The position numbers and the translations under genes were made by a program. Positions 1-64,000 of a stretch of 64,000 nucleotides of DNA are shown here, piece by piece. Each line of letters starts with the position of its first letter. Positions within the stretch are counted from its first letter, which is position 1. A model generated the notes under the pieces. The model was not told the origin of the DNA and searched no databases. It worked only from the letters and a program-made list of their open reading frames with translations. This stretch comes from Isoetes taiwanensis (lineage: Eukaryota; Streptophyta; Lycopodiopsida; Isoetales; Isoetaceae), in assembly GCA_021234155.1 (NCBI GenBank), contig JAJEKV010000014.1, forward strand, positions 13,938,494 through 14,002,493. The letters run 5' to 3'.

Positions 1-1140
1 TGTCTATAAAAAGTTGCATTTGGCTATGGCTACTCATTTTTAAGCACTAAAAATAGACTATGTTTTGTGTTGCTTCAAGATTACTCCTAGTTTTTGTACA
101 GTGTTTTTACTCAACAATGCCTTCACACTTGCATTCCACTCAACAAGGCCTCCACCACATGTTTTCCACCTACCTTATTGTTGTTGAAAATCAGCCCCGT
201 TACAAGCCGCCTCAGGAATGTTTCTTCAAGAATTGGGTTGACAAATTAATAGTATCGATAGCAAGGAGACAAGGCTTACACTTAACTGATCTGACTTATG
301 CTAAATCTGAGGCTATTGTTAAAAAGTACATTGAATTGGGCTATTGTTAAATTGGGTGATCTTTGAATTTGTTATACAAATCATGTGCCAACGATGCTTT
401 CTTAGCTCCCCGGTTGTTTTTGCGATTCGGATGGCAAGATGCATCTTTATTTTGCTTGCTCTCATTCTTACGTGTCCCCCCCGCAGGTAAATCATGAGAT
501 AAATTATTACACGATGACATTATTTCTCGCAATAATGAGTGTGTGCATGTCCTCAATTCATTGTTTTCATTACTTCATGCGCATTTGCATTGTGGATCGC
601 ATATCCCTTTTGTCAATTTAAAAGCACTAACTAGTATTTTCATGACTCAGGGTTGCCGGGTTACAAATCATGTTTGATTGCTATTCATGGAACACAATTG
701 CATTAAGGGCTTATCTTTATGGAATACTCTATTCAAAACAGATTAATAGAGGTATTTCGCACAAGGAATAAAAAATGCATCTGCGGCCGTCATTTGTGGT
801 GAAATAGGGATTGGAAAGCATGCGGGCATGAAAAATTAACATAAGAATTGGTTTGAAGTCATCCATATATTAACAGATATCCATACTTATGGTTGGCAAT
901 ATGCGGACAGAATTAGGCCACTCCTGTTCTATCCTTTCCATTTATTTTGTATCTTGCCGACCGCCTTCACTTCACTTTGAGTAGGAATGAGGGTCTCCAG
1001 CTTCTATGTATTTCTTTTAAGCCTTCATATTTCAACGTCGGGCGTACATAAGTTACATTAACGGAGACCACACAATTGCCCGCAACTTATGCCACGGAAC
1101 AAGATGCTTTGACTTGTGGTGCCATGCATGCCAAAAGTCT
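1..1140. other. AT-rich intergenic DNA, no gene seen
   Basis: Only short open frames occur here, the longest 96 codons, with no recognisable domain, no credible splice pattern and no repeat structure I can name. Confidence 0.5.
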
Positions 1141-1568
1141 GTTGCAACTTTCAAGAGCTTTATTCTGCAGAGTGTTTTGCAAGTTGTAACTTCAAAATGA
1201 TATGTAGCAAGAAATACTCCTTCTCATACATGATCTCCTTGCCGCATGCTCCCATTACCGGTGTTGCAATGGCCATTCTTGCATGGTAGTGCAATGCCAA
1301 TGTATTTGTCCCCGCCTATCATGGATAAAGCAAGAATGTACAAATATATCATTTGCCGCAACTTTCAAGAGTTTTATTCTCAGCAGGTGTTTGCAAGTTA
1401 TAACTTCAAAATGATATGTAGCAAGAAATACTCCTTCAGTACATGATCTCCTTCTTTGCATGCTCCCATTACCGGTGTTGCAATGGCCATTCTTGCATGG
1501 TAGTGCGTTGCCAATGTATTTGTCCCCGGCCCGCATGGATAAAGCAAGAATGTACAAATATATCATTT
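1141..1568. repeat. Two-copy direct tandem repeat, period about 214 bp
   Basis: The segment near 1141-1354 is followed directly by a second copy at 1355-1568. Both contain the blocks atgatatgtagcaagaaata and ccattaccggtgttgcaatg in the same order, with scattered substitutions and small indels. Open frames on both strands are by-products of the repeat. It looks like a local tandem duplication of non-coding DNA. Confidence 0.85.
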
Positions 1569-2759
1569 ATGAGACAGGGACAAACATCAAGAGCAATCTG
1601 AAAGATGCATTTGTCTATTTTTTCAGGTCATCTTCGTTTATGATAGAGGACATGAATAGCTAAAGTGGCAATTAACTCGTGCACTTCGGGACATGTACCC
1701 AAAGCAGGGCTTATGAAGATTATGGAATATGAACAATAGTTCAAATATGCTTTGAACTCCGAATCTACAAGTTTAATGACTACCTCTGTACTATAAATAC
1801 TTAACATGTAATCATAAGGTTATATTAAAGCATATAGAGAGTTATACTAAAACATATACTGGGTATCAAAAAGCTTGTGGTGCATTATTGCACATGTTGC
1901 ATCTATTGTCCGAGTATTGATGAGCTTGACTATGTTGTCAACAATCTGTAACATTAGGCTAGTCATAAATGTTTGTGCTTGATGACATGCACATTGCTGA
2001 AGCCATGAACATTGGTGCGTGCTGCAAGGACCATTTTTTCCATTTTAGGCATAGGCTCTGGACATGTTACGCAAACTTCCTAGTGGTCATAGCATCCTCA
2101 ACCGCTCATGTTATGCTAACTTTCTAGTGATCATAGCATCCTCACCTGGCTCTTTTAGAAGCTTGCATGGTATCTTATCTGTATTTATCAATGGTCTAAG
2201 GCAACTTATAACTAACGGGCTGGGGAAGTTGTGAACAGGAGATGAGCAATGTTCATTATCACCCTTTCATTGACTTTATGCAACATGCTCTACACGCCAT
2301 TCCCATGATTGTATTCTTCACCAACGGTCAGTGGTAATTTTCAGGAAGCTGCACCGTGTAACTAAGCATTGATCAATAAAAAATTCTAATGTTTGGATTT
2401 GTATTCCCACTCCATTGAAAATATGATTGTTATGTACATGGTAAAAAATGTAGGCACACAAATGTGCAAAAACCAGCAATATCTACAATATCCCAGTTAA
2501 AGTGAGGATGCAATTTTTCAACTTACTCTATTTTGAGCTAGTTGTTAAATGGTTATCAAGCTAGAACACAAGAATGAAAGAACCTCATAACCTCTTTAAG
2601 ATCTTATGCTACTTTAAGATATTCCTTTGTTGAATCACCAGCATTGATGCAGTCATCGTGTTGTGTACCATCTGCGTGATGTCAACTCTACCTATTATAG
2701 AAATTGTACAAATTTAAATCTGTGATTTAGCTAATCGTTATGGAATATTTAAGGAACCT
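1569..2759. other. Intergenic DNA, nothing recognised
   Basis: AT-rich sequence without a long open frame or known motif. A short block, tagtgatcatagcatcctca-like, recurs near 2085 and 2130 as a small local duplication. Confidence 0.45.
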
Positions 2760-3135
2760 ATGGCAATCACAAAAGAATATTTGGGAATCTAAATCTTCAT
2801 ATAATCTTTGACAATCTAGAAGAATCTTGACAGAATCTTAGAGAATTTAAAAGAATCTTCATACGATCCAGCTGAATCTTAGAGAATCTAGGTAGAATCT
2901 TTGAGAATCTATGGCAATCTAAGAGAATCTTGATGGTTTTTTGGAGAATCTACAGGAGTCTTCATAGAGTCTAATGGAATCGAGGAGAATCTCTTGGGGA
3001 ATCTAGAGGGACTTTGAGATAACCTTTGAGAATTTAAGGGATGGAATTTTGGATAACCTAGAAAAATGTTCATAGAATCTTGGAGAATCTAGGAGAATCC
3101 ATAAAGAACCTTAAGAATCTAGAGGAATCTTTGAT
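2760..3135. repeat. Degenerate GAATCT-rich repeat
   Basis: The hexamer gaatct and close variants (agaatctt, gaatctag, gaatttaa) recur every 10-20 bp with imperfect spacing. A second block of the same style lies near 27790-28070 in the same orientation. It is an old, diverged simple repeat and not coding. Confidence 0.75.
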
Positions 3136-3216
3136 ACTATGTCTGTTTTGCAGGGTCTATAATCCACAGAACATATACACTCAATTTTTTACAAGCCCTC
3201 ATGGTACAAAAACTTG

Positions 3217-3218
3217 TA

Positions 3219-3274
<56 letters not shown>
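3217..3274. repeat. Compound microsatellite (TA)n(T)n
   Basis: About 12 TA units run straight into 34 T residues. It lies about 100 bp beyond the 3' end of the permease gene. On the minus strand it reads as poly-A followed by TA repeats, so an old retroelement tail is possible, but no element body is visible beside it. Confidence 0.9.
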
Positions 3275-3276
<2 letters not shown>

Positions 3277-3339
3277 CATATCTGAACATCAACATGAATA
3301 GCATGTATTGGATATGGATCTTGATGCTAGATAGCAACC

Positions 3340-3345
3340 TTTATT
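3340..3345 (-). promoter_or_regulatory. AATAAA-type polyadenylation signal of the permease gene
   Basis: The minus strand reads AATAAA about 32 bp after the stop codon of the permease gene, a plausible position for a near-upstream element. Confidence 0.5.
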
Positions 3346-3376
3346 CAGTTACTATACTACAATTTTCTTAGAAGCG

Positions 3377-6004
3377 CTAATACTTGGTTTTAAATGGTGT
3401 GTAATTCTTGAGATCTTTCAAAACACCATCAATGGAGCCCAAAGCAGCAGCAATAGAGATAAGCAAACAAACAAAGCTGAGGGTTTGGAGGCCAATCCAT
3501 TGAAAGGATAAACGATTAAGCTGAGATTGTGTGATGTACATTTGGATTGGGAAATAAACGGTGAGAGGCCAAAATGCAAAGGCTCCAATTAGGCCAACAA
3601 TGTCATTAAAAAAAGGAAGTAGCATGGCTGCCAAAGTCGTAAAAATTACGAATATAGTCCTCCAAATTAGCCTGAAAAAGTTGAATGGAAGAGTTCCAAT
3701 GAATGGTATGGCTATCAAATATTCCTCATGGATAAAGTTGCTCTTTGGAGATTTCATAAGTACCCAATTCTCCACAAAGGCAAACAATGGCTGGCAATAT
3801 ACCTGCAAGGAAGTTAAGAAGATACAAAACTCTGATAAAAAAAAATGTGGTAGGAAGATTGTAACAGACCTGATATGCACCCACTAAGTGTACTACAATG
3901 CATACATTTGCAAAATCAATCAACCAATATGGCTTATAGAATCCGAATCCCGTTAATAGATTGCCTGGTGCATTGGATCCAAAAGCAGCATAACCGAGGC
4001 ATCCAACGGACATATAAAACAAGGTTGTTGTGCAGATGCCTACTAATGATGCCTTCTTCATTGTTTTGTTTTCAGGAGGTGGAGATTTAAGAGTATCCTA
4101 TAATGGGCAAACAAGAAAATATAAGAAAGTAAACAAATAAATAATTATAAGTATTCTTACCTGAATCTCTATGAGTATCATGGAAAAGGAGTAGGCAAAT
4201 GCAATATTTCCTAAGGCTTGAAAAATTCTCGAAATCTTATTTTCTAGTGTTACTTCATATTTGGCACTTCCAACATCAACTCCCATTGATGAGCCATATA
4301 TCTTGCCATTAGCTGTAGTAATGCAATTTAAATTTAAAAAGAGCAACCCAATGGCGTATGCAAGTTTTACTTTAACATACCAATAACTTTGGCAACCGCA
4401 AGGCCTAATCCAATTAAAGAATAAGAAAATGACATGACTGCAGCTACAATCGACAACCACCATACTTTTCCAAAGTTGGGAATCTGGGAAAATAGTATTT
4501 GGCATGCCCCAAAAATAGCCATGTAGAGATTGTTTGAGACATAGCATTTAGCTTGTTCGCCTTCTTTATGAAAACAATTTGACCGGTTGATGGCTCTACA
4601 GAGCAAAAGATAACCTTTCAAAATCTCGTTTGACATTGAATTTGGTGTTCATAGAAGGAACACTTACACCATGCTGATAGAAGCTGTAATGGTATAACCG
4701 ATAGATATTCCAAACAAATTAGTATATTGCACGAGCCCACAAAGAAAAATATGTATGCCACCTGCAAATTATCCATTGTATACGTGGGCACAACAGGAAC
4801 ATAAGACCTTTCTTAGATAACTCACCCATATCCTTTTCTACCATTTCAATGCTAGCCTTTATAAGGTCGCTATATTGCCTTTCCCACTTCAATATAAAAC
4901 ATATATAAAGTAACGGATTATTACTTAAAAGCTAAAAGCTAAAAGCTACCATTGCGATACTCACTAGGTAAAGGACCTTTAAGGATCTTGGTTGTCCTAG
5001 GTAAGCGCTTAGCATTGTATTCGATGTATGGGTTATGGTATGCGTCGTTCTCATAATATAGCGTTATGCACATGCAATAAAAGAAAAAACACACACAAAG
5101 TACCTTCACAACTTGGAGAGAGATTCTATGTTACTTTCCCTTCTTCTTTCTTTTTCTATTACGTCCATTCTCAAGAGCATGCACCACCATTACTTCAAGT
5201 ACAACCAAGGCATGCCCTACTGGACTCTTACAAGGCTTTTTCGTCCATTACATTCAAAGCTTCCTTGTAGGAGCGCAAAGGTTGATTCTAGTTCCTAAAA
5301 CTGTATATCAAAAAGTCTTATGGGCATGACATGGATTGATATGGTAATAGGCAATGAGATGGAAACTACATCTGTATGATACATCTTTGGGAGGCCATAT
5401 TAGTATAAAGGGCTGAAATTTATAATAGAGTGTATAGCACATTACCAAACGAGATCTTAGAAAAATTACTTAAGTGTGGGATGGCAAATGAGCACAAAGT
5501 ACTAACCTAGATTTGTTCGAACAGCATCCATGTACGTGTAGTTTCTAGACCCATTGGGAGAACGATAGCAGTTTGTCAACAAAGTTGAGGTAAAGTAAGT
5601 GACAAATGCAAAGGCCGTGAGAACAATGGGGCCAATGATCCATCCAAGCTGAGCAATACTCCAAGCCAGGGACAAAACACCCGATCCAATAACTGCTGTT
5701 ATAACATGCGAGGATGCCGTCCAAATATTTCCTGCCAGAACGTGCACAAACACACAAAAGATGAGTGTTTTTTTTTATGCTGATCTTATGAATACACTAA
5801 CCAAACATTTTGGAGCTCCAACATACCTGTACGTTGTTCATGGCCATCATCGTCCACAGCTCCCAGCTTTTGGGGCTCTTCCTTAACTGAAGAGTAGCTC
5901 TTTTCCATGCTAATTGTGCTGAATTGCTTTCCAGAACCTGCCCTTTCAATGCTCAAGGATCTCTCCACATCTGTCCAGCTCTTTCCTGAAGTCATTCTTT
6001 TCAT
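3377..6004 (-). CDS. AAP: Amino acid permease (AAAP/AAP family), seven exons, intact
   Basis: This is a proton-coupled amino acid importer of the plasma membrane by family knowledge. Exons on the minus strand are 6004-5827, 5731-5507, 4761-4668, 4595-4381, 4312-4161, 4097-3870 and 3802-3377. Every junction has GT/AG and the phases join without a stop to give 505 residues, close to the family's 460-500. A hydrophilic N-terminal tail of about 59 residues precedes GNIWTASSHVITAVIGSGVL (60-79), the family signature. Other landmarks are CGLVQYTNLFGISIGYTIT, NRSNCFHK, SQIPNFGKVWWLSIVAAVMS, FQALGNIAFAYSFSMILIEI and GYAAFGSNAPGNLLTGFGFY. The translation is rich in membrane segments, consistent with the usual 10-11. 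The first ATG is chosen because the frame is open from it and a TATA-like box lies about 85 bp upstream. Exon 3 could also end 3 bp upstream, at the GTGTAA donor, but GTAAGT is the better site. The subfamily (AAP1-8 type or lysine/histidine type) cannot be fixed by eye; LVQY and SNCFHK favour AAP. Confidence 0.95.
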
Positions 6005-6085
6005 TTTGGAGGTTTAGAAGCTTGATTTCTTACTCGAACTTCCTGATTGCACTCGTGATTCTGAATACCCACAGGGATGCATGAG

Positions 6086-6094
6086 CTATATATC
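6086..6094 (-). promoter_or_regulatory. TATA-like box of the permease gene
   Basis: The minus strand reads GATATATAG about 85-90 bp before the permease start codon, a normal distance for a short 5' leader. Confidence 0.4.
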
Positions 6095-6109
6095 AAAGCA
6101 TAGAATAAT

Positions 6110-7029
6110 TGACCTCGAATCCTTTTGTTCATTTCTGGAATATGCTAAAGCCCAATCTACAATTGTTTTTAGTCCCCCAACAACACACACAACCCCCTTT
6201 TTCATTGACCATTTTAATTTGGCCTCTTTTTTTTTCATCTTCTTTATCTCTGTATGATTGCCGTAGTCACTATTACCGACCAAGGTTGCTTATAGCCTTG
6301 TCTTTAATTCCTTATCATGGGTTTCTCTTTCACCTTCTCAACTATGTGGCTGAGTTACTCAATGCATCTCTCAATATGGTCCCCTCCCACCAATCCAAAC
6401 AATCATGGGGACACATGTTAAAAGGAGAAGACTTGTGCAAGCATCTGCAATATATCCATTGGCCCCATGCACTCACTCTCTATTTCAATTGCAAATTGAT
6501 ACGATAACATGGGAGTCCTAGATGTCTTCAATAGGACACGCAAATGTAACAGAGAAAAAACCATTGCATTATTTTAGTAGTCAAGTACAAGGACAACCAC
6601 CTTCAACACTTCCCACCCTTCCACCAATCATTGAGGTTCTCATCTTATTACCTTTATATCTAGCACCATATCCTAGACACTTGCATTTTCATCAATGGGC
6701 TTTGAATTTTTTGTCATGTTGTAACAAAACATTGATTTGTGTATTAATTATATTTATTTTTGGAAGGATGTTGGACTTTATCTAACTAGAAGTGCAAGTA
6801 CAAAAAAAATGCAAAGATACGAATAAAATCTCAGAGGATAATTAAGGCCTACTAAGTAAAGTAGTATAACTATGCATAAGAGCACACATCCAAATACACT
6901 CTAAAGATTAAACGCCTCACACCTGCCACATCTAGATCCTTGAAGACAACTGGTCTTCAATAGTATAAAGCAACTGGCCTGATGCTAGATGAAAAGCCTG
7001 GCTTTATAAGTTAGTCCAGGTATTGGGGT
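6110..7029. other. Upstream intergenic region of the permease gene
   Basis: AT-rich with pyrimidine-rich stretches. Short open frames of up to 132 codons have no recognisable domain and the composition of spacer DNA. Promoter elements may lie here, but none beyond the TATA-like box can be supported. Confidence 0.4.
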
Positions 7030-7600
7030 AAATTGCTAAAAGAACTTGTTGACTTGTTAGTGGAACCTCAAAGGGGAAAACAAGCAATCCCATAAATGTC
7101 TAATGTGGCTACATAGGAAGAAGATAGCTCAACGGTCTCAGTTCTTTGCTTACACAATGGAGAAAGATCTGACACTGTAGAGTCAATCTTGTGGACAAGC
7201 ACATTCAACCAAAGATAACTATGAAGAATCTGCCACCAAAGTACTACCACTTTAAGATGAAGTAGCTTATCTCATACCCCCCAAATCCACATTTGCTTCC
7301 CTTGAGGAGGAAGGAGTTGAATGTGCCACTGACTAGAAGGAGGAAGAATATCAAAATCAACAAGCAACTTCTACATATAGTTTACAATCTGCATTCAGCT
7401 ACCTCCTGATGACAAACCCCACACCAAGACACCTTCTTGTGGGAGCAGATTAGGTGGTAAAGAATCAAAACCTTTTTGCCAAAGAACTTTATCCCATCGC
7501 ATCAAAGAGAACTTTAGCCAGAAGACAATAGATGGGCTGAGATATACCAAGTTACCATTGTAAAAATATCTAGCCAGTTTCCAACATCACTAAGTCAATG
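7030..7600 (-). mobile_element. LINE remnant, C-terminal zf-RVT region
   Basis: The minus strand encodes VVLWWQILHSYLWLNVLVHK followed by a degraded C-terminal region. The block matches the zinc-binding region after the reverse transcriptase of plant LINEs and is close to VVVLWWQVIHRCL at 36240 and VILWQVVHRY at 21590 in this window. Upstream on the same strand (about 7530-7430) a further reading fits a LINE (SLMRWDKVLWQKG). Stops and frame changes make it a fossil. Its boundaries are uncertain. Confidence 0.65.
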
Positions 7601-7789
7601 GATGCATAGTAAAGCAAAGTCCATTACATCATCCAAGAAGATCCACCAACAAATACGTAGCAAAATAAGGGGGTTCTAGGGGGATTTGATATGGATGTAA
7701 AAATAATAATTCCTGAAACCATAGACCATATATCCCTAAAACAACTGAATGGGTTGTTATAAAAAAAACATAGATTCAAGATAAAAAAT

Positions 7790-8000
7790 AATCACATTAG
7801 CTCACTGGATACGTTGGTTAAATTAGTCTTATTAGGACATTGAGTTATTTTGGAAGAGGTTCAAGCCCACATGTTTCATATTCTAAAATCTTAGGCGAAC
7901 CCGTATAGAGGTTCGATATTCCCTCAAAACCTTAGGCGAAATCGTATTTCATATTTCAAAATCATAGGCGCCTCCAATCATAAATGACTATAAGTGAAAC
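7790..8000 (+). mobile_element. Possible tRNA-derived SINE head
   Basis: TAGCTCACTGG (7798-7808) resembles a polymerase III A box and GGTTCAAGCCC (7858-7868) a B box, 49 bp apart, a spacing usual for tRNA-derived SINEs. The following sequence repeats an aaatcttaggcga-like block three times. No second copy and no target duplication were found, so this is tentative. Confidence 0.3.
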
Positions 8001-8616
8001 GAGAGGTGCCCAGAGGCTCCAACATACGATTTGGGTTGCAGGATCGACGAATCCGACGACTGTGGTAGTCCAAGGTGCATCTCGTTTAGAATATGTAGCT
8101 ACCACAAGCGGCTGTGTAGATATGAAATAACATTTTGACTATGTGCCAAGATTCAAACAAACCCTTTGGATAATTATATTTGAATCAAAATTACCATTTT
8201 TGGTAGCAAGGTATGTAGTGGTTTACTGCTTTTGGTGTTTAGATGATGACCAATCCAATGTTTAAAGCACTCCCATGTCCCATATTTGTGGCTTTCTTAT
8301 AAAAAGTATGCCTTTAAAAATGCTCAATTATAGCTTTGAGGTTAAAATGTTAACCTTCTAGACTTGGAAATCAAGCATACAAATATAGCTTTCCTTGTAC
8401 CAAATAGACACTGCAAAGTCTCCCTACTTTTACATATGTCAACATGAATATACAGACCCCCAATGCTTGAATCTGAACTTGTTTGCTCTTTTGAGTACCC
8501 CTTGCATAGGCATTCAGCTTCCTAGATTTCATAAGCGCTTTGAGATTGTGTAAGTAATATCCTACAATGATATTAATTAGTACTACCAATGCTTCTTTAC
8601 CAACGAGGCTCTTTTT
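8001..8616. other. Intergenic DNA, nothing recognised
   Basis: No gene, repeat partner or motif could be supported here. Confidence 0.4.
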
Positions 8617-8840
8617 AATGCCATGGTTCTCTTCTTATATAGAAAAGAACCATCATTCTGGGGAAAGGGACGCCTGTTTTGATGTCACACCATTTTGGGC
8701 GTCAGATCTATCTATAGCCTGAGCCTTCTATGGCGCCGGCTTTCTTTGGCTCTGTCTGCTATATATCCATGTTTCCTGTTAGCATTCCTCATCAGCGTTT
8801 CCTCTGAGCCGAATTCTGTTGGTTCTCAAGTTTTTCTCTG
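8617..8840 (+). repeat. Dispersed repeat, copy 1 (partner at 23907-24130)
   Basis: About 220 bp nearly identical to 23907-24130 in the same orientation, both starting at atgccat. Shared blocks include gaaccatcattctggggaaa and ctctgtctgctatatatcca. Both copies carry ttcttatatagaa near the start, which could be a TATA box of a transposable element head. No coding potential is shared, so this may be the 5' untranslated end of an unidentified element. Confidence 0.8.
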
Positions 8841-10027
8841 CTTATTCTTTCATTCGGGTACTAGTCTCTGGTTTTCTTCAGATGGATTGGGCTCAGAGTT
8901 ACCAATTCTTCTAGATCATGGTACTCTTGCAGTCCCGATCCTTGCAATCCAATTGGTATTTGCTGCTCGTTCCTTGGCTTGTTCTCTCTGTAGTTTTCGT
9001 GTTTGTTCTTGTTTGTTCTTCATTCCCAGCTCTGATTGCTCCCGAGCCTGCTGCCTTTTTGCCTTTTTTTATCACCTCCTCGGCCATGAGATTGGATCCT
9101 CAAGATTTTTCGTGGCATTCTGGTTGTTTTTCTCAGTTTCAAGCGCCGTCTGCTCTGATTCATCTGTTCTTTATCTTGGTTTGCTCCCCGGCCTGTTGCT
9201 TTTTGGCTTTCTTGATCACCTTCTCGACCTTTCAATTGGATCTTACCCTTGTTTCCTCTCCCTGGCAGCCCTCTGCAGTTCAAATCGAAGCAGTCTCACA
9301 ATGGATTCACCAGGTTGGGCAGTCCGACCTCAGGTCGGCCGCCGGATTTGCGCAAACCAGACCTATCTGTGCTTTTTGTCGGGGGTTACCGGGTTTGGGT
9401 AGCCTGATGAATTCGGGTGGTCCAGGGTTCCCCCTTTTTTATTATTTCCTTTAGCTAGGTTTTTTAATTTGAAATATGAGTCCATTTTTTTATTGTTTTT
9501 CGATGTGTTATGGTGTTTTTTGGGGGTTTAGCTTGTGTGACTTGCTCTTAGACATCTTGTTGTTCTGTGCGGATCGTGTCCGCCGTTTTTTGCCAGTTTA
9601 TATTGCCATCTTGCTTAGTCTCGTTTTCATTTGTCGGTCAGTTTGGGTGGTTTGTTGTGGGTCTGTGGTGTGCTTGGCTTAGATAAGGTCATTATTTTTT
9701 AGGGGTTTTCCGGGTTGTTTGCGAAGCTAGGTTCTGTTTTTGGGTGGATAGGGTTTGTCTGGATTGGTATAGGAGTCTTGTTTGGTCAGTAGGGATTGTC
9801 GACCTCTTTTTTCTAATTTGTTATTGCCGTCTTGCTCGGTTTCGTTTTATTTATAGTTTGGTTTCTGTTTCATGTGTCGGTCAGTTTGGGGGCTTGTAGT
9901 GGGTTTTGTGGTGTGCTTTATGTTTGTGTTGTTCTAGATCGTATTATGGTGGTCCTAATAGGTTGTGCTTGGGGCTTGGTTTGGTTCTGCCCGGGGTCTT
10001 ATTTGTATAGTTAGAATAATTTATGTG
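8841..10027. repeat. Pyrimidine-rich (T/C on plus) repetitive DNA
   Basis: This has the same compositional style as 18450-24130: T- and C-rich, and G-rich in parts. Long open frames on the plus strand, including one of 235 codons, arise from the low frequency of A in stop positions. They are rich in Ser, Phe, Leu and Cys without any domain, so I do not call a gene. Confidence 0.5.
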
Positions 10028-10365
10028 TTGAGTTTGGTCAGTCTAGTTCCCGCCTCAATCTTTCCCTTGTTATTTGACGCATGGATAGGTCGTTTGTGCA
10101 ACCCTTATGTTATAAACAATAAACCTCGTGTTATAAACATTATAAGAAAGGATCCTTGTGCATCATTTATTAAACATTAATCACAAAAAGTCCTTGTGGA
10201 TAGGTCGGTCCTTGTGCATGATCATATTTTTGTTGAGTTTGGTCAGTCTAGTCCTTGCCTCATCTTTCCCTTGTTGTTTGACGCCATGCATAGGTCGTTT
10301 GTGCCCCCTTATGTTACGAACATTAGACCTCGTGTTATAAACATTATAACAAAGGGTCCTCGTAG
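10028..10365. repeat. Two-copy direct repeat, period about 205 bp
   Basis: 10028-10165 is repeated at 10233-10365, both starting ttgagtttggtcagtctagt and both containing ataggtcgtttgtgc. Differences are mostly single substitutions. The spacer also contains a partial third copy of the ataggtcg block. Confidence 0.8.
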
Positions 10366-10843
10366 TTTGTGTTCTACGTCGACCTTTGCATACAAACTTT
10401 GTCCATCATCCCCATTAAAATATTCCACATTTTCTCTCCTCCTGAACTTTTCCTTAGTTACATTTCATTATCAGTAGGTGATTCGTGTTAGTGTGCCATG
10501 TGGCTTTTTATCTAAGCTTTTGAATCCCGTATCTTTATTGTTTCCCCAGCATGGTAGTGGACCATTATATCTCTCTTTCCTATCACAATTAATCCCTTTC
10601 AATAAGCTTTGCTTGCATTAGGTAGTCGTTTTTGCTTAGGATCTCAGGTTTTTCCACCGTTGGTCTATTGGTACCATTTGTGGTGGTCGCTAATATTTGG
10701 TCGTTTTGCAGAGGTTTTACCTTGGTGGTATTTTGGAAAACCATTTGCCCATGTTTACATAGCTTTGCAAGGGCCATATCTCAGTTTGCATTCGCATGTA
10801 TTATGGCTTGATCTGTTGAAGTTCCTAGATTGATGTTTGTAAG
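10366..10843. other. Intergenic DNA, nothing recognised
   Basis: No gene or repeat partner was found here. Confidence 0.4.
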
Positions 10844-10868
10844 TTTTTTTTTTTTTTTTTTTTTTTTT
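10844..10868. repeat. Poly-T run of 25
   Basis: This lies directly before copy 1 of the 2.6 kb duplication. A similar T run follows copy 2 near 16613-16629. Confidence 0.9.
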
Positions 10869-13437
10869 ACTAACAAGCTTCCTAAAGTACATGTGATTTC
10901 ATCTGAACAAACACAAATTCTGGGCTGTAATGGTGTTCCCAGCATATGAAGATAGGTTGTACCCTTTAGATTTAAGCTTCACGTATTATGTGGAAGTGAA
11001 ATGTGGATCGGAATGATTTGTATGCCAACATACTATGGCTTGCCAATAATAGGACATGTGCAAGTGGCTCTGTGTTTGACTCTGTCTCTATACCAGTGGT
11101 TTAATTATGTTCAAAGATAGGCCTTGTGCCATAAACTTCTTTGACACTTAGCACTTATTTCCGTAGATCTCCTAGGAAGTCTTTGCCCTCAAATACTAAG
11201 CAGACTATGTTATTTTTTTCCAAACTCATATACCACTAGGTTGATATTTTTAGCTATAAGACATTTTTTCCATTATGACAAAAAACCCCTTCACCAATAT
11301 CCATTAAAATATGTTTTTCCTCTTTAGGGTTTCAGATTTACTTTAGTTGGTCACGATAACAGTAAATATCTGTCTTTGCATTCTGCCTTTCCATTCCGCC
11401 TTTCCATTCCGATCTGCTCAAACTGGCATCTATGCGAACTTCCAGGCATTTGGAAAAAATAGCCGATGATATCTCTCTCTGCTTAAATAGCTCATATCTG
11501 GCGAAATAGCTCAGATCTAGAGGATGGTTCTGCAGAGATCATACATGCACAGATCATACAGGATACTGCACCTACAAAGTTGATTCCATCCATTTTGCGC
11601 GCTATTCCTCCCAAGGGTAGGATTGTTGTTCCTACAACGCAAGCTGATACACCAGACGAAAAAAATGAGGGCAACAATACAAACCAGGTTTTCACATGCA
11701 CTAAATTTATCTTCCGTGTCTTTTGATCTATTGCCCTCTCCACTTCTATAAGTCTAACTTTTTTTAAGCTAGAATCCGAGGTTTAGTTCTAGGCTTAATA
11801 GCCTGTAGCACCTCATAAAGCTGTATATGCTGGATAAAGTTTTGCACTAATTCTAAGAGGTTCTATATATTACTTACAGATTGATGGAAATCGTGGATCT
11901 AATTTCTTCATTTATCTTTTTATGCTGACTAACTATAGCTTGCCATATCCATATTGAATTGTGAACTTGTGTGACTTTCACTCACCCCCATTTAGCTCCT
12001 CAGAAATAAAGACAAATGGGGAAATATACTGTTCTAGATTTGTGTAATCCTTTATAGAATAGAATGGTCTTTAATTCGTCCATCTCATATGTGTAGTTTG
12101 TATTTAACTGAATCACATACATTATTCTATGCTTTGGACCTCTAAGCTGTATCTTCATTAAACCTAAGTAATAGCATATAGTAATCTGTAACATGCATCT
12201 GCATGAATTACATCACTCTAATCTCACGTTACTACTCATGCTATTATTACTGTATGACCTTGAAGCTGGCCTACCTAGTTAACCTATTCTTATCCCTTAT
12301 TTCATGCGCTAGTATATAGATGTATTATGTCTCTAACTTTGCTTATCTACTTGGGGATCCTGTTCTCATTCTCTTATTGTGATCTAGGGGACATTGGTTG
12401 GCAAGATGCATGTACACTAAAATCATGTTATAACGTGGTTGTTTACTTAAGAATATGCCTCAGCTCAGTCTTGTGCACTCGTGTTATGCTCTGTCCATAA
12501 CTGTCACGTTTATGTGGTCATGATTTATTGTGTTTTAGCCTTCTACTTCGTATCAAGGCTTTAACTGTACTCTCTGTCACAGCTTTGTCAATTTTCATGC
12601 TCCTCTACTTATGTTTTCCTTATTGTAATGATGTGGTTAAGGGCGTTAAGCCAGACAAGTTTATTGCTTACCTGTTTTGTGCTTTTGCATTTACCCAGTT
12701 CCTGGCTAACTTGCATTTGGTTCCACTGCAGGTAACCAAACTTGTCTCTCCATTCGAAGTTCTCAACTTGAAGTTTGTACAAAAGTATTTTTGCTCGAAC
12801 ATGACTGCAGAATATTGTTAACATCTGAAGGCTTTATCTTCATTCAGAATTTGGCACATAGCGTTGGATGCTATGAATCTAGTATCTGTATGTTTTAAGT
12901 TGTGATTACTTTCGAGAAAAAACACTTTAGGCTAGAATTGTATGCCTCTGTTTTCAAACTATATATCTGTTGTCGTGATACTGCCACTACTCTACACCAT
13001 GTTTAAACTCCATATGGATTGAAAGGTTTTTCTATTGGTCTCTACTATGTTGAAATTGCAGTTATACGAAGTAAAAGGTTTTTTCTCCAGTATTAACTTG
13101 TTCAGCATATTGTTTGCAATTTTCAAGTTAACTTGCTTCTATTGTCAAACTCTTTGTCTTGATCACGCTAAGTAACTTAACTTTTTGTCAAAATTATTCT
13201 GATAATGCATTTTCGTTGTAGCCATGAAGTATTTGGATCTTGGTATCTTAATTGCTCGTATCTTATTTCTTGTTGGCCTATCTGCAGATATCCTTTGCTT
13301 TGTTGACTTAAAATCTCAAATCAAGGCCTGAATTGGATAATCACCTGTATCTAATCCAGGACTGCTGCTAAAAGTCTTTTATGTCCAAATGGACTTAGAA
13401 GTCTTAAAGGTCTGATGGAAATCAGACTTAAAGGAGT
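10869..13437. repeat. Large direct duplication, copy 1
   Basis: This 2.57 kb segment is repeated at 14009-16613 with a period near 3140 bp. Both copies begin actaacaagcttcctaaagt and end near tctgatggaaatca followed by T-rich sequence. Identity is very high, with differences clustered around 11370-11580. No TG...CA ends, primer site or reverse transcriptase is visible, so LTR status is not supported. A minus-strand frame (11743-11492) starting MERAIDQKTRKINLVHVKTW is kept in both copies, but this is expected for a recent duplication. Function unknown. Confidence 0.9.
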
Positions 13438-14008
13438 TTTTTAATGTTATTTCAGTGTCTAGGTTTAACCTAGACCCTTGTTTTGAGTTCAGGTGCTCTT
13501 TTCTCTGCTCTTTTCTTTATTATGTTATACTCTAACCACTGTTTATTGTTATTTTACAGAGAGTGTAGCTCATAAACTGCATAATGAGGACATGTACATC
13601 AATTCCATCTGAATTAAGGAATTATTACAGTAGATTGGACCAGATTATATTTCTTTTTGTTGAGGAACATTTTTTGATTCAGATCCTAAGACTGCGGTAC
13701 GTTCCACCAGTCGTGAGTTTTTATGGAAAGAGTTTTTTCCATGGCTGGTTATCTTCATAAAAAAACTTTTACACTATTATACTTTGGACTTCTCAAAACA
13801 GACCATTTGATATAGAAGACATGGCGAGGACTCTCTAAAGTAAGTTCTTTCTTTTATTTTTTGCAAGATGCTAGAGTAAAATTATACGGGTTGGGTAGGG
13901 TTCCTGTGTTGCAACAGGCCCTACTCTCCTCAAGGTTTTCTTAAGTCAAATGACTGACTGGGACCTCCCTACCTGAGGTAGGAGGCAGGATTTTTTTATA
14001 TGTAGTTG
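13438..14008. other. Spacer between the two large direct copies
   Basis: About 570 bp of unique, T-rich sequence present only between the copies. No gene is recognised. If the locus is a simple tandem duplication, this is the tail of unit 1 that is missing after copy 2. Confidence 0.6.
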
Positions 14009-16613
14009 ACTAACAAGCTTCCTAAAGTACATGTGATTTCATCTGAACAAACACAAATTCTGGGCAGTAATGGTGTTCCCAGCATATGAAGATAGGTTGT
14101 ACCCTTTAGATTTAAGTTTCACGTATTATGTGGAAGTGAAATGTGGATCAGAATGATTTGTATGCCAACATACTATGGCTTGCCAATAATAGGACATGTG
14201 CAAGTGGCTCGTGTTTTGACTCTGTCTCTATACCAAAGGTTTAATTATGTTCAAAGATAGGCCTTGTGCCATAAACTTCTTTGACACTTAGCACTTATTT
14301 CCGTGAGATCTCCTAGGAAGTCTTTGCCCTCAAATTCCAAGCGCATTTATGTTATTTTCTTTCCAAACTCAAATACCACTAGGTTGATATTTTTAGCTAT
14401 AAGACATTTTTTCCATTATGACAAAAACCCTTCACCAATATCCATTAAAATATGTTTTTCCTCTTTAGGGTTTCAGATTTACTTTAGTTGGTCACGATAA
14501 CAAAGAAATATCCGTTTTTGCATTCTCGCCTTTTCCATTCCGCCTTTCCATTCCGACCTGCTCAAACCGGCATCTATGCGGACTTCCGGGCATTTGGAAA
14601 AAATAGCCGATGATATCTCTCTCGCTTAAATAGCTCATATCTCCGAAATAGCTCGGATCTAGGGATGGTTCTCAAGGAGAGATCATACATGCACGAGATC
14701 ATACAGGGATCGCACCTACAAAGTTGATTCCGTCCCATTTTATGCGCTATTCCTCCCAAGGGTAGGATTGCTGTTCCTACAACGCAAGCTGATACACCAG
14801 ACGAAAAAAATGAGGGAAACAATACAAACCAGGTTTTCACATGCACTAAATTTATCTTCCGTGTCTTTTGATCTATTGCCCTCTCCACTTCTATAAGTCT
14901 AACTTTTTTTAAGCTAGAATCCGAGGTTTAGTTCTAGGCTTAATAGCCCAGCACCTCATAAAGTCAGATATCTTTGGATAAAGTTTTGCACTAATTCTAA
15001 GAGGTTCTATATATTACTTACAGATTGATGGAAATCGTGGATCTAATTTCTTCATTTATCTTTTTATGCTGACTAACTATAGCTTGCCATATCCATATTG
15101 AATTGTGAACTTATGTGACTTTCACTCACCCCCATTTAGCTCCTCAGAAATAAAGACAAATGGGGAAATATACTGTTCTAGATTTGTGTAATCCTTTAAA
15201 GAATAGAATGGTCTTTAATTCGTCCATCTCATATGTGTAGTTTGTATTTAACTGAATCACATACATTATTCTATGCTTTGGACCTCTAAGTTGTATCTTC
15301 ATTAAACCTAAGTAATAGCATATAGTAATCTGTAACATGCATCTGCATGAATTACATCACTCTAATCTCACGTTACTACTCATGCTATTATTACTGTATG
15401 ACCTTGAAGCTGGCCTACCTAGTTAACCTATTCTTATCCCTTATTTCATGCGCTAGTATATAGATGTATTATGTCTCTAACTTTGCTTATTTACTTGGGG
15501 ATCCTGTTCTCATTCTCTACGTTAAAAGATTTATCTTTATCTTTATCTTATTGTGATCTAGGGGACATTGGTTGGCAAGATGCATGTACACTAAAATCAT
15601 GTTATAACGTGGTTGTTTACTTAAGAATATGCCTCAGCTTTCGATTTGTGCACTTTCGTGTTATGCTCATCCATAACCGGCCACGCTTTATGTGGTCATG
15701 ATTTATTGTGTTTTAGTCTTCTACTTCGTATCAAGGCTTTAACTGTACTCTCTGTCACAGCTTTGTCAATTTTCATGCTCCTCTACTTATGTTTTCCTTA
15801 TTGTAATGATGTGGTGAAGGGCGTTAAGCCAGACAAGTTTATTGCTTACCTGTTTTGTGGCTTTTGCATTTACCCAGTTCCTGGCTAACTTGCATTTGGT
15901 TCCACTGCAGGTAACCAAACTTGTCTCTCCATTCGAAGTTCTCAACTTGAAGTTTGTGCAAAAGTATTTTTGCTCGAACATGACTGCAGAATATTGTTAA
16001 CATCTGAAGGCTTTATCTTCATTCAGAATTTGGCACATAGTGTTGGATGCTATGAATCTAGTATCTGTATGTTTTAAGTTGTGATTACTTTCGAGAAGAA
16101 ACACTTTAGGCTTTAATTGTATGCCTCTGTTTTCAAACTATATATCTGTTGTCGTGATACTGCCACTACTCTACACCATGTTTAAACTCCATATGGATTG
16201 AAAGGTTTTTCTATTGGTCTCTACTATGTTGAAATTGCAGTTATACGAAGTAAAAGGTTTTTTCTCCAGTATTAACTTGTTCAGCATATTGTTTGCAATT
16301 TTCAAGTTAACTTGCTTCTATTGTCAAACTCTTTGTTTGATCACGCTAAGTAACTTAACTTTTTGTCAAAATTATTCTGATAATGCATTTTCGTTGTAGC
16401 CATGAAGTATTTGGATCTTGGTATCTTAATTGCTCGTATCTTATTTCTTGTTGGCCTATCTGCAGATATCCTTTGCTTTGTTGACTTAAAATCTCAAATC
16501 AAGGCCTGAATTGGATAATCACCTGTATCTAATCCAGGACTGCTGCTAAAAGTCTTTTATGTCCAAATGGACTTAGAAGTCTTAAAGGTCTGATGGAAAT
16601 CATACTTAAAGGG
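14009..16613. repeat. Large direct duplication, copy 2
   Basis: This is the partner of 10869-13437. It contains an insertion near 15520-15546 (cgttaaaagatttatcttta) absent from copy 1, and many one-to-three base differences in the interval 14500-14740. It ends in a T run where copy 1 continues into the unique spacer. Confidence 0.9.
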
Positions 16614-16939
16614 TTTTTTTTTTTTTTTTCTATATATTTAGAATTATTGGCCTTATAGTAGATGTTTTATTGAGTATGACATCTAACAACTGATGGTATT
16701 ATGCTGAGCCAATTTTTAACCACTATATGTGGTAGAATCGAGAGGTAAAAACGATAGTCCTAAGGCACTAATACTAGGTTTTATTTGAGACTTATTATAG
16801 GATAAGCACTGCATTAAAGAAAAGGTAAAGTGGCAGGCTCTCAGCAACATTTGAGGCGGGCCTTGATGTGGCGCCATAACCTAGACTCAACTGTAAGCAG
16901 ACGGCATTTATGGTAGCTTGGGAGACGGGTTAAGGTAAA

Positions 16940-17790
16940 TACCTTGGCAAAACTATGGGGCATGAGTCGGATTCGGAGGGTCTTAGTGCTTGTGAGGCGC
17001 TGAATGAGCAGATACTAAATCAAGAGTCAGAGTGTTGTTCTCTGAATTCTGATCAGTGGAGAAATAATACCAATAAAATGAGCCATGGTAGAGTCTTTGA
17101 TGCCAAAAGAGCTTTCCATGATAATAATAGTGGGCAGTATAGCAAGAGGGCGTCTTCCTTTAACAGGAATAAGTAGCAGAACTACAGGGGCGGTGGCTCA
17201 TCTAATGACTTTGTCCCGGAGACCAAGGGGGGTTCACAGTTTTGGGCGTATAACCCATCTGCATGCACGGGGAGGGGGTTTTTTGGACCCATTTTCGTAC
17301 ATATACGGTCGGCAGGGGGTCCTTTTTCTGGTATTTTTTGCACTATCCTAGGTAATTTTTATTCGAAAGGGGTCAAAATTTGCTTTTAAAGATCCGTACA
17401 CAGGGGGGTTTTTTGCCACCCCATGCACGCAGATGGCATATCCCCTTTATACATGAGTGAATCCCCCTTGCCGGAGACACAGATGGACGAATTGTTTGAA
17501 TATGACAATGACGAATTCCAGGTACGTGTGATTCTCCTCCTTTTGTATCAGTTTTTGTCTTTCTGCTCAACTATAGTAGCTGTGGATGAGGATATCTTGA
17601 AGAAAGTGGATGGATTCAAAGAAAGTGATGGTTTGCTGAAAAGTGAGACTGAAGTATGAATTATAATATTCGAAAATGGAGTTAAACAGGGAAGGTTCCT
17701 TTTGTTGTGTATCGTGTCTTAAGTACATACATACCTTCTGCCCTTTTGTTTCAGAAAATAGTAGTAGGCAGAATGGCATGGGCCAGTATT
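16940..17790 (+). pseudogene. Exon-like segments of an unknown plus-strand gene
   Basis: The frame at 16955-17176 is rich in Ser, Asn, Glu and Arg (MGHESDSEGLSACEALNEQ at its start). It is stopped by TAG at 17174, then continues in the same frame (QNYRGGGSSNDFVPETKGGS) to a TAA near 17390. The same frame reopens as SPLPETQMDELFEYDNDEFQ up to 17521, where CAG|GTACGT is a good donor site. Further blocks with AG before them and GT after them follow near 17577-17653 and 17755-17786. The amino acid style is protein-like and unlike the surrounding repeats. I do not recognise the family. Two in-frame stops suggest a decayed gene or alternative exon borders that I cannot resolve. Confidence 0.35.
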
Positions 17791-18450
17791 TAAAACTTCA
17801 TGCTTTTTATTACTAAAGTTCAACAAGTGATCAGGAAAACAATTCTGTGGCTTTATATTTCGGATGAATAATAGTACAGAATATAAATTTGATATGTTGA
17901 CTCATTATTAGACCTGTTCAGGTGTCTTTTAAGTAAAAGAAAGGGACTCTTTCACAGTAAAGAATCAAAGCTAAAGTTGTAGATGGATTTAAAATGGGTT
18001 CCCATCTTAAAATGTGTATGGAGCTTGGAGCTTAGGATAAAGATACATTAAGATGAAAGTAGAGGCAGAAATATAAGCATTAATAAGTGTTTTAGTGCTG
18101 TGAAACAAGTACATTACAGTCTAAGGAATATATTTAAGTTTATAGTTGCTGGAATGTAACCTTAATGGTTAAAAATGCAGCTTTAACAGACTTACCAATA
18201 AATAGGTAAGCTTTGCCTGTAAGGAGCTTTTGGCTCCAGACCTAGTATATGGTGCCATGAATGATTAAGGTTAGGGCAGATGGTATTTACATATAACAAG
18301 GTACAATTAAATATTAAAACTTGAGTTAGAGTTTCAGTTCTTGGTGAAGGTGTGCCATTGCAAATGAGCTCAGTTTGTATATGGGAAGTTAATAGTACCA
18401 AGGGATTGACCAAGGTATGTAGTAGCGCTAGTTGGGCTGTTGTCGTAAAC
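17791..18450. other. Intergenic DNA, nothing recognised
   Basis: AT-rich, with no open frame of interest and no repeat partner noticed. Confidence 0.4.
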
Positions 18451-19201
18451 TAGTTCTAACTGGGTTTTTTTTTTTTTTGCACATTTTATGTTGTATTCCC
18501 TTATGTGGCTTGTTCCTTGTCATTGTTACGACCACCCAGCCATGTGCCCCTTCAAATCTTTGACTCATTGATTTCTTTCCATTGCTCTTAGTGTTCTTAT
18601 CTCATGATATTCTTAGTTGTAATTTGTTTATTACCCAATACCTGATTGATCTGCCCCTTGCTTTTCTCGTGGCATTCCCAATTATAGTTTGTTCGGTCGC
18701 CCAATCTGTTCCTCTCGCCCTTCAATTCTGGGAACGGTTTCTATTGCCATGAGTCATATTCGCCCCACCTCACTCCATCTTGCTCTATACTTGGTAGGTT
18801 TCTTTAGCATGCACGTTTCCTTCTTATCACTTCTTCTATCCTATTTTAGGCACCCGGAGACCATTGTCCTTTGCATGCGACATCTATAAGTTTCTTGGAT
18901 CAATTATGAACATTAGCACCTTCTTGGAAATGTTGTTTAGTGTCTTAACCTTACTGTTTGACCATCCACTGTCTGATCTCCACATTCTTTACCAAGCTTC
19001 CCATAAGTTGTTCATTTCTCGTCTAGTTGGTTCTTGCGACCATTGGAATTTTTGGCATGGCTTTTGTATCCTCGGTATTGGCTATAGATTGTGCCTATTT
19101 TGTGGATGGGTGTTCAACTTAGGCTTGGCTTCCCTTGGTGTCATTTGGCTCTTTCAACATTGTTGTTCTCATTGTGTCATTTGGTGCTATTGCTCTAGTC
19201 A
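18451..19201. repeat. Pyrimidine-rich repeat array, first part
   Basis: T/C-rich sequence belonging to a diverged family of long direct repeats that continues at 20184-21010 and 22621-24130. The end of this block (tattgctctagtca) matches 22934-22948 and is broken there by a LINE insertion. Confidence 0.55.
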
Positions 19202-20183
19202 GGTTGGAAAGGGTGCAGAAAGCTTTCTTGACCTATAGCTTGGGAGTGAAGGACACCGTACCGTATCAGATTTTGTTGTATGAGACGGGGTTCTGGCCTT
19301 TACAGCATTCTGCTATGCGAAGGCATCTTACTTGCTTCCATAAGGTGGATGGGATGGATGAGCATCGCTTTGCCCCACAGCCGTGTTGTTAACGCAGGCC
19401 CCCAAATGCCGAAGAGGGTATGGCACGAGCAATCGTAAGGGATGGTTTAGGAGGTGGTCTATGGATTACCAAATGGATGGTGGCAATCGGCAGATTCCCG
19501 ATCGCTAATGGGCAATTGGATGCGGGCTATGCTGCCACTCGTGGGATGCCTCTACTCTTACAAAGCCCAAGACAGAGCACTATCACGCCGATTAATCCCA
19601 GCCTTGAGCATGGACCCCATCGGTGCCATTTGAAAGCACACATCTCTGTGAAGAAACGGAGAGCTATTGCCGCCATAAGGGGACGGGTTCCCATTACCCC
19701 GTAATTGAGACAGTCACTGGGGGTGAATGGCGGCACCTGGGATCCCCGGGGAGGAGAGGATATGTCGGTGTTGTGAGATGCACGCGATAGAGGATGAGCA
19801 CCATGCCCTCCAAATGGTGCCCAAAGATATGCCCATGTCCGAAAGCGGTGGCACACCGATCTTAGATGCTCCCGACACTGCCGCTACATCGATTTACTGT
19901 GATCACCTATGGTAGCTGACCGGGAGCTTACATCCCGCAGATTTCGGCCCGTCGGACTTGCTCTTCTGGGGCATGGTATTTGAGAGCCTACTGTTAGGGT
20001 TTTTCCTCCCAAGTGGGGGTTTTTTCATCCCGGTAGTAGGGTTCCACTGTACAGTTACATTGTTTGTTTTTGGTGTTGGGGTTTTTGGCTTTTTTGCCTG
20101 TTCTGTGCCGTCTCATAGGCCTCTGGCCTCCGTGGACGTTAAAATAAACTTCCTTCCTTCCTTCCTTCCTTCCTTCCTTCCTT
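19202..20183 (+). mobile_element. 5'-truncated LINE (microsatellite-tail family), 3' end
   Basis: It encodes RLERVQKAFLTYSLGVKDTV, PYQILLYETGFWPLQHSAMR and then a degraded C terminus with CRCCEMHAIEDEHHALQM (about 19761-19815), a CxxC...H zinc-finger-like block shared with 57310 and 24545. It ends with gcctctggcctccgtggacg, ttaaaat and a (TTCC)n tail. The insertion site is exact because the uninterrupted paralogous sequence is present at 22930-22980. Stops and frame breaks make it inactive. Confidence 0.85.
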
Positions 20184-21010
20184 TTCACTTAGTTGGTATT
20201 GTTCATTATGTTGTTCTCTTGAGTCCGCCCTCTATGTCTATTTTCGACTATGCCATATTGTTTGGTTTATTTTTTATCACTGTGTTTTGCCTTGCTTTCT
20301 GCTTTAAGCATCTTTGTTCCTTCAGTTGCCCTCTATAGCATATTACACCACTCTTCTCGTTGGAATGTCCCATCTGTCTGGTTGCATCTTGGTGTTCTTT
20401 GCTCGTAGGATTCTTATTTTGTTCTTTCGTCCAATTGCGAGTTTGTTCCTCTTACCCCTCTGGGTTCGACAGCAGGATTCTATGCCCCTCTCTTCCTCAA
20501 TTCATTTCTCATGTATGTTCTATCTAGTTCTGTCTAGTCCTTTGCTCGGTTTGGGGTGTTTGCCAAGTTGTAGTCCCTTGATGTCGTCTTCCACATGTGC
20601 CAGATAATTCTATTTCAATTTTTGGGATTCGTTGTTCCAGTCTCTATAGTTATGTCTAGTCCTCTATATTGCTTCATTAGTCTCAAGGATGTCTGGTATT
20701 ATGTTGCTATGCTTGAAGTTTGCTTGGGACCATTATACATGTATGATTTACATTAAAATTTAGTCTTTGTTTTTAGTATTTCGTCATTATAGTTTTCGCT
20801 CTAGTTTGTTGGTACATTGATTCTTATGTTTTGTTGTTCATGTGCTCTTTCTGGTGGTTATAGTTTCTTGTGTGTTCGGTGCTCATGTCTGTTTGTCTTT
20901 TACGCATTCCATTTTGCTCCTTAGTCTTGGCTTTCTTCTTTGTTAAATCATAGTTAGTTAGCATCGTCTTTAATCTGGTATCCTCATGCCTCCATCTCCT
21001 TTCCCACTAT
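20184..21010. repeat. Pyrimidine-rich repeat array, second part
   Basis: Aligns by eye with 22950-23340: both carry ttgttctcttgag, then ccatattgttt, then a tgtccaatt/cgtccaatt block, then a block ending tttgggtccattatgcat or its variant. No gene is present. Confidence 0.6.
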
Positions 21011-21020
21011 TCCTTGCTAG
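21011..21020. repeat. Target site duplication, left copy (TCCTTGCTAG)
   Basis: The identical 10-mer occurs at 22611-22620, directly beyond the other end of the LINE between them. Confidence 0.8.
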
Positions 21021-22610
21021 TTTTTTTTTTTTTGAAGAACTATGTCATCAATATATTAAAAGAATGGTAATGTTACAAAGCAAGTGAGGAGGAAGGAGAA
21101 CTGCCCCAAAGAGACAGCGCTACCTCGACACTCCACAACAAACTCACAGAAAAACTGCAACTCTATTGATGTACAAACCGACCATCACCATCTACAACAC
21201 CCAAGAAGTCCCGCCAAATGGCAAACTTCCGCTCTACTAATCCCGAGAAAGCTTTGAAATAGCTTGTACCTGAGTCGAGGAATCAGAGAGGCTGCAGGCT
21301 GCTGAATCCCCTGAAAGGTCCACAACCGCCGCCACTTCCAAATCAGCCACACCAACCAAGCCACGCACAGATGCAAGCGTGCTGCCGCAAGAGCGGCCAA
21401 GCACCAGGATACACATGAAGCGCAACTGCTGGCTAGTCAATCTCACCCGAAACAGAGCCCTAACCCAATCCCAGGCAGCCCGCAAGTGAGGGCATAAAAC
21501 CGCACAATGCTCCACGCCTCACGATGAAGGCCGAACAAAGGCGAGAGAGGGCTCACACCCGGCCTAAACTGACTCACAAGGACATTCACCCTGATATAGC
21601 GGTGCACCACCTGCCACAGAATCACCCTAACCTTCGGTGGGGGAAGTGAGCTCCATGTCCACGTCCAAACCGAGCGCCATGGCGCCATCGAGAACCCTAA
21701 GCTGCAGACCACTTGCTTGAAGGGGCAAGGTGTCATGAATAGCCAAAGACCCGGTAACAAGACCGCACAAAACAAGAAGACACAACATCCGGATGAACTT
21801 TTCAAACCTGCACCACCACATCATCCTGAGGGACTATAGGTATGTGTAGCGGAATACTCCCCGCCACTTGTTCCCGTGATAGCCCGACACGCCCCCTCGA
21901 AAAGCGAAGCTCGAAGAACTCCCACGGCTAGCTGACCACCCCAATACCAATCCTCCAAGGTGAGCATAGCAGCTCGCCTCCAACGGCTCAACGTCCGGAG
22001 CATGCACGGTGGCGAGCCAAGGGCAAGTCTTGGGGGGGGAGGAACCCACAAGAAAGGAGAAGAGTGGTGATAAACTGAGACATAATCTAGCTGGAAGAGC
22101 ACACGCACATGATCCCAAGCCCGCAACACCCCCTGAGAAAAGGGGATGCATGTGGGAAAGGCTAGAGACCATACAACAGTGCCCAGGGCAACTCCACATG
22201 CACAGACGCCTTCCAAATGCCACACAATGGCGATGCAACAACAGCGCCACACCAGGAGAAGATGCTCCATCCTGCAGAATGCTCCAAACAAACTTGGAGA
22301 CCAACACTTTACTATGCAGTGCCAAATCCAGAATGGCCAAGCCCCCATCCTCCCGGGGGCAGAGACACTTCCACCAAGCCACTTTAACAACTGCCCCTTC
22401 ATCATCCCCGCCCCACACAAAATTTCGAACAATCTTATCCAAAGCCTGTATCTTACCCTCAGGAGCTAACATCACAGATGCTGTATACACATGAGTGCTA
22501 CAAAGTACTGACTTGGCAATAGTGATCCTACCTGCCATGGACAACTTGCTACCCTTCCACCAATTGAGGTGTTTCTGCAACCCCTGCAAAATCTCATCCC
22601 ACACCCTCCG
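21021..22610 (-). mobile_element. 5'-truncated LINE (poly-A, zf-RVT family) with target duplication
   Basis: On the minus strand the element starts at 22610 with WDEILQGLQKHLNWWKGSKL, SMAGRITIAKSVLCSTHVYT and NFVWGGDDEGAVVKVAWWKC, the region after the catalytic RT core. It runs through PPKVRVILWQVVHRYIRVNV (zf-RVT) to a 3' poly-A tail, seen as T 21021-21033 on plus. Frameshifts break it into pieces. The same family occurs in plus orientation at 35134-36813. The 10 bp duplication and an empty paralog near 23500-23560 establish the borders. Confidence 0.9.
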
Positions 22611-23906
22611 TCCTTGCTAGGTTTTGCATTCGATGGCTAGTTTTTTATCTTCTTAGCTATTGTCTCGTCTCAGCTCCCTTGGGTTCACCAATCTCGTTCA
22701 GCTGTTGTTTCACCTTTGGCGCACCCTTGGTATTGATTGCTTCTCGTATGTTTTTGACATCTTTTGTTTCATAGTCATTCCCTATTAGGTCACTGTAGTT
22801 CCAAGTCATTTTTTCATCATCCAATTTTCATAAGTTTTATAGTTGTTTCACATGATGTCTCTTTCTGCATTTATGCAATTAAGAAGTCGCCTGCCCTCTC
22901 GGTGATCTGTCTTTCTCTTGTCTCGTTTTAGTGCTACTGCTCTAGTCATTTCTCTCAACTAGTGTTGTTCATCATATTGTTCTCTTGAGGCTGCTAGCCC
23001 CTCTGTGTCTATTTCCGACTGAACCATATTGTTTTTATTTATCTCCTATCTCTGCGTTTTGCTTTCATTTCTGCCCCAATCATCTCAATTGCCCGCTATA
23101 GCTTATTGCACCATTCTGCTCATCTAGATTGCTCCATTGGTCTGATTGCTTCTTGGCATTCTTTCCTTTATAGGATTATTAGTTTGTTCATTTGTCCAAT
23201 TACGCAAGGTCTCCGATGTGAGATGTCTTGTATGTTGTTACTGTTCTTGAAAGTTCGTTTGGGTCCATTATGCATGGATGATATATGTTGGAATTTAGTT
23301 TTTGATTTTCAGTGTTTGTCATATTGTTTTTCTTCGTTGTCGTTGTTGATGCATTGATCATCCAATTTGTTTTTATGTGCACGTTGTTGTGGTCATAGTT
23401 TGTGGTTTGTGTTCGGTTTTTTGTGCCTTATTTGTTTACACATTCCATTTGCCCCATATTTTTGGCTTTCTTCTTTGTTGATCGTGGTTGGCTCACATTA
23501 TCTTTATGAAGTTTATATCATTTGACTCCGTCTTTCTCCCACCATTCCATGTTACGTTTTGCATAATATTCTCACCTTTTGTCTCGCCTCAGCTCCCTGG
23601 TTCACCAAGCTCATTCGGTAGTTGTTTCTTCTTTGGCATGCCCATGGTATCGGTTGCTCCTCGTATATTATCCTTTTTTGTTCTCTACCAGGTCACTCCA
23701 GTTCCAAGTCAGTTCTTCATCACACAAAGGTCTTAGTTTCATAGTTGTTTTCCATGATGTTTCTTTTCTGTATCTCTGCCACTAAGAAATTCCTGCCCTC
23801 TCAGTGATCTTACTTGTTTTTGCTCACAGTCTCGGTCTGTGATTGGAGGAGGTAGGTTCCTCTTTGTGTCGAATGTTACTGCTTTGCAAAGGATCTTTCC
23901 CTAGAA
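22611..23906. repeat. Pyrimidine-rich repeat array, third part with internal duplication
   Basis: 22621-22900 is repeated in diverged form at 23545-23815: both carry gttttgca, then a Ctcagctccc...ggttcacca block, then aggtcact(g/c)...agttccaagtca, then ctgccctct(c)ggtgatct. It also contains the empty-site counterparts of both LINE insertions. The target duplication copy TCCTTGCTAG is at 22611-22620. No gene is present. Confidence 0.65.
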
Positions 23907-24130
23907 TGCCATAGTTCTCTTCTTATATAGAACAGAACCATCATTCTGGGGAAAGGGACGCCTGTTTTGGCGTCACGCCATTTTGGGTGTCAGATCTATC
24001 TATAGCCCGAGCCTTCTATGGCGCAGGCTTTCTTTGGCTCTGTCTGCTATATATCCATGTTTCCTGCCAGCATTCCTCATCGGCATTTCCTCTGGGCTGA
24101 ATTATGTTGGTTCTAGAGTTTCCCTCCCTC
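23907..24130 (+). repeat. Dispersed repeat, copy 2 (partner at 8617-8840)
   Basis: About 90% identical by eye to 8617-8840, in the same orientation and with the same left border at atgccat. The similarity fades after about 24120. Confidence 0.8.
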
Positions 24131-24168
24131 CCTTCTCTGAGTCTAGTCACTTGGTGTCATATTTATAA

Positions 24169-24214
24169 CCCACATGTTAGTACCCCACTCTTCATGTACA
24201 ATCACATGGAATGC
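24169..24214. repeat. 46 bp direct repeat, left copy (partner 27732-27777)
   Basis: Starts cccacatgttagtacccca and ends acaatcacatggaatgc, with 44 of 46 positions identical to 27732-27777. The pair brackets a 3.5 kb stretch made of LINE fragments. Confidence 0.8.
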
Positions 24215-24345
24215 AAGACTTGAGTTTCACCAATGTCCACATTTTGCTGCTTCATATATATTTGTCATAATAATTTAATAATAATAATTTATTAATCATG
24301 CTTCTTGAGACCCTAATGGGCCATGAAGCAGCAAATACAACAAAT

Positions 24346-25380
24346 TCATATCACCTCCAATAGAAGTTGTCTATGATTATCAACTTCCAACAAGAAATTT
24401 CCGAATCTATTGTGATCAATTTGCAGACGTGAAAAAAAGTTTGTTTTGTCAATATGATGTTTTTCTTGAATTCCTTGATAGTAGCCACAAATAAGAAAAA
24501 CATGAGATTCATCTTCAACCTCAACTGAGTTGCAAAGTGTGCACAATCGATCTTCCCTGGGTATATTATGCCAACGTCCAGTTTCAATCTTCAATTTGTG
24601 AGAGCTAGTTCTGTATTTTGCTATAACTCTTCTCGCCAGAAATCTTGGTCAGAGTAAACTAACATGGGATTAACCTCGTTCTTGTAAAATGTATAAACCT
24701 TGTCCCTTGTTTCTGCCACATCTGATCCACAACCTTTGTTTGGACTAGTTCGCGGATGCCAATATCTGTATCTGGCCAATCTTGTTCTCTAATATTCCAT
24801 CTTTGATACAATCCATCAGATCTCTATACCATCCTTTTAAGCTTAGATTCTTCACCACAATGCATGGTAATCTTTTTACTATCAAGACTTCTCAGCCTGT
24901 TTATATAATTCAGTGCTAGACCTAGTCCTTCTGCTTCTAATGGCAACATACCAAACTCAGCCAACATGATCTGATATGGCACTTGGTGTCTCGTGCCTAA
25001 TTCCTCTTGCAGAAAGATTTTCATGACGCTTTCCACTTTTGCCCACAAGCAAGCAGATGTGGATGGTTCCCAAATTTGCACACCATAAAGCAACAGTGTT
25101 TGCACCAAACACTTAAATAGTATTTTGCGCATGGACCAACTGCTTAAATCCACCTTATTGCAGACAGATAGCATGCTATACAAGGCCTTCTTACCTGCTG
25201 CCACCCTTTGTTTAATGCACTCTTTCCAACTGTAGTTTGAGCTAAACACAAGTCCTAAGTATTTGTAACTTTCTACTGTTTCAAGTTGCAAACCCTTATA
25301 TTGAAACACATGCCTTTGAACTGTACCAAAAACCATGACTTTAGATTTAGATAAGTTTACAGCCATACCACGTTCGTCAC
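24346..25380 (-). mobile_element. LINE fragment, C-terminal half of ORF2
   Basis: On the minus strand 25366-24824 encodes the post-catalytic RT region: AVNLSKSKVMVFGT, YKYLGLVFSSNYSWKECIKQ, LLYGVQIWEPSTSACLWAKV and GTRHQVPYQIMLAEFGMLPL. 24594-24346 follows in another frame with RLCTLCNSVEVEDESHVFLI, the C-terminal zinc-finger-like block (CxxC...HxxxxC), and ends LLEVI before a stop. Frame changes between the pieces make it inactive. It is probably the 3' half of the element whose endonuclease lies at 27365-26868 on the same strand. Confidence 0.85.
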
Positions 25381-26060
25381 CATTGCTACTGCCAATGCAA
25401 GGTTGGGCAATCGGGCATCACCCATACCAATTACCTTCTGAAAGTAAATGATATGGCGTTCCAGTGCAGCCCTTTGAAGGGGTAGAAAACTCGTCTCCCG
25501 GAGCAGGATCTGATATGCGACTGTGGATTTCACCCCACCCCAAGTGCCCGTGCTAAGAAGGCCTTCTGTACTTGCTCCAGGTCATTCCAGGTGGTGAGGG
25601 ATATCACTGGACCCCACACCTCTGCCTCTGGCATTGAGAACCGCCAAGGCCTTCTCAGACTTGCTCCGTGTCATTCCGTGGGTGAGGGATATCACCCCTG
25701 ACCCACACCTACCGGCCTGGGGGAGAACCGCTCGACCAAGGCCCCGAACAGTGTGGGACCGGGTGGCCCCTGTGCATGCAACTCTGCCTTGTGGCTATTG
25801 CTCTGCATGGCATATAGTGCTTTCTAGCCTGCTGTGACACGCAACTTGATAGAAGCATCCCAGTGCGTGGTAGTAGAAAACTCGATCACTAAATACTTAC
25901 AGGACGAAGATACCTCTACATCTTGTCCCTGGTAAGTGAATGAGGGGAGACTTGGCTGACGGGATAATGGAACTAGAAATGCACAAGGTAAAGTGCACAA
26001 CAAGGCAAATCTAAACAAAGATCTAGACCCTACAAAAGCAATAAACACCCAAAAAAACTA
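25381..26060 (-). mobile_element. LINE fragment of the microsatellite-tail family, post-RT region, rearranged
   Basis: Minus-strand blocks YQGQDVEVSSSCKYLVIEFS (about 25940), EQVQKAFLARALGVG (about 25580) and AALERHIIYFQKVIGMGDAR (about 25450) match the order and sequence of the LINE at 58790-59785. Between them lies a local duplication: the blocks gtcattccaggtggtgaggg and gtcattccgtgggtgaggg sit about 84 bp apart. It lies between the two halves of another LINE, so it is probably a nested insertion. Confidence 0.7.
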
Positions 26061-26097
26061 TCAATAACCATTAGGAACAAAATACAAAGTACTAAAA

Positions 26098-26215
26098 ATT
26101 AAAAAGGGAAAAAAGTGCACCCAGTAATTCCAAGCAAAGTGGGGGCAACTCTGCCATAAAAAGGGAAAAAGGTGCACCTAGTAACTCCAAGCAAAGTGGG
26201 GGCAACTCCGCCGTA
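26098..26215. repeat. Two-copy tandem repeat of about 59 bp
   Basis: Each unit runs from aaaaagggaaaaa through gtgcacc and ccaagcaaagtgggggcaac. The copies differ at a handful of positions. Confidence 0.85.
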
Positions 26216-26281
26216 TATCTTGCATTCAAGTCTTCAAAAACATAAAACTATATTGGAGTATTTTAGCACCCATCTTTAGTG

Positions 26282-26345
26282 GCTAGCCCATTGGGCTAGC
26301 AATTAAGAGATCTTGTGTTCAAGTCTCTGGGGGTCGATCATATTT
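26282..26345 (+). other. tRNA-like segment, possible SINE or tRNA relic
   Basis: TAGCCCATTGG (26284-26294) resembles an A box and TGTTCAAGTCT (26316-26326) a B box. No full cloverleaf can be drawn with confidence, so I do not call a tRNA gene. Confidence 0.2.
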
Positions 26346-26477
26346 CCTTATGGACGCTGCCAATGTGGTATGACATAAGAATACTATGCTTTCTAATTTG
26401 TATATGCATATGTCGAATTAAGAATAATAGCTGATAATTAAAGCCGAGATTGCAATTCGTTATTATGATCTCGTATA

Positions 26478-27720
26478 TTACGAGCTCTGAGAAATGCCGC
26501 CCCATAGAAAAATGTTTGCTAGTATCCCAAGTAAGAGGTTCAAGAATGGCAACATTAACTTGGTCCTTATTCTATACTGGCCAATCAGCTCACTTTGTAT
26601 ATTTCTTTGGTACAATCTTTTCCTCTTTCTTAACAGGGATTTATACCATCGTGACTTTGAATAACATCCCTCTTTAAGCTTAGCACGTGCCTCAGAGCAT
26701 TCTTGATCCCACCAAGAATTGCATGGCCCATATCTATGTTTCTTAATTACACCAAACGTGGCGTTGGCAGCAGTCAAAACAGTCTTATTTAAAGAATGAG
26801 CATCCTGCTCCAAATCGCCTGTCCATACCCAGGAATATATCGTCTCTGAAACATGTTTTGCATAGGATCAAAATGATGATGTGGATACTTGCTTTTCACT
26901 TCTTAAAGGTTGTACCTGAAGCTCAAACCATAACGGTGCATGATCCGACTCAATAATTTTATCAAGAATTTTGAAGCTACGCACTACATCCGACATGTTA
27001 TGAGATAGCAAATAATCAATTGTACTTTGCCCATTATGGGAGAAGCAAGTGAAACCTGTGGAATCGAGGAATTTTGAAATACCATTTAGTATCTTCAAGC
27101 AGCTAGTGCTTCCGAATTCCAATAAGAATTCACCCATATCATTCTTTACACAGTCAAGGTTCTTCCTGTTAAAATCTACATTTTGAATCTCTTTCAGCAA
27201 ACAGATATTATCTACCTCATATGAAGTCGCTTGCAAATTTCCAGTTCGAGCATTGAAGTCACCTATGATGATTACTTCCTCCTTGTCCAAAAGCTCAATA
27301 GTCTGTTGGCACAAATCATGCAAGGGCCTGTCCTTAAAGAATCCTTGCTGGTTGTATATTGGCATTTTTAAAAGCCCTATTGGGTTGGAGGGAGAACATG
27401 GACGGCCGAGATCGCGCCACGTGGCACATCCTTTACTGTCGATGTACTCATGAACGGACGGATGAGCAGCTGGAATATTCTATTGTTCTATTTTGAGCAT
27501 TTGCAAAGTTTCAAAAAACTTCCCATTTTTAGACTGAGGTACTTGCCCATGAGCATCTGGAACATTCTGTTTTGAGCTTTTGCAAAGTCTCAAAACTTGC
27601 TATTTTTAGACTGAGGTGCTTTCCAAGGAACTAAAGATCATCGAAAAGAAGTCCAGATGCTCAAGTTACAAGGAAAAATGCCGGCAACCCTAGGCGCCAT
27701 CGTCACGAGCGCCCATTTCC
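26478..27720 (-). mobile_element. LINE fragment, endonuclease domain and linker
   Basis: 27365-26868 on minus encodes an AP-endonuclease-like domain: EEVIIIGDFNARTGNLQATS, GFTCFSHNGQSTIDYLLSHN and SDHAPLWFEL, the last two being the classic IDY and SDH motifs. 26813-26478 continues with the endonuclease-RT linker (GPCNSWWDQECSEARAKLKE, KRKRLYQRNIQ). 27720-27370 is the upstream part, including a two-copy repeat near 27467-27616. About 100 bp at 27615-27715 is the reverse complement of 62764-62870, tying this element to the LINE at the right edge. The RT core is missing. Confidence 0.85.
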
Positions 27721-27731
27721 AAATCCCATAC

Positions 27732-27777
27732 CCCACATGTTAGTACCCCACCCTTGATGTACAATCACATGGAATGC
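27732..27777. repeat. 46 bp direct repeat, right copy (partner 24169-24214)
   Basis: Nearly identical to 24169-24214, with two mismatches near its middle. Confidence 0.8.
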
Positions 27778-27784
27778 CCATCGA

Positions 27785-28075
27785 AGATGGGCAATTTTGT
27801 AGATGGAGAGAATCTTGAAGAAATCTAGGACAACCTTGGGGAATCTATGGTAATCTTAATGGGAGTTAGGGGTATAAGAGGATCTTTATGGAATTTTAGG
27901 GAATCTAAAGTAGCTTTATGGAATGTTAAAGAATCTAGAGGAATATCCATAGAATCTTAAGGGAATCTAGGAGAACGTATAGAATTTATGGGAATTTTTG
28001 TAGAATCTTATAGAATCGAGGGGGATGTATGGAAATCTTGAAGAATCTAGGGAAATCTTCGTGGAATATTGAGGA
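27785..28075. repeat. Degenerate GAATCT-rich repeat, second block
   Basis: Same hexamer style and orientation as 2760-3135, with gaatctagg, gaatcttgaag and similar units at irregular spacing. Confidence 0.7.
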
Positions 28076-29056
28076 CATGACTTCTATTATGTAGATTGGA
28101 TCTCTCTCTCATTTCCCTTTGATGCGCTGCAATGTACCTGGCTTTCTTAGCTTTAAGGAAGATGCGGTACTGTCTGACTGCATGTGGGCGTAAAGCAGGG
28201 TCTGTGACTTGGCGGAGCCAGCGTTTGTGTTCCTTGCACTCTGCATCAAACCATTGATTACGTGGGAAGGTTGTATTCCTGGAGGTCCGTCGCGGGCGGC
28301 TTATCCCAAAGCACCTCTCTGCCGCAGTCCTAAGCACATCGGGCCACCGGCCCCGCTCATTGTTCTAGTGTAGGATATTGCAAAATTTCTGCCAGGTCAT
28401 CTATAAGCATCTGGACATAAGTCCCTGCATGTTCATAATCCAATCGCAGCTGAGGCATGTGAGGAGTTGTTGCACCGGGGGTTCGCACAACCTGCCAAGC
28501 CAACTTCAAGTAAAGTGGTAAGTGGTCTGAGTCGATCTCTTCATCCCTATTAGCTGTTCCCACCTGAAAGTGCTTGACGACATGCATATCCCGCCGGGCA
28601 CCAAAGACATAGTCCACCACATTAGATCCGCCCCGGGTTTTCCCTCGCATTGCAAAGTGCTTTTATGAAAGTGGAAGGCCACTGTGCTAGTCCATTGCAG
28701 ATTACCAGGTCAAAGATACTGCAGAGCAAAAGCAACTGTCGACCATAGCGCGTGACCTGATTGTCATCTGATGTCCGTGGCCAAGCTCCTTCTGCAGGAT
28801 GCAACTGCAATATATCCTCAGTCAAGGGATCAAATCTCATGGGTTGTTCTACCCCGGTGCGTGCATTGAAGTCTCCAAGGAGTATGACACTGCCCAACTG
28901 CTTATGCTGCTGTATGTCATCATATAGATCGACATAGGGGTCCAGCCTATCCACATCCGAGTGGGTGTGATAGAAGTTGCTTTCTGCATGTGGAAAGTAG
29001 CAGGCTGCCACAAAGAGGGGTCTGCTACTGCAGTTTTGCACACGCACCCACAGGTT
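28076..29056 (-). mobile_element. LINE fragment, endonuclease domain, inverted part of a composite insertion
   Basis: The minus strand encodes LWVRVQNCSSRPLFVAACYF, KQLGSVILLGDFNARTGVEQ, then GSNVVDYVFGARRDMHVVKH, DEEIDSDHLPLYLKLAW and the linker NTTFPRNQWFDAECKEHKRW. These are the GDFNAR, VDY and SDHLPL motifs of a LINE endonuclease. Two frame changes break it. It joins, head to head, the plus-strand LINE tail at 29057-29160. Confidence 0.85.
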
Positions 29057-29160
29057 TTTAACCCGGACAGTAATAAGTTTGCTGCGCTCCTTATGGGTCC
29101 CATAGGCTGATTGGCCTCAGTGGACGATAAAAAATCATTCTCATTCTCATTCTCATTCTC
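29057..29160 (+). mobile_element. LINE 3' tail with (CATTCT)n
   Basis: From tttttaacccggacagtaat to a (CATTCT)n microsatellite. It is almost identical to 59680-59785 and includes aggctgattggcct and gtggacgataaaaaa. It lies in the opposite orientation to the endonuclease fragment immediately to its left. Confidence 0.9.
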
Positions 29161-30203
29161 TCTTGAAGTCCATTTTGACTTTTAAAAATTTAACATTGTG
29201 AAACAACATCTGCATTAATGATGTTGGACCATGTTGCGAGCATCCCTAAGACCTTGTAGTAGGAAGCTATATTGATTGATACAATATATTATTTCAAATC
29301 CAACACATGAAGTATTTAGATTAGGCGAACTTCGCACTCATTTAAGCAGCCATCGGCCTTATACAGTCCTTATATAGCAAGGGCCTTTCTACAATATACA
29401 GTCCCTAAATATCAAGGGACTTGTATATTTCTAACTATACTATCATAATATACCAGCCTAATCACTAGGGTGGTTTCATGGTTGATGAGCAGGATATAGT
29501 GTGATGACTATAACTAGCCACATATGTATATTTTTATGTATATAGGTGAGGAATGTTACACAAAACTTGCCCTCTTTCAAGTACCCATTAATCAAGTCAT
29601 TTGGGCTTAGATTTATGGTCCTTGAAGGACCATCAATGATGACTATAGCTAGCCACATATATATATTCTTATGTATATAGGCGAGGAATGTTACACGAAA
29701 CTTGCCCTCTTTCAAGTACCGTTAATGAAGTTACGAATTTGGACTTAGATTTATGGTCCTTGAAGGAGCATCAAGGGTCATTTGGATATAGACTCCATCA
29801 TGTATTATACTTGGAATGATTCTAAATTGGGCACCTCATCCCACTCTGGCCAAATATTAGTCAATGAAGGGTCTAAACATCCCATGGTGATGAGGCCGCA
29901 TGGAGATGACTGGTATGATTCATATATAATAGGCGAGGAATATCACATATGATGGTTATTGCCTATGTGGCTTCCAAATAAACCTCTTATCAGGGCTCTG
30001 GACAAATACTAGAGCTTGCATACTCTTATGGAGAAACAATGGCTGAAGCATAATACATTGATATGCAACTAGTATTGCCTACAATTGGTATCGCTCTAGT
30101 TCCCAAAAGAGCATGTAGAATAGGGGATCATAGACATTTTTGAGAAAGACAATCCCACAGTTTCACATTCTCACCAATGTCTACCCACCATAGTAACGGG
30201 AAA
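29161..30203. repeat. Intergenic DNA with a two-copy tandem repeat of about 137 bp (29501-29773)
   Basis: 29501-29636 and 29637-29773 both run from gatgactata...ctagccacatat to gatttatggtccttgaagga. The rest is AT-rich without a gene. The last bases, ggaaa at 30199-30203, abut the outer gypsy element. Confidence 0.7.
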
Positions 30204-32101
30204 TGTTGACCCTCAACCTGACTTCAAAGGTCAACCACAATAAGCCAACTTGAGTTGGAACCCAAGTTGGGGTTAGGACCTCCAGATCACTTAAGGTGAT
30301 CAGTCTTTGCAAGACAAATCGAGCTAAGAATCCAAAAACTCAAAGTTTCATACCTTTCCCATTTCTAGAAAATGGGACCTTTACTCAAATTGGTATAGCA
30401 GTTGATAATGGATTGGGTCTTTGGGTCAGATGCTTTTAACTGACACAAAAAAGTTATATGAATCCAATGGTGTGGTCCCTGACCAAGTCAGATCATAATC
30501 CTGAGAGATATTCAAGCTTAAAGTGGGGTCAAAAATTGGTCAATAGAGGTCAAACTGGAAAACAGTGATCAGAAAAAAGGATCTAGAGTTTCTGACTACT
30601 TTTTTGAAAATTTTCAAAGCCAATGTGTCACAAGGGTAGTAAAGAATGGAGGCATGAGATCAAATCTCCATTTAAATGCTCATAGGTATTTTTTTGCACT
30701 CAGATTTGACAAAATACAGTCAAGAACAGTCAAAGCAGAATGCAAGATTTTCTAACTTGAGTTGTGGATGATATTTTTTTATTTTCTCAAAGCATATAGG
30801 TCTTAGATGGCAACTGGATCAAAAGCAATTGGAAGCATAGGGGAATTTACTGTAGGATTTTTTGAAAGACAAAATTGTTAAGAATCATATCAGAGACAAC
30901 TTTTTCAACTTGACAATAAATTTTCATTGATGTGAGGATAAATAAATCGCAATAGTAATGAATAGTGGTGTTTCAACACCTCAGATGCTGGAGGATATCA
31001 ATCACAGGTCATAAAATAATTTTAGAAGATAATATCAATCAAATCTTTGCAAATCTGATCGAGGAGTGCTCAAGGACTTCAAGAATCCTTCAAATCATGC
31101 TTAGCATTGGTCAATGTCGGATTTGAGCGCTTCTGGACCTTCAAAAAAGTATTTTTTGTCGAATCCCCTGTATATAGCTTAGTTTTCAAATGATTTCTCA
31201 ATCTTAGCCTTAATTTATGGGTTCATTTGATTCCTAGAGGGCGGGAGGATAGGAATAGGTAGGTTGCGAGGTTAATGGAGCCAAATCCGGCATGATTCGA
31301 GCTAGAAGCTCAGTTTTTAGGGTTCTCGACCGTATTTTTCGTGAAAATGCCGCGATACGATTCCCGTATTTTTGAGGGTATATCCCCAGAATATGCTGTA
31401 TTTTGGCATTTTAGAAATTCTCGAGCATGCTTTTAAAGATCTTTCTAAAAATAATCAAGGAATCCTTGAAGACTTTTGAGACCATGGGAATTGTACACAC
31501 TTGGGAGGGAATCATAGAATATTCTAGGGCCTCTTTAGGTCTTAAGGTGGGGATATACCATGGGGACACGTGTATACATGAGAGCTCATAGAAAAAAGGG
31601 GAAATGAACCATGGGGAAATGGAAGAACTATGAAGCAATGGTAAGGATGAAAAATGGGGTTAAGGATATTTGCAAGAAAAAAGGAGTAATGATAAAGCCA
31701 ACAATGATATTTTATGGCCATGAAAATGTGGACTTCAATGGTTAAACAAAGGGTAAATGGGAATGAAATATGAGTATGGAAATGGGGGAGAGAAGAAGGC
31801 AAGATTTGGTGCCATGTATACAGGGGTCTTCCAAGCTCTTTAACTTCCAAACTTCAAAAGATGTCTTCCAAACTTTATAACCCAGATTCTTCTAGGGTAT
31901 ATTCTTGACTAAGCATTTGACCTGAAATAAAGTACCTCTTATGAACTTTAAGCACTTGTTGACCTAGAAGGTAAGCATCCTTTGATGTCCACATCAATGT
32001 TGACTACCAAGCTCTTACAAACTTTGATCTAGTCTTCCAAAATGACTTAACCTAGTTTAATGCATTGACTACAGTTAGTATGTTGCCCTTTGGGGGCAAC
32101 A
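30204..32101 (-). repeat. 3' LTR of the outer gypsy element
   Basis: 1898 bp and complete. At the element's LTR start (plus 32101 leftwards) the minus strand reads TGTTGCCC-CCAAA-GGGCAACA, a perfect 8 bp hairpin. Short open frames inside are not genes. Confidence 0.93.
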
Positions 32102-33259
32102 TCTCGCCAAAACAAGAAAATGGCTGGTCCCCTCAGCCATACAATGTCAAAAGTGAATACATAGAGGGGTCTTCAATTTTGTACCAAGGTGTCCAAGTGA
32201 GAACATAATGGAGTGGAAGTATAAAGTGCAAGTGTTGATGGAATGAGTATGAATGTGGTGATAGGGTGATGTGATGAGATATGGTGAGTTGGAAAAAGAT
32301 GAAAATGAGTGTGAGTGTGATAGGGTGGTGATGTGAATGGGGTGTGTGGAGTATATGAGGATGGAGTGATTGTGCAAGTATTGAGACCTCGCCAAAACAA
32401 GAAAATGTATGTCTCCCCTTGATCTTCAAAGATTGCAACTCTGCTATGATGGTGAAGCTGAAGTGCAGAGTGCTTTTTTGGGAATGAAAACAAGAATAAG
32501 AAGTCTAAAAGGCAACAACCAGTATACCAGCCCCAGTGTACATGGAAGCCAATTTTTACTGGTTCACACTCACACAATTATTGTGGAGCTTATCCTGCTG
32601 CCTTTATGGCAGACAAAGTGGAGGACACGTATAGGCACAAGTTCTACCACGTCGGGGATCATCATCGTATAACCCCAGTAACCAACTCCCAAATCTAAAC
32701 ATACACTGGCCAGGGTTTGAACCCCTGACCAAGTGCACATTCATTTTGGCATTACTAGGCCTATACCAACTCACCACACATCCGTTGGGCAAAACTTTAG
32801 CCATACATGCACACTTTGTAGGCAGGATAGAATCCCGCCTCAGGAAGTCGGGGAAATTTTAGGCAACACACAAACTAGCAGGACCACTTATGACAGATGA
32901 ATATAGATGGAGAAAGGGTGCACCTGCCATGGAAACACACAAACTAGTTAATCTCAAATCCTTGCAGCTCTGCTATGGTGGTAAAGCTGAAGTGCAGAGT
33001 GCTTTTCTGGGAAATGAAAACAAGAATAAGAAGTCTAAATGGGTAGCAGGACCACTTATGACAGATGAATAGAGATGGAAAAAGGATGCTCCTGCATATG
33101 ACACTTGGTAAAACATTAGTAATCATTCTCTTCTTGGGATCACTTATACTATTCACTGGTCATCCCAACCTACAAACATAAAACTAACTTATCAAAGTAA
33201 TGTGCTCAAAAGTCAAATTGATCTAACTACTCTAAACCTACTATAGATCTTTGAACTTT
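32102..33259 (-). repeat. 3' non-coding region of the outer gypsy element with direct repeats
   Basis: ctcgccaaaacaagaaaatg is at both 32103-32122 and 32388-32407, framing about 265 bp of GTGA-rich sequence. A block of about 100 bp (ctctgctatg(a/g)tggt, then gaagtgcagagtgctttt) occurs at 32440-32510 and 32969-33040. A third pair, gcaggaccacttatgacaga, lies at 32879 and 33046. No clear polypurine tract adjoins the LTR: the minus strand reads GGCGAGA just before it. No coding sequence is present. Confidence 0.65.
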
Positions 33260-35117
33260 TTAATGTAGAAAGAGGGACAAGCAAGCATGCTGGTCCCAAT
33301 ACCTTTTCAAGTGCAGGATATTGATAGGATTTGGTAATAGCATTCCTGAGGCAATCTCTTGTAGCCAATAAGAGTTGGTACCTGCAGATTCTAGCACTAC
33401 AAAGGGTCCTTCCCAAATATTATCAAATTTGCCAGCTGAATCTTCCTTTGACTTATTCCACTTGAGAACAAGCTCTCCCTTCCTAAAAGTACCCTGTATT
33501 CTATGTGCAGCTTTGAATGCAGCCAGATCTTTAGCCTTTTTCAACAAGTTAGTGTTCTCAGCTTCCATTCTATATTTATCTAGATGTAACAAGGCATCCA
33601 ATCTTTCCTGCAAGGCATGTTCAAAAGGTAAGCATAATTTATGAGCTAACCTCAAAGAAGGCAACTCGAGTTCTACTGGTAAAACTGCCTCTATGCCATA
33701 AACCAAATTGAAAGGTGTGATTTGTAGCTGCTTTGATAGTGACTCTATAAGCCCAAAGTGCATCCACTATTTTGACGTGCCAATCCCTCTTGTTGATCTC
33801 AACTGTCTTCTGCAGGATATTTTTCAACACTTTATTAGTAGCTTTAGCTTGCCCATTACCTTGAGGGTAATATGAAGAACTTTTGGTATGCTTGACCTTC
33901 AAAATGCTCAACAAGTTAGCAATGACTTCATTAACAAAAGGTGTACCCCTATCATAATGCAACTGGAGAGGAATACCAAACCTAGCACAAACATATTCAT
34001 GTAGAAACCTTGCAGTTGTGAGGGCATTAGCCTGCCTCAGGGGTATGGCTTCTGTCCACTTGGTAAAATAATCTGTGGCCACCACGATATGTTGATGCTG
34101 ACCTGCAGAAGAAGGATTAATGGGGCCAATATAATCTAGCCCCCAATCTGAAAAGGTCCTAGAGATATGATAGGATTCAGGGCAGCTGGTAATAAAATTC
34201 TTTTGCTAAAAATCTGGCATTGATGGCAAGTCTTTATGATCTCATAGCAATCTCTAAAAACAGTAGGCCAGTAATATCCAGACCTGAGAATCTTTTTTGT
34301 TGTAGTATCCCCAACAAAATGTCCTCCACAAATACCTTTATGCATTTCCCTGATAATTAGAACATACTCATCTTCATCTACACACCTCAACAAGATTCCA
34401 CCTCGGTTAACTTTGCACAAGACATTGTCTATCAACTTGAATTGTCTGTATTTGTCTTTGAGTCTCCTTTTCTGGCTTGGTGTAAGGCTTGGAGAGATGA
34501 TCCCATATTGTAAAAAGTCTCTAATAGGTTGCTGCCATCCTCCCTTGGCTTGGTCTCCTTGAGTTACCTCTAAATGTGCCACTGCAAGTGAGGTGTCAGT
34601 AGTGTCCAAAACATCTTCATGGTCAAAAAATATGTAAGGCAAGTAGAGGCTAGGACTTCGTACCAAATGCAACTCCTTTATAGAAATATCATAACTTTGC
34701 AACTTACAAGCCCATCTCTGGATCTTTGGCTTATTGGTTGTCTTACCAAATAGCAAACCCATTGGGTTTTGCTTCATATAGACTTGGACTTGACTTTTCA
34801 GGAGCAAATGTCCTTGTCTATTAATAAGAAACATGAGTGCAGCAGCACTCTTTTCCATCCTGGTGTATCTTTCTTCAAGGGCAGACCATTGTTTGCTTGC
34901 AAATACTATAGTATGTTTATCCTGTAAAATGGCTAAACCTATGGCCTTTTTAGTAACAGTGATATAAACTTCAAATGGCATGTTCAAATCTGGTTTCTTC
35001 AAAAGTGTGGCTTCACATATGGATAAAATGAGAAAGTCAAAAGCCTCTTGGCATTCTGAAGTCCATGTGATAGGTATATGTTTGCTTTCAGACTTAGAAA
35101 ACTTGCCTACCCTTGTC
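33260..35117 (-). pseudogene. Outer gypsy pol, 3' part: RNase H remnant and integrase
   Basis: Reading on minus, CQEAFDFLILSICEATLLKK and FEVYITVTKKAIGLAILQD are the gypsy RNase H, in which the usual first catalytic Asp (YTD) reads YIT. The integrase has the HHCC zinc module (MHKGICGGHF...CHQC), then VATDYFTKWTEAIPLRQAN, HYDRGTPF and YYPQGNGQAKATNKVLKN. The position normally held by the catalytic Glu after GNGQ reads Lys. 33763-33260 continues in a shifted frame with PFNLVYGIEAVLPVELELPS, FRKGELVLKW and WEGPFVV, the integrase C terminus. There is no chromodomain. Frame changes near 34110 and 33700 make it non-functional as written. Confidence 0.9.
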
Positions 35118-35133
35118 AACTTAGAAATGGGAC
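35118..35133. repeat. Target site duplication of the LINE in outer gypsy pol, left copy
   Basis: aacttagaaatgggac here is repeated at 36814-36829. The first two bases merge with the LINE poly-A, so the certain length is 14 bp. Confidence 0.88.
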
Positions 35134-36813
35134 AAAATGTACAGCTTTGTGGACGTTGGACAGTCCCATCCCTCCCTGTATTTTGGACTATCCTTGGAAG
35201 ATTCTTCTGCATGGCAATACCACAAAGTTGCTTGGTATCCCAGTTGGAATTCATGTCTCTGCTTCAGATGCTTGGGATGAAATCATTAGTGGGTTGCAAA
35301 AGCACTTGTTTTGGTGGAATACAGCTAAACTGTCCATGCCCGGTAGAATCACTGTGGCTAAATGTGTTCTTAGTAATACTCATGTCTACATGGCGTCTGC
35401 TTTACTAGCTCCGCAGTAAGATGGAGGAGATTGTGCGTATCGTCAAAATTTTATTTGGGGTGGAAATGAGTTAGGAGCAAAGGGTCAAGGTAGCTTGGGC
35501 GAAATGCATTAGACCTAAGGCACCGGGTGGTCTTGGTATGTTGGATTTTCACCTCCAAAGCAAGGTGATGATATCAAAGTTCATTTGGAGGATTTTCATT
35601 GGTAAGGATGATTCTCCTGGCTCGAGGTTGTTGGTGCGGTCGATTCAAAGATTGTCTCCCATTTCATAAGGCCTCCATTAAGCCCCTCCTTCCTTGGGCT
35701 TTGCTTTATCATATGCATCCGTAACCTAATGCTTCTCCCTTTCTAAAGGGGTTGCTTATGACTTGGGACACCGTCGTCTCTTTTCCATATTAATCCCGAG
35801 GCATGTCTTGATTTGTCCACTCCATCTTTGGTGGATTCCTTTGCGTGACACTCCGCAGAATGTGCCTCTAAGTGTGGTTGTTCATCCAAAGACACAACGA
35901 CGATGGGTAGCAGCTGGTATCAATACTATTGCAGCTTGGTATGAGTCTGATCATCTCATGTCATGGGAAGCATTTAGAACAAAGTTCTTGTTGTACGATG
36001 GGACGAGTAACTGGAATCATATTGCTGCATTGTTGCCACAGGATTCTGGTCCACAGATTGAGGTAGTCATATGGGGTTGCCATCAGGATATCCAGCCAGG
36101 GCGGTTTGTGTCTTCTGTGTATAAATTGCTTGTGCATTCTGAAATCCTGCCTCCATCTAATAGATGGCATCTTCGTGTCCCTCGACCACGATGGAAAAGT
36201 GTTTGGATATGGGTATGGGATAAGTCGCTTCACCCCAAAGTAGTAGTTTTGTGGTGGCAAGTGATCCATAGATGCCTCGAGTCAACAGGTTAGTCCATAA
36301 AATGGATAATCGGATTTCGAGCTCGCCTTTTATGCCAAAGAAGGGTTGAGAGTATTGAGCATTGTTTTTCTTGTGTGAGAGGCTTCGGGGCATGGTCTTG
36401 GTTGTTGACCCTTTTGGCATCGTCTCGATCTAGCCAGCAAATTTTGCTTGCTATCTATCCCGATGCTTGGCCCAAACAACGGAAACGAAGCTTTCATCTC
36501 GCATGTGGTCGGCTTTTTATGGTCAACTGGAAGAGAAGGAGGTTGTCTATCTTTAAGGGCATAGATACTGCAGATGAGGTTGTTCTTCAGTGGGCGCAAG
36601 ATAAAATTGTTATGGCTTACAATTGTTCTTCTCTTGATCAAGAGAAGAAAGTACTGATCTGGCATACTTACCTTCAGATTCATTCTTTTGCATAGGCAGG
36701 TGGTTGTGCTCAGTTGGATCGGTTTGTCCACTGGGGTTATAATCCTGTCTTTGCATTTATGTTGCTCTGGTTTCTAGTTGGTGAATAAAGCTTGACGTCC
36801 TTCAAAAAAAAAA
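35134..36813 (+). mobile_element. 5'-truncated LINE (poly-A, zf-RVT family) inserted in outer gypsy pol
   Basis: The plus strand encodes TKLLGIPVGIHVSASDAWDE, ISGLQKHLFWWNTAKLSMPG and RITVAKCVLSNTHVYMASAL, then GLGMLDFHLQSKVMISKFIW, then VWIWVWDKSLHPKVVVLWWQ (zf-RVT region, about 36200-36260). It ends in a 12-15 base A run at 36804-36815. Several frameshifts occur, for instance after 35418. The same family lies in minus orientation at 21021-22610. The reading of the gypsy gene resumes on both sides, which proves the insertion. Confidence 0.93.
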
Positions 36814-37101
36814 AACTTAGAAATGGGACTCGAAATATGAGCAAAATCTGGAATATACATCCTAAGGAAACTTGTCATACCAATAAAACTCTTAACCTGC
36901 TTTAGATTCTTGGGAGGTGCTAGCTTTTTGAGGGCTTCAATCTTATCTTGAGCAACTTGAATACCTTGGTTGGATACTTCATGTCCTAAGAGCTGTCGTT
37001 TTGATGCAAAAAAGATGCATTTCTTTGGATCTAGATTAACTCCTGCATAGAGAACAAATCTTTGCAAGTAATTCCACATGATTAGTAGGATTAGAGCCTA
37101 G
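36814..37101 (-). pseudogene. Outer gypsy pol, RT thumb and connection, cut by the LINE
   Basis: The minus strand from 37079 reads MWNYLQRFVLYAGVNLDPKK, FASKRQLLGHEVSNQGIQVA and NLKQVKSFIGMTSFLRMYIP, the post-catalytic RT region (LGHxVSxxGI, then the FLGxxxxYRxFI-like motif). It runs into the LINE at 36813 and continues beyond 35117. Confidence 0.88.
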
Positions 37102-38778
37102 TCAAAGATCATCTAGATACACCATGAACTCTTCAGCAGACATTGATTTGAAAATAACATCCATTGCCCTTTGGAAGGTAGCTGGAGCATTCATTAAACC
37201 AAACGGCATTCTTTTCATAGCATATGTGCCCCGGGGAGTGATAAATGAAGTCTTTGGCTGATCCCCCTCTTTGATGCTGATCTGATTAAACCCTGAGAAA
37301 CCATCTAAAAATGAATACATGTCTTTCCATGCAACAGCATACAGAATTTCTTCTAAAAAAGGCAAAGGATAACAATCTTTTATGGTAGCTTTGTTTAGGT
37401 CTCGATAATCTATGCAAATTCTCAAAGCACCATTCTTCTTTTCAACTGGAACAATGCATGACACCCATTCAGGATTAATAATTTCCACAATAACACCTGC
37501 ATCCAACATCTTATGCAATTCATCTTTAATTAGATCTAAAAGTGAAGCATTGATCCTTCTTAATTTTTGAAAAACAGGTTTACATCCCTCTTTGATCTTG
37601 ATCTCAAATTGACATACCTCTTCTTTAATACCAATGAGTTCAGAGTAATCCCAAGCAAACACATCACTTCTTTCTTCAAAGAATTTGGTGATCTCTTCCT
37701 TGTTTTGTGTATCAAAGAGGTCTCCCACAAACAGAGTCCTTTGCTGGCCATGTTTGTTGATAATGACTTCATTAGTTGCTTCCTCTTGTGATGCATTTAT
37801 GACTAATATGGGGCAAAATTTGTTAGCCTCGTCTTCATCAAGATCTTCTTCTGGTATAGCTCCTTCAGCTAGATATGTCATTAAGGTATCTCTGCACAAA
37901 GCATCAGCTTCCCAATTCTGCTCCCTTGGGACATGAGTAATTTTCCAAGAAGTAAAATGAACAAGCATTCCCATTACCTGGTTTCTTAGAGACTCCATAT
38001 CAGCATTCTTGGCCTGATATTCACCACTAAACTGTCTGCAAACCAATTGAGAATCTCCATAAATGTGTATGATTGAAATGTCCATAGCCTTAGCTTCTTG
38101 GAGCTCTGCAATCAAAGCTTTATACTCTGCTACATTGGAAGTTATTTGGGGAAAGATTCTTACTACTTTGGCCAAAAGTTTATTGGAAGTATCCTTTAAT
38201 GTAGCTGCAGATGAAGCCACATTTAGTTTCTTTGAAATCCCTCCATCAAACCATAGACATCCTTCCTTACCATTCTCAAAAGGTAGTGCACATTCCCTAA
38301 CCAAGGGGATCAAATCACACTTCTTTGTTCTGGGGGTTGCTAAACTGTAAGATCCTAAAGGCTCCTCTATTAGCAATTCTTTAATGAAATGTACCTCTTT
38401 CTTGGAGCCATAGGAAGCATCCTGGTTGTAGATTGTAGCCACCTGGGAACCATTTGAAATGGTACATCTCCCTTGAGACCAGACTGGCCTAGCATCAACT
38501 GTAGCCATCCATCTTCTTCCCAGCAAGAGATCGTATATATCTGCATCTTCTTCCAGATCCTCAAAAGCTACAACAACAAAGTTGACAGCTACAATAATAC
38601 CTTCAGTGTTAACAGGAACTTTGGTCACAATACCAACTGGTGCTATTTTAGCATTAGAAAAGGATTTTAACAAAACAGATGATCTTTTATCTATCTCGAG
38701 TCCGGCATGATATTTAGGGGTGACCCACCATCCAGCAACACATTGGAAAAAGAGTACCCTCCTAGAGTAGCTGAACAC
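37102..38778 (-). pseudogene. Outer gypsy pol, 5' part: protease end, archaeal-type RNase H, reverse transcriptase
   Basis: An open stretch of 558 codons. Residues about 60-95 are protease-like (DIYDLLLGRRWMATVDA). Residues about 172-300 are a complete archaeal-type RNase H with acidic residues D178 (CLWFDGGISKK), E218 (NVAEYKALIAE), D242 (YGDSQLVCRQ) and D292 (NWEADAL). Residues about 400-558 are the reverse transcriptase: RICIDYRDLNKATIKDCYPL, KRMPFGLMNAPATFQRAMDV and the catalytic FMVYLDDL, where the frame closes. The order RNase H before RT is unusual, since plant Tat elements carry the archaeal-type RNase H after RT. The start Met is not the biological start, because the protein continues from gag by a frame change near 38700. 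Confidence 0.93.
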
Positions 38779-40300
38779 ATAAATGCACCTGGATCTTCCT
38801 CGTTTGGAGCCAAAATGAGATTAGTAGCATCTGCAAAACTTACACAAGCCACTGCCTCACTAGAGGTAGTTTGTTGCAATAATTTTTTCCTATAATTGGG
38901 TGCAATCTTTAATAAAGTAAATAAGTCTACACTTACTTTAGAATTTTTTAGCAAAACATCTAATTCATCAAGGCCTTGATCTTTCTTACCATACTTTTGT
39001 TGAGGAGGTGGGGCTATTTCTTGAGAAGGAACTTCTGTAACAGAAGCTGGTGGTATTGTTGGCCTCCTTGAATTTTCTGGAACATGTCTACTGGATTCAG
39101 CAGGTCTATGGACCTCTCCCATGCTTCTGGTCTGTACTACCATTATTTCTTCAGTCTTTGGCATTTCTGTAGCCTGCACAAACCTTATAGAGCTAGTAGA
39201 CTTAGTAAACCTTACATGGGGAGTTGTTTCAGATTTCTTTTCTCTTTCTTGCTTAGCAAAATACTCCTTGACAGAACACCTAATATCAATGTGACCAATT
39301 TCCTTACAAAAAGTACAAATTGGACACTCTCTGCCAAAATGACCTTTCCTTTTGCATTTAGGGCACACTTGCCAATAGCAGATATCAGCTGGATGTGAAG
39401 TTCTATTGCAATGGATACATTCAGGATAAGTTTTACCTGCCCTGCTTGTTTTGAGCTCCACAAATTGTTTGGTCACCTCTGCTAAAGCTTCAGTTACCTT
39501 TGTCAAGTCTGCTTTAACTTCTAAAATTTGAGAGTCAGCTTCTTCATCTTTGGCCTTTTTCTTCTCTTTATGCACAGCATAGATGGGGACAGAATGGTGA
39601 GGTTCATAAGGGCCATCAATGGCATCAGGGTAGAAGAGGTCATGATGAAAGCTATTGTGTTTTTCTGGTAGGATAGAAAGCATCTTGGTCAACTCAGTTG
39701 TTTTGGCAAAGACCTTGTAAATGGAATCAAAACCTTCAGCAGCTTGAATCTTGATAAGTTTTCTTTGAACTTCTGGTCTAGAAGATAGGCCCTTAATAAA
39801 AGAGGACACTAAAAAGAGCGTGGGGATGGTGACTTGGCATTTCTGGCACCTATTCATGAAGGTGTTGAACCTCTCCTTGTATTGACTAACACTTTCACCT
39901 GCATAAATAGAGAAATTTTGCAATTCATTAACAAGATCCTTGGGAGCAGCAAGTTTTCCAAACTTGCGTGACAAGGTCATCCCATAAGTTTCTCATAAGT
40001 CAGCCAAGCACCAGCCTCACTCTCCTCCTTAAAACACTTCTCAAACTGTGAAAACTTACACCCCTTTTTAAAACCATAATCCCTGTAGTAATCTTCAAAA
40101 GTTCTCAAAAAAGTATTAGCACTCATGCTGGAATCAAAAGTAGGCAATGGAATAGGAACATTCAACTCAGACTGATAAGGCATGCTCTGGAGTAATCCAG
40201 TTGAAAAAGTTGGGGGGAGAGACCTATCTCTGCAGTGTTTTGATGCTTCCTGATCTTCTAGTGGTTCTTGTTCTGCTGGAAATTTCTGTTTTGGAGCCAT
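38691..40300 (-). pseudogene. Outer gypsy gag with zinc knuckles and protease start
   Basis: 40300-39977 starts MAPKQKFPAEQEP and carries LPTFDSSMSANTFLRTFEDY. A second frame (39980-38691) overlaps by ATGA and continues the capsid region (SVSQYKERFNTFMNRCQKCQ, FIKGLSSRPEVQRKLIKIQA). Zinc-knuckle-like cysteines follow: CPKCKRKGHFGREC (CX2CX4HX4C) and CTFCKEIGHIDIRC. The end, NVLLDGGSPLNIMPDS, is the protease active-site strand with DGG. The frame shift at 39978 could be decay or translational. I favour decay because nothing slippery is visible there. Confidence 0.88.
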
Positions 40301-40320
40301 GAGTTCTCGAGATCCAAGTA

Positions 40321-40340
40321 GGATCTCGGTAGGACCTCCA
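40321..40340 (-). other. Primer binding site, tRNA-Gln-like
   Basis: Three bases inside the 5' LTR, the plus strand reads ggatctcggtaggacctcca, ending in CCA like a tRNA 3' end. From memory of tRNA families it fits tRNA-Gln (CTCGGTGGGACCT-CCA) with one difference. Confidence 0.7.
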
Positions 40341-40343
40341 AGA

Positions 40344-41856
40344 TGTTGACCCTCAACCTGGCTTTAAAGGTCAACCACAATAAGCCAACTTGAGTTGGAA
40401 CCCAATTTGGGGTTAGGACCTCCAGATCACATAAGGTGATCAGTCTTTGCAAGACAAATCGAGCTAAGAATCCAAAAACTCAAAGTTTCATACCTTTCCC
40501 ATTTCTAGAAAATGGGACCTTGACTCAAATTGGTATAGCAGTTGATAATGGATTGGGTCTTTGGGTCAGATGCTTTTAACTGACACAAAACAGTTATATG
40601 AATCCAATGGTGTGGTCCCTGACCAAGTCAGATCATAATCCTGAGAGATATTCAAGCTTAAAGTGGGGTAAAAAATTGGTCAATAGAGGTCAAACTGGAA
40701 AGCAATGATCAGAAAAAAGGATCTAGAGTTTCTGACTACTTTTTTGAAAATTTTCAAAGCCAATGTGTGACAAGGGTAGTAAAGAATGGAGGCATGAGAT
40801 CAAATCTCCATTTAAATGCTCAGAGGTAATTTTTTGCACTCAGATTTGACAAAATACAGTCAAGAACAGTCAAAGCAGAATGCAAGATTTTCTAACTTGA
40901 GTTGTGGATGATATTTTTTTATTTTCTCAAAGCATATAGGTCTTAGATATATCAAGAATTGATGGCAACTGGATCAAAAGCAATTGGAAGCATAGGGGAA
41001 TTTACTGTAGGATTTTTTGAAAGACAAAATTGTTAAGAATCATATCAGAGACAACTTTTTCAACTTGGCAATAAATTTTCATTGATGTGGGGATAAATAA
41101 ATCGCAATAGTAATGAATAGTGGTGTTTCAACACCTCAGATGCTGGAGGATATCAATCACAGGTCATAAAATAATTTTAGAAGATAATATCAATCAAATC
41201 TTTGCAAATCTGATCGAGGAGTGCTCAAGGACTTCAAGAATCCTTCAAATCATGCTTAGCATTGGTCAATGTCGGATTTGAGCGCTTCTGGACCTTCAAA
41301 AAAGTATTTTTTGTCGAATCCCCTGTATATAGCTTAGTTTTCAAATGATTTCTCAATCTTAGCCTTAATTTATGGGTTCATTTGATTCCTAGAGGGCGGG
41401 AGGATAGGAATAGGTAGGTTGCGAGGTTAATGGAGCCAAATCCGGCATGATTCGAGCTAGAAACTCAGTTTTTAGGGTTCTCGACCATATTTTTCGTGAA
41501 AATGGCGCGATACGGTTCCCGTATTTTTGAGGGTATATCCCCAGAATATGCTGTATTTTGGCATTTTAGAAATTCTCGAGCATGGTTTTAAAGATCTTTC
41601 TAAAAATAATCAAGGAATCCTTGGAGACTTTTGAGACCATGGGAATTTTACACACTTGGGAGGGAATCATAGAATATTCTAGGGCCTCTTTAGGTCTTAA
41701 CGTGGGGATATCACATGGGGACACGTGTATACATGAGAGCTCATAGAAAAAATGGGATATGAACCATGTGGAAATGGAAGAACTATGAAGCAATGGTAAG
41801 GATGAAAAATGGGGTTAAGGATATTTGCAAGAAAAAGGAGTAATGATAAAGCCAAC
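40344..41856 (-). repeat. 5' LTR of the outer gypsy element, first part
   Basis: Matches 30204-31702 nearly base for base, with about 15 extra bases near 40947-40961 (atatcaagaattg). Broken at ccaac by the chromovirus. It resumes at 55392. Confidence 0.93.
41852..41856. repeat. Target site duplication CCAAC of the chromovirus, left copy
   Basis: ccaac is repeated at 55387-55391, immediately after the other end of the chromovirus. The intact LTR at 31697 has it once. Confidence 0.93.
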
Positions 41857-43562
41857 TGTGATGCTCCCTGAATATATACGACCCCCGGCCGTATACATAC
41901 GGGGACTTTCCCCTCCCATGGCGACCATATCGCCACGAGCAGGGCCCTCCGTCTATCCCGGGCCATCTATAGAGAGATGCCCGAGTGAAGGACACGGAGA
42001 TGTCATTCGGCCCACGCCTTCAGTGGGACTCCTACGTCGCGGAAGCGTGAATACATGTTAGCACACAGCATAAATCATATATAAATAACCACCACGAAGG
42101 GTGGCGCATCCATCCAAATACCAACGGCAAAGAATATGCATCTAAACTAAGAAAACACCCCAAACCCCAGGTTCTACCCCCTGTTGAGACTCACAGTGAG
42201 GATAGGACGGCGGCTCGGCCTCAAGAGATCGCCAGACAGAGGTATAACCCGGCGTTGGCTGGCATAGAACATCGGCTAGGGTTGTCCACGCCATCCGCCC
42301 CTCCGCCTGCACACTTTGCGGATGGGTCGATTCACGCTATGGCCGCTATAGCCTTCCTGGAGACGCAGGGCTCGAGGTATCACCCTGAGCCTACTCCGGG
42401 TTCATGATGCCCCGGTCCGATGAGGCGGGTCGTGGAAGCGCCCCTTCCGGGGATCGCCCAGGGTTCCATGGGTGAGCTAGAGAGAATACGTGCCGCGCCA
42501 GCGACCCCCTCATTCATGCCCGACTTACTCACCCTAAATCTACTCAAAGTGCAAGATGCTCCATACGGATCACACCTTTACACCCGTGGGGTGTCGGACC
42601 CATACCCGGCCCTCACGTGACCCAGCTATCGCCTAGCCCCACCGTAGGAGTCTCGGGAGCCTTTTATGTTGGGTGCAAGACCCCACCCCCACTTCACCAC
42701 TGCGTCCCTTCTTTGGTGGTAAGCCAATCCATAGCATCTATGACCCGGTGGTCCCTTGTACACATGCCGCATCTAGTGGGATAATACAGGCCTCTATCTA
42801 GGAGCATACTACAATACATGGGCTCAGAGGTCTCTACCCCCCCGTAATCCCCCCCATTCCAAGAGTACTACTATGCAAAGAACTATCAATCCATCCTTTA
42901 AGAGCAAGATCAGAATCAGAAATAAAGAGAACTCACCTTTACAATCAAGGGTTAGTTCCTACAAGTAAACATAGAGAGAACAGAGAAACAAACACAACCA
43001 GTGCCCAACAGGGGCGCTACCCTAGAATTCACAAACTATCCTAGCCACCCACCTGAGTTCTGGCTGGACCCGTTACCATTGGGTGCTTCCATCTCCTGGG
43101 TCTTGGTGTTCAACTTCAGCTACACAGGTAAAAGTGCTTGGTATGGTGGCGCTCAGCTTGGCAGAGGTAGGCGCTCTGCTCCTGCTCCTTTTGGACGAAT
43201 TTTGGGAGTCAATTAGGGATAGGGATCAGGTTGACAGCCCAATTTGGAAGTCCCCATGCTGACCAATCGATTTAGGCCAGGTGGCGCCTTCCCAAAGCAT
43301 TAATTAATCTAATTGACCCATTTAATACCTTAATTCCCTAAATTATAGGTTATTATCTTTAATGATTTAATTAGCATAGCTAATTAAATCCCTTTTAGGT
43401 CAATCCCCTAGGTTACAATACCCCATGGTGGCGTACCTTTAGTGGTTGACGTGTCGGTATATTTATACGTATACCGTATAAATACGTTACTGGTGGCGTA
43501 CCTTTAGTGGTTGACGTGTCGGTATACGTTACGTATACCGTATAAATACATGGAACATCACA
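41857..43562 (-). repeat. 3' LTR of the chromovirus
   Basis: Starts tgtgatgctccctgaata and ends tacatggaacatcaca. It contains a local repeat of ggtggcgtacctttagtggt near 43430-43480 and 43490-43530 close to its right end. No gene is present. Confidence 0.93.
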
Positions 43563-43575
43563 TTCTCCCCTCCTT
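43563..43575 (-). other. Polypurine tract of the chromovirus
   Basis: The minus strand reads AAGGAGGGGAGAA directly before the 3' LTR, a textbook plus-strand primer. Confidence 0.85.
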
Positions 43576-44001
43576 AAAAATAATGCTGTCCTCAGCATTG
43601 GGGTTAGTTAATCAGAGACAGTTACTTAAAGAAACTGAATTAGGAAAGACTATACTTAAGAAAAGGGAGATAACTCATTATTTGAGACAGTAATACATTG
43701 AAGTTGAAAATATCAAAGTGCAAGCACCAAAGTGCATTTTACAAACTTATCATCAGAGAAAGTTCAAGGACCGAAGTCCGATTTGGAAACATCATAGACG
43801 ACGAAAATCACACATGTAAACAAAACGGATCTGAAAAAGTCGGGTCATCAGCAACCCTCTATACATGGGCAGGTCACGAACTGCTCACTGGCCTGCACAT
43901 GTCAATATATCAGTATATATCAATAATATAATTAGATTGTGATTGAAGGGACCACCCCCTATAAATAAAAGAAAATCTATCTACAAGGGAACTTATCATG
44001 T
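43576..44001 (-). other. Non-coding region between chromovirus pol and 3' LTR
   Basis: AT-rich, with no long frame on the element's strand. Confidence 0.5.
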
Positions 44002-44646
44002 CTATAGTTTGCAATTCATTGTGGCATAAGGAATGGTCAAGTTCCCATTATAGCCGAGATGAATGCAGCCTATCAACTGTATGCTTTCCAAGCAAATCGC
44101 GGTCATGTCAACATCAACAATACACCACGTCCTAGAGAACATGAAGGTGATCTCATCATCGGTAACTATTATTAGATACGATGCATCTACCCCTCTACTG
44201 CATGATTCGCGGCGAATCAAGCTTTCAAGCTTACCGCCAGGAGCGGGGTTGATAGCATCGTTGATGGTGCGGCCCTGAGATTCCCGCATGAAGTCCGGAT
44301 AGTGCTTGTCAAGGTCTATCTTCATCACCCAGGTAGCATCCTCAACTGGTAAGTGCTTCCACTTAACCAAGTATTGCAACATTTGAGTCCTTCTGGTTTG
44401 TTTATAAGCTCGATCAAGGAGAGCTTCAGGCACTATCTCCAGCTGCTCCTCTGTCATTTCTAGGAGGGTTGGGGTATCCAAAACCTCCTCTGGATCAGGG
44501 GTCTGTTGTTTCAGAAGACTCACGTGAAAGACCTTGTGGATCTTCAAGCGGGGTGGCAAATCCAAGCGATATGCCTGTTCTCCAAAGACGTTCAATAATC
44601 TTGAACGGCCCAGCCCATCCGGGTGCCAACTTCTTGCGATTACCAA
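44002..44646 (-). pseudogene. Chromovirus integrase end with chromodomain
   Basis: Residues about 20-48 are the integrase C-terminal region (AYRLDLPPRLKIHKVFHVSL). Residues about 69-119 are a chromodomain: EIVPEALLDRAYKQTRRTQM, QYLVKWKHLPVEDATW, HYPDF. The Trp of the aromatic cage is present, but the first aromatic position is Val, as in the group II type of plant chromoviruses by family knowledge. Chromodomains of this kind direct integration to marked chromatin. The frame joins integrase only through frame changes between 44646 and 44740. A tail of about 95 residues after the chromodomain is unusually long and may be read-through into non-coding sequence. Confidence 0.88.
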
Positions 44647-45715
44647 TCTTAAGCTTGGCTTGTTTTACTTTGATCTTAAGCCAAACCGATTAAGCCCACC
44701 GGAAGACTCGTGGGGTTACGTGCTTATCCGCTACACTCTTACCTCACGATTGCGTGCGCACTAGCAAGTAACCACCGAACTTCTTCAACCAAAGCTTGCA
44801 TTTCCAAGAGGAGTTGTTGAGAAACATCCACTTTAGAAACAGGGTTGTGCCATGTGTCTGGAGTAAGACATTGATATCCATAATTTATCATAAAGGGAGA
44901 CATTCTGGAAGACTCCTGTTTCATACTGTTATAGGCAAACTCTACCAGATAAATATAGTCAGCCCATTGTGATTGTTTACTCCACACATAACCGTAGCAT
45001 ATCCTCTATATAATACGATTGGTGCGTTACGCCCCGACCATCTGTTTGAGGATGATAGGCCGTACTCATAGCAAGCTTGGTCTGGATGGTGGTGAAGAAG
45101 TCTTTCCAGAATGCACTTACAAATTTGGGATCCCTGTCGGATACAATAACTCTTGGCATTCCGTGCAACCTGAAAATCTCCTTTGCAAATAGCAGGGCGG
45201 TGTCGAAGGCGGTGTCGGTGGTACGACATGGCAAGAAATGAGCCATTTTCGACAATTTGTCGACCACTACCATCAATGCATCATATCCACGGAGAGTACG
45301 TGGAAGGCCCACAATGAAGTCCATGGTTATCACCTCCCACTTTGCGTTGGGCACATCCAAAGGTTGCAACTCTCCTGGAACTCTTAATTGCTCAGCCTTG
45401 GTTTGTTGACACACCTGACACTGCTTAATATATCTAGCAATATCCTTCTTCATCGAAGGCCAAAAATAACTGGAGCGGATCTTAAAGTAGGTCTTCATAA
45501 AACCTGCATGTCCCGCTATAGGGCTGTTGTGTGTGTCATGGAGAATTAGCTTACGCACTCCTGAAGTCTCAGGTACACACAACTTATCCTTGTAATACAA
45601 CAAGTTGCCCTCTTTCTTATACGAACGGAAAGCTTCGCGTTCTTTGTCTGTGCGTGCTTCTTTAGTCAAACTACCCCAAACATCACAGAATTCGGGATCT
45701 GTGGCCAAGGTGTGT
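44647..45715 (-). pseudogene. Chromovirus integrase
   Basis: 45708-44977 encodes the zinc module (HDTHNSPIAGHAGFMKTYFK, CQVCQQTKAEQL) and the catalytic core (VITMDFIVGLPRTLRGYDAL, VVVDKLSKMAHFLPCRTTDT, VSDRDPKFVSAFWKDFF, MSTAYHPQTDG). The two Asp of DDE are present. The Glu region is lost in a frame change just after QTDG near 45030. 44987-44739 continues with QWADYIYLVEFAYNSMKQES, and another break separates it from the chromodomain frame. Confidence 0.92.
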
Positions 45716-45848
45716 CACATGTCCGATAGGACGCTGCCTTGTGGCGTGACGTTAAAATCTCTTCTTCTTCTTCTTCTTCTTCTTCTTCTTCTTCTTCTTC
45801 TTCTTCTTCTTCTTCTTCTTCTTCTTCTTCTTCTTCTTCTTCTTCTAT
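45713..45848 (+). mobile_element. Minimal LINE 3' tail with (TTC)n inside chromovirus pol
   Basis: tgtccgataggacgctgcct, then gtggcgtgacgttaaaat, then about 28 TTC units. This matches in order the 3' end of the microsatellite-tail LINEs at 29089, 57628 and 59716. It lies exactly where the RNase H frame stops matching and the integrase frame begins, and on minus the TTC units read as about 28 Glu codons. No clear target duplication was found. Confidence 0.7.
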
Positions 45849-47990
45849 TTGCTTCCCAAACTCACTGGTGAGTGTGGAAATTGCGTTACAATGGGTTCGG
45901 GTTATCAAAGGATGGCGTGACAATGCATCCGCAACCACATTGTGCTTCCCAGGCTTATACATAATCTCGAAATCATACTCTTCCAGAAATTCCATCCATC
46001 TTCTCTGACGGAGGTTGAGATTGGGCTGGGTGGATAAATAACGAAGACTCTGATGATCCGTATCCAGCTGAAATCTTCTACCAAGAAGGTAGTGTCTCCC
46101 CCTGCTAACAATTCCTGATCATGGGTAGGGTATCGCTGCTCCGTCTCATTCATTTTCTTTGAATCATAGGCAATAACCCTCCCCTCCTGCATTAGGACTC
46201 CACCGGTAGCAATCTTACTAGCATCCGTTGCCACTAGTTTGTCCTTTTCAGGATCGGGCAAAGTGAGGACTGGTGCTGACGTTAAAGCATCCTTGAGCTT
46301 CTGGAAGCCTACCTGGACTTTTGTTTTCCAATGTTCCATCCAATCCTTCACCTTCTCGTGCTTTGTGAGATCAGTAAGAGGTGCGGCAATTGTTGAAAAA
46401 TCCTTAACAAACTTCCGATAATATCCTGCTAGTCCCAAGAAACTCCGGACTTCCAAAACATTACCCGGAATAGGCCAATCCCTTACTGCTTCTATCTTTG
46501 TTGGATCCGTAGCAATTTCCTCTGCTGAAATGATATGCCCCAAATAATCCACCTTGGGAGTCGCAAACTTGCACTTAGAGAACTTGGCAAAGAGCTGATG
46601 GCGTCTTAGCTTTTGTAGGGCCAACCTAAGATGTTGCTCATGCTCCTTCAAAGTTTTACTATAGATGAGAATGTCGTCGAAGAAAATAACAACAAAATCA
46701 TCCAAGTATTGGCGGAAGACGTCATTCATCAACCGCATGAAAGTTGCAGGAGCATTAGTTAATCCAAAAGGCATAACGGTAAACTCATAATGGCCATATC
46801 TAGTGCAAAAAGCAGATTTATGGATGTACTCCTCCTTTATCCTTATCTGATGGTATCCGGAGCGTAAATCAATCTTTGAGAAATATTTGGCCCCTTGCAA
46901 CTGGTCCATTAGATCATCTGCCCTAGGCAAAGCGTACCGATTCTTGATGGTATGCTTATTGAGCTGCCTATAATCAATACACATCCTCAAGGAGCCATCC
47001 TTTTTCTTAACAAAAAGGATAGGGGCGCCAAAAGGCGAAACACTAGGCCGAATGAAACCTAGGTTTAGTAACTCTTGAAGTTGCTTCTTAAGCTCTGCCA
47101 ACTCTGGAGGACTCATACGGTACGGGGCCTTACTGGTAGGCTTAGTACCTGGTTCTAGAGCTATCTCACATTCTACCCCACTAAAAGGAGGAAGCTTCTG
47201 GATCTCATCTGGAAAAAGATCGCTAAATTCTCGGAGAAGGTTAGCAATCCCTTCCGGCAAAGTGTCAATTACTTGCTTCTGCTTAGCATCTGACTCAATA
47301 GAGGCAAGTCTAATGACGCAAAGGAGCTTTTCCTTGCGTAACACTTTTTCTAACTGCGCAATAGACATAGACTGCATAATAGGGTTGAATGGATCACCTT
47401 TAATAGTCACGCGTGCTCCATTAGCGGCGTTGAAGGTAACCTCCCGTTTCTCGCAGTCTATATTGGCTTTTGCAGATGCTAAAAATTCCATACCCACAAT
47501 AAGATCATATTTGCCAATGTCCATTAACTCGGCACCCAAGGCAACTGGTGCACCTGGCAACTGCATCTTAAGGTTAATGCGGCGGCCATGAGTGTATCTG
47601 ATCTTACCACTGGCTAACGTGACTGGCTTTGGTCGGGATCTCAACGTTTCAAGCTGCAATACCTGGGCCATTCTAGGAGAAGCAAAATTATGTGTACTAC
47701 CCGTATCCATCAAAATTATGAAAGGCTTACTGTCTACTTGGCCTATGGTGGAAATAACAGAAGGCTGACTTTCAGCATTGCCGGTTTCTATAGCTGCAAG
47801 GATATGAGACGCACCGTGAATATACTCGGGAGCGTCCTCCTCGGCAGGTAGTGTTGACTCAAGATCGTCCCAATCGAGGTCAGCCATAGCCAGCTGGGCA
47901 GTTTGCGTGACATAAGGGCAATTCTGCATAAAGTGCCCGGGTCGCATACACCTGTAGCATGCCTTATCTCGGCGGAGCTGTTCTCGGGCC
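45849..47990 (-). pseudogene. Chromovirus pol: zinc knuckle, protease, RT, RNase H
   Basis: Upstream of 47947 the same frame reads [17 protein letters not shown], a CX2CX4HX4C knuckle that closes gag. The 680-codon open stretch has protease DTG ([16 protein letters not shown]81), then RT with [60 protein letters not shown] and the catalytic [12 protein letters not shown]. Next come [20 protein letters not shown] and RNase H ([20 protein letters not shown]). A frame change near 46120 moves the RNase H end to 45995-45849 ([29 protein letters not shown]). All catalytic residues I can check in PR and RT are present. Confidence 0.93.
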
Positions 47991-49094
47991 TCCTTAGGAA
48001 TAGACTGTAAGAGGTTCCGAACTTCCTTACCGACATTGTTCTGCTTTTCGGGCGTGCTGAAGGTGACTTTCTTTTCTTGGCGGCCATAAGAGTTCTGTTG
48101 AGAGGGCGCCGGACTTGGCGAGCGGGGTTTGTAAGGTGTGGAAGGCCGTGGCTGCGAGTAAGAAGCGGGCTGGATCTTCGGTTCCTTGGTGTGTCCTCCT
48201 CGAGGCTTAATGCCTTAGCCTCGCCTTCGCAAATCGATTTTGGGTCTATGGCCTTAACCATTCGTTTAATGGAGGGGGCCAACCCTTCAATGTAGCCCTC
48301 CACCGCCCTCTTTTCATTCATCCCTGGTACGTACAGCCTCAGGCGCATGAATTCATCAGTGTAGGCCTGAACTGACATCCCCTTCTGCTCTAACCTGTAG
48401 AAGGTTTGGATTTGTTGGCATTTGTGCGCACGAGGCACATAATGCGACTTAAAAGCCTTGGCGAACTTTTTGAACTTGCACTTGCTCCTATCCAGGTGCT
48501 TGGCTTTGGCATAGCCCTTCCACCAAATACGGGCAGCTCCTGTAAGGTTTGTGGTGGCAACCTTCCCTGTATCCTTTTCTGTCATTCCATAGGATTTCCC
48601 AAACTCCTTCATCTCGCCGAGCCGGGACTCTCGCATTCAGCCCACCTCTAGATTTGCCATCAAATTGGGCGGTTTCCTATTTTTCCATATCTTTGGTTAT
48701 GGTCAGATCAACCGTTTTACGGTACTCCTTGTCGCGGCGATGTGCATGGCCACCGGATGACACCGACGACTCAGAGGACTCAGAAGAAGCTGACTGGGAG
48801 GGGGTTGCACTGTCCCTAGAGGAGCCTCGATGACGTTTGGAACGGTGCCTCCTCAAGACGGGTGGGGTTGGACTTGACTTCTGAAAGTATACGTTGTGGT
48901 GGGGGACTTGGCGGTAACGGAGGTAACTCTGGTCCATCCTCCTGGGCATGCTGCGGTGGGTTGGTATTTAGCACATATGTCTGCAACTCAACTAGTTGCC
49001 GCTTCATCAACATAAGTTCCTGCTCAGGGGTTAACCTACTGGCATTCGAGGGTGTCTGCCAGGCGGCGTTGCGTGCACCGTCTATATTGAGCAT
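47991..49094 (-). pseudogene. Chromovirus gag
   Basis: A probable start is ATG at 49094 (MLNIDGARNAAWQTPSNASR), followed by TPEQELMLMKRQLVELQTYV and a Pro-rich stretch. Then, in other frames, there is a Ser-rich basic linker (SKRHRGSSRDSATPSQSASS) and the capsid domain at 48620-48230: TGAARIWWKGYAKAKHLDRS, FKKFAKAFKSHYVPRAHKCQ, QIQTFYRLEQKGMSVQAYTD, EFMRLRLYVPGMNEKRAVEG. These fit the retrotransposon gag family. Frame changes occur near 48830, 48650 and 48220. Confidence 0.85.
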
Positions 49095-49350
49095 AACAAG
49101 ATATGAGCAGAATTTCAACAACGTCAAGTCCCACAAGAAGATCATTTTGTGTAGTGCTGAAGTAAGAGTGAATAAGAGAAGACAAGAGAAAAGATTTTGA
49201 TTATAAGTCAAAACAACTGTTACATTGAAGAACTTCACACTGAAGGTAGTTATCAACTTAAAGTTATATAATACAGAAGTGGATTTTATACATGGGCCAC
49301 TTTCTTAGTCACACTGCAACATAACAAAACTAAACTGAGGGCGTCCGGAC

Positions 49351-49866
49351 CTAGGGGTTCGCGAAAGGGTACATGATGGAATAGCGAACGCTTTCACGTA
49401 CAGCTCTGACGAGCTTGTAACGTGCCCAGGCCTGGACGATGACAGGCTGGTAGTCCCATGTGGGGCTAATAATAAGGAGATTGAAAAGCCTCCCTAATGC
49501 ATAGAAGATTTACCATAAGTGGTCGTTGGCATCCTCGAAAGCTTCGTGCCTGGACATACTCCAATAGTCCCATGTGCGGCGAAGGGTCTGTTTCAGGTCG
49601 TCAAAGGCCCGTTCTCTGAGGATGTTAACTACCTCCATACCCTTGTCTGGATCATAAGGCTCTTCCGGCTCTTCGGGTTCATCCATCTCATAGTCATCCT
49701 CTCGTTCCGGGTACTCCCCATATCTTTGGCCGTAATCTTGTTCGGGAGGCCCTTGATCATCCCTTCTTATCTGGTCGGTGATCCTCTCTTCGTACTCCTC
49801 GAGTGTCTCTTCTGCAAGACGACAGGAGTAAATATATATACATTGAACAATTCTTCTACACTCCAA
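49351..49866 (-). pseudogene. Chromovirus extra ORF c, unknown, one in-frame stop
   Basis: 172 codons in one frame, interrupted by TAA at 49512-49510. The first part is very acidic (EETLEEYEERITDQIRRDDQ, PEREDDYEMDEPEEPEEPYD) and then helical (LRERAFDDLKQTLRRTWDYW). After the stop it continues without a break as IFYALGRLFNLLIISPTWDY and ARYKLVRAVRESVRYSIMYP to TAG at 49353-49351. The fact that both sides look coding argues that the stop is a mutation or a sequence error. Just before the acidic part, TTGCAG at about 49815 could be a splice acceptor. TWDY occurs on both sides of the stop. I do not recognise a family; a histone fold was looked for and not seen. Confidence 0.5.
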
Positions 49867-50056
49867 CTTTAGGGAAGAGAATTAAACATTGAAGAGAAAA
49901 GACAATTCAATGGTTTTCAATAGTACAAGAAAGTGTAAGGAAAAACCCTGAATATATATATAAGAAAAGAGTACATAGATTATGTGATGGCCCATTAAAG
50001 GTAATGGCAATCAAAATTACTTAAAACTAGATATAATTGTCTGCTTAAAACTAGAA
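49867..50056 (-). other. Non-coding gap between chromovirus extra ORFs
   Basis: AT-rich, with TATATATATA near 49957 on minus and pyrimidine stretches before a possible splice acceptor at about 49815. It could hold a promoter or an intron. Not provable from sequence alone. Confidence 0.35.
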
Positions 50057-51465
50057 CTAAGAGGTCGACCCTTCAACATCTTGTGCTTGGGTGTCAAACT
50101 CAGGCTTTGGTCGATGCTGCAGGAGTAGCACACTAGGATTAACTGATGAGGCAGCTGATGAAGCTATCTCTGGAGGAACATTTGTAGCCAATGGCGCTGC
50201 AACCAGCAGACTCATGTTCATCCAAGAACCAATCTCATGGTCAAACACTGCAATGGCTAGATCACGATTCACAAGGATGACCTGCTCAAGGTTAGGAGCT
50301 AACTTCTTATGCCCGGCTGTGGTTGAAAGTGCCCTAAGTGCCCAAACAGCCGCCTCTGCTTCAGGTGCAATTGCCTTAGCAAAGAAGAGAACCTGTCTGC
50401 TTGTGAAAGCCGACAAGAAGAGGCGGGTAATATAGCATTTCAACCCCTGAACCATCGGATGGGTTGAAGAGGCCAACTCAGACTCCAAGTTTTGGGGCAG
50501 TTCCTCCTCCATGGCAAAATCCTGCTCCTCCTGAACATACTGGCTCTCATCACATAGATCCTCCATGGTTGGGTCATCCTCGATCTTGACGACGACATCG
50601 TTGATGTTGGGCACATGTGGCCCCGTAGCATGAAAAACCGATTCATGAATTGAGGACGAGGCACCCTGAATCACTAACTGGCGTAAGGATAATAGTGTGC
50701 TGATAGGCTCCACATCGAGAGGCTGATAGTTGAGCAGTTGGTGTATCTCCGGCACATAGACGGGACGAGAATAATCAATGAAGTCATGCTGACCCTGGCA
50801 ATACTCGGCCAGCTCATAGAGAAGGTGAGCCGTCTTTTGCTTGCCCTTATTGGCGATATGCTGATACGCCCATTGATGGCACTCAACAGCAAATAATCTT
50901 GATCCCCAACCTTGATGGTAGAAAGCGAACTTAAGCCGACAAGAGCTTGGCCCTTACTACGGGGTAGAGGCTTCTCTTTAACTAATTCCTTCCATCTTAC
51001 AAAGTCGGCATAGCTTATCTGCTCATCCTCCTCAGGATCTGGAGGAAGTGGGGACTTGGCTTGCTCTAAAGCCGTGTCAGTACCGTCAACATACCTGTCC
51101 ATAATAAGAGCAAGGGCAAACTGGGCCTCAAAGTATAGCCCATTAGAGCCACAGTCAATAATGGGGGCGTGCTTAGCACATCGGAGAATGCCCTTAAGAA
51201 TATCATAACTGTGGCGATCATCCCCAAACATGTGCTCTAAGATATCCCTGTGAAGATAGGGTTGAGGCGGCTCCCCGAAAAACTCTGCCTCGGGCAGGAT
51301 TTCCTCATCATAAAACTCTAGGAAGGTCGCATAGTCAGGGTGTGCGCGCATGTTGTCGATGAAGTCGACTGTACACTGCAACATGGGGTCCAAGAGAGGG
51401 TAGGGAACCTGAGGATCCCATTGCTCGCCTCCCATGTACCATGCTAGGCGCCCAGCGTAATCCAT
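50057..51465 (-). pseudogene. Chromovirus extra ORF b, about 470 residues, C-terminal H2A-like fold
   Basis: Two overlapping frames, 51465-50674 and 50755-50057. The first is protein-like up to about 50900, and the same protein goes on in the second frame (FAVECHQWAYQHIANKGKQK, LLYELAEYCQGQHDFIDYSR), so one frame change splits it. The N-terminal 350 residues have no family I recognise. Residues 103-198 of the second frame (nt 50449-50162) line up with histone H2A: GLKCYITR against GLQFPVGR, APEAEAAVWALRA against APVYLAAVLEYLA, and VNRDLAIAVFDHEIGSW against VPRHIQLAVRNDEELSK. The 41 residues from AP to AV have the same length as in H2A with about 12 identities by eye. A TGCAG just before the ATG at 51465 could be a splice acceptor. 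The H2A reading is a hypothesis. Confidence 0.55.
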
Positions 51466-51751
51466 TACTGCAGACGGCAGATGGGAGGAGGAAGAAAACG
51501 AAAAGAGTAAGAAATAATGAAACCCTAAAATGAATGTCAGTTTTAAAGTTTCTGGGCACGGCGTTCGAGGCGCAAGCTCATTATTGCTGTTATATTTTAT
51601 ATTTATTTATTTAATTATTTTTCTCTTCTTTTTTTTTTTCCTAATATGCGTACATAAAGAAAGGAAATCATACACCGCCTAATAAGTCAAAACAAGATTT
51701 GTATTAATATATAACAAAATTACATAGATACAAAAATGGTGCTTTTCATAA
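51466..51751 (-). other. Non-coding gap between histone H3-like gene and ORF b
   Basis: AT-rich. On minus it has an A/T-rich tract with TATAAAATATA near 51580 and a pyrimidine-rich stretch ending CTGCAG at about 51470, resembling a promoter or an intron end. No coding sequence is present. Confidence 0.4.
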
Positions 51752-52342
51752 TCATGGCCGTTCCCCACGGATCCGGCGTGCTAGCTGAAGGTCTTTTGTC
51801 ATGATCGTCACTCGCTTGGCATGGATTGCACATAGATTTGCATCGCCAAAGAGGGCCACCAAATATGCCTCGGCTGCCTCCTGGAGTGCTAGAATGGCAT
51901 GAGTCTGAAACCGGAGATCCGTTTTAAATTCCTGAGCAATCTCTCGGACCAGATGCTGGAAGGGAAGTTTCCGTAGCAAAAACTCAGTGGATTTCTGATA
52001 CTTCCTTATTTCCCTAAGTGCCACGGTGCCAGGCTTGTAACGATGCCTCCTCTTAGGCTGGGGTAGAGCTCCAGGAATAGTTTTCCCTGCGGTCCTTGGA
52101 TGCCGGGCCTTTCGGATGATCTCATCTCGCCGATTGTCCCCTGCAGCCTTAGCGATACTACCCCGAGCCTTGAGCTGGTCCTTATACTGGGCACCCGACT
52201 TACGGGGCGTCTTCTTCAGTTTTCGGTGAGGAACACGAACTTCTGAAGGTGGCTGCTCTTGCCGGTGCCTTTCTTCCTCTTCTTTCCTCAGCCGCTCCTT
52301 TACGGCCTCTGTTACCCTCGTTAAGCCCTCAGTGCGCTTCAT
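51752..52342 (-). CDS. Histone H3-like protein carried by the chromovirus
   Basis: Uninterrupted, 196 residues. Residues 100-196 are a full H3 core from [20 protein letters not shown] to the end IRGERP, in step with canonical H3 residues 39-135 without gaps. By eye 82 of 97 positions match canonical plant/animal H3 (recalled, not searched). [40 protein letters not shown] and [19 protein letters not shown] are visible. Loop 1 has canonical length, so it is not a centromeric CenH3 type. The N-terminal tail is 99 residues instead of 38: a charged helical stretch ([17 protein letters not shown]), then a basic part with [11 protein letters not shown] at 47-57 that recalls the ARKSTGG...KQL region of H3. 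No intron. It lies between the 5' LTR and gag on the coding strand, both LTRs flanking it, so it belongs to the element. It may be the C-terminal end of a larger protein starting at 53098. Confidence 0.93.
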
Positions 52343-52700
52343 CCCGCATTCTCTTGAGGGCTTGCTCTTGTTCTACCTTTGTTGATGGATAGTATCCTCC
52401 GGCTTAGCGACCTCCTCTGTCAATTCGTTGCCCTCATGATTGCGCCCGAGGGGCGGCTTGCTCCTCGGCCCGCTTTTCCCAGCTATTCTAATATCCGTTC
52501 TTCTTGTAAGCTCCGAAGTAGCGTGGAGGGTTGGCACACATGTCCCGCTCAACGACCACTGGAATCGGGTCCGTGAAGAATGAGGGTGTTCCAGCTTCCC
52601 AGATAATACGGTTAGTCTCCTCTTCATATGAAAAAATTGGGAGGGTGTAGGCTCCCCCATCAAAGAGGCACATCCCGTTTCCTAGGTAGCGGTACCCTCA
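52343..52700 (-). pseudogene. Coding-like stretch joining extra ORF a and the H3-like gene
   Basis: Minus-strand frame 52697-52488 reads MCLFDGGAYTLPIFSYEEET, IIWEAGTPSFFTDPIPVVVE and PPRYFGAYKKNGY, which is protein-like, then stops. After it, stretches such as [14 protein letters not shown] appear in alternate frames just before the H3-like start. I read this as one coding region damaged by small indels, linking ORF a to the H3-like protein. No family is recognised. Confidence 0.4.
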
Positions 52701-52702
52701 AG

Positions 52703-53098
52703 TCATCCGATGCCCCTAGCCATTTGTAGGTCCGCCTCTTGGGCCATTTGCAGGCTGTTTTGGGCCTGCGTTTGTAAGGCCTCTTCTTCAGCTTGTTCAT
52801 CCCCTCCTGGCGGAAAGAACCGTGCATACTTCTGGACACCATCTTCCTGTTCAACCACAATGCAGGTCTCCCGGATGGCGTTGAGCTTAAATACAAAACG
52901 CTCATTATAGCAGAAGAGCGGGTATGGTATTCTGACTCCTTCGTAGAAACGTTTAACAAAATATTCCAGTATCTCCTCAGTTTTTGCCTCCGCTTCTGGC
53001 GATGGGTTTTGTCGTGGCAGCAGTTCGGCCATTAAAAACTCTATGGGAGTTTGAGAATGACGGGGCTTGCGCTTGTATACTTGCTTGACTGCCTCCAT
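52703..53098 (-). CDS. Chromovirus extra ORF a, unknown, faint H2B-like pattern
   Basis: 131 codons from ATG at 53098, about 585 bp inside the primer site. Residues about 17-55 (TPIEFLMAELLPRQNPSPEA, KTEEILEYFVKRFYEG) have the hydrophobic spacing of the H2B helix pair (IFKVLKQVHP..., IMNSFINDIFE), and CYNER follows where H2B has RYNKK. Identity is too low to assert homology. The C-terminal part is Glu/Gln-rich (DEQAEEEALQTQAQNSLQMA). The frame is closed by a stop, and coding-like sequence continues in another frame. It could equally be an unrelated element-specific domain. Confidence 0.5.
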   Translation of the reverse strand: MEAVKQVYKRKPRHSQTPIEFLMAELLPRQNPSPEAEAKTEEILEYFVKRFYEGVRIPYPLFCYNERFVFKLNAIRETCIVVEQEDGVQKYARFFPPGGDEQAEEEALQTQAQNSLQMAQEADLQMARGIG

Positions 53099-53682
53099 CC
53101 TTAAAAAGTAGCGCTGGGCAGGCGCTTGGGGGAGAAAGGTATGGGATGAGGTTTGGCTATGGCAGAGAAAAGCTTCCAGTTCCGGCGGCTATGGCGGCTA
53201 CGCGGAGCTCAAGGAAGCACTAGGCGTTTTTCTTTTAAAAATGAAGAAAAAGTTACCTTTTTTACTAAATTTGAAACTTTAACCCTAAAAAAAATTTAAA
53301 AGGAAAAAGTGGCGGAACACGTTTTTCGAGGTGGCGGGCACCCCCTACCTCGACGTTGTTATGGCGCCAGCCACAAGGCCCCTGCCTCCGCCACCACTTA
53401 GGGTTGGGTTTTTTTTTTTTTTTTTTTTTTTTTTTAAGGTGGCGGGCACCCCCTACCTCGAGGTCGCCACCGTCGCCAGAAACACCCGGGTACCCCCTGC
53501 CCGCCACTTAGGGTTAGGGTTTGGCACCGGGTACACTCCTCTTAATTACACTTAAACCACGTTAAAGCAATCATGACGGCATCTACTACACCACCCAAAC
53601 CTCATACTACTCCAAAATCCTCACTCACTAGCTAACGATCTAACGAGTTAGTATGTGGCCAGTGCAATAGTTTGGCTTCCCA
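53099..53682 (-). other. 5' leader of the chromovirus
   Basis: No coding sequence. It contains a 23-base T run (about 53409-53435) between two copies of ggtggcgggcaccccctacc (53332 and 53440), and the short direct repeat cttagggttagggt/cttagggttgggt. The second copies resemble plant telomere-like TTAGGGTT but are not a telomere array. Confidence 0.55.
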
Positions 53683-53700
53683 GAACCATGCTCGATACCA
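53683..53700 (-). other. Primer binding site of the chromovirus, initiator tRNA-Met type
   Basis: The minus strand just inside the 5' LTR reads TGGTATCGAGCATGGTTC. The usual plant site is TGGTATCAGAGC followed by similar sequence; one base of the CAG is missing here. Confidence 0.8.
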
Positions 53701-53701
53701 T

Positions 53702-55386
53702 CGCGGACGCTCCCCTGAATATATACGCCCCCGGCCGTATACATACGAGGACTTTCCCTCCCATGGCGACCATATCGCCAAGGCGAAGCGGCCCTCCGGT
53801 CTATCCCGGCCATCTATAGAGAGATGCCCAGTGAAGGACACCGAAAGAGGTGTCATTCGCCCACGCCTTCAGTGGGACTCCTACGTCGCGGAAGCGTAAA
53901 TACATGTTAGCACACAGCATAAATCATATATAAATAACCACCACAAAGGGTGGCGCATCCATCCAAATACCAACGGCAAAGAATATGCATCTAAACTAAG
54001 AAAACACCCCAAACCCCAGGTTCTACCCCTTCCGGACTCTGTGAGGATAGGCCCCATGGCTCGGCCTCAAGAGATCAGCGAGACGAGGTATAACTTTGGC
54101 GTTAGGCTGGCATAGAACATCGGCTAGGGTTGTCCACTCCATCCGCCCCTCCTGTGCACACTTTGCAGATGGGTCGATTCACGCTATGGCTTCGCTATAG
54201 CCTTCCGGAGACGCAGGCTCGAGGTATCACCCTGCGGAGCCTACTCCAGGGTTCATGATGCCCCGGTCCGATGAGGCGGGTCGAAGCGTCCCCTTCCGGA
54301 TCCGCGGTGGTTCCATGGGTGAGCTAGAGAATACATGCCGCATCGGCTGACCCCGCATTCATACCCACTTACTCACCCTAAATCTACTCAAAGTGCAAGA
54401 TGCTCCATACGGATCACACCTCTACACCCGAGGGAGTGTCGGACCCATACCCGCCCCTCTACATGACCGCTATCCGGGCCTAGCCCCTTTGTAGGAGTCT
54501 CAGGGAGCCTTTTATGTTCGTGGCAAGACCCCACCCCCACTTCACCATCTGCGTCCCTTCTTTGGTGCTAAGCCAATCCATAGCATCTATGACCCGGTGG
54601 TCCCTTGTACACAGGCCGCATCTAGTGGGATAATACAGGCCTCTATCTAGGAGCATACTACAATACATGGGCTCAGAGGTCTCTACCCCCGTAATCCCCC
54701 CATTCCAAGAGTACATCGATCCATCCTTTAAGAGCAAGATCAGAATCGAAAATAAAGAGAACTCACCTTTACAATCAAGGGTTAGTTCCTACAAGTAAAC
54801 ATAGAGAGAACAGAGAAACAAACACAACCAGTGCCCAACAGGGGCGCTACCCTAGAATTCACAAACTATCCTAGCCACCCACCTGAGTTCTGGCTGGACC
54901 CGTTACCATTGGGTGCTTCCATCTCACGGGTCTTGGTGTTCAGCCTTGACTACACGTAAAAAGTGCTTGGTATGGTGGCGCCAGCTCGGCTTGGCGGTAG
55001 GCTCTGCTCCTGCTCCTTTTGGACGAATTTTGGGAGTCAATTAGGGATAGGGATCAGGTTGACAGCCCAATTTGGAAGTCCCCATGCTGGCCAATCGATT
55101 TAGGCCAGGTGGCGCCTTCCCAAAGCATTAATTAATCTAATTGACCCATTTAATACCTTAATTCCCTAAATTATAGGTTATTATCTTTAATGATTTAATT
55201 AGCATAATTAAATCCCTTTTAGGTCAACCCCCTAGGTTACAATACCCCATGGTGGCGTACCTTTAGTGGTTGACGTGTCGGTATATTTATACGTATACCA
55301 TATAAATACGTTACTGGTGGCGTACCTTTAGTGGTTGACGTGTCGGTATACGTTACGTATACCGTATAAATACATGGAACGTCACA
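53702..55386 (-). repeat. 5' LTR of the chromovirus
   Basis: Pairs with 41857-43562. The two differ by many one-to-four base indels and substitutions concentrated in GC-rich parts (for example 53830-53860 and 54030-54130), while their AT-rich parts are nearly identical. Its first bases (cgcggacgctccc) differ from the expected TGTGATG. Confidence 0.92.
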
Positions 55387-55789
55387 CCAACAATGGTATT
55401 TTATGGCCATGAAAATGTGGACTTCAATGGTTAAACAAAGGGTAAATGGGAATGAGATATGAGTATGGAAATGGGGGAGAGAAGAAGGCAAGATTTGGTG
55501 CCATGTATACAGGGGTCTTCCAAGCTCTTTAACTTCCAAACTTCAAAAGATGTCTTCCAAACTTCATAACCCAGATTCTTCTAGGGTATATTCTTGACTA
55601 AGCATTTGACCTCAAATAAAGTACCTCTTATGAACTTTAAGCACTTGTTGACCTAGAAGGTAAGCATCCTTTGATCTCCACATCAATATTGACTACCAGG
55701 CTCTTCCAAACTTTGACCTAGTCTTCCAAAATGATTAACCTAGTTTAATGCATTGACCACAGTTAGTATGTTGCCCTTTGGGGGCAACA
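55387..55789 (-). repeat. 5' LTR of the outer gypsy element, second part
   Basis: Begins with the second CCAAC, then continues the LTR (tattttatggccatgaaaat) to ggggcaaca at 55789. Matches 31703-32101. Confidence 0.93.
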
Positions 55790-55794
55790 GGAAG

Positions 55795-57149
55795 GTCACA
55801 ACACAAAGTCATCAAAAGTGGGGCTTTCTAGAACTCTTTTAGATTTGCAAATAGACATAAGTTAATAACGTACATTATTCTTTATTTAATGGGTACATAG
55901 AACAAAAATCAAAGTAGAAGACTTGCTAAAGGCCTATTATCGCAGACCCATTTATCTTGATGCAGTAATGCTTTTTAGATCCTCCTAACCATTATCCTAC
56001 TGCAATGATTCTTATTGAATGGATTGACTTTCGAGGTGCAGCTTATTTAAACTAAATATTTTGACGTTTTGGTCATCCAGTTGACTTTGTGGTGCATGTC
56101 AAGAGGTTTTAATGAAGATAAGCCATCTTCCAAAACACTTGCTAGTGTGTTTAATAAAGGTTGCAAAGGCGCATCCTAGAGTTTTCTAATGAAGTTGCTA
56201 TTTGGATCATCTTGTGAATTGGTTGATTATCTACTTGTCATGTGATTTTGAAAAAAATAGCCACTTTTAACCATCCAAACAATCAATATACTTCTAACCT
56301 ACTTGATGGATTCTTGACATCATCCACATCACTTGCTGCTACATTTGATTCGAAAAGAAAATAAAAGTAAAAATATGTTTTGAGCAACTTTACCTAGTGA
56401 TGGGCTTTTGAAACACTCATAATGGACTAACATGACCTTGGTATCAAGCCAACCTCATGAAAGTGCCTACCAAAGGGGTGGTCAGGACCTCCAGATATTC
56501 TTAAGCAAAGGTGGATTAGAATGGAGCAAATTGCAAAAGTTCAATTGTCCTTGAAATTTTGAAAGTTTTGGAACTGCCAAGTTTGCATATCTACATCTTG
56601 GAATCCATGTAGTAACATCTTTTCAAACTTGGAATGGTGAGAGAAGATTAACAACGGATGCTTAGTATTCAATTGCAGATTTTTGGATGCTTCCTTTGTT
56701 TACTATGGATTTTTGAATAGCAAACTTTAAACAAACAATTTTCAATGAGTGTATCAAAAAATTTGACAGTTATGGGACAACCAACTTTGGGAATCTGTAA
56801 CTTGATATAGAAAAAGCCTTAAATTATGAAATTTAGACTAAATCAAGATGGATAGGAACATATACACGAGACAAAATTTCAGAATTTTGGATGAGCAATT
56901 TGGAATCTATGGATAGTAAATTTCAATAATTGTATCAAAAATTTTTACAGTTTTAGAACAACTGGATTTACAAAGCCATAATTATGGATTTATAAATTTG
57001 CTTTAAAAGAAAGATGAATAGCAAGGGAACCAGGGAATTAATTTCAGTTTTTTTGGAGGTATAATTTGCATATGGGGCATTGCTAAACTTGCAGACTTGG
57101 GACAGTGAATTTTCAATGTTTATAGTAGGGATTTTGCTCAAAAATCAAA
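55795..57149. other. AT-rich intergenic DNA
   Basis: No open frame, domain or repeat partner. Two related phrases (gtatcaaaaa(a)ttt.acagttttgggac-like) near 56750 and 56935 hint at an old local duplication. Confidence 0.4.
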
Positions 57150-57695
57150 ACATTTGCACGAAACAAGGAGAATAGCATCTGTCCAGGAACAAGCTTCATT
57201 GTCCAGGAACAAGCTTGTAGCTATTGCATCAATTCGCACGGGGTCCCACAGGCTACGGATTGAGACAGGTAGATGGGAGCGGCCGCAATTGCCGCGAGAA
57301 GCGAGGCTATGTGCCTGTTGCCAGTTACAGGTTATTGAAGATGAAAGCCATACTCTTCTGAGTTGCCCTGCTTTTGAGATAGTCCGGAATCATTTTTTGA
57401 CCTTAGCATTCCATTCCACGCTTCCACAACTTCTCAGAGCACCATCTGTGCATGACTTGGCATTATACATACTTGAGGTTCTAGATAAATATCTGCAATT
57501 ACTGAGCCCTCAGTAGTCATTATCTCTGCTTATCTAGTATCATCATTACTGCAAAGGTTTTTCCCTTGAAAACCTTCCGAGGCAGGGGTTTTTTAATCCT
57601 AGTAGTAATGATTGTACTAGCCCATTGTATGGGTCCCATGACCTATTGGTCTCCGTGGACGTTAAAAAAACTATTCTATTCTATTCTATTGTTTA
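57150..57695 (+). mobile_element. LINE 3' end with (TATTC)n tail
   Basis: 57154-57516 encodes RIETGRWERPQLPREARLCA and CCQLQVIEDESHTLLSCPAF, the C-terminal CxxC...HxxxxC block of the microsatellite-tail LINE family, ending YLQLLSPQ. The 3' end has gacctattggtctccgtgga, cgttaaaaaaa and then (TATTC)n. gtccaggaacaagctt occurs twice (57180 and 57201). Strongly 5'-truncated. Confidence 0.88.
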
Positions 57696-58785
57696 GAGTT
57701 CATAACAATGTCAAAGATAGTATTACATCAGGATCTCAAAGGAAATGTAAAAATACATGAAAAGTTTGAAATATTTTGGTCACGCATGCCAAATAATAAA
57801 ACATAGAAGCCAAAGAAGAGCCTATAATCCTTCCTCTTAGAGCCACGTCAACCTGTTCTTCATGCCCAGAGCTTCCCATCCTCCTCTGAGCTGGATCCCC
57901 TTTTCCAAATCCGTTGTTTAGGTCAGTTCTTGGCAAATCTGAGTTATTTTGTTTGTTTTTTGTGGCCATAGTGGTTTTTTTGACATGTTTTTGGATGGTT
58001 TGGGGGCCTCAAGGCTATGATTAGTCCATTGACTTAGCTAAAAAGGTCGGTTCTTGGCACTCCTAGATTTTAGGATTCTTGAGAGAAAGTTTGAACAATA
58101 TCCCACAAGCTCAATCGAAAATTTAAGACCAGGCAATAAATTTGCTTCCACAGGATATTTTCAAATGCTTAAGTGGTTGTTCATATGGCAGAGAATGATT
58201 GGGAGGATGATGACTAGGTGTGTTGGGCCAATTTTTAGATTTTTTTTTTTTAATTTGGGCACGATTTCCAAGGAATGAGATTTGAAGGTCAAAACAAGGT
58301 CAAATTTGAAAATTTCAAAACCCAAACTACATGTTTTTTCGACTTCTATCTGATTAAAAAGGAATTTCTGAAAAATGAGCACTTTTATTTTAGGGGCAAA
58401 AAATAGTCAATGATGGGTGATATGGCAAAAATACTTGATGATTTGGCAAAAATAGGATGACATGGCTACACGGAGGTGGTGATATGGCAAGGAAAGTAGC
58501 AAGTACCCTTTTCCCTAGCCAAAAACGTTTTGTGACATGTGGAGGTGATGTGGATGACATGGAGGTGAGATGGATGACCTTTGATGATGATGTGGATGAC
58601 ATTTGACATGTGTGCACCAAAGCATTACTTTTTTTTTTTGTATTTCTTACGGTAATGCGTGCCTTCCCAAGATGTATGATGACAAATGCGCACTTTCTCT
58701 CTCTAGCTTTATTTTTAGAAAGAGAATATGGTCTTAGACCTTAGGAATCGCCAAATTTGATGAAGCTTTGGCATTTTCTCATGTA
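57696..58785. other. Intergenic DNA, nothing recognised
   Basis: Contains gatgacatgg/gatgatgtgg-rich sequence near 58440-58610 (a degenerate GATG repeat) and a short T run at 58620-58640. No gene is present. Confidence 0.45.
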
Positions 58786-59790
58786 TGGTGGAGCTTTGCC
58801 TACTTGGAATGACTTGGAGCAGGTCCAGAAAGCCTTCTTAGTATGAGCACTAGGGGTGAAGTCCACAGTCCCATATCAAATTCTACTGCAGGAGACAGGA
58901 TTCTTGCCTCTTCAGAGGGCGGCCCTTGAACGCCACATTGTCTATCTTTAGAAGGTGGTCAATATGGACGATGCTCGTCTTTCTAAACTAGCTTATATCA
59001 TGGCAATGGAGCCGCAGCGCCTCAAGGCCTGCTGGAGGGAAAAGAGAGCTCAATGGTTGGCTAGATGGAATGTGCAGGAGCACAGGTGCATACATGTACA
59101 AACAGAGGCAGATCGCCATAGCTTGAGGCAATATCTTGATGCTTGCTTCCTCAGCAAGCTTTGGGATGCCAATGCCCTTGAACAGGTCAAGACAGCACAC
59201 TACCAGCGCCATATAAATCCCACATTGGAGCGAGGCCCGCAATGCTACTGCGTACCCACTTGCCCATGAAAAGGCGCGGAGACTCATTGCCTCCATTACG
59301 CCTGCGAGGGCACATCATCTTGAATTGAGGCGAGGCGGATGGATTGGTGAGCCACGCCCGGGGCGAGCTCATCAATCTTTGCCAAATGGGAGTCATTGAG
59401 GATGAATCTCATACCCTTCAAAGTTGCCCGGCATATGATCAAATTCGGACCATATCTTTGAGTTGATCAGGCCTGGCCAGCCGTTACATGTGACATTGAG
59501 CACAGCATCCGTACGGGTGCTGGGATCATATCTTCAGGAGGTTATGGACATGCGAGATCAGCTATGTCCTCGGGCACACACTTGACATGTATATATACAT
59601 TGATGTATACTTGTACAGTTTGACAGCATTCTTATTACTGCCACGGTTTTTCCCTCGAAAACCCTTCGGGGCGGGGGTTTTTTAACCCGGACAGTAATAA
59701 GTTTGCTGCGCTCCTTATGGGTCCCATAGGCCGATTGGCCTCAGTGGACGATAAAAAATCATTCTCATTCTCATTCTCATTCTTCAAAAA
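58786..59790 (+). mobile_element. 5'-truncated LINE with (CATTCT)n tail
   Basis: It encodes LEQVQKAFLV, VKSTVPYQILLQETGFLPLQ and RAALERHIVYL, then, from 58955, RLSKLAYIMAMEPQRLKACW, REKRAQWLARWNVQEHRCIH and FLSKLWDANALEQVKTAHYQ. Zinc-block remnants (GVIEDESHTLQSCPAYDQIR in another frame) follow near 59390-59450. It ends ataggccgattggcctcagt, ggacgataaaaaa, (CATTCT)n. Stops at several places make it inactive. Confidence 0.88.
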
Positions 59791-61422
59791 AAGTAAAACC
59801 AATTCCATTCTATTCCATTCTATAAATTAATATGCATGCAAGCACATGATATTCATGAAGCATGAGTTTTGTAATATAAAGTCCTACATGTGATCCTATT
59901 CTTAGCAAGCTTGAGAATTTATAAATGATACATAAATCTTGATATTAATATATAATATAGGTTGCAATCTTCCATTTGTTAACTTCGGTTTAAAAAGTTG
60001 TGAATGTGGAAATGATGTTTTTAAATAAAATATTATCCCCAACTGTAGATTTTTCCTATTGATTCATTTATGTGCTTGAGATCCTGGGAACCATTTCCAT
60101 AGGTTTAAAAATGTGTATTTGGGGGTCATTTTTAATTGCTTCTACTATGTTTATGTTGGAAAGTTACATTTCAAACTTAAGAGACAACATAATCAATTTG
60201 TAAATGGGTAAATATCTCTTGACAATTTGAGTAAGCTCACACTCAAACTATCAATATTTGGACTTTAAAATGTGTTTTATTCGATAATTTCGTTTTTGGT
60301 TCATGTATTTGTCGTCATTAGAAACTTATATATTTTAAAGATCAATAGATCACAAATTGCTCTATGATGGTAAACAATTTTGCTCCAGAATATACATTAT
60401 GTAGAAGCACACATATATACACAACGTGGTCTTTAACACAATTCCATTATCGAAAGAACCCATTTTTTAATAATTATGAACATTAATACATGAGTAAGAG
60501 AGTTGGAACACACTACTTTCAATAGTTTAAAAATAGACCTAGCATTACGAATAAAATATTCTAACTAACACCATACTTCAACGTCTGAATAATAGTATTA
60601 ACACTAATAAAGCTAAGCAAGAAAGTTGGAATGCACTCCTTTAGTAGTTTAAAAGAAACAAAACATGTCTTTGCTAAAAGGAGACTTGTGGCTTGTGGTC
60701 GAAATAGTATCTTATTCCTTTTTTGCGTCCCCAAAGTTTGGGAGAGAACCATATCATAATGTTTCTTTAGTATATAAATATAGGTCATTTTATATTAGCA
60801 TCTGCAATGTAGCATATAAAAATGAAAAGAGGTATAGAGCATATATATTAAAAAATAGAATTCATTTATTAGAATGTTTTAATAATCTGAATTGTCAATT
60901 AGATTGTTATCCTTGGTTTTACTTGGATTTCACAGTCTACATGTGTATATTTTCAGTTACCCCGGATGGCATCGTAGAGTCCATTCTAGACCGAATTTGT
61001 TTATATTATGGCTATTGGTTCCAAGCTATTTATGTTGGTTTCTTTGGCTATATACCTACCTTTTATAGCCATTAATTATGTTTAATATAAAACCTTTCCT
61101 TTTCCCCAAGTTGAACTAAAAGCTAGAGAAATTTTATGTTAATTATGCATCTTGAAATAATTGAAACTCGATTTCTACATTTCGGAGCTTGGGATGGTGA
61201 AGTGGAACAAAAGTTAGTGCCCCTATATTAGTTACACATCGAGAAATTAGTGGAATCCAATTCCACCATTTTTTTAGTAAAGTAAAAAAAAAAAATTGCA
61301 AGGCAAATATTATTTCCTTCTAAGTGAATTCAGGATATTAGGGTTTAGTTATTGTGAAACTTACATCTTATATCAATTATTTCCCATTTTCTCTCTTAGA
61401 ATTAAGTAGCATATTGTTGATC

Positions 61423-61423
<1 letters not shown>
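59791..61423. other. AT-rich intergenic DNA
   Basis: A 136-codon plus-strand frame at 60668-61075 has no recognisable domain and the composition of AT-rich spacer, so I do not call it. Confidence 0.45.

Positions 61424-61482
<59 letters not shown>
61424..61482. repeat. (GATA)n microsatellite
   Basis: About 14 perfect GATA units. Confidence 0.95.
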
Positions 61483-61662
61483 ATAAATGAAATGTTGTAT
61501 TTAATATCACAAAAAATGGTTATTCGCGCAAAACGTATAATTATATGGCCATTTTATTATAGTTTGCATATGATTCTGTTGTTGTATTTGTATGAGGGTA
61601 TGCCAAGAGTATTTATAGAGCGCGTGTTGTATTTCTTGTTAGTTTGCACTCCCAACTATGGT

Positions 61663-61705
61663 TTTGGCATGCACGAGTGCATGCATACCATGCAATGCAT
61701 GCATG
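61663..61705. promoter_or_regulatory. Cluster of CATGCA (RY-like) motifs
   Basis: CATGCA or its reverse complement TGCATG occurs about five times in roughly 40 bp (for example gcatgcacgagtgcatgcat). RY motifs bind B3-domain factors in seed plants. No gene is placed next to it, so function is open. Confidence 0.25.
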
Positions 61706-62755
61706 TTGAGTCCCTTTAGTACTTAACACCATGCGAGGCGCATTGCTTTCTTTCTTCTGCGGCCATATAGGTATTTTCATATAAGAGACATACAATATTC
61801 ATCTTCTCGGTAAATTTGCAGATTAGCTTTATTTGTATGAGAGCTAGAATTCACAAATCCCTAGTTTATATAGATATAGCTTATTATGTGTTCATGCAGG
61901 CAGCAAGATCCAGTACTATGTTCATGTCGTTGCTTTTGCTTGTATTTTTGTCCTTCAATGAAGAACAGAAGGATATACCTCTCAAAGCATAATTTTCAAG
62001 CCCCTTCGTCATGTGCATCCACTTGAAGAAAGCTTTGAAGTAAGTTTTGCCAAGTTGTATGATTGCATAGTTGTGATTTGTGTGTTGGGAAAGGGTTATT
62101 CCATAGGAGATCAGAGTTGCAAGTTGTAACAAACTAACTTGCTGCCAATGGACAAACCTACCTTAATGATGTTTTGAAATGTAATTCCAATTTGTATCCT
62201 GAATACATAATAATATTATCATGCATATTGGCATATATTTTATTATTATTTACACATTCATTTGTCAATTTGTAATGTAAGCGTAAGATTCATGATTGTT
62301 ATTGCTTTCCTTTTTTTGTTCGTTTTATTACTTGCTACAAGGTTGCCTTTGACTCTAAACATATTTCAATGGTCTGGGAGGCCATGGTATATTTCTAAGC
62401 TATTTGAGGCTGCAAGACAACCTACCAAAGAAGAAGGTGTGCTGGACTAGGGATATTTACACTTCTTTGTTTTCTACAGCATACGGTATTCCATGTTCTT
62501 TACTCTATTAATATTATTTCATATCCCATGACCCATTTTCCATGTAGTTCCATTGCAACATTTTCTAAGTATGGAGCTTGTGTTATATAGAATCACCCTT
62601 CCGGGCCAAAATTTTTTTTGGACCCATGCACACCCCTGGGCCATCCTTTTTTTTTCTTTTCCCCGTCGTACACATTTCGTACAACATTCACACATATTTC
62701 ATACAACATTCTTGATATCTATTTCGTGAAGATATTTTGGAAGTACAAGAACTGA
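61706..62755. other. AT-rich intergenic DNA
   Basis: Short hydrophobic frames only. Nothing can be assigned. Confidence 0.4.
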
Positions 62756-64000
62756 TTGATGAGGATGGTCGCTCGTGACGATGGCGCTTATGGCTGCCGA
62801 CGGTTTTCCTTGTAGCTTGAGCATCTGGACTCCGTTTTTGATGATCTTTAGTTTCTTCGAAAGCTTATTCTGAGAGCTCTTCATGAACGTCATTTTTGTT
62901 AGGGCTTGCTATCAGGTTAGGGGCCGGATTTGAGTCTATTTGATTTCGGCCAGTTATAGTAGGGATGGGGAAGACAAATATTGCTCCAGCAGCCAAGGCG
63001 ACGGCAAAACGGCGTGAGTCTACCACCAGTTTAGTGATACATGATCCCCCACTTTCTGCGCAAAAAGAGGTAAATAATTCAGTTGGAAGCTCTTTGCCTT
63101 CAGTGGTGGCTACTCCAGTGGTTCTTGAGAAAAGGATTTTCCTCCCTTGCAAGGCGCTGCAAATAAGGGAGCGGAAGTTAATGGGAATTTGCATCAAACA
63201 GGTACAGATTCTAATCCTAATGTAGTTCCTCAGTCTCGGGCAAATGATAGTGCTTGGAAGTCATCTGATTTGGTTACAAAAGTTTCATATCAAAGATTTA
63301 GTGATTTACTTTGTAAGGATATATCTAATGCATCTAGAAAGGCAAGGGTGGCAGCTGCTTTACAGGTATTGTCTGAAGGGAGTAAGGAGGAGTTGTCGGC
63401 AATCTTGGACACATTGAAAGCCTGACAGATTTAACTTCAACAACAATTGCCGCCAGATGACATATTTTACCAGTCTGACTGTCAGAGTGTGGTTCAAGCG
63501 TCTGGTATTCATGTGGTTGAGGTGGAACATCAAGTTCATATTACGTGTGCTGAGAACTTATCTTTCTGTGCAGTTCTTGGGTATTTTACTGGTGGATATT
63601 TAGATTTTTCTCGGTTCCGTGTTTGGTTATCTCAGCTTCTGAAGGCTATGGCAGCAGCCTTCCCCACTGGATTCAAACAATTTTTAACATAATAACGTTT
63701 ATTTCTACATGGAATAGAATCTCATGCCACACTGGCCTCTTCTTTTAAAGATTCGCCAAGTTGCAGCACAAGAGATCCTCAAGTGCTTTTATATTTACGT
63801 GTTTTGCTTTGATGTGAATGTGTTGCATCTTCCAAGTGTGATCCTGCATGTTATCCAACAATGTTGTTTATGCTCTTTAGACTCTTATATTGACAAGTCA
63901 TACCTATTGCTTTATTGGCTGAGATAGCAATGCTCCACTAGATGCATTAGAGGCTGCTGAGCTAGAGACCCTGAAAGAACAGGCATTGCAGGCTAGTAAG
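62756..64000 (+). mobile_element. 5' part of a LINE (ORF1 region), cut by the window edge
   Basis: 62764-62870 is the reverse complement of 27615-27715, which precedes the endonuclease of the minus-strand LINE, so this is probably the same family in plus orientation. 62965-63425 encodes, with one frame change near 63140, MGKTNIAPAAKATAKRREST and then NDSAWKSSDLVTKVSYQRFS, RKARVAAALQVLSEGSKEEL. 63447-63692 encodes LSFCAVLGYFTGGYLDFSRF and RVWLSQLLKAMAAAFPTGFK. The edge reads SNAPLDALEAAELETLKEQA. This fits an ORF1 with an unclear domain. A host gene remnant is an alternative. Confidence 0.5.

Follow-up and report, generated by a model that had tools for sequence, protein, structure and literature searches.

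A chromovirus lineage of Isoetes taiwanensis carries a histone H3 domain held under strong purifying selection

Why would a retrotransposon carry a histone? The question is raised by a 64,000-nucleotide stretch of the genome of the lycophyte Isoetes taiwanensis (assembly GCA_021234155.1, contig JAJEKV010000014.1, forward-strand positions 13,938,494 to 14,002,493; hereafter the window), in which a histone H3-like frame lies within a Ty3/gypsy element. A reading of these letters alone (the original prediction) had proposed an intact H3 gene carried by a chromovirus. The element occupies the minus strand, in the order 5' LTR, ORF1 with the H3 domain, ORF2, ORF3, gag, pol and 3' LTR, and its features in the window are the following:

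53706..55386, minus strand: 5' LTR, 1681 bp, with the GTTGG target duplication ahead of it at 55387-55391
53690..53700, minus strand: primer-binding-site-like stretch TGGTATCGAGC, which we take to be of the iMet tRNA type
52703..53098, minus strand: 5' part of ORF1 (orphan N-terminal domain), in frame for its first ~125 residues and out of frame thereafter
51752..52342, minus strand: 3' part of ORF1, 196 aa, made up of a charged linker and the histone H3 domain
51755..52048, minus strand: 98-residue H3 core, from the alpha-N helix through the histone fold to the C terminus
50674..51465, minus strand: 5' piece of ORF2
50057..50755, minus strand: 3' piece of ORF2, in another frame than the 5' piece
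49510..49866, minus strand: ORF3 piece between ORF2 and gag, with no clear ATG
47788..48636, minus strand: gag (Ty3 capsid) piece, by Pfam match
45905..47947, minus strand: protease and reverse transcriptase/RNase H frame, by Ty3-type models
44287..44433, minus strand: chromodomain (PF00385, 33.1 bits against a cut-off of 25.1), the surrounding frame broken
41857..43562, minus strand: 3' LTR, 1706 bp, with a purine tract before it and GTTGG after it at 41852-41856

The window copy shows the traits of a Ty3/gypsy element: paired LTRs, a 5-bp target duplication (GTTGG on both sides, which is CCAAC on the plus strand), a primer site and a purine tract, together with gag, protease, reverse transcriptase (RT) and RNase H matched by Ty3-type models. 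Integrase-like text was recognized downstream of RT/RNase H by eye in a three-frame reading rather than with a core model. SH3_Tf2-1, above its cut-off, and Chromo both match the end of this stretch, and the chromodomain lies downstream of it in the window copy, as is characteristic of chromoviruses. The LTR pair, the GTTGG on both sides and the Chromo domain above the Pfam cut-off confirm the chromovirus with LTRs and a CCAAC duplication that had been proposed, and the H3 frame (51752-52342) does lie between the 5' LTR (53706-55386) and gag (47788-48636). The K2P distance between the two LTRs, determined for the window copy only, is 0.071 over 1660 sites. A long GAA/AAG-type microsatellite is present at ~45.8 kb, in the broken RNase H-integrase stretch, and an 83-nt direct repeat, 76% alike, is found outside the element at 57536-57618 and 59625-59707.

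The 196-aa frame (52342..51752) matches the Pfam family Histone (PF00125) at 2.6e-41. Its closest solved structures are H3 chains, the best of them an H3.3 chain (4.7e-52) to which the core aligns without a gap. The domain is a histone H3, with the complete fold, the alpha-N helix and an unbroken C terminus. Twelve cores of subfamily A, one of six ORF1 subfamilies (A to F), share 85.7-87.8% identity with a host H3.3-like gene, which agrees with the earlier estimate of a core in step with canonical H3 and about 85% alike; across the element cores, the identity to a host H3 is 80-89%. CenH3 is defined by a longer loop 1 and a divergent fold. The gapless alignment to H3.3 and the 80-89% identity to a host H3 led to the rejection of a CenH3 identity, and a CenH3 origin, which had been excluded beforehand, is not indicated.

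The frame in the window is only the rear part of a longer gene. In full copies ORF1 has ~410-455 residues and is made of an orphan domain of ~200 residues, a charged stretch, which is probably coiled, a basic linker and, at the extreme C terminus, the H3 core of 98 residues. ORF1 measures 451 aa in loci L005 and L006, which coincide with L009 and L010. Across the 17 loci L009-L025 it spans 429-455 aa, except in L012 (372 aa), and in L026-L028 it has 408-415 aa. Compared with L010, the ORF1 of the window carries seven deletions and three insertions at 91.6% identity over 1342 bases, and because of these small indels its 196-aa frame is a remnant. What was proposed as an intact gene with a 99-residue tail is therefore the end of an indel-broken ORF1, which elsewhere begins at an upstream ATG and has 310-353 residues before the core. 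Nor is it the sole extra frame, since ORF2 (two pieces in the window) and ORF3 also precede gag. The lack of an intron, which had been noted beforehand, is uninformative, as the 15 host H3 genes among the matches listed also align in a single frame across all 136 residues.

Whether the histone belongs to the element or to one insertion is answered by the other copies. The genome searched comprises 1,658,258,908 bases in 1110 contigs. The search with the window protein gave at least 150 matches, while canonical H3 found, among the matches listed, 15 host genes at 97-99% identity over all 136 residues and at least 135 further matches at 72-87%. Combined, the two lists contain at least 263 distinct element places. 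Subfamily F, in which ORF1 begins with MSRFKLT or MPRFKLT (L050, L051), is a further large H3 subfamily, and the search with its H3 gave at least 150 matches, none of them overlapping those listed for the window protein. A 26-base codon pattern for DANLCAIHA has 651 and 618 exact matches, together 1,269, and its reversed control has none. The pattern is specific to the element in that the eight host H3 genes read encode DTNLCAIHA; the number 1,269 is a count of exact matches and not of places inspected one by one. Some host H3 genes have a contig in common (C1025 holds four, C445 and C919 two each) and may be partly clustered.

The order LTR-ORF1(H3)-ORF2-ORF3-gag is found in five of the six ORF1 subfamilies; from subfamily C only ORF1 was fetched. 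In the ten-kb loci L009-L028, which represent subfamilies A, B, D and E, ORF2 lies downstream of the H3 and on its strand in 20/20, gag in 18/20 and protease-RT in 15/20; some of the loci stop before RT, and the ORF2 of L023 has only 35 residues. The subfamily F loci L050 and L051 contain ORF1, ORF2, ORF3 and the start of gag. Among the matches listed, ORF2 lies at most 2.5 kb downstream of 68 of 150 H3 matches, and H3 at most 3.5 kb upstream of 74 of 97 ORF2 matches. For the 104 gag matches listed, H3 or ORF2 lies upstream in 22 with the first H3 list, in 31 when the canonical-H3 list is added, and on the same strand in 42 with the F list in place of the canonical one; 62 have neither in the comparison with the F list, and the controls gave one H3 downstream and none on the opposite strand. 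Three gag loci without a listed H3 or ORF2 were read, and two of them hold an H3 of subfamily F. Locus L049 has gag and an ORF3 piece, with no H3 within ~4.5 kb. The many copies with the H3 at the same place in the element uphold the proposal that it is cargo, for which other copies had been named as the test, and a one-off insertion was rejected on the same ground.

The histone core is also the most strongly constrained part of the element among those compared. In 13 copies of subfamily A, its dN/dS is 0.035 (95% codon bootstrap 0.017-0.062), compared with 0.16 for the N-terminal part of ORF1 (ORF1-N), 0.26 for ORF2, 0.37 for gag and 0.19 for protease-RT. A second alignment gave 0.031 for A (120 pairs), 0.057 for B (6), 0.060 for D (78) and 0.027 for E (6). 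In a separate comparison one E pair gave 0.149 at a dS of 0.15. All these are pairwise Nei-Gojobori values in which pairs share branches, measured in subfamilies A, B, D and E. Within the parts of A that were compared, stop codons are present in 0/13 copies for H3, 1/13 for ORF1-N, 5/13 for ORF2, 7/12 for gag and 4/9 for protease-RT. Loci L009-L028 were chosen for long open frames, a choice which itself removes stops. Loci L029-L048 were drawn from the low-identity end of the list; four of these 20 (L031, L032, L041 and L043) have no H3-bearing frame of 100 aa and were left out, and subfamily D, which comes mainly from this set, still has a dN/dS of 0.060. Purifying selection in the copies compared thus weighs more heavily on the H3 core than on the RT of the element. 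Its values of ~0.03-0.06, far from 1, meet the proposal that the H3 is maintained, for which dN/dS had been suggested as a test, and have led to the rejection of a pseudogene or passive cargo.

The tree of H3 cores was built from 35 of the 49 element cores with a usable frame (12/16 of A, 3/4 of B, 1/2 of C, 6/13 of D, 11/12 of E and two of F, one of them cut short) together with eight of the 15 host genes. In this tree a branch with 100/99 support divides host from element H3. The element cores share derived residues: T107A and I124L in 34/34 scored, G102A in 32/35 (F has E and one B copy T) and A135P in 32/34. The split and the shared derived residues point to a single capture of a host H3, and repeated capture from the host was rejected on account of the one split at 100/99. 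In this element a host gene has been captured and multiplied together with its carrier, which is transduplication, although the constraint on the H3 and its age exceed what passive transduplication comprises.

Within the element cores, those of B group with C at 100/99, and both are nested inside A. The N-terminal domains of B are near A at third positions; for L021-L022 the difference is 0.20 in the N-terminal part as opposed to 0.42 in the core. The H3 core seems to have been exchanged between elements within ORF1, giving B a C-like core and an A-like N terminus. The combination of a C-like core with an A-like N-terminal domain was noted in L022-L025 in comparison with L042 and L044.

A similar mobility, on a larger scale, may be read from the divergence along the element. 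Between A and D (one D copy), dS is 0.53 for protease-RT and 0.77 for gag, about what is seen within A (0.47 and 0.79). ORF1-N, H3 and ORF2, by contrast, approach saturation at synonymous sites (pS 0.77, 0.89 and 0.79). For B against D, dS is 0.38 for protease-RT and 0.36 for gag. In A against E (two E copies), ORF1 and ORF2 are saturated, and the backbone is also more diverged than in A against D (dS 0.77 for protease-RT and 1.20 for gag). The window LTR aligns in 18/20 loci at 77-89%, and the leader, which lies between LTR and ORF1, can be aligned in 17/17 A/B loci but in 0/3 D/E loci. The leader, ORF1 and ORF2 are therefore far more diverged between subfamilies than the LTRs and gag-pol. 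Because the divergence of LTR and gag-pol is low while the module is saturated or cannot be aligned, the leader-ORF1-ORF2 block looks older than, and shuffled over, a common LTR/gag-pol backbone; to judge from the divergence, the module was likely exchanged between elements.

ORF2 has 469 residues in full copies. ORF3 is a conserved frame of ~159 residues in 22 of the 23 loci examined (at 6666-7151 in L010); its conserved part lacks a clear ATG, and it may be a spliced exon. Neither residues 1-300 of ORF1 nor ORF2 have relatives at E<=0.001 among the candidates scored from 5.8 billion proteins, and searches of Pfam and PDB assigned ORF1-N and ORF2 to no known fold or family. ORF3, searched against Pfam only, has no match there. 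One pattern match to ORF2 in viral contigs is unconfirmed. Single-sequence structure models of the orphan frames have pLDDT values of 51 and 40. A piece of another retroelement, of copia type (SH3_retrovirus, RVT_2), is located at 112-1197 of L010, upstream of the copy in that locus.

The surfaces by which H3 is handled in the cell are mostly recognizable in the element H3. The alpha-2 site, which assembly chaperones recognize, is HAIL in 15/16 copies of A, 4/4 of B, 1/2 of C and 12/13 of D; one C copy has HAVL, and two copies are unmatched. It is FAIL in 12/12 E copies and also in the F copy L051, while the eight host H3 genes have SAVL, TAVL or HAVL. The PHRYRPG segment is largely kept.

The N terminus is different. 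The canonical tail ARTKQTARKSTGGK is missing from the element proteins, and only subfamily D starts with MARTKG. The linkers contain an ARKS-like motif in B and E and a TGGK- or TAGK-like motif in several subfamilies. None of nine shuffle tests (p 0.06-0.72) found a significant likeness between the pre-core region and the H3 tail, so that no clean argument can be made for lost silencing lysines. Among the eight D copies with a start, seven begin with MARTKGT and one with MARTKGI. In MARTKGT, five of the six residues after Met match H3, with a chance of ~1e-5 per trial, five subfamilies having been looked at. The other starts are mostly MA.TKS in E, M[SP]RFKLT in F and ME..KQV in most of A and B, and L042, the only C copy that has a start codon, shows no H3-like start. 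The D start may represent mimicry, or else what is left of the H3 N terminus after a large insertion into the tail.

To our knowledge, no chromovirus with a histone has been described. The Isoetes element resembles plant chromoviruses in its LTRs, 5-bp duplication, primer-site-like stretch, Ty3 capsid gag, protease, RT/RNase H and Chromo domain, and differs from them in the three extra frames before gag, the first of which ends in a full H3. Ogre/Tat-type Ty3/gypsy elements also have an extra ORF between the 5' LTR and gag, but they belong to another lineage and are not known to carry a histone. No report of a histone in any retroelement was found in the open-access literature searched, and the word “histone” is absent from the main texts of the I. 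taiwanensis (PMC8566536) and I. sinensis genome papers. As far as this literature goes, a histone in a retroelement is new, while histones of DNA viruses and an H3-like gene in one fungal DNA transposon are known.

For an H3 carried by a transposable element, the fungal gene is the nearest earlier case. According to the available passages of its description, a hAT DNA transposon of Pyrenophora tritici-repentis carries an H3-like gene (H3L) in 26 very similar copies, with ESTs; its authors read a recent expansion and raise the possibility of altered chromatin (PMC3538342). As in Isoetes, the element multiplies an H3-like ORF together with a further ORF of unknown function, but it is a DNA transposon, H3L is an ORF of its own, the 26 copies are nearly alike, and those passages contain no selection test. 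The Isoetes element is a retroelement with the H3 fused behind an orphan domain, present as more than 1,000 cassettes in several deeply diverged subfamilies under strong purifying selection.

Single H3 histones are also encoded by DNA viruses, among them a xenomavirus, the Dishui Lake phycodnavirus and a sylvanvirus. In the passages of a review on viral histones that were available, their folds are given as 73-87% identical to the H3 of a possible host, some have extensions of 35-68 residues, the alpha-2 site is SAIL or TAIL in three of them, and viral single histones are thought able to assemble with host histones (PMC9145170). They resemble the element H3 in being the only histone and, in some cases, in having an N-terminal extension. 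They differ in belonging to DNA viruses and in the length of the extension, which compares with 310-353 residues before the core in the element and ~38 in a canonical tail. The words “retrotransposon” and “retrovirus” do not occur in the main text of the review (PMC9145170).

Two further systems concern function. The bracovirus histone H4 (CpBV-H4) is incorporated into host nucleosomes, and its N-terminal tail changes expression (PMC5423620). It is likewise a histone of a selfish or symbiotic element, but it is H4 and not H3, and it is a wasp virulence gene outside any transposition cycle. VANC proteins of VANDAL transposons counter silencing, and related VANCs affect quite different sets of transposable elements. 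A VANC is not a histone, and the likeness to ORF1 would be one of function; the analogy is to the fast-diverging module on a common backbone in the Isoetes element.

The reading preferred here is that a chromovirus lineage captured and kept a host H3, and that ORF1 acts in host nucleosomes, with anti-silencing as the favoured role; this is given a probability of roughly 0.62. The lineage in Isoetes taiwanensis would have taken one host H3 gene long ago and retained it. The ORF1 protein would likely pair with host H4, be loaded by host H3 chaperones through the alpha-2 site HAIL/FAIL and enter nucleosomes, its large N-terminal part probably pointing outwards on the route that an ordinary H3 tail takes. 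That tail leaves the nucleosome between the gyres of DNA, immediately ahead of the PHRYRPG segment, and since this segment is largely kept, the large N-terminal part could sit outside an otherwise normal nucleosome. There, the ORF1 H3 may mark or loosen the chromatin of the element itself and so counter silencing, a favoured proposal in which specificity or an effector would come from the fast-evolving N-terminal domain and from ORF2.

A kept core behind a front that changes fast alongside ORF2 fits a protein whose back end is adapted to nucleosomes and whose front end is racing. Anti-silencing, likened to the VANC proteins and to bracovirus H4, is the favoured guess by analogy; the original prediction had named the element's cDNA, its insertion sites or a targeted host locus as places where such an H3 could act. 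A more specific version, in which the element's own H3 with its fast N-terminal domain replaces host H3 on element chromatin and blocks silencing, the exchangeable leader-ORF1-ORF2 modules being the front of an arms race, is put forward tentatively, as less likely than not. In subfamily D the protein may show readers of H3K4 a genuine H3 N terminus ahead of a foreign domain.

The main rival to anti-silencing is the steering of integration. Here the H3 part would be a targeting or import device, by which ORF1, together with the pre-integration complex or bound to chaperones and H4, would steer insertion, with the help of the chromodomain, towards chromatin of a particular state. This reading could account for a chromodomain within the same element, for the mostly retained H3 surfaces and chaperone site, and for the position of ORF1 upstream of gag, where it could be packaged, but ORF1 is a separate frame, unfused to gag or integrase, and the steering of integration is judged unlikely. 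The constraint on the H3 core would also be expected of a general chromatin poison, present in nucleosomes genome-wide and disturbing host silencing or expression without self-specificity. Bracovirus H4 is an example of a histone that joins nucleosomes and shifts host expression via its N-terminal tail (PMC5423620). A vertically inherited element, however, gains little from harming its host, and the high copy number argues weakly against a strong cost, which places the poison below the steering of integration in likelihood.

Even less probable is the use of the histone, in the manner of a nucleocapsid, for packaging the element's cDNA or RNA in particles and not in host chromatin. Such a role hardly needs an H3 fold held at a dN/dS of ~0.03, and scans of the element frames matched no further histone, although the C-terminal half is basic and the position before gag would allow co-expression. 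As for a captured host gene that hitch-hikes without function for the element, the capture itself has a precedent in the hAT transposon of Pyrenophora tritici-repentis, as described in the available passages (PMC3538342). Against it stand the same place in the five subfamilies read, the one origin, the dN/dS far under 1 and under that of RT, and the saturation between subfamilies, and this explanation is given almost no weight compared with a kept H3 that acts in nucleosomes.

In Isoetes taiwanensis the H3 cassettes of the element outnumber host H3 genes by ~80:1, taking the 1,269 pattern matches and the 15 host genes among the matches listed, and the abundance suggests that automated H3 counts in such genomes could be dominated by transposons. 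At the protein level the H3 part is slower than the element's own polymerase in the copies compared. With its core kept and its tail swapped for another domain, the element is a natural experiment on which parts of H3 can be replaced. It also allows a direct test of whether a mobile element edits nucleosomes to escape silencing or to choose its sites. An H3 present in more than 1,000 copies under strong selection suggests that the element builds or edits its own chromatin.
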